Source: a virus. Taken from it: a stretch of DNA of 22,590 nt. Positions 1 through 22,590 of the stretch are shown here, piece by piece. The stretch's first letter is position 1, and every line of letters begins with the position of its first letter. A program made the translations under genes and the position numbers. Location: the IMG/VR virus record IMGVR_UViG_3300013137_000107, positions 1 through 22,590 of that record; one strand, 5' to 3'. The notes beneath the pieces were generated by a model, which was given only the letters and a program-made list of their open reading frames with translations, did not search any database and had not been told where the DNA came from.

Positions 1-151
1 CAAAAGCGGAAGGTCAATGCCCAAATGGTATTCTGACGCTTTCAAGTTGCCGCCAAAAGAACGCTCAATCGTAAGAAGCCGGACATTCATAGGAATAGCA
101 AAAGCTATGGCAGAACAATGGGGAGGGTTAAATAAATTACTTGACAAATAA
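1..151 (+). CDS. C-terminal end of an unidentified phage protein (possible DNA methyltransferase tail)
   Basis: An open frame enters from the left edge (first complete codon at base 2) and stops with TAA at 149-151, giving 49 visible residues. The end reads RSRTFIGIAKAMAEQWGG followed by a basic tail. A terminal helix of the AKAMAEQWG kind reminds me of the last helix of phage cytosine-type DNA methyltransferases, but no catalytic motif lies in the window, so that identity is a guess from recall. The stop overlaps the next start by one base (TAATG), which suggests coupled translation and supports this as a real gene end. Confidence 0.55.
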   Translation, partial: KSGRSMPKWYSDAFKLPPKERSIVRSRTFIGIAKAMAEQWGGLNKLLDK

Positions 152-318
152 TGGTATATACTAAACTCAAAGGTCAATGGAAAAAAACACCAATAATATG
201 CAGATTATTTGGCCATGCTTTTGTAGACCCAAGAATAATGCGGTTTGATTTACCACAACAAGAATGGAAATGTACTCGGTGCGGATATGAAATAAATTAT
301 AAATTATTCAAGAAATAA
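151..318 (+). CDS. 55-residue zinc-ribbon mini protein (DUF1660-like)
   Basis: A short ORF of 55 codons starts on the last base of the preceding stop (TAATG). The protein has a CRLFGHAF motif near residues 17-24 and a CTRCG motif near residues 43-47. This spacing of a C..H pair and a C..C pair is typical of the very small phage zinc-ribbon proteins grouped as DUF1660, whose role is unknown. The four ligands would hold one zinc ion; this is inferred from the motif only. No SD is visible, so translation probably depends on re-initiation after the upstream gene. Confidence 0.7.
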   Translation: MVYTKLKGQWKKTPIICRLFGHAFVDPRIMRFDLPQQEWKCTRCGYEINYKLFKK

Positions 319-320
319 CT

Positions 321-521
321 ATGACACAGGAGAAGAGAAAAAAGAAAGTGTTTACGCAAACCAGCATCGGTAAATTGGCTAAATCTCTCGTAAGGCACGA
401 AGAAAGGGAGAAAACAAAATATATGAGCTTGAGCGGAATAAGCATATACAGGAAGGCGATGGCTTCATATAACCTTGCGTTGAAGCATTTCAAGGAACTG
501 TTGGTTAGCAAGTTGTATTGA
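321..521 (+). CDS. Small basic hypothetical protein (66 aa)
   Basis: Starts two bases after the stop of the zinc-ribbon gene and ends in TGA at 519-521. The protein is lysine/arginine-rich, particularly at the N-terminus (EKRKKK), and is probably all-helical. I see no recognised domain, signal peptide or membrane segment. Its tight packing in a run of same-strand small genes supports it being coding. There is an open antisense frame over the same bases, but it contradicts the direction of all neighbours. A nucleic-acid-binding role is possible from the charge but not shown. Confidence 0.6.
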   Translation: MTQEKRKKKVFTQTSIGKLAKSLVRHEEREKTKYMSLSGISIYRKAMASYNLALKHFKELLVSKLY

Positions 522-545
522 CCAAAACGGAATCAAATTAATAGT
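518..545 (+). promoter_or_regulatory. Possible weak sigma70-type promoter
   Basis: TTGACC at 518-523 and AATAGT at 540-545 are separated by 16 bp. The -35 box overlaps the stop codon of the preceding gene, as it also does at the much stronger promoter at 2662. It lies just before the gap upstream of the gene at 563. The -10 box matches consensus at only four of six positions, so this is tentative. Confidence 0.3.
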
Positions 546-562
546 TGCGATGATTGATTTAA

Positions 563-817
563 ATGAAAAAAAAGTGTGAGGTATGTAATAAACCAGCAAA
601 ATGGCTTTTCTCTCCTGATATGGATATTTCAGGTCTCGGCTCATGTGACAAACACAAAATGGATGTAACCATCGCTTATCATATGCTCATAACCGAAGGA
701 GAAAAGGAATACCACAATATGATTGACTCGTATAAAAAAAGAGACAAGCATCTGCTTGAAAGTAAGAAAACAGTTAAAAAAGTTATTTCAAAAATCAGAG
801 GAGGTGATAAAAAATGA
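563..817 (+). CDS. Small protein with N-terminal zinc-finger-like motif (84 aa)
   Basis: The first 32 residues carry CEVC at 5-8 and CDKH near 28-31, a C..C/C..H arrangement that could bind one zinc ion. The remaining ~50 residues are charged, helical and lysine-rich, probably a coiled coil or a surface for contacting nucleic acid. No family is recognised. The stop overlaps the next start as ATGA (814-817), so it is co-translated with the membrane protein that follows. The function is unknown; small zinc-finger proteins of this sort are common in phage accessory regions. Confidence 0.65.
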   Translation: MKKKCEVCNKPAKWLFSPDMDISGLGSCDKHKMDVTIAYHMLITEGEKEYHNMIDSYKKRDKHLLESKKTVKKVISKIRGGDKK

Positions 818-1056
818 AAAAGGAAACAACGAAAGTGGAAAACAAAGAAATCACATTTCTTAAAGGACTGTATACTGACTTTAAGAATACGATGACCTCA
901 GTGTTTGGAGACGCTGAGGAGGTGTTTAAAAAACACAAGTTATTAATTATTCTTGCTTTTTTTGCCTTCTTGCTTTACAGAAACAAGCAGTTCACGATTG
1001 AACAGTTTGTGAAGAAGCTCGAAGAAAGAATTAAGGAGAAGGAATACGGTGAATAA
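814..1056 (+). CDS. Small single-span membrane protein (80 aa)
   Basis: A near-perfect SD (AGAGGAGGTGAT, 797-808) sits six bases before the ATG, so expression should be strong. The protein has an amphipathic N-terminal half, one hydrophobic segment at about residues 43-57 (LLIILAFFAFLLY), and a charged C-terminal helix rich in Lys and Glu. The next gene overlaps its end. Size, a single span and the position beside two more membrane proteins would allow a holin-like or membrane-anchoring role, but no endolysin is nearby and no family is recognised. Confidence 0.7.
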   Translation: MKKETTKVENKEITFLKGLYTDFKNTMTSVFGDAEEVFKKHKLLIILAFFAFLLYRNKQFTIEQFVKKLEERIKEKEYGE

Positions 1057-1447
1057 TATGGCAGGCCCAGTATCATGGACGGGATCGTCTTTTATAGCAA
1101 CATCAACGTATTATCCAATGAATAATGCGATTTATGCTGGAAGTTCTATCGGTGGATATTCCTCATATGGAACTCCGAACAATCCGTTTGACTATAAAAA
1201 ACAGCGTCAAATGGAAGAAAAAATGCGACAAGAGGAAATGAGATTCTGGACATTGGGCAAACTATCAAATGACCGTAAACAAAGCATTATGAAAATTACA
1301 AAACAGCTACTGAGTGAGCTTAGATTCGAAAGGAGGTGGAAAAACATGACATCAGGAATCAAATGGTTCTTAATTTTTCTTGGATTAGCCATATTTTTAA
1401 ACTTTGGCAAAATCCTAAGTCTTGTTCAGTTAGCAATTAAACATTAA
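1049..1447 (+). CDS. Small membrane protein with Gly/Ser/Tyr-rich N-terminus (132 aa)
   Basis: The longest frame starts with GTG at 1049, inside the end of the previous gene; an in-frame ATG follows at 1058. An AAGGAG at 1033-1038 lies 10 bases before the GTG and 19 before the ATG, favouring the GTG. Residues 1-50 are rich in Ser, Gly, Tyr and Asn and look disordered. Residues 50-100 form a basic, charged helix, and residues ~104-121 form one hydrophobic span close to the C-terminus. A second in-frame start with a perfect SD lies at codon 100 and is listed separately. Function unknown. Confidence 0.65.
   Translation: MNNMAGPVSWTGSSFIATSTYYPMNNAIYAGSSIGGYSSYGTPNNPFDYKKQRQMEEKMRQEEMRFWTLGKLSNDRKQSIMKITKQLLSELRFERRWKNMTSGIKWFLIFLGLAIFLNFGKILSLVQLAIKH
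1346..1447 (+). CDS. Nested in-frame product: 33-residue membrane peptide
   Basis: AAAGGAGGTGG (1329-1339) is followed nine bases after its AGGAGG core by ATG at 1346, in frame with the 132-aa gene. Translation from here would give MTSGIKWFLIFLGLAIFLNF and 13 more residues: essentially one transmembrane helix with a short basic tail. The SD is better than the one used for the full-length protein, so the short form may be the major product. A long and a short form sharing a membrane span recall dual-start holin/antiholin genes, but that comparison is only an analogy. Confidence 0.45.
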   Translation: MTSGIKWFLIFLGLAIFLNFGKILSLVQLAIKH

Positions 1448-1455
1448 AAGCTCTT

Positions 1456-1803
1456 ATGAAAAAAAATATATTGATAGGCGTTATCGTATTACTTGCTGTC
1501 TCATTTTTCATTACGATAAATGATCATTCGACAACAACATCAACAACAGACACAGAATCAAAAACGGTGATTCAGGAGCCAAAGGTTATAACGATGGAGA
1601 AATTCTTGCAACTCAAGGAAGGAATGAGTTATACTGATGTAGTTTCTATTATTGGAGAAGAAGGAGATCTTTCTTCTAGTTCCGAAATAGCTGGATATAA
1701 AACGGTTCTTTATACTTGGAAAGGAACATCTCTGGGCTCCAATATGATTGCAACGTTTCAAAATGACAAGATGGTTTCTAAGTCTCAATTTGGCCTCAAA
1801 TAA
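1456..1803 (+). CDS. Membrane-anchored or exported DUF3862-like protein (115 aa)
   Basis: Residues 1-21 are a signal-anchor sequence: KK, then the hydrophobic stretch ILIGVIVLLAVSFFI. A Thr/Ser/Asp-rich linker follows to about residue 40. The rest carries the pattern LKEGMSYTDVVSIIGEEGDL, a hydrophobic strand containing YTWKG, and a final FQNDKMVSKSQFGLK. This matches DUF3862, a small extracytoplasmic fold related to SmpA/OmlA and beta-lactamase-inhibitor-like domains. No lipobox cysteine is present, so it is likely anchored by its N-terminal helix or cleaved. In a phage it may be a cargo gene altering the host surface; the role is not known. Confidence 0.7.
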   Translation: MKKNILIGVIVLLAVSFFITINDHSTTTSTTDTESKTVIQEPKVITMEKFLQLKEGMSYTDVVSIIGEEGDLSSSSEIAGYKTVLYTWKGTSLGSNMIATFQNDKMVSKSQFGLK

Positions 1804-1850
1804 TTAAAAATTCAATGGTTGGGTTCTCTTCAGGTGGTGAATTTATCTGT

Positions 1851-1876
1851 GCCCCCTCTGTTGTAGCAGAGGAGGC
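1851..1876 (+). promoter_or_regulatory. Stem-loop containing an SD-like sequence
   Basis: GCCCCCTCTG (1851-1860) pairs with CAGAGGAGGC (1867-1876) around a six-base loop: ten positions with one C/A mismatch. The right arm contains AGAGGAGG, a good SD that would be hidden in the stem. There is no T-run afterwards, so it is not a simple terminator. It lies between the DUF3862-like gene and the short ORF at 1898. Confidence 0.5.
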
Positions 1877-1897
1877 GAAATAAGTTCATTCACAAAG

Positions 1898-2053
1898 ATG
1901 TGGGAAGACAAACAAACTCTATTTAAAAATGGAGATCAATATTATCATTTTCATAAAGACAAGCTTTTAAAGCTTGGCTATAAGATAGTAGAGGAAACAT
2001 CTGAGCATCTTGTCTTTGTGCTTGAAAAAAAGAATGAAAAAGTATCAGCCTGA
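1898..2053 (+). CDS. Small hypothetical protein (51 aa)
   Basis: ATG at 1898 opens 51 codons ending in TGA at 2051-2053, overlapping the start of the next gene (2034) by 20 bases. The product begins MWEDKQTLFKNGDQYY and has a C-terminal half of alternating hydrophobic and charged residues (VEETSEHLVFVLEKK), consistent with a compact alpha/beta fold. No family is recognised. The nearest SD-like sequence (AGGAGG, 1870-1875) is 22 bases upstream and sits inside a stem-loop, so the start is uncertain; a non-ATG start nearer the SD is possible. Confidence 0.5.
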   Translation: MWEDKQTLFKNGDQYYHFHKDKLLKLGYKIVEETSEHLVFVLEKKNEKVSA

Positions 2054-2420
2054 AATTGGTCAAGCATTATTTGGTCAACCAACAAAACAACTTGAATGTC
2101 CTGAATATGTTGTTGCACTTCTTGAATCAATCTCAAACGAACTTGGTAGAGTGATGTGGAACATTAAACAAGAAGAATATGCAAGTCCATTTGGTAACAC
2201 TGGTAACAGATTCAAGAACGGCACGTTTGAGGTACAAGCATATAGCTGGGATGAAGAAGTTGTCCAACCATTTAACTTCAAATGGCAAGATGTCGAAATA
2301 AGTTGGTATAAATATCTCGGAAGAGGCTGTAGCATAAATAGACCGATAACAAAGGCCCGCGCGGTAGCCATGTTTAACGACTGCATTAGAAGCATTAGAA
2401 AAATGGACAAAGAGCTATGA
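2034..2420 (+). CDS. Conserved phage protein of unknown function (128 aa)
   Basis: I choose ATG at 2034, giving MKKYQPEIGQALFG, over the upstream in-frame start at 2010, because this matches how I recall the family beginning. Conserved blocks are EYASPFGNTGNRF (~45-58), FEVQAYSWDEE (~65-76), FNFKWQDVEISWYKYLGRG (~80-99) and a C-terminal helix. The many aromatic residues and acidic pairs suggest a compact alpha/beta protein. Homologues with these blocks occur, from memory, in many siphophages and metagenomic phage contigs without an assigned role. It overlaps the next gene by four bases (ATGA, 2417-2420). Confidence 0.75.
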   Translation: MKKYQPEIGQALFGQPTKQLECPEYVVALLESISNELGRVMWNIKQEEYASPFGNTGNRFKNGTFEVQAYSWDEEVVQPFNFKWQDVEISWYKYLGRGCSINRPITKARAVAMFNDCIRSIRKMDKEL

Positions 2421-2665
2421 ATAAAATTAGCAAAAGAAAATTTAACAGTCTCATAAAGGATATTCGAGAAATAGCGCTATCTGCTAAAAAAAGCACCATT
2501 TGTACAGAGTGTAAAGGAGAATTAAGAGATCCGAATCCTGGAGAGCTTTCACTGAATGAGGACATTGTCGGTGTTTGTAAGAAATGTAGAGCTCATTATA
2601 TCGTAGATGAAGAAGGTTCTTTATTCTTAGGAATTCCAACTAAAGAATTTGATAAAATCAATTGA
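2417..2665 (+). CDS. Zinc-ribbon protein (82 aa)
   Basis: The gene begins within the stop of the previous gene (ATGA). After a basic helix (residues 1-27) come CTEC at about 29-32 and CKKC at about 54-57, a typical four-cysteine zinc ribbon. The ribbon is followed by a hydrophobic strand (HYIVDEEGSLFLGIP). No further domain is visible. It may contact nucleic acid or another protein; the family is not recognised. Its stop codon lies within the -35 box of the strong promoter at 2662, so this gene appears to close one transcription unit where another begins. Confidence 0.65.
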   Translation: MNKISKRKFNSLIKDIREIALSAKKSTICTECKGELRDPNPGELSLNEDIVGVCKKCRAHYIVDEEGSLFLGIPTKEFDKIN

Positions 2666-2690
2666 CAAGTTATACATATAATGATATAAT
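2662..2690 (+). promoter_or_regulatory. Perfect consensus sigma70 promoter
   Basis: TTGACA (2662-2667), exactly 17 bp, then TATAAT (2685-2690). Both hexamers match the consensus fully. A second TATAAT at 2677-2682 has the wrong spacing. The start of transcription is expected near 2697, about 30 bases before the HTH gene. The box pair lies between AATTG at 2660-2664 and CAATT at 2692-2696, a possible small operator. Confidence 0.8.
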
Positions 2691-2727
2691 ACAATTAAGT
2701 TAGGTCTATTAAAATTTATACAAAAAT

Positions 2728-2946
2728 ATGAGAAGGTTTCCGTACATAACGGTTGGAAGAATTTTAGAAATGGTTTCAGAGTCTACACAAGGTCAGCTTA
2801 GAATTTCTCGCTCAACGTTCTATCGCCTTGAGAAAGAAGGATTTTTCCAAAGTATTAAAACAATCGGCAATTGGAGACGTTATACGCCATCAGACGCCTC
2901 TATTATAGTGAGTCTCATAAAGAAAAACTACGGATACGCTGATTAA
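2728..2946 (+). CDS. MerR/excisionase-like helix-turn-helix DNA-binding protein (72 aa)
   Basis: The 72-residue product is a bare winged-HTH domain. An initial strand and helix (YITVGRILEMVSE) precede RISRSTFYRLEKEGFF as the helix-turn-helix, NWRRYTPSDAS as the wing, and a final helix. This resembles the MerR N-terminal domain and phage excisionase/Xis or Cox-type proteins; there is no effector domain. It should bind DNA and act as a regulator or recombination directionality factor. It sits alone behind a perfect promoter, which suggests early or constitutive expression and perhaps autoregulation. No integrase is in the window. Confidence 0.7.
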   Translation: MRRFPYITVGRILEMVSESTQGQLRISRSTFYRLEKEGFFQSIKTIGNWRRYTPSDASIIVSLIKKNYGYAD

Positions 2947-2963
2947 AAGTTTTATATCTAGAT

Positions 2964-3203
2964 ATGAATAGAGTTGTAAGAAAGCTTCAGAATATTTCAT
3001 GGGAGTATGATTTCGATAAGAACGAACTTCATTTGGTTACATCTATAGACGATTTTGTCATTAGTAAGGCTCACACATATAGTCTTGGTCGCTTCCTTGT
3101 AAGAATCTGGCAAAAGCTTGCCTCAAAAAGACGCAAATCTTCTGGAGATTTAAACCGAGCAGTACTTGCATCCATTGAAGAAGAGAAAACCTCGCAGAAT
3201 TGA
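2964..3203 (+). CDS. Hypothetical protein (79 aa)
   Basis: Last gene of the rightward block, 17 bases after the HTH gene, so probably in the same transcript. The first half predicts beta strands (ISWEYDFDKNELHLVTS). The second half is basic and helical (FLVRIWQKLASKRRK), ending in an acidic tail. No family is recognised. It ends 24 bases before the stop of the oppositely oriented resolvase gene; I see no terminator hairpin in that convergent gap. Confidence 0.6.
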   Translation: MNRVVRKLQNISWEYDFDKNELHLVTSIDDFVISKAHTYSLGRFLVRIWQKLASKRRKSSGDLNRAVLASIEEEKTSQN

Positions 3204-3226
3204 CTACACAAGCAAATTTCAAGTGT

Positions 3227-3607
3227 CTAGGTGTCTATTAGTGTTATCTCAAGTTCTGTCTTCCATTCACTGCATCCGACATAACGTTTGAAGGTGCCTT
3301 CCTGAATAAGTTCATCATCAACAATAATTCCTGCATCTTGAAGTATGTCATTGATTGAGGCTATTGCGTTATCAAAATCCTGCTTGTACTTACCTTTGCG
3401 ATAAAAAACATAATCTACCCTAACGGCGCTATCAATAATCTTAAAATCACGACTATAAGTCAATGCTTTAAGCTGAGGAATGGCTACAGACTTGAAATTC
3501 TCATATGCCTCAGAAGGAATACTTATCATCCTGTGCGTATATTTATGAACAAAATTACGTTTCGAATTTTTCTTACTTACCGGGCGTCCTAATATTGTTA
3601 TCTTCAT
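3227..3607 (-). CDS. rusA: RusA-like Holliday junction resolvase
   Basis: The protein starts KITILGRPVSKKNSKR, the usual RusA opening with a basic loop. It then has KQDFDNAIASINDILQDAG followed by IIVDDELI. The Asp pair in DFDN and the Asp of VDD, 18-19 residues further on, match the three catalytic acidic residues of RusA (D70, D72, D91 in E. coli RusA). These enzymes are dimeric endonucleases that bind Mg ions and cut four-way DNA junctions. I use the ATG at 3607; the frame stays open to an upstream ATG at 3619. Both overlap the upstream zinc-finger gene. Being last in the late-strand block is unusual for a recombination gene. Confidence 0.85.
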   Translation of the reverse strand: MKITILGRPVSKKNSKRNFVHKYTHRMISIPSEAYENFKSVAIPQLKALTYSRDFKIIDSAVRVDYVFYRKGKYKQDFDNAIASINDILQDAGIIVDDELIQEGTFKRYVGCSEWKTELEITLIDT

Positions 3608-3773
3608 CTTTAAACTCACGAATAAATGTTAATATCTTTGTTCTGAACATACCACAATTCTCGCAGAAAATCGCCGCCACCGCCTCTATGCTCCTCTCCG
3701 TGGTCTTGGAGACAGAAAATCCTAAAGCTTCAAACTTATGTCTCTGACAATCCTTCTTTTTAGATATATCCAT
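3573..3773 (-). CDS. Small Cys/His-motif protein (66 aa)
   Basis: The protein has CQRHKF near residues 9-14 and CENCG near 37-41, a C..H/C..C set that could form one zinc site. A C-terminal basic/acidic stretch follows. Its end overlaps the start of the RusA gene by 35 bases in another frame, suggesting translational coupling. It resembles in plan the mini zinc-ribbon proteins of the rightward block (151-318, 563-817, 2417-2665), but sequence identity between them is not obvious. Role unknown. Confidence 0.6.
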   Translation of the reverse strand: MDISKKKDCQRHKFEALGFSVSKTTERSIEAVAAIFCENCGMFRTKILTFIREFKDEDNNIRTPGK

Positions 3774-3791
3774 ATATAGATTGATAAATTT

Positions 3792-5030
3792 TTAAAACAT
3801 ACCGCCAAAAATTTGTTCTGTTACAAGCTGTATAAAGGCAACCGTCCTATATGCTGGTTCGTTATTCGCACTATTTGCGGTTGTGTCGGCAGAGGCATAA
3901 TTAGTCGTATCGTTTGATATAGATGAGAATGTGTGGTTTCCGTTTTCTGCCTGTGCGACATTTGATACATTTGCAGTTCCAGTCATAATACGACTATTTG
4001 AGTGGGCGGAGATAGAACTTCCCGAGTGAGTATGCGCTGCTCCCGTATGCGTATGTCCCTGTGCTGCGTGTGTGTGGGTATTTGACCCTCCTGTTGCCGA
4101 AGTTGTGGGGTTACCTATTTTCAGATGTTTGTCATTCATAGGGGTATATAGACTCCACCCAGAAGGTATTTGTGCAGTTCCTCCAAGCCATAAACCGATA
4201 ATGCCTTTTTCCTTTATGCCAGCAACCTCTTTTTTGATAGCGTGTAATTGTCTATATTCTGGTTCAACGGTTTCAGAAGTAGTTAATGAAGTAGTTGTTT
4301 CACTTATCCCTGCTGTTGCCGAGTTTATGGCAAGGGTATGATTATGATTCAACATTATCTCTGAACCTGCAGTTTCTTCTACATATCCAATAATTCCAGT
4401 AGCCGTATTTGAAGTTGAGTTTGCATGACTATGGGCCGATGTTGAAGTATGATTATGAGTAATACTATGTACATTTGTACTTGAACCATTGTCAGTCGTT
4501 AGGTCTGCGTCTGCACCTGTACCTGCACCTTTGAGGTAACGCCCTGATAATTCAGTTACCTTGCTCCAGTTTGAGGGTGCGGTATCGGATTCTCCCCATA
4601 AGGCTACAATACCGGTTGCGAGTTGTGCCCCTGCATTTGCTTTGATAAATATAACCTTCCGATAGGGAGGGTCGTTTGATACCGAGGCATAGGTAGTTGT
4701 ATCTGACGAAGTATCTCCACCAGAAGATACGGCTCCAGATTGTCCTGTGTGGTAATGACTTCCACGCATGGCTCCAACACTGGAAGACTTTCCATTATAA
4801 GAACCAGCATTAACGGTAGAGGTAACAATGGAGTGGGTATGGGCTGCTATTGAGTGAGAATGTGCTGGAGATGTGTGTGTGTGCGTGGAAGAACCTCCTA
4901 TCTGATTGGGTATAACAGAACCATGGCCCTTAGGAAATAAATCAACAAGATTTGGTTCTTGTGACCAATTTGCTGGAATCGTGGCATATGTGCCTGTCCA
5001 GATAAGAATTACGTCTTTGGGGATTGTCAT
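3792..5030 (-). CDS. Tail collar / fibre-like protein with three His-rich repeats (412 aa)
   Basis: Three tandem units of about 135 residues cover the whole protein (~1-133, 137-270, 274-412). Each has a start like ILIWTG..IPANWS or IIGLWLGG..IPSGWS, a Leu/Phe-Lys-Gly turn, a Gly/Ser/Thr stretch dense in HTH/HSH motifs, and an ending like EPAYRTVAFIQ. This is the layout of phage tail-collar and microcystin-dependent-type fibre domains. HxH motifs in trimeric fibres such as T4 gp37 bind iron along the axis; the same is inferred here. It shares its repeats with the N-terminus of the hub gene at 5874. The ATG overlaps the stop of a 37-codon ORF as ATGA. Likely a virion surface adhesin. Confidence 0.75.
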   Translation of the reverse strand: MTIPKDVILIWTGTYATIPANWSQEPNLVDLFPKGHGSVIPNQIGGSSTHTHTSPAHSHSIAAHTHSIVTSTVNAGSYNGKSSSVGAMRGSHYHTGQSGAVSSGGDTSSDTTTYASVSNDPPYRKVIFIKANAGAQLATGIVALWGESDTAPSNWSKVTELSGRYLKGAGTGADADLTTDNGSSTNVHSITHNHTSTSAHSHANSTSNTATGIIGYVEETAGSEIMLNHNHTLAINSATAGISETTTSLTTSETVEPEYRQLHAIKKEVAGIKEKGIIGLWLGGTAQIPSGWSLYTPMNDKHLKIGNPTTSATGGSNTHTHAAQGHTHTGAAHTHSGSSISAHSNSRIMTGTANVSNVAQAENGNHTFSSISNDTTNYASADTTANSANNEPAYRTVAFIQLVTEQIFGGMF

Positions 5031-5140
5031 TGCTTTAGTTTTATTATTTCAATTTCTAATCTTTTTATTTTTTCTTCACTTAATACATTTATGTTTAGTG
5101 CGCCAACGAGATTTACCTTCTCTATTACGATAATTTTCAA
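5027..5140 (-). CDS. Possible 37-residue coiled-coil peptide (TTG start)
   Basis: A frame from TTG at 5140 ends with TGA at 5027, forming an ATGA overlap with the fibre gene. The product, beginning MKIIVIEKVNLVGALNINVL, ends in a Leu/Ile heptad-like helix (EEKIKRLEIEIIKLKQ), reminiscent of a short oligomerisation helix. It overlaps the ORF at 5076-5207 in another frame, so both are probably not genuine. The coupling to the fibre start and the regular helix favour this one. There is no good SD. Confidence 0.4.
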   Translation of the reverse strand: MKIIVIEKVNLVGALNINVLSEEKIKRLEIEIIKLKQ

Positions 5141-5207
5141 ATAAATAAGAGATCCCACTAATAGTAAGAGTTTTTGAATCTTTCACATTTGCGGGAATAG
5201 AAACCAT
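5076..5207 (-). CDS. Possible 43-residue basic protein
   Basis: ATG at 5207 lies just after the stop of the 59-aa gene and opens 43 codons ending in TGA at 5076. The product starts MVSIPANVKDSKTLTISG and ends in a strongly basic stretch (REGKSRWRTKHKCIK). No family is recognised. About half its length is overlapped by the 37-codon ORF in a different frame, so one of the two is probably not translated or both are remnants of an older gene. Confidence 0.4.
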   Translation of the reverse strand: MVSIPANVKDSKTLTISGISYLFENYRNREGKSRWRTKHKCIK

Positions 5208-5208
5208 A

Positions 5209-5388
5209 TTATTTTTCTATCACACCAGACAGACGATATAGATTCTTCGGATAGAGTTTCTTCGCTCGCTCCACCGCTTCGTCATAGCTGTTGGCGTAAA
5301 GCTCAAAATTGATAACCTCTGTGATACGACCATCTTCCATTTTTGCATCGTATCCTTGTATAAAAAAGATCATTTTTGTCTTTTTCAT
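5209..5388 (-). CDS. Small hypothetical protein (59 aa)
   Basis: ATG at 5388 opens 59 codons ending in TAA at 5209. The product begins MKKTKMIFFIQGYDAKMEDG and has an amphipathic helix NSYDEAVERAKKLYP, giving a beta-hairpin plus helix pattern like small dsRBD-like or 'DUF' phage mini-proteins. No family is recognised with confidence. It lies in line between two tail genes on the late strand, which supports it being real, and its stop is two bases before the next candidate start. Confidence 0.6.
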   Translation of the reverse strand: MKKTKMIFFIQGYDAKMEDGRITEVINFELYANSYDEAVERAKKLYPKNLYRLSGVIEK

Positions 5389-5417
5389 ATCTCTATATAA
5401 ATAATTAATAATAAAAA

Positions 5418-5837
5418 CTACGCTATGGTTGTTGGCATTGTCTCCAACATAACATAAAGATCAACCGCAGGAGAAGAAACTGTTACATCTAGCGTAACTA
5501 CCTGGCCCGCATTTATTGTATTCGTAGAGAAAGTGTCGGTGTTGGTTGAGGTTGAGGTTACCTCATATCCTGCATGAATGTCTACACCATCTTTTCTTAT
5601 GCGTATAGTACAAGTCCCAGATGTTGTTTTTGCATAAAGAGTTTTAACTGTTACTGCCTGAGGACAGATCCACTGCATTCCTTGAGTGTCTTGGACTGCA
5701 ACGCTACCCACAAAGCCCCACGAAAAAGCTCTATAAGAAGCATCCTCGGCGGCTGTTTTAAGGTTGGCAAAATTAGTGTTTACCTGTGACGAAGATGCTT
5801 TTGTATTTGGATTGAATGAAACAAGTGAAATAGCCAT
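5418..5837 (-). CDS. Small tail / receptor-type protein (139 aa)
   Basis: The N-terminus (FNPNTKASSSQVNTNFANL) is the common opening of phage tail-tip and fibre proteins. It is followed from about residue 38 by a beta-rich domain with SWGFVGSVAV, VTVKTLYAKTTSGTCTIRIRKDG and a regular alternation of Thr/Ser/Val to the end. This suggests a jelly-roll or lectin-like module exposed on the virion. It lies directly after the hub gene and before the second fibre gene, so a role at the adsorption end of the tail is likely. No catalytic motif is seen. The function is inferred from context and composition. Confidence 0.65.
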   Translation of the reverse strand: MAISLVSFNPNTKASSSQVNTNFANLKTAAEDASYRAFSWGFVGSVAVQDTQGMQWICPQAVTVKTLYAKTTSGTCTIRIRKDGVDIHAGYEVTSTSTNTDTFSTNTINAGQVVTLDVTVSSPAVDLYVMLETMPTTIA

Positions 5838-5873
5838 GTATTATTTAGTTAATTAATAATATCATATCACACA

Positions 5874-8642
5874 TTAAACAACAGTTGGCGTGGTTGGATT
5901 CGCCAGCGTTTGCGTCTGCTCAAGATTACGATACACATCCTCTACGCGCTTTGCAATCTCTGGGAGTCTTGATGACGCCTCAATTCTTAAATAATTAGGA
6001 TGATATTCTATTGATTGAATCTGAATAATGTCCGCAGCCTGATATGCAAGAGTTTGATCCCAAACATCTTGATCCCAAGTAAAGACGTCCCAATAGGTAA
6101 CAGTTTTTTTTGGCTCCTTCATGTTCCTTATTCTAAATGTCTGTCCTGGTTTTACTGATTCAATATCATATCCAATATTATCAGGATGACCATTATTATC
6201 AAGAAGCGTAATTATGGTACGAACCTCAGGATCTTTCTTCTTATTGAGAATACGATTTGCAAGAATATCTGCCGTTCCAGTCAGTGTAACGCGTTGATCA
6301 ACGTATTTATACGCATGTATGCCATATGAAGAAATAGAGCCTGAGTTTGAATATACGCGATAAAGATTAACTCCAGCCGTCTCTCCTCCTACAAAATAGA
6401 TTCTATTAATAATATCTTCTCCACGCCTCCATATTTCCATTCCTGATATGTGCTTGCCAATAAGAAAGTTATAGTCTGCTTTATTTATATTTGAAAGCTT
6501 AAGATAAAACATATTATCTGCATCCATTCTCCAATACCAATTCTCAGGCGTAAGTTCAATTATCTTGTCAAGCGCTTCTTTTACTGTGTTGCTTTGAAAT
6601 GTATAGGAAACAACTGTGGCAGTATCGTCAACCGTTGAGTCCGTATAGCTTACAATCGCACCATCAGCTCGCGCATAGTCTATAACATTCTTCGCAATGG
6701 TTGAAGGATCAAGCGTAGATTGACTAACCTCTGTGGCGCCGGTTTCAGTTCGAAGCATTATAGAGCCAAGTTGTGCTACATATGGAAGAAGTGTTATTTC
6801 TACATAGTCCCGCGAACCCTCAAAAATAGGTCTGTATCCTGATATGTATCCGTTATATATGCGAACACCATTTACACTATCTCTATCAAAACACCAAACT
6901 TCGACTCTGTTAAACAGTTTCACATCAACGTCTTCTCCAAAATCATCAAACGTTCTGTCAAGTTGGACAATAAGTTCTCCTGGACCGCCATTTATCACCA
7001 TTCTAAATATTGGTTCAGAGATTACCTCTTTTGACCATGCCGTTATAAAGCTTAGATTTACCGCATCATAAACACGATACTCATATCCCTTCTGAAAAGA
7101 TGTAGACGAAATAGAAAACTTAATGTGTGAAGAAACTGGCGTAGTCGTGACTATATTTTGCTTAGAGGATATTTGATCATAAATGTGTACCACCATGATT
7201 GTTGCCTTTACGCTTGATGGATTTTGTTCGTTCTTTCTTATGATGTCTGCCTTTACAAAACTATGTGCAACGCCTTCTCTTAGCTTTGCGATTGCACTGC
7301 TTGACCATGATACGTCCTTATAATATATCCATGCCTTAGAGGAATTGTCGCTACCAATATCAAACGTTGTTGTCAACATGATGAAGGCATTTGTTCTGAA
7401 TGGAGGCTGATTTCCGTCGCCCGTTGTGGTCTGGGCGCTCATTGAGGTAGAGCTAAACGTCATACTCGTACTTGAGCCGCCCGTTGCACTTACTGAATGA
7501 TTATGATCTCTTGGAGTATTATCACTTCCGGTTCCATGTGCTGACTCTCCTGAATTACCAACGCTTGTTGAGTGTGTGTGACCAGCTCCTATATTGTGTT
7601 CGCTTCCGTGACTGTTGCTTGCTGCGTGATCGTGCGTGTTTGCGCCTCCCGTATTACCAAGCTCGCCAGTTGCATTTGCAAACTTAACAAACTTATCTCT
7701 CATGTCTGGCGTCGCGCCAGTTCCGTCACAAAGAGTCCAACCAGCCGGAATACTTCCAGTTGCGCCAAGCCATAGTCCAATTAATCCCGTAGGCGCAGTT
7801 TCTCCATCAGCCTGTCTCTGAACTCCAAGAAGTTTTTTATATGCCGGTTCTATTGTCCCGCTTGTGAGCGTTGCAGAATAGGTTCCTGTGGTAATGGTTA
7901 CGTTGCCCCATGTAGTAGGATGGGTGTGATTCATCGAAGAATACATGCCCGTCCCCTCGTTATAAATATTTTGAGTAGTTGTTGGACCGCCAGTAGAACC
8001 GCCATGAGAGTGTGTTGTTGAGTGTGTGTGCGATAGGTCGTGTGTGTGTGTTAAAGAACCACCAGTTGTACCCGCGTCTCCACTGGTCGTAGCTCCACGA
8101 GGATATTTATTACCAAGAGCGGGCGAGCCATTTGATCCATCTGTACAAAATCGCCAATTACCAGGTGCCGTTGTAGTATTCCAAAAACCAATCATGTCGA
8201 TAGAAAAGGTTGAGGAAGCGCCTGCCTTTATGAAAATAAGATCATGATATGGTGGCCTGTTATTGGTTGAAGAATCGGCTGGATAAGTTACCGCACTAGA
8301 AGCATCACCCCCCGTTGTGCTACTTGAAGTTCCATTATTATGATTGTGATTTGAGAACGCGGTTGGATCTCGGTTTGTACTTCCTCCAACACGTCCTTCG
8401 GTAGCGTTTGTGCTGTTTGTACTTACTGTGTGAGTATGTGAGTCGGTTTTTGTGTGAGTGTGAGTGTTGCCAACGTGCGTATGTGAGTCATTTCCTCCAG
8501 TATTGTTTGGCGCAGTAGAATCGCCCCATGCCTTAATAAACTTGTCGTCTAGTGTTGTTTCGCGAGACCAGTCAGCAGGAATAAGACCGTTTTCAGACGG
8601 CCATATGAAAATTATGTTCTGCGGAATCGTTCTATTCGCCAT
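5874..8642 (-). CDS. Tail hub protein with three N-terminal collar-like repeats (922 aa)
   Basis: Residues 1-~425 are three units of the collar type: IIFIWPSENGLIPADWS, IGFWNTTTAPGNW and IGLWLGATGSIPAGW starts, His-rich HTH/HSH stretches, and PPYHDLIFIK, EPAYKKLLGV and PPFRTNAFIM ends. Residues ~426-545 form a beta-rich linker domain. Residues ~546-922 look like a siphovirus hub/Tal-type minor tail protein: FRMVINGGPGELIVQLDR, then NRVEVWC, YNGYISGYRP, and a C-terminal part with YHPNYLRIEAS. The hub closes the tail tube and anchors fibres. No peptidase motif is seen. The position after tape measure and Dit is as expected; the repeats fused ahead of the hub are unusual. Confidence 0.75.
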   Translation of the reverse strand: MANRTIPQNIIFIWPSENGLIPADWSRETTLDDKFIKAWGDSTAPNNTGGNDSHTHVGNTHTHTKTDSHTHTVSTNSTNATEGRVGGSTNRDPTAFSNHNHNNGTSSSTTGGDASSAVTYPADSSTNNRPPYHDLIFIKAGASSTFSIDMIGFWNTTTAPGNWRFCTDGSNGSPALGNKYPRGATTSGDAGTTGGSLTHTHDLSHTHSTTHSHGGSTGGPTTTQNIYNEGTGMYSSMNHTHPTTWGNVTITTGTYSATLTSGTIEPAYKKLLGVQRQADGETAPTGLIGLWLGATGSIPAGWTLCDGTGATPDMRDKFVKFANATGELGNTGGANTHDHAASNSHGSEHNIGAGHTHSTSVGNSGESAHGTGSDNTPRDHNHSVSATGGSSTSMTFSSTSMSAQTTTGDGNQPPFRTNAFIMLTTTFDIGSDNSSKAWIYYKDVSWSSSAIAKLREGVAHSFVKADIIRKNEQNPSSVKATIMVVHIYDQISSKQNIVTTTPVSSHIKFSISSTSFQKGYEYRVYDAVNLSFITAWSKEVISEPIFRMVINGGPGELIVQLDRTFDDFGEDVDVKLFNRVEVWCFDRDSVNGVRIYNGYISGYRPIFEGSRDYVEITLLPYVAQLGSIMLRTETGATEVSQSTLDPSTIAKNVIDYARADGAIVSYTDSTVDDTATVVSYTFQSNTVKEALDKIIELTPENWYWRMDADNMFYLKLSNINKADYNFLIGKHISGMEIWRRGEDIINRIYFVGGETAGVNLYRVYSNSGSISSYGIHAYKYVDQRVTLTGTADILANRILNKKKDPEVRTIITLLDNNGHPDNIGYDIESVKPGQTFRIRNMKEPKKTVTYWDVFTWDQDVWDQTLAYQAADIIQIQSIEYHPNYLRIEASSRLPEIAKRVEDVYRNLEQTQTLANPTTPTVV

Positions 8643-8648
8643 AACATT

Positions 8649-9431
8649 TTATAGATATCTTGGTTGATAAGCAAATTGTAATGAGCCTCCTGTCGCCATT
8701 CCAGAAAACGTAACTGTAAATGCCTCTATACCTGGCTCCCAACGAGAATACACACCTTGTGGCTGGACTTCTTGTATTCCTTCCATAACAGAATGGTCTG
8801 CATAATCAAAAGTAATATTATCATTATAAGCAATGGTTGTATTTCCAAGTGTTCCAGACCATGTTATCTGCTCTGCTGTTGACACATAGTAAATTACTAT
8901 ACCCGATGTTGTTGTGTAACCAGTGTCTATGGGAGAAAAATAAGTAATTTGAGGTTCTGCAAAAACAGAGCCTGAAATAGTTATGTTTGTTGTCATGCTA
9001 GCCGTTCCTGAGGCTACGGGTAAAGTTACTATTTGCTGTGCTCCATAGAAGAATGGATTCGCCATAATAAAATTAGCGGTAAAAGGAACCATGCTCTGCG
9101 CATAACTTGGATCTTGTATCGCCACAGACTCAACAATCGCGGTTGCAGATCTATCACCCTCCATAAAAAGAAGACCGCTTTCCTTTCGCGTTACATTTGT
9201 ATGAAAATTATCAATTGCAGTTCTCAATGTGTCTGAGCTTGAGGCGATAATATAACCACGAACAGAGATTGTTCGTTCACCAAACTCAGAAGAAAGAAGT
9301 TTTATTCCAGGAAGACGAGTTATAGGACTTGTCTCCATGTTTCTTTTTGGAATGGTTCTATACTCGACACTCTCGGTTATAAAATTAGAGTCTTGTAATG
9401 AAAAACCATCGAACTGTGGATATGCGCTCAT
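8649..9431 (-). CDS. Distal tail protein (Dit-like, 260 aa)
   Basis: The length and the N-terminal pattern (a short FDGFSLQD start, a strand-rich first ~130 residues with ERTISVRGYIIASSS and DNFHTNVTRKESGLLF, and PFTANFIMANPFFYG) fit the Dit family (SPP1 gp19.1-like). The family's first half forms a hexameric ring at the tail tip. The second half (~135-260) is a beta-sandwich with GVYSRWEPGIEAFTVTFSG, likely the galectin-like domain. It overlaps the tape-measure stop (ATGA, 9428-9431), the classic tape measure-Dit-hub order. It should connect the tube to the hub at 5874. Confidence 0.8.
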   Translation of the reverse strand: MSAYPQFDGFSLQDSNFITESVEYRTIPKRNMETSPITRLPGIKLLSSEFGERTISVRGYIIASSSDTLRTAIDNFHTNVTRKESGLLFMEGDRSATAIVESVAIQDPSYAQSMVPFTANFIMANPFFYGAQQIVTLPVASGTASMTTNITISGSVFAEPQITYFSPIDTGYTTTSGIVIYYVSTAEQITWSGTLGNTTIAYNDNITFDYADHSVMEGIQEVQPQGVYSRWEPGIEAFTVTFSGMATGGSLQFAYQPRYL

Positions 9432-12220
9432 ATTCCTACTCCGTAACGAGCAAGCTCGTTCTGTCGACCAAGCATTCGCGCAACCTGATCGGCCAAACTT
9501 CTAACTCTTTCTTCCGAATCAAGAACTACACCACCATTAAAGTTGATATTTACACTAACGGGTCTGGAGCCTCTATCGTTTACATCTGCGCCATTTCGAG
9601 GAACAACTCTTTCTCCACCGTGTGCAATTATTGGTATTGGAGCTCCAAGAGGACCAGCAACCACACCACCGTGCTCCTTTATCTGTAAATCTCCAAATCC
9701 AACTCCTTTTAATAGATTTCCAGCCATGCTTCCAAACGTTTTTGCTTTTGAAATTAATCCATCAATAAACTGCTGAATAATGTTCCCCCCATGTTCTTTT
9801 GCCTTGGTTGCTTGTCCTTTCATAGACGAATCAACCGAACTCATTACCTTGCTCATGCTTGACTCAACGTCTCCTTTTCTAAAATCAATGGCGCCCTTGT
9901 AATCATTCATCATGTTTGCACCATACAAATCTGCAATTGCCGGAATCTTTGAAAAATTATTTTCCGTACTCTGTTTTATTTCTTCATTTTTAGCATTGGC
10001 TATTGCGTGTGTTTTTGTCCAGTCTCCTTCAACCGTGGTGAATATACTGTCACTGGCATAGCTTACACCATCTCTCATTTTTGAAAAGTTTGTATCAACC
10101 GCAGTACACATATTGTTGGTATGTGTTACAACAGAACCTTCTGCGGTTAAAAAGAATCCGTCTGTTGTTTTTGCAAGATTTGATGCATAAAATCCCGAAT
10201 CCTGACTCATCTGTGAAAAACTCTTTGTTACATCAGTGTTCATTGAAAATGCCTTAACCGCTGTTTGATAAAAATCTTCTTGTAGGCCACCTAATTTGTT
10301 AGAAATTGTACCCATCTCGGCAACATAATACTGAACGGCTTTTGTGTTGCCCGTAAGCACCGACCCGAGAAGACCAATCATATCCACAACAAAGCGGATA
10401 CCTAAGGCAATCCCTGCAAGCAAACTAAGAAAAAACGATAAAACCATCGCCGCTATTTGCACAGCCTTTGCCAATAAATCAATACCCACCTTAACATTAC
10501 CAATTCCAGGGGGCAAACTTGTAAAAGCGTACCATATTGCTCCAAGTGGCTTCAAGATAGAATCAAGCGCCTCTTTTAAATACTTAACCGCTGTTTCAAA
10601 TGGTGTAACATGCTTTTGATGAAGTTCGTCTATGCTTTTACCAAGGTCTTTTTGATGCACTTGAATTGACTGGACTATATCCTGATTTCCTTTAATAGAC
10701 TTAGTTACGGCAATAATTTTTCCATCAAGCCTTACATATGCAGGAATAAGCTTGTCATCAATCGCGCCTTTTAAATCGGTCGCCCTACCTTTGGCCTCGT
10801 CTGATTTTCCTCCAAAATCAATAAATTTATCTATTAAAAAACCTATAGCACCAGCAAAACCTCCAAAAGCTAAGGCTGCGGTTGTAACTGGCGCGATGAT
10901 ACCTGTAAGAAATCCATAAAACATACCGCCAACAATACCAGCAATAGCAAAAAGTAGAACCTTACTTTCTCCTATTACCTGAGCAAAATTAATAAGACCA
11001 GGCATATTCTGATCAACCGCTCCATTTAAATCTTTCAAAAAAGCTGTTAACTGTCCAAGTATTCCTGACTGTTTTGTTCCTTCTGCATTAACACCCATTA
11101 TGGCGACCTTTAACCTTGTCAGGTTGTCCTCTGACATGGAAAGTTGACCAGAAAAAGAGTTGAGCATTTGCTGACTCGCTCCTCCGTACGCCTTATTCAA
11201 TGCCTCAACTATCTGATCTGCCATCAATGATCCTGGAATATCTAGTCCGCCCAAGTTTTGAAGCTCCGCCATCACCGCCTCTACGCTTAAAGCAGCTTTT
11301 TTCGCTATCGGAGCGGTTTTTGATTGTGCAGTATTATATTGCTCAATACTTCCTTTAGCCCTATCAAGCGCTAACTGCGCCCTCATTACCGCTAAATGGT
11401 GTGCGTCTGTCGCCTCTGCGGTTTTTTTACTTCCTTGTTCATAAGCTTCCAAACCATGTTTTGCTTTTTGAAGAGACAGTTCAAGTATTGGCAAATTCTC
11501 ATTTGCTTTTTCAAAAGCATGAGCGAGCGTTTTACTCGCACCGGTCGCTGAACCAGCAGTGCTTATATATTTACGAAGAGGATTATCTGCGTCATTGACA
11601 ATTGCCTCTGCAAGAACACGAAGAACAGGTATGTTTGCATTAGCGAACTGTCTATTAAGTTCTTCTGAAGATGCTTTTGCTTTAGAATTTGTTTGAATCC
11701 AAGCTCTAACTGTTCCCTCAAGCTCTGAATAACCTCCACCCGTTGCTACAACCGCATCTACCATTGAGCGCAATGCGTTTGACGATTTATTCACATCTTC
11801 GGTATTTCCAACAAGACGCTTTCCAAGTTCTGCAATCTGAGCGATGGTAAATGGCGTTTTCAACGCTATATCATCAATCTGATTATAGAATTCTTTTGCT
11901 GCCTTCGTGCTTCCTGTAAGATATTTTGTAGCTATGTTAAGTTTTTCAAACTCAGAAGCAGTATTAACAATGTCTTGAAAAGCACCCATAAAGGCTTGTC
12001 CAACGAAAAGAGAAGCCCATTTGGCGTGTTCCGTAAGATCTGTAAGATATCCTTTTATCCCATCAACCATTGTGCTGGCTGTTTTTGCTGTTTTTTTTGA
12101 TTCTTCATCTGCGGAGCCCGCAAGATTTGCAAAATCTTTGCGTGCAGAAGCAGCCGCGGCATTTAATCCGCGTGTAAAATTATCAATAAAAGTCAGTGTT
12201 ACTTGCGCTTCTTTATTCAT
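9428..12220 (-). CDS. Tape measure protein (930 aa)
   Basis: The N-terminal ~300 residues are helical and Ala-rich and include the tape-measure signature region ASEFEKLNIATKYLTGST followed by FYNQIDDIALKTPFTIAQIA and an ANIPVLRVLAEA block. Two hydrophobic zones lie at ~421-465 and ~585-622, as expected for a protein released into the host membrane at infection. The C-terminus has a Gly-rich segment (GGVVAGPLGAPIPIIAHGGE) typical of tape measures. It sets tail length and fills the tube; by the usual 0.15 nm per residue rule, this would imply a tail near 140 nm. It starts as ATGA with the frameshifted chaperone ORF. Confidence 0.9.
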   Translation of the reverse strand: MNKEAQVTLTFIDNFTRGLNAAAASARKDFANLAGSADEESKKTAKTASTMVDGIKGYLTDLTEHAKWASLFVGQAFMGAFQDIVNTASEFEKLNIATKYLTGSTKAAKEFYNQIDDIALKTPFTIAQIAELGKRLVGNTEDVNKSSNALRSMVDAVVATGGGYSELEGTVRAWIQTNSKAKASSEELNRQFANANIPVLRVLAEAIVNDADNPLRKYISTAGSATGASKTLAHAFEKANENLPILELSLQKAKHGLEAYEQGSKKTAEATDAHHLAVMRAQLALDRAKGSIEQYNTAQSKTAPIAKKAALSVEAVMAELQNLGGLDIPGSLMADQIVEALNKAYGGASQQMLNSFSGQLSMSEDNLTRLKVAIMGVNAEGTKQSGILGQLTAFLKDLNGAVDQNMPGLINFAQVIGESKVLLFAIAGIVGGMFYGFLTGIIAPVTTAALAFGGFAGAIGFLIDKFIDFGGKSDEAKGRATDLKGAIDDKLIPAYVRLDGKIIAVTKSIKGNQDIVQSIQVHQKDLGKSIDELHQKHVTPFETAVKYLKEALDSILKPLGAIWYAFTSLPPGIGNVKVGIDLLAKAVQIAAMVLSFFLSLLAGIALGIRFVVDMIGLLGSVLTGNTKAVQYYVAEMGTISNKLGGLQEDFYQTAVKAFSMNTDVTKSFSQMSQDSGFYASNLAKTTDGFFLTAEGSVVTHTNNMCTAVDTNFSKMRDGVSYASDSIFTTVEGDWTKTHAIANAKNEEIKQSTENNFSKIPAIADLYGANMMNDYKGAIDFRKGDVESSMSKVMSSVDSSMKGQATKAKEHGGNIIQQFIDGLISKAKTFGSMAGNLLKGVGFGDLQIKEHGGVVAGPLGAPIPIIAHGGERVVPRNGADVNDRGSRPVSVNINFNGGVVLDSEERVRSLADQVARMLGRQNELARYGVGI

Positions 12221-12770
12221 TTGTTTTTTATGCTTTTAACTTCACTTTTCTCCTTTGTGCGTTCTTGAAACATAATCAAAACAATCTCCTCTATAAACGA
12301 GGCTGGTTGATTCTCATAGGTATAGTAATCCCAACCAAACTCCTTACAGATTACATATCTCTGATATTCCTCGCTTACGCTCGGAGTTCCATATAGAATC
12401 TTGATTACTTCCTTAACTATTTTTTTTTTGCCTCAGATGATAGATTCGAGCTCTGTGTTATCTCATTTACTCTTTCATACACCAAAGCACCATCTTGACT
12501 TGGAAGATTGTCTATCCATTCTCTGCTAAATGGTAATTCGGTTCCGTCTGCTTTTACTACTTTACGGATAAGAAGTTTTGCAGCCTCGTCCTGCATATCG
12601 AAAAAAGCTTCTGTAGGAAGATTTTCAACCTTTGATGTAGAGGTGTTGAAGCTTCCTTTATTAAGCAGAATTTTTTGTAACATGCGAGACTGCCCCGTAG
12701 TGAGATACGGGGCAAAGTCTACGCTGTCGCCCGTTATGGGCAGTTTTAGTTCCAGACCTGTTATGTTCAT
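12217..12770 (-). CDS. Tail assembly chaperone, -1 frameshift fusion (gpGT-like)
   Basis: The 117-aa frame ends ...GCA AAA AAA AAA TAG on a run of ten A (12420-12429). A -1 slip there continues as ATA GTT AAG and stays open for 67 more codons to TGA at 12217, which overlaps the tape-measure ATG as ATGA. The extension contains EYQRYVICKEFGWDYYTYEN and FIEEIVLIMFQERTK, an aromatic and helical segment typical of the T part of G/GT pairs. The fusion would be about 184 residues. In lambda, gpG and gpGT bind the tape measure and recruit tube protein. The extension has no start codon of its own at a useful place, so frameshifting is the simplest way to make it. Confidence 0.8.
12417..12770 (-). CDS. 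Tail assembly chaperone, short form (gpG-like, 117 aa)
   Basis: The unshifted product, located between tail tube and tape measure, where the G-type chaperone always sits. It begins MNITGLELKLPITGDSVDF, has a helical centre (QSRMLQKILLNK; FFDMQDEAAKLLIRKVVK) and ends in KKK encoded by the A-run used for frameshifting. Family similarity is weak at sequence level, as is normal for these proteins, so the assignment rests on position, size and the slippery end. It would be the major product, with a minority of ribosomes making the long form. Confidence 0.75.
   Translation of the reverse strand: MNITGLELKLPITGDSVDFAPYLTTGQSRMLQKILLNKGSFNTSTSKVENLPTEAFFDMQDEAAKLLIRKVVKADGTELPFSREWIDNLPSQDGALVYERVNEITQSSNLSSEAKKK
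12420..12429 (-). promoter_or_regulatory. Slippery A10 tract for -1 ribosomal frameshift
   Basis: On the coding strand the tract is C-AAAAAAAAAA-TAG. It contains overlapping A-AAA-AAA heptamers, an efficient slip site. The zero-frame stop follows immediately. An alternative is transcriptional slippage, which a run of ten A would also allow. Confidence 0.75.
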
Positions 12771-12802
12771 AAGTTTATTAATTAATTATTAATCAGCACG
12801 GT

Positions 12803-13768
12803 TTAAGCTGATGCGTAAAGTGATGCCTTGTCGTTCTCCATCACAATATCCACCAAGCGCGTTCCTGTGCCACCATCAACGAAATCCTCAGCAACAAACG
12901 AACAGTTGACTACAAAATAGTCATCAAGTCCTGTTGCAATCTCACCCTCAGACAATCTGAAGCGGGGAATTCGTATTTTCATACTTTCGTTGTTGTTCCC
13001 AGACATAGTCACATACATAGCTCTCTTTGTGAGATTGTAGTATGCGTTTCTATCTGTAAGATTCTCGAAGAAAATCTTATACGATCCAGTTACTCTCAAT
13101 CCTTTCGTTTGGATTGTTGAAACAGTGTTAGATCCACTTCTATAGATGGTTTCAAGATTGTTCGCTATAGAAAGCTTAAAATCACTCACTGGAGTAGCTG
13201 CGGACTGTAAGGCTGTCGTAAGATCATTTCCAAACTGAACACTCATATCCTTAAACGAAATGTGCGTACCAGATGTTGTTGTGACGGTCTGCGTAACTCC
13301 GTCTGTCGGATATTGTCCCTGAAAAGATCCAGTAAGCTTTACAAGAGCGTCTGAAACTTCAAGCTTAAGCTCATTCATCGCAACATTAGTATATTGCTCA
13401 ACATCAGTATCCCTCCCATACACAAACGTAGCCGTACGAGGAGTATTACCAGATGCTGCAACATAGAATGTATGAGTGCTAGGTGTACCTGCTTCATACA
13501 ATTCATTTCCTAATGCCATTTTACAGAAGTAGCCAGCCGAAATAACATCAGCATCTATAGCAACGTCTCCTTCTGACCATTTCTTACCAACGACCGAGTC
13601 CTTGTCCATCAAGCGGCTCGCCTTTGAGGAGGTAATCTCAATTGGCTCATGATGACCTCGCATAGATATGTCAGTATATTGGAGATATATTGCTGGAGAT
13701 ACAGCCTGTCCTGGAGTAGTCTCAATACCAACTCCTAAGTATCCTGTTCTTCCAATTGCTATCGCCAT
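12803..13768 (-). CDS. Major tail tube protein (321 aa)
   Basis: The N-terminus RTGYLGVGIETTPGQAV, followed by YTDISMRGHHEPIE and DSVVGKKWSEGDVAI, matches the tail-tube family known as Phage_tube_2. The rest is strand-rich with AGYFCKMALGNE, RTATFVYGRD and repeated LKLEVSDALVKLTGSFQG-type beta patterns. The protein should form stacked hexameric rings of the tail. It lies between the tail terminator and the chaperone, as expected. An AAGGGGGTGAA SD (13777-13787) precedes the ATG, with 12 bases between its G-core and the start; only the capsid gene has a similar one, which fits the large copy number of both proteins. Confidence 0.85.
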   Translation of the reverse strand: MAIAIGRTGYLGVGIETTPGQAVSPAIYLQYTDISMRGHHEPIEITSSKASRLMDKDSVVGKKWSEGDVAIDADVISAGYFCKMALGNELYEAGTPSTHTFYVAASGNTPRTATFVYGRDTDVEQYTNVAMNELKLEVSDALVKLTGSFQGQYPTDGVTQTVTTTSGTHISFKDMSVQFGNDLTTALQSAATPVSDFKLSIANNLETIYRSGSNTVSTIQTKGLRVTGSYKIFFENLTDRNAYYNLTKRAMYVTMSGNNNESMKIRIPRFRLSEGEIATGLDDYFVVNCSFVAEDFVDGGTGTRLVDIVMENDKASLYASA

Positions 13769-13798
13769 ATTATTTATTCACCCCCTTTTGTAATTAAT

Positions 13799-14221
13799 TT
13801 ATAAACTGTTAACCACATCAACGGCCTCTACCTCAACTTCAAGAACGCGCGTATCTCGCTCTCTGTCAGTATACGTTGCGCTCCAGCTGACTGGCCGAAC
13901 CCACTTCACTACACCTGAAAGTGTAGGAACCATATCGAAGTGAGTTGTCAATTCATCTAGAACATCTACTGCAATCTGTTCTGCCATCTGCGGACCTTGG
14001 CCTGACTTTGTTTGCTCTTGATATACTCGTATAGAAAAAACGGTTGTTCTTGTGTTGTGGCTTGATGATTCAAATCTACCACTTCCCTGCTTCAACGTCA
14101 AAGTTGCATATGGATAATAACCACTCGTATTGGATGATTCATAGTCATATGCAACCTTAAGTGTGCTTAATGCGCTCACCGACCTTAGCATAGCGGCTCT
14201 TATTGTTTGTATTGTACTCAT
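13799..14221 (-). CDS. Tail terminator / tail completion protein (140 aa)
   Basis: Located just before the tail tube gene and overlapping the gp10-like gene by ATGA (14218-14221). The protein has an N-terminal helix (TIRAAMLRSVSAL), a strand with YYPYATLTLKQG, then FSIRVYQEQ, a helix (MAEQIAVDVLDELTTHF) and closing strands (RDTRVLEVEVEAVDV). This alpha/beta order is that of the lambda gpU / SPP1 gp17-type tail terminator family. It would cap the finished tail and join it to the head. Sequence similarity alone is weak; position and fold pattern carry the call. Confidence 0.65.
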   Translation of the reverse strand: MSTIQTIRAAMLRSVSALSTLKVAYDYESSNTSGYYPYATLTLKQGSGRFESSSHNTRTTVFSIRVYQEQTKSGQGPQMAEQIAVDVLDELTTHFDMVPTLSGVVKWVRPVSWSATYTDRERDTRVLEVEVEAVDVVNSL

Positions 14222-14703
14222 TGACCTACTATTATGTTAATAACATTAAATGCGCTTTCTTTTAATATCTCACTCGCGCCCAATGCCGTCTGTAAAAAAG
14301 GATATCTTCCCGAATAACTTCGCTCAGAAATTCTCTTTGCAACGGCATAGGCTCTTTTTGGATCCAAGCCTGTTCTCATGGCAAGATCGGTGTAATTTGG
14401 AAAATGGGCCGCATTGCCACGCTCAACATACTCTGAATAAATCGGAGGAAGAGGAAAGCTCCTACTTCCTGATGGTCCTCCGGCTCCGATAGTTCTTTTT
14501 CCTTTTTCACTCTTTGTAACCATTATACTACTTCTCAAACCGCCACACCCAAGGCTGCCAAGAGGAACAGCTGATTTTAATTCATTAACAACTTTGCTAG
14601 CGGCATCATCTAAACATTCTTCTGTTATTACAGAAAATGAAACACCAGCTTTTGAAAGTGAGTTTATTATTTCAATGTCTCCTTTTAATTGTATTTCTAT
14701 CAT
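14218..14703 (-). CDS. HK97 gp10-like head-tail / tail component (161 aa)
   Basis: The gene lies between head closure and tail terminator and overlaps both by ATGA. The sequence has an N-terminal helix with KAGVSFSVITEECLDDAASKV, a ...VPLGSLGCGGLRSSIMV segment, then GNAAHFPNYTDL and GRYPFLQTALGASE near the end. The pattern 'helix, small-residue turn, GLRSSI, ...PFLQ.AL' is characteristic of the HK97 gp10 family, a component needed for joining or finishing the tail. The two neighbouring Cys and Gly residues near position 52 are unremarkable. The function is taken from the family and position. Confidence 0.7.
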   Translation of the reverse strand: MIEIQLKGDIEIINSLSKAGVSFSVITEECLDDAASKVVNELKSAVPLGSLGCGGLRSSIMVTKSEKGKRTIGAGGPSGSRSFPLPPIYSEYVERGNAAHFPNYTDLAMRTGLDPKRAYAVAKRISERSYSGRYPFLQTALGASEILKESAFNVINIIVGQ

Positions 14704-15035
14704 GCTAGTATTTCGTCTTCCTCGAATCGTACCAAGGTTAACTCATAATGCGGTATTCCTTGAACATATGACCAGTCCTCAACTCCTCGCACCGTCAACC
14801 ATTCTCCTGTACCAGATACTGTTATTCTGTCTCCAACAAGTACTCCTGAGTTTGTGGTAAAGCCAATATAGGTCTGACCGAATATTCCATTTACTACTAT
14901 TGTCTCCTCAGGACTTGCTGGCTGCAATTGACATTTTACAGACTGCAATCCTTCTATAAGAGAATAAGACTCTTTCTTTGAATTATCAGAGTCTTTTTTT
15001 AGTCTCGCAACACTAATTGCATGATCCAATATCAT
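14700..15035 (-). CDS. Head closure / head-tail adaptor protein (111 aa)
   Basis: After a basic N-terminal helix (ISVARLKKDSDNSKKE) comes a small beta-barrel pattern: GIFGQTYIGFT, VLVGDRITVSGTGEWLTVRGVEDW, then PHYELTLVRFEEDE. This is the composition of head-closure proteins of the SPP1 gp16 / HK97 stopper group, where a barrel plugs the connector until the tail docks. It follows the connector gene by two bases and overlaps the gp10-like gene as ATGA. Size and order agree with the head-to-tail module. No distinct catalytic feature is expected. Confidence 0.65.
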   Translation of the reverse strand: MILDHAISVARLKKDSDNSKKESYSLIEGLQSVKCQLQPASPEETIVVNGIFGQTYIGFTTNSGVLVGDRITVSGTGEWLTVRGVEDWSYVQGIPHYELTLVRFEEDEILA

Positions 15036-15037
15036 AA

Positions 15038-15727
15038 TTACGTTAAAATCCAGCGATGCGCCATCCTATAATTATTAAGAATGGTAATCGCATCTTTGTA
15101 ATATTCGCTTCTTCCATCGCGCTCACGCCACCTCTTCATAACTCTACCTTGACTCATCATCTCAAGGTTCTCCTTATTATATTGCCTTGTTACTATATCC
15201 GCAACAAGATAGACTGTTGCCATTCTTACGTCTGCCGGAACCGTTGTATAGCCACCAACATAGGCGGTTCGTATAAAGAAGCGTTGCGCCTTAAGCTGCG
15301 CAAAGTTACGAATAATGCTTCCTGTGATGGCTAACTCCCAGTTTGGATAATAAAGTCTATCCGCACTTGAAGGAATATTATATTTTGGCGTTCCTTCACC
15401 TGTCGTAAGCGTTATATCAATCGTAGCCGTTCCTTTAATAAGCTCAAGCTTACTGATTGATTGTATGGGAGCCTTACGAGGAAACCACAGAAGATTCAAA
15501 TCGTCATCAATATGACCATCAACCACTTCATTTGTGATTGATTCTGATAGCATTCCTTTCGGAAAGTTATATCCAGTGTACTGATTAACCGTCTGCTCTG
15601 CAGCAGCAATCCAATCAGTAATCTGTGGAGAGAAGGTGTTGTCAATATCCAACAGTAGGAAATTTTCAACATCTGTCTCCGTGCAATAGCCTATAGGTGT
15701 GTAACTCATAGTTTTATTAAACTTCAA
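15038..15727 (-). CDS. Head-tail connector / adaptor protein (gp6-like, 229 aa)
   Basis: An N-terminal YCTETDVENFLL helix is followed by FSPQITDWIAAAEQTVNQYTGYNF, the hallmark helix and YTG turn of gp6/gp15-type adaptors (DUF3199-like). It then has a strand-rich insertion with PIQSISKLELIKG and a helical C-terminal half (ADVRMATVYLVADIVTRQYN). It would form a ring beneath the portal. The TTG at 15727 is chosen because AAAGGAT lies eight bases upstream, while the in-frame ATG at 15709 has no SD at a useful distance. That SD lies in the right arm of a strong hairpin (listed separately). Longer than SPP1 gp15, as in many low-GC phages. Confidence 0.7.
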   Translation of the reverse strand: MKFNKTMSYTPIGYCTETDVENFLLLDIDNTFSPQITDWIAAAEQTVNQYTGYNFPKGMLSESITNEVVDGHIDDDLNLLWFPRKAPIQSISKLELIKGTATIDITLTTGEGTPKYNIPSSADRLYYPNWELAITGSIIRNFAQLKAQRFFIRTAYVGGYTTVPADVRMATVYLVADIVTRQYNKENLEMMSQGRVMKRWRERDGRSEYYKDAITILNNYRMAHRWILT

Positions 15728-15728
15728 G

Positions 15729-15783
15729 GTTGTTATCCTTTTGTCTCAGCCTCTCCAAAAGGATTAGAAAGGCCGAGAACAAC
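15729..15783 (-). promoter_or_regulatory. Hairpin between capsid and connector genes that covers the connector SD
   Basis: On the transcribed strand, ATCCTTTTG (15764-15756) pairs perfectly with CAAAAGGAT (15743-15735) around a 12-base loop. A further GTTGTT/AACAAC pairing (15783-15778 with 15734-15729) extends it across a bulge. The right arm carries the connector's SD. No T-run follows, so it is not a canonical terminator. It could lower connector translation or protect the end of the capsid message. Confidence 0.55.
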
Positions 15784-15795
15784 CAGAACAGGAAC

Positions 15796-16806
15796 TTACG
15801 CCCCTGTGTTGAACTTTAACTGGAACGGTTCGCCGATAACCTTTAGCGCCAACGCTTCTACTATAAAAGAAATATAGGAGAAATATGCTGACGGAACGTC
15901 AACGCGCGACATAGGAATCAGCTCTTCCGATTCAATCCACACCTCACCACCTGGTGACTTTTCAGTCAAAAGGAGACCTCCGTAGCCAACAAAACGGCTC
16001 GGTTTGACCTCGATAAGACTTCCAGTTACTGGATTAACCACTTTTGCAAGAGCTAATCCCCCAACCACACCAGCTTGCTGTCCTTGATTAATTACGACCC
16101 TCTGAATCGATCCAGTTGTCTGGAGATCATCAGCGAGTGCCTGTAATTGTCTCGGAGAAGCAATGAGCAGTGTAGGATCAGAACCGTAAGCGTATAGTGT
16201 ACGACACCATTCGCCAACTCCAGAAGCTGTTACAAACGTAGCAACTCCAGAATTAGTTGTGATCTGTGCGTTAAGACCTGAGAACTCATTTGAGCGAGTG
16301 TCAGCATCTCCAGCAATGAGCATTTCCTCTTCGCCGAGCATCACCTCATACATCTTAATTCTCTCACGAGACTTCTGCATGTCAGGTTGTCCATCTCGAC
16401 CTCTAGAAGCTGCCAATGCCAAACCACCCACCTCCAACTTACGACCAAGGAGCTTATAGACCGCTGTTTCAGTACCATAAGTCTGTGACGTTTCGTTAGG
16501 AGCGCCAGCATCTGCAAACGCTATAGATGAGTTCGTTCCTGTGATTCCAATAAGGCTACCAATTCCTGTATGAAGTCCACTTGTCATTTTCTTCCATACG
16601 GCGGCCTGACCCTTTCCAACAGTCCTCGGAATTCTATTTCGGAGAGGAGTGTCAGTAGGAACAAGCAGTTTAATTTCCTCATCCAAATTTTCAGGAGAGA
16701 AAACTGAACGTGACGAAGGACTAAAAGTGTAAGACGAAGTGGTCTCAGCAGACTTACGAATCAGTTCTTTGATTTCCTCAATTGTACCTAGAACTTCTGT
16801 ATTCAT
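15796..16806 (-). CDS. Major capsid protein (336 aa)
   Basis: Position after protease and scaffold and before the connector, a size near 340 residues, and sequence pattern indicate an HK97-fold capsid protein. Features are an N-terminal helical segment with TIEEIKELIRKSAETT, then LDEEIKLLVPTDTPLRNRIPR (E-loop side). Next come QTYGTETAVYKLLGRKLEVGG and a long spine-helix region RIKMYEVMLGEEEMLIAGDA. A late PRQLQALADDLQT and a strand-rich end with VDVPSAYFSYISF close it. It should assemble as pentamers and hexamers. The SD AAGGGGGTGATT (16811-16822) is the strongest in the block with good spacing (nine bases), consistent with the most abundant virion protein. Confidence 0.85.
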   Translation of the reverse strand: MNTEVLGTIEEIKELIRKSAETTSSYTFSPSSRSVFSPENLDEEIKLLVPTDTPLRNRIPRTVGKGQAAVWKKMTSGLHTGIGSLIGITGTNSSIAFADAGAPNETSQTYGTETAVYKLLGRKLEVGGLALAASRGRDGQPDMQKSRERIKMYEVMLGEEEMLIAGDADTRSNEFSGLNAQITTNSGVATFVTASGVGEWCRTLYAYGSDPTLLIASPRQLQALADDLQTTGSIQRVVINQGQQAGVVGGLALAKVVNPVTGSLIEVKPSRFVGYGGLLLTEKSPGGEVWIESEELIPMSRVDVPSAYFSYISFIVEALALKVIGEPFQLKFNTGA

Positions 16807-16872
16807 ATTTAATCACCCCCTTCTATAGTTGAATAATAATTAGTAAAAGCAAAGTAAATACATATACATATC

Positions 16873-17721
16873 TCACTTCTTACTGGACATCTGCTTTCGC
16901 ATTTTCACCAGTTCAAACGCACGATCCACATAACCCTTGTTCATATAGTTATTAGGATCTTCGTTCTTCATTTTTTCCAGTGATTCCAGTTCCTTGTTGA
17001 TCTTTTCTAGAGATAGTTCTCCCGCATCTTCGGCGTTTCCACCTAATTCACGAGGATAAACCACCACCTTTGAAGGTGCTGGCATTTTTTCAAGCTTGGT
17101 AAGTCTTTCTTCAAGACCTGTTTTAAGTTCACCAATTGCTTTCAAAAGTTCAGCAGTTCCTTCTGAAGAAGTATCTGATTTCTTGACTTCCTCTTTAGGT
17201 GTCTCTACAACAACCTCTTTAGGAGTTTCACTTTTAGCAGATGCGCCTACAGCAGGAGCTTGCTTAATAAGTGATGTCAACAGTTCGAGTTTTGCACTAA
17301 GTGCAATAACAGAATCGTTTAACTTCTGGATTTTTTCTGAGGTTTCGTCGATAACCTTATCTACCTTTTCTGCCTTGTATGAAGGACATTTTGGACCACA
17401 CTCGTGTCCAGGTTTTCCATGTTCTACTTTTTTAGCATCTTCGGCATTTTCCTCGTCGGGAGTTTCTTTCGCTTCCTCCTTAGGATCTTCCTTAGACTCA
17501 TCTTTGGCGGGCGGAGCCTTTTTCTCGACTACCTCTTCCTTTTTAGGTTCTTCAGCTTTCTTTACTTCTTCGGCTGGTTTTTCAGCAGGTGCTTCGGCAG
17601 GAGCAGCAGGAGCTACCGGAGCTTCGACTGTTTTTTCTTCTACCTTTGGCTGTTCCACTGGTTTTTCCTCAACCTTAGGAGCATCGGCGGCCTTTTTAAC
17701 CTCTTCTTTTTTGTCTGTCAT
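16873..17721 (-). CDS. Nested scaffold product from an internal start (282 aa)
   Basis: AAAGGAGGTGAATT (17726-17739) is followed, ten bases after its AGGAGG core, by an in-frame ATG at 17721 (codon 181 of the long ORF). The short product begins MTDKKEEVKKAADAPK and consists exactly of the low-complexity and coiled-coil scaffold part, without the N-terminal domains. The SD is far better than anything before the long start. This parallels lambda, where scaffold Nu3 starts inside the protease gene C; here the upstream part is not the protease. The two forms would share the C-terminus that contacts the capsid protein. Confidence 0.65.
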   Translation of the reverse strand: MTDKKEEVKKAADAPKVEEKPVEQPKVEEKTVEAPVAPAAPAEAPAEKPAEEVKKAEEPKKEEVVEKKAPPAKDESKEDPKEEAKETPDEENAEDAKKVEHGKPGHECGPKCPSYKAEKVDKVIDETSEKIQKLNDSVIALSAKLELLTSLIKQAPAVGASAKSETPKEVVVETPKEEVKKSDTSSEGTAELLKAIGELKTGLEERLTKLEKMPAPSKVVVYPRELGGNAEDAGELSLEKINKELESLEKMKNEDPNNYMNKGYVDRAFELVKMRKQMSSKK

Positions 17722-18261
17722 TTCTAATTCACCTCCTTTCATATGATTAACTGATAATTTTTGAGAAGCAACTTCAATGCCTACTTGCTTTGCTGCGGCA
17801 ACAAGTTTAGAGTGTGCCGAAGCCTTAGCCGACGCTGGAATCTGTGTTTGATCCAAGCGTGCGAGCGCATTTCTAACATGTGCGGCATCAACCTTTCCGT
17901 TCTTATCTCTAAATGGTAGATGTCTTTTCGACCGAGGTGTGGTTTTCCCTTCACCATCTTTATCTCCTGGTTCAACATAAGCAAAACTAGAGTCTGGTAA
18001 TGTATTAACATAGGCGGTTGTCCAGACTGCTTTTTCTACATCGTTTGATTCTCCTTCAGATTTATTTGACACAGAATTATGACAAATAGCAATCGCATGA
18101 GATTTTCTTTCTTTCTCATCAGGATATTTTTCTTTCATTTTTGAATCGACCATTAGGTCCTTTACACAACGTTCCATTTTAGGAAGATCTTTTTCCGAAA
18201 CACCTGGGTATGGCATATCTGTTTTTTGTGAATTTTTAATCGGCTCTTTTTCATTTACCAT
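16873..18261 (-). CDS. Scaffold-type protein with N-terminal DUF6582-like domain (462 aa)
   Basis: Residues ~16-64 carry a YPGVSEKDLPKMERCVKDLM ... HAIAICHNSV pattern seen in phage protease/scaffold-associated proteins. Residues ~79-165 (TTAYVNTLPDSSFAYVEPG, then HLPFRDKNGKVDAAHVRNAL, and SAHSKLVAAAKQVGI) resemble the DUF6582 module. From 181 on the protein is low-complexity (Pro/Ala/Glu/Lys), with a HECGPKC motif near 296-302. Coiled coils follow (EKIQKLNDSVIALSAKLELL; LLKAIGELKTGLEERLTKLE), ending in a basic tail. This is the profile of a capsid scaffold. No SD precedes the ATG, and a terminator-like hairpin lies ~20 bases upstream, so the full-length form may be scarce compared with the nested product. 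Confidence 0.7.
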   Translation of the reverse strand: MVNEKEPIKNSQKTDMPYPGVSEKDLPKMERCVKDLMVDSKMKEKYPDEKERKSHAIAICHNSVSNKSEGESNDVEKAVWTTAYVNTLPDSSFAYVEPGDKDGEGKTTPRSKRHLPFRDKNGKVDAAHVRNALARLDQTQIPASAKASAHSKLVAAAKQVGIEVASQKLSVNHMKGGELEMTDKKEEVKKAADAPKVEEKPVEQPKVEEKTVEAPVAPAAPAEAPAEKPAEEVKKAEEPKKEEVVEKKAPPAKDESKEDPKEEAKETPDEENAEDAKKVEHGKPGHECGPKCPSYKAEKVDKVIDETSEKIQKLNDSVIALSAKLELLTSLIKQAPAVGASAKSETPKEVVVETPKEEVKKSDTSSEGTAELLKAIGELKTGLEERLTKLEKMPAPSKVVVYPRELGGNAEDAGELSLEKINKELESLEKMKNEDPNNYMNKGYVDRAFELVKMRKQMSSKK

Positions 18262-18281
18262 AATTTATACTTACAAAAAAA

Positions 18282-18300
18282 CCACAGGTACTTCCTGTGG
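18282..18300 (-). terminator. Rho-independent terminator or attenuator just before the scaffold ORF
   Basis: On the leftward transcript: CCACAGG, loop AAGTA, CCTGTGG, then seven T (18281-18275). It lies 14 bases before the ATG at 18261 (counting from the end of the T-run) and about 40 bases after the likely transcription start. A second small hairpin, TGCCAAT/ATTGGCA (18305-18325), precedes it. Confidence 0.75.
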
Positions 18301-18347
18301 CGATTGCCAATCCTCAACATTGGCATCTACAACCTCTCTATAAAAAA

Positions 18348-18376
18348 ATTATTCCATACATGTCTACGTTTGTCAA
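18348..18376 (-). promoter_or_regulatory. Sigma70-type promoter upstream of the scaffold/capsid genes
   Basis: On the minus strand TTGACA (18376-18371), 17 bp, AATAAT (18353-18348). The -35 is perfect and the -10 matches five of six. The start of transcription is expected near 18341. It is followed by two hairpins, the second a terminator. A 22-bp palindrome lies 16 bp upstream of the -35. Confidence 0.65.
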
Positions 18377-18392
18377 TAGCATCTTATATCTA

Positions 18393-18414
18393 ATTTTCAC
18401 GCGGGCGTGAAAAT
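18393..18414. promoter_or_regulatory. 22-bp perfect inverted repeat, probable operator
   Basis: ATTTTCACGC-GG-GCGTGAAAAT: ten-base arms with a two-base centre and no mismatch. The short centre and near-complete symmetry suit a dimeric DNA-binding protein rather than an RNA hairpin. It lies between the stop of the 51-aa gene and the promoter at 18348-18376. A weak terminator for the upstream genes is the alternative, but no T-run follows on either strand. Confidence 0.5.
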
Positions 18415-18428
18415 GTTAACACATGAGG

Positions 18429-18584
18429 CTATTTTTTATCTTTAACCTGCTCTATTTGGATAACCTTTCCTATCTTTGGTAGCTCTTGCGTTGTCTGATT
18501 TACTATTTTAGGACTTTCATTAGCAGGAGAAAAGACCGACCTTTCGGGTGGTGTATAAGCATACGTCTGCGTTGTTTCAGCCAT
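18429..18584 (-). CDS. Small hypothetical protein (51 aa)
   Basis: ATG at 18584 follows the previous stop (TAA, 18587-18589) by two bases and opens 51 codons to TAG at 18429. The product begins MAETTQTYAYTPPERSVFSP and ends in a Lys-rich tail (EQVKDKK). The composition, rich in Thr, Pro, Gln and Lys, suggests a flexible protein. No family is recognised. The position between protease and scaffold, and the tight spacing to its neighbour, suggest a minor head-assembly or decoration peptide, without direct proof. Confidence 0.55.
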   Translation of the reverse strand: MAETTQTYAYTPPERSVFSPANESPKIVNQTTQELPKIGKVIQIEQVKDKK

Positions 18585-18586
18585 GG

Positions 18587-18757
18587 TTATCCGATTCTGT
18601 CATTAATGATTACTTTTTCAGGAACCTTTTGCACCTCTGCAACAGGTTGCTCCACAAACTTGACAGTCGCGTTCTTAATGACATGAGCCACGGGCTCATT
18701 TTTTGTTGTGTTTTCGGCTGATTCTTCATTTTTCTCATATTTTTTAGATTTAGACAT
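18587..18757 (-). CDS. Small hypothetical protein (56 aa)
   Basis: ATG at 18757 is eight bases after the protease stop and opens 56 codons to TAA at 18587. The product starts MSKSKKYEKNEESAENTTKN (basic then acidic, disordered) and continues with a strand-like part (PVAHVIKNATVKFVEQPVAEV). No family is recognised. It is packed between the protease and the 51-aa ORF in the same direction with gaps of only a few bases, so co-transcription is likely. Role unknown. Confidence 0.55.
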   Translation of the reverse strand: MSKSKKYEKNEESAENTTKNEPVAHVIKNATVKFVEQPVAEVQKVPEKVIINDRIG

Positions 18758-18764
18758 AATGTTT

Positions 18765-19451
18765 TTAAAGAACTTTCGTTAACGTGTCAAAGTATGTATT
18801 GGTAACTGAATACACTCCTTTGAGTGCTATTTGCTCTTTGATTGTCTCTTTAAGCTGCATAATAAGTTTGGTAAAAGCACCCTCATCCATTCCTTGAGCC
18901 TTTGCCTCATCAATCATGAAAGCAAGTGCGTTTGCCATTTGGATAAGCCTATCTGCATTTCTGAGTCCATAGTTGGGATCTTTCTCCACAATTGGTCCAG
19001 GTTCACCAGTTGATTTTTTTTTCATATCAATTTTGACAAGACTAAAGGTGGCGCTCGGATTCGCTGGCCTGTCAACAAGCGAAATCTCATTAAGGACAAG
19101 GTCTTCAATATTATTACCGACCTTTTTAACAACCTTTCCGCCAATAGAGAAGCCGTTATAAACACCTTCTTTGACTTTCTTCCATGCCTGTTCATCAACA
19201 ACCTTAGCCACAAGATACAGTCCTTTCTTGGTATTATCCACACTTGCCTGAATAGCCTTGCCAACCGCAGACCATTGATGCATTTCGCGAATATTAGCGT
19301 ATTTCATGTAATCAGGCAGAGCCCTCTCTACCGCCGCCAACTTAACAACTTCTCCTTGAGAATCAAGATCCTCCGTGGTTGCATATCCGGCGACGATTCT
19401 CTGGTCGTTATCTTTTTTCTCAAACGGAAGGTAAAGCTTAAGGTCATCCAT
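18765..19451 (-). CDS. XkdF-type prohead protease (228 aa)
   Basis: The N-terminal ~145 residues carry the XkdF / peptidase S78-like pattern: RIVAGYATTEDLDSQGEVV (~18-36) and IREMHQWSAVGKA with His58. VKEGVYNGFSIGGKV with Ser102 and LNEISLVDRPANPSA (~120-134) follow. His58 and Ser102 are the expected catalytic pair of the herpesvirus-assemblin-like serine protease fold. This enzyme trims scaffold and capsid protein during maturation. The C-terminal ~80 residues are a helical, Met/Lys-rich tail. It heads the head operon, behind the promoter at 19537-19565 and a terminator-like hairpin; no SD is visible before the ATG. Confidence 0.85.
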   Translation of the reverse strand: MDDLKLYLPFEKKDNDQRIVAGYATTEDLDSQGEVVKLAAVERALPDYMKYANIREMHQWSAVGKAIQASVDNTKKGLYLVAKVVDEQAWKKVKEGVYNGFSIGGKVVKKVGNNIEDLVLNEISLVDRPANPSATFSLVKIDMKKKSTGEPGPIVEKDPNYGLRNADRLIQMANALAFMIDEAKAQGMDEGAFTKLIMQLKETIKEQIALKGVYSVTNTYFDTLTKVL

Positions 19452-19472
19452 AGTGTGTGATGTATTTATAAC

Positions 19473-19497
19473 AAAAAAACCACGATTACTCGTGGTT
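19473..19497 (-). terminator. Rho-independent terminator or attenuator just before the protease gene
   Basis: On the leftward transcript: AACCACGA, loop GTAA, TCGTGGTT, then T's to 19473. The stem is eight perfect pairs. It lies about 33 bases after the likely transcription start and 21 bases before the protease ATG. A short GTTCAA/TTGAAC pairing upstream would compete with its left arm, so an antiterminator form is possible. Confidence 0.75.
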
Positions 19498-19536
19498 CAA
19501 TTTAAGAACTTTTCTGACTTGAACTCCTTATGTTTA

Positions 19537-19565
19537 ATCATAGTACAGGATATTTTTTTTGTCAA
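19537..19565 (-). promoter_or_regulatory. Sigma70-type promoter upstream of the protease gene
   Basis: On the minus strand TTGACA (19565-19560), 17 bp, TATGAT (19542-19537): perfect -35, five of six in the -10. It lies between the 98-aa gene and the protease. The leader then carries AAGGAG with no start codon nearby and the hairpin at 19473-19497. Confidence 0.75.
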
Positions 19566-19568
19566 GTG

Positions 19569-19865
19569 TTATATAAAATCAGAGTATATTACACCACGCC
19601 CTCTTATGTTAGAACTTTTTGGCATATAGATATCGTAAGTGTATCGTGTCGCCCGAACATTCGAGATTGCATACTCTGTTTTACTATTTGTTACAACTAC
19701 GGATGTCTTTGTCGAACTATCCCTTCTTGTATTTGCAACTAAGATGTTTAACTTAGCGGTTACTGTCTGGGTAACCAGTATGTAGTTTTCAAGCAGTAAA
19801 TTACTACCATCTTCATTAAGAAGTGTTCCACCATCTTCTTTTAATATTTTGCAGTAAGAAATCAT
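19569..19865 (-). CDS. Hypothetical phage protein (98 aa)
   Basis: The N-terminus has ILKEDGGTLLNEDGSNLLLE, an 'EDG..LL.E' pattern I have seen in small phage structural proteins. The rest is beta-rich, with repeated Val/Thr stretches (LVTQTVTAKLNILVANT; TSVVVTNSKTEY) and an aromatic end. It looks like a small beta-sandwich, perhaps a decoration or fibre-associated protein. It is the last gene before the protease promoter and lies downstream of the HNH island. No SD is seen at the ATG. The function is not established. Confidence 0.5.
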   Translation of the reverse strand: MISYCKILKEDGGTLLNEDGSNLLLENYILVTQTVTAKLNILVANTRRDSSTKTSVVVTNSKTEYAISNVRATRYTYDIYMPKSSNIRGRGVIYSDFI

Positions 19866-19885
19866 ACATATTTAACAACCAATCA

Positions 19886-20005
19886 CTACCATGCACTACA
19901 ACATCTGTCGGCATGCCCTACAACATCTGGCGGTTTGGTTCGTGGTCGCTCTATTTTAGGGAAGTTTTCCCACCGTATACTGTAAAACCATTTCAAAACT
20001 TCCAT
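19886..20005 (-). CDS. Doubtful 39-residue ORF overlapping the decayed gene copy
   Basis: ATG at 20005 opens 39 codons (beginning MEVLKWFYSIRWENFPKIER) to TAG at 19886. It overlaps the start-less gene copy (19956-20090) in another frame and runs through two 22-bp tandem repeats. There is no SD and no recognised family. It may be a chance frame in decayed DNA; it is listed because it is the only ORF covering the 19866-19955 stretch. Confidence 0.25.
   Translation of the reverse strand: MEVLKWFYSIRWENFPKIERPRTKPPDVVGHADRCCSAW
19890..19933. repeat. Two tandem 22-bp repeats
   Basis: Copies at 19890-19911 and 19912-19933 begin CATGC and end CGG, with 20 of 22 positions identical. They lie just past the decayed gene copy. 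A 22-bp unit is not a multiple of three, so they are not a coding repeat. Confidence 0.75.
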
Positions 20006-20090
20006 GGTTCGTACTTACCCAAGTAGGACTAACCACAATTCTATAACCCATACGATCACAAAGTTGTTGATACTTACCTTGTTTTAACGA
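19956..20090 (-). pseudogene. Start-less partial second copy of the 67-aa gene
   Basis: This open stretch of 44 codons runs from just after an in-frame stop (20091-20093) to TAA at 19956 and has no suitable start. Its translation contains YQQLCDRMGYRIV, then SPTW, and ends TVGKLP. The intact neighbour at 20714 has YEALCTRMGYFIV, then SLVW, and ends TVGLLPKNNA. The match covers residues ~23 to the end of the 67-aa protein; the first ~22 codons are missing. The HNH gene's stop (20074) overlaps its beginning. It is therefore a diverged duplicate cut off at its 5' end by the HNH gene, not an exon of the intact copy. Confidence 0.7.
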
Positions 20091-20676
20091 TTAACCAATA
20101 ATAAAGAAAATCCCAATCTAATGTTGTTTTTTCAGCCAATGTTTTTAAGTCAAAGTTCTTACCATCAATTATAATCCTATGAGTATTTTGTTTATTTCTT
20201 GCCTGTTTATAAACTGGTATCCATGCACAATTTCCTGGAACATACCCTTTATTAACATCAATTCTTTCAATTGAATATCCTGCTTTTGGTTTTTTCCCAA
20301 CGTCATTATAAAATTTTAGAAAATCTTTATTCCATTCTGAATCAATATTAATACCACGCCCTCCGTAATAATTAAATGATTTATTATTTGGATTATTACA
20401 TCTATCTTTAATAGAACACCAAGTGACATATTCTGGTAAACGTTTATATCCTACTGATGCCCCGTTTTTTAAATTGGCTTCGTGGGCTCGTTGTTTTTGT
20501 AAACAACCACAACTTTTAATTTTATTCTTCCTTAAATGATAACCTTCAACAATTTTAGTATTACCACACTCACAAGCACATAACCACATTAATCTACCAG
20601 ATTTACTTGATTTAGCTAACTTAATAACAGTAAGTTTGTTAAACTTCCTACCAACCATCTCTATTTTATGTGACAT
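20074..20676 (-). CDS. HNH homing endonuclease, copy 2 (200 aa)
   Basis: I use the ATG at 20676 (MSHKIEMVGRKFNKLTV), because the frame's upstream part overlaps the 67-aa gene and a promoter lies just before this start. The N-terminal domain has CACECGN and KSCGC (four cysteines, zinc-binding). The nuclease core has WCSIKDRCNNPNNKSFNYYG, GRGI..D..W, and SIERIDVNKGYVPGNCAW, the HNH-family pattern of phage free-standing homing nucleases. The C-terminal part (FDLKTLAEKTTLDWDFLYYWL) is likely a DNA-recognition helix region. It should cut a site in the uninvaded version of this locus and spread by repair. A partial gene duplicate lies immediately downstream. Confidence 0.85.
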   Translation of the reverse strand: MSHKIEMVGRKFNKLTVIKLAKSSKSGRLMWLCACECGNTKIVEGYHLRKNKIKSCGCLQKQRAHEANLKNGASVGYKRLPEYVTWCSIKDRCNNPNNKSFNYYGGRGINIDSEWNKDFLKFYNDVGKKPKAGYSIERIDVNKGYVPGNCAWIPVYKQARNKQNTHRIIIDGKNFDLKTLAEKTTLDWDFLYYWLIVKTR

Positions 20677-20682
20677 ACTCTT

Positions 20683-20711
20683 ATTATACATCACATAATT
20701 ATAAATAGCAA
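20683..20711 (-). promoter_or_regulatory. Promoter placing the HNH gene's ATG near +1
   Basis: On the minus strand TTGCTA (20711-20706), 17 bp, TATAAT (20688-20683). The -10 is perfect and the -35 matches four of six. The expected start of transcription (about seven bases after the -10) coincides with the ATG at 20676, so the mRNA may be leaderless; the next in-frame ATG is at 20658. Confidence 0.5.
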
Positions 20712-20713
20712 GA

Positions 20714-20917
20714 TTATGCGTTGTTTTTAGGTAGCAAGCCAACCGTCAAATTAACCTTAGAACTCCACGTTCCATCGTCCCTTGCTATCCAAACCAATGA
20801 CGGGACTATAAAATAACCCATACGAGTGCATAAAGCCTCGTATTCTTTCTGGAAGTCCTCTGCCGTTGGCTTCTTGACTTCTACCTGTTTGACCTCATCA
20901 GTTTTGATGTTTGTCAT
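20714..20917 (-). CDS. Small phage protein, intact copy (67 aa)
   Basis: The N-terminal ~20 residues are charged and probably flexible (KTDEVKQVEVKK). Residues ~23-63 form a compact domain with EYEALCTRMGYFIVPSLVW and a final TVGLLP. No named family is recognised, but a diverged partial copy lies 600 bases downstream, which shows that this domain is a real, evolving unit. It follows the 91-aa gene by 20 bases and lies between the two HNH genes. No SD is seen. Its position next to a tail-fibre gene suggests a virion accessory role, without direct proof. Confidence 0.6.
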   Translation of the reverse strand: MTNIKTDEVKQVEVKKPTAEDFQKEYEALCTRMGYFIVPSLVWIARDDGTWSSKVNLTVGLLPKNNA

Positions 20918-20937
20918 ATTTGAAAATTAAATTAGTA

Positions 20938-21213
20938 TTAGCTACCGCTTACTGCGTCCCCCTCAAAAGCCTCGATTGAAGCGATTTCTGCTTCCAGTTC
21001 CGCTTTCCTGTCGTCAAGTTCTTTTTTGGTTACAGCCGTTACTTGGTCTGCCACCTGTTCGTAAACTGGCGGGACTTGAGTCAAGTCTGGCTCATACTTT
21101 TTTTCATACACGGCATAGGTTAAAGCGTCCTCGTTCTCCTCGTTGGTCTTTTGGACTTTGTTTATTAGTCCTTTTGCTTTTTTATCTGCGTATTCTTTTA
21201 GTAGGTTGTACAT
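20938..21213 (-). CDS. Small coiled-coil protein (91 aa)
   Basis: A perfect SD (AAGGAGGTGA, 21221-21230) precedes the ATG. The protein is highly charged: a first helix (LLKEYADKKAKGLINKVQK), a middle Tyr/Pro-rich part (YEKKYEPDLTQVPPVYEQV), then a long acidic coiled coil (KKELDDRKAELEAEIASIEAFEG). No family is recognised. The SD lies directly after the HNH stop, so this gene was probably the original neighbour of the tail-fibre gene before the HNH arrived. A chaperone or trimerisation role for a fibre is possible but unproven. Confidence 0.65.
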   Translation of the reverse strand: MYNLLKEYADKKAKGLINKVQKTNEENEDALTYAVYEKKYEPDLTQVPPVYEQVADQVTAVTKKELDDRKAELEAEIASIEAFEGDAVSGS

Positions 21214-21230
21214 AATTCAGTCACCTCCTT

Positions 21231-21917
21231 TTAAGCTGATGTTAATAATGTTGTTGCTACTATTTTACTCTTTAGTATATCAAATTGGTTTTTTAACTTT
21301 GGTGTAGACAATGCCTCCTCTGGTTTCCACCCCAACCTTTTTATTCTTAACCAAATCGTATCATAAGAAACGATAGCCCTTTTATCTTTAACCCACTCGC
21401 TCAATGTTTGAGTAGTTCCCCAAGCAGTTAAATTCAAATTACGCCTTGTATTGTTGCAGTTTATTTTTCCAGAAGTCCATCTGCAATTTTGTGGGGAATA
21501 GCCTTTATTGTTATTGATTCTATCTATTTGTAAATTATCCCTATACCCATTAGCTCTTGCCCATTGACTAAAAGTAATGTAAGAATTTTCCCATTCCTTA
21601 CAAACATTTATTCCCCTTCCCCCATAATATTTGTAATACTTATGAGTCGTCCTCAAACACCTATCCTTGATATTTATCCAAATCCTATACAATCTGCTAT
21701 TCTTACTTTCTCCGTGCGTGGTTGACCTAATCCGTAAATTTTCTCTTGCCACGCATCCGCATGAAGTCGTATGATTGTCTTTCAGATTACTAATGGAAAC
21801 ATCTGTCTTATTTCCACAATCACATTGACATATTCTATGATTCCGTCTAACAGAAAGACCAACAACTGTTAGTTTGCCAAACTTTTGCCCATTAAGATAT
21901 TTTCTTATTTTTCTCAT
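21231..21917 (-). CDS. HNH homing endonuclease, copy 1 (228 aa)
   Basis: I use the ATG at 21917 (MRKIRKYLNGQKFGKLTVVG); the frame is open to 21944 near the fibre stop. Cysteines in CQCDCGN and TSCGC form the N-terminal zinc site. The nuclease core follows: THGESKNSRLYRIWINIKDR, KYYGGRGINVCKEW and LQIDRINNNKGYSPQNCRW. The C-terminal part (WGTTQTLSEWVKDK and YDTIWLRIKRLGWKPEEALS) matches the small DNA-binding repeat (NUMOD-like) seen in phage HNH endonucleases. It is related in plan to the copy at 20074 but clearly diverged, so the two are separate arrivals or an old duplication. It separates the fibre gene from the strong SD of the 91-aa gene. Confidence 0.85.
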   Translation of the reverse strand: MRKIRKYLNGQKFGKLTVVGLSVRRNHRICQCDCGNKTDVSISNLKDNHTTSCGCVARENLRIRSTTHGESKNSRLYRIWINIKDRCLRTTHKYYKYYGGRGINVCKEWENSYITFSQWARANGYRDNLQIDRINNNKGYSPQNCRWTSGKINCNNTRRNLNLTAWGTTQTLSEWVKDKRAIVSYDTIWLRIKRLGWKPEEALSTPKLKNQFDILKSKIVATTLLTSA

Positions 21918-21952
21918 AACTATATGATACAGTAAAGTCATCATATTGTCTA

Positions 21953-22590
21953 CTATCCAACCAATGTTGTATTTTGGAGTTTTGTCCTCACATCTTCTAA
22001 AGTTTGGCGGATGTTCTCATAAGCCACCCTTAAAGCGTTTAAGTCTGTTAGTTGGGCGTATGGCGTCCCCGCTTGGGCGTTATCTATGCCCGTATATGCC
22101 ACGCTCTCATTGTCCGCAGTATAAGCGATAAAAGACTGTTGAATAATTGGCGTTCCTGCGAAAAACCCTATCTTATTTCCAAGTGTCTGAATTGCGATTG
22201 TTTGGGTTCTGTCTGTCGTTCCGCTTGCCCCCGCAACACAACCATAGATAGCAACTCCACTTTCACCCGTTCCAGTTGATAAACCACCCTGTAATAATAA
22301 ATTACCGCCGTTTTTATCTGTTGCCCCACTGGTTGCCCCGCCCGCTGTTATGGTAAGTGTGTTACCTGCCGTGTTGGCTGTTGTATGCCTTTCCATCCAA
22401 AATACTCTTGCTGAATTGCCTCCTAAACTTAGCAAATTAGTAGGTGCCGTCGTCCCGATGCCGACGTTGCCTGCTATTGAAGAATTACTTGTTCCCTGGA
22501 CTGTAAGAGTGCCTGCTTGTACAACATTACCACTAGTGTTTAAACTCCATTTATTTATAAAACTTCCAAAAGTAGACCCTTTGGCTGTTC
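21953..22590 (-). CDS. Tail fibre-like protein, C-terminal part (211 residues visible, 5' end outside)
   Basis: The frame is open to the right edge. The visible part contains SGNVVQAGTLTVQGTSNSS and GNVGIGTTAPTNLLSLGGNS, a repeat style typical of tail-fibre and spike proteins. A Gly/Thr/Ala-rich region follows (TITAGGATSGATDKNGGNLL, GGLSTGTGESGVAIYG) and then a helical end (TDLNALRVAYENIRQTLEDV). The GNVGIGTT turn is usual before a trimerising C-terminal domain. I would not treat TTG at 22435 as a start, because the reading frame continues upstream with matching sequence. It lies upstream of the protease, an unusual place for a fibre gene. The identity of the missing N-terminus is unknown. 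Confidence 0.7.
   Translation of the reverse strand, partial: TAKGSTFGSFINKWSLNTSGNVVQAGTLTVQGTSNSSIAGNVGIGTTAPTNLLSLGGNSARVFWMERHTTANTAGNTLTITAGGATSGATDKNGGNLLLQGGLSTGTGESGVAIYGCVAGASGTTDRTQTIAIQTLGNKIGFFAGTPIIQQSFIAYTADNESVAYTGIDNAQAGTPYAQLTDLNALRVAYENIRQTLEDVRTKLQNTTLVG

Follow-up and report, generated by a model that had tools for sequence, protein, structure and literature searches.

Free-standing homing endonucleases pull flanking sequence into recipient phages. For the T4 endonucleases SegF, SegG and MobE, intronless homing or marker exclusion with co-conversion of flanking sequence has been shown genetically; their genes adjoin the gene acted on and are inherited with its flanks, and we found no displaced gene stump described for them in the review's treatment of these enzymes (PMC2988022). 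The HEG-islands of phages, as outlined by Barth, Dunham and Seed (2023, PMC10448857), consist of homing endonuclease genes that flank virion-gene cargo at the boundaries of genetic exchange. For phages, it is established that free-standing endonucleases cause co-conversion and that cargo can lie between two endonuclease genes. In fungi, the outcome may include a remnant of the displaced gene. In Torulaspora and Lachancea yeasts, WHO elements home repeatedly at FBA1, and the 3′ end that this gene once had persists past the endonuclease gene; the result is a full-length, resistant allele upstream, then the endonuclease gene, and last a 3′ fragment that stems from the displaced sequence (Coughlan et al. 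2020, PMC7282813). In fungal mitochondria (atp6, atp9, cox2 and nad3 of Glomus sp., atp6 of Allomyces), the mORFs bring in a foreign C-terminus together with an endonuclease ORF and leave the native C-terminus downstream of it, the native and inserted ends falling in different clades (PMC3630166). We found no description in a phage of this order of intact gene, nuclease and displaced stump.

The locus analyzed here lies on a 22,590-base contig from an uncultured virus, studied over its whole length (the window), with late genes encoded on the minus strand. In the direction of transcription, the gene order is fibre end, HNH2, g91, A, HNH1, R, g98 and protease:

21953..22435, minus strand: tail-fibre-like protein, C-terminal part, homologous to the fibre of the virus contig L093 (38% over 87 aa, E 1e-14)
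21231..21944, minus strand: HNH2, second PHROG 374 HNH gene (profile match E 1.4e-61)
20938..21213, minus strand: g91, 91-aa ORF immediately upstream of A, matching in position a 79-aa ORF in L070 and a 100-aa ORF in L093
20714..20917, minus strand: A, intact 67-aa gene, predicted helix and beta-hairpin
20683..20711, minus strand: TTGCTA-17-TATAAT, a promoter-like site by consensus match only, in the gap separating the A stop from the HNH1 ATG
20074..20676, minus strand: HNH1, PHROG 374 HNH endonuclease gene, 200 aa (profile match E 1.7e-61)
20074..20095, minus strand: joint where HNH1 lacks its 3′ end and the stump gene its 5′ end, from alignments to relatives
19956..20081, minus strand: R, remaining 3′ part (stump) of an A-family gene, with 41 codons and a stop but no start codon, matching A residues 23-63
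19569..19865, minus strand: g98, 98-aa gene, short relative of long repeat proteins encoded ahead of the protease in related phages
18765-19451, minus strand: S78 protease, a late gene
15796-16806, minus strand: SU10-type major capsid protein (MCP), a late gene

MCP searches turned up relatives solely among virus contigs and MAGs of Patescibacteria; 50,697 phage records gave none. This distribution relates the phage to phages of Patescibacteria and makes a Patescibacteria host likely. Three smaller features were observed along the locus. Promoter-like sites, again consensus matches only, stand right before each HNH gene in the gap past the stop of the upstream gene (the site listed above and 21924-21952, minus strand). 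The spacer between R and g98 contains a 22-nt unit repeated twice head-to-tail with 91% identity (19890-19933). The g98 product is a miniature of the very long 'NSAKANI'-repeat proteins encoded 5′ of the protease in relatives (L061:26-2722; L002:3572-7546).

The first-pass annotation had read 19956-20090 as related to the 67-aa gene A, minus its first ~22 codons and its start. Protein alignment bore this out: R aligned to residues 23-67 of A with a best score of 103 and 44% identity, against a mean of 23 (sd 4) and a maximum of 48 in 2000 shuffles, and the tblastn E value was ~2e-8. In addition, A and R each separately matched the A-family gene of L070. The open frame of R begins at 20090, right after an in-frame stop, while recognisable homology starts at ~20081 (Gln23 of A). 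Its 41 codons contain no internal stop and no frameshift, and no ATG, GTG or TTG precedes Met33. The chance of such a frame staying open is ~0.03 for the base composition of R. Most of the predicted helix 19-33 and both strands are retained, so that the predicted fold of A is nearly complete in R; A itself gave no Pfam or PHROG match and no credible PDB fold match. The nucleotide alignment of the two copies, proposed in the same annotation as a check, gave 46% identity over the 41 codons and a single exact 13-nt match, over RMGY. Given this low identity and lone 13-mer, R is a diverged relative rather than a fresh duplicate, and the description 'truncated duplicate' is better worded as 'truncated diverged relative'.

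Both HNH proteins belong to PHROG 374, with zinc-ribbon-like Cys motifs, a YGGRG...GY.P.NC core and a profile match over most of the protein. HNH1 ends in FLYYWLIVKTR. Comparable family members, the one in Staphylococcus phage EW72 (L103) included, run on for ~8-12 residues of the form R(I/L)..G.(S/T).E.A(L/I); the HNH1 3′ end is clipped by ~8-12 codons relative to the family, exactly at the joint. As already noted in the first-pass annotation, the HNH gene ends inside the R stretch: its stop codon (20074-20076) gives an overlap of ~8 nt with the homologous part, R lying in the +1 frame relative to HNH1. HNH1 has thus lost its 3′ end, and the stump gene its first 22 codons, at one and the same joint (~20074-20095). 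No evident slippery site was seen that would support an HNH1-R frameshift fusion. HNH2, in contrast to HNH1, is cleanly placed between the fibre stop and the ribosome-binding site of g91, and a search beside it for a stump of g91 or of the fibre gene found none. The g91-A pair is bracketed by these two HNH genes. Only ~37 nt separate the A stop from the HNH1 ATG and there is no gap after HNH1, which leaves no room for a group I intron; Rfam searches at gathering and permissive thresholds detected no group I or II intron either, and a group I intron reading was rejected.

To find two full copies of A next to each other without the HNH gene had been suggested as a check. Two HNH-free relatives were obtained, both distant, and each has one intact A directly following a small ORF. 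The Patescibacteria MAG L070 carries the 79-aa ORF, A, a scaffold-like gene and the MCP, the contig ending in the upstream gene; its MCP is 69% identical to that of the window, which places it in the same capsid lineage. In L093, the order is fibre, 100-aa ORF, A, 63-aa ORF, protease and MCP. Its fibre and A match their counterparts in the window, and its MCP and protease gave no match to those of the window. L093 was reached only by alignments that included L070, viral-contig searches that used A, by itself or together with R, having yielded no match. At the protein level, the closest homologue of A shares 53% identity with it. Among the 15 virus records searched, A was found in L093 alone, the 14 records of MCP relatives showing none, and an A profile run in ~1,160 look-ups of Patescibacteria genomes (overlapping draws) retrieved no further clear member. 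Weak profile matches in these genomes (E 1e-4 to 1e-2) fell mostly within long open frames, often of ~600 aa, and were dismissed as chance, as was a tblastn match in MW202679 on the strand opposite a helix-turn-helix gene. No phage with either the donor or the resident arrangement was found.

To place the two alleles, identities were counted over the 41-42 shared columns: 23 for R and L093, 22 for A and L093, 18 for A and R, 17 for R and L070, 16 for L093 and L070, and 13 for A and L070. By raw identity R is nearest to L093. The best maximum-likelihood quartet grouped A with L093 against R with L070. In the AU test, A and R as sisters gave p=0.027, and R with L093 gave p=0.18 and was not rejected; this test is weak because there are only four A-family sequences and R provides 41 columns. 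A and R would thus be divergent alleles rather than recent sister duplicates, the four-sequence test disfavouring the sister grouping. Analysis of third-position GC content (GC3) revealed 47% for g91 and A together, compared with 31% in 160-codon blocks of the late backbone (sd 4, maximum 41), and a backbone-like 27% for R, values to be read with the noise of short genes in mind (one early 67-codon gene reaches 55%). Tree, capsid type and GC3 are concordant, though each is weak, and suggest that A, with g91, is the incoming allele and R the resident one.

In HNH relatives, the proteins encoded on one side of the HNH gene were also compared with those on the other in search of homologous pairs. 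No pair of an intact and a truncated gene was found in 52 virus-contig loci, 4 Patescibacteria loci and 16 phages. The one flank match among the Patescibacteria loci was between neighbouring HNH genes; one of these genomes holds several related HNH genes within ~2.5 kb (L098, G016:C2:1048-3462). In Staphylococcus phage EW72 (L103:1956-3843), the HNH gene is flanked by members of a tandem gene family with three intact copies, an arrangement that keeps alive the possibility of tandem paralogues at our locus. Other mobile-looking elements were seen in the relatives. A different HNH-type gene sits directly 3′ of the major capsid gene in two of them (L056:11067-11693 and L057:1838-2476), a further likely homing spot. 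In L056, a phage with a related MCP, positions 698-8449 form a single open frame of 2583 aa, by eye an apparent fusion of nucleotidyltransferase, DNA ligase, methyltransferase, HNH and beta-lactamase-fold parts with ~3 intein-like insertions. The 967-aa portal/MuF-like protein of L093 (667-3570) has, also by eye, an apparent intein near its C-terminus.

We consider it about an even chance that the locus arose as a scar left by homing-type replacement, in which incoming A and HNH displaced a resident A-family gene and left its last 41 codons behind as R. Under this model, the free-standing HNH endonuclease would have arrived with the preceding A, perhaps also with g91 and HNH2. The nuclease of a co-infecting donor phage would have cut the resident gene, presumably near codon 22; homology repair of the upstream side would have copied the donor A and HNH1; and the other side would have been closed illegitimately, from within the HNH1 3′ end onto the resected resident gene, clipping both. 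The resistance of A to the nuclease and the direction of transfer are parts of the model that we infer. Replacement is supported by the A/R homology, the truncation of both partners, the HNH-free single-copy relatives, the second HNH gene on the opposite side and the atypical g91-A composition. Counting against it, the clipping of HNH1 is equally expected from a plain deletion in a tandem array, and, as far as such few and distant relatives can reveal it, A carries no chimera break at codon 22, the sign that strict WHO homing would give. The evidence base comprises four A-family sequences and one contig.

The main competitor, possible but held at well under even chances, starts from two diverged A-family genes in tandem, between which HNH1 settled; a later deletion would have fused the HNH1 3′ end to codon 22/23 of the second copy, producing the stump without homing. 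Truncation of both partners at one joint is what a deletion predicts, and the EW72 locus shows that an HNH gene between intact tandem paralogues exists. Against this, both relatives bearing A are single-copy and 14 MCP relatives lack A, the atypical g91-A composition is left unexplained, and, since the sister grouping of A and R is disfavoured, the pair would have to be old. The first-pass annotation had proposed a tandem pair in which the HNH element replaced the 5′ end of one member: a tandem ancestor is still conceivable, single-copy relatives and the disfavoured sister grouping speak against a tandem pair, and simple replacement is too clean an account because HNH1, too, is truncated at the joint, in its 3′ end. 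It had also offered a foreign allele brought in by co-conversion. That kind of event is the one favoured here, with the roles probably reversed, A being atypical in composition and R resident-like. In the original version, R would be donor-side flank carried in with an HNH gene located inside or just before an A-family gene, making R foreign and A resident. The distance of R from A (46% nt) and its 60% identity to the allele of another phage would fit; it is the g91-A pair that is atypical in GC3, though, and repair by homology through R should have exchanged the 3′ end of the resident A, which instead stands complete upstream, so we regard this version as improbable.

Two further readings appear more doubtful still. 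As the joint is known from a single uncultured virus contig, two phages might have been joined in assembly through a nearly identical HNH gene, fibre-g91-A-HNH coming from one and R-g98-protease from the other. Collapse inside common HNH sequence does not predict an HNH gene clipped exactly at the R joint, and the downstream order g98-protease-MCP agrees with that of relatives; an assembly chimera is accordingly very improbable. Finally, the open frame and nearly whole predicted fold of R would suit a working 3′ exon, or a cassette for swapping, which when spliced to or recombined with the 5′ part of A would provide an alternative C-terminus. This we consider the least credible of all, with neither a group I nor a group II intron detected, A complete without R, and the nucleotide identity of A and R too low for homologous switching.

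Returning to homing-type replacement, the locus resembles WHO elements and mORFs in that an endonuclease gene separates a full-length gene from a 3′ fragment of it, that (distant) relatives have one intact copy and that, on few sequences, the alleles are divergent (44% identity in protein, with the nucleotide and AU values given above). It differs from WHO elements, which are intein-derived zinc-finger nucleases acting on FBA1 in yeast chromosomes, in having a PHROG 374 HNH gene in a phage beside the small gene A and one stump; its endonuclease gene is moreover truncated where it meets that stump, and cleavage by HNH1 is here a prediction. The mORF nucleases are of the LAGLIDADG or GIY-YIG type, and their hybrids were demonstrated against very close relatives, which are lacking here. 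With HEG-islands, the locus shares endonuclease genes on both sides of a cargo, HNH2 and HNH1 around g91-A. The islands in the published account (PMC10448857) are large and of high nucleotide identity between phages, whereas the cargo here is two small genes, and a displaced-allele stump was not found in what that account describes. Since the nearest A homologue is 53% identical and no close relative occurs in the searched collections, in place of high-identity cargo common to divergent phages, the locus was not filed as a HEG-island.

A scar in which the incoming allele and the one it displaced can both still be read in a single genome is, to our knowledge, rare. From sequence comparison, we tentatively propose that phages may carry elements of the WHO/mORF kind, in which a free-standing HNH gene and a recoded, cut-resistant neighbouring allele (A, perhaps g91-A) drive replacement and leave a 3′ stump, an idea we hold as a possibility well short of an expectation. 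If true, the succession of intact gene, nuclease and headless stump would be a signature for which phage genomes can be scanned. It would also connect homing in phages with the elements that replace gene ends in yeasts and in fungal mitochondria, and would place such elements in a virus lineage kin to phages of Patescibacteria.
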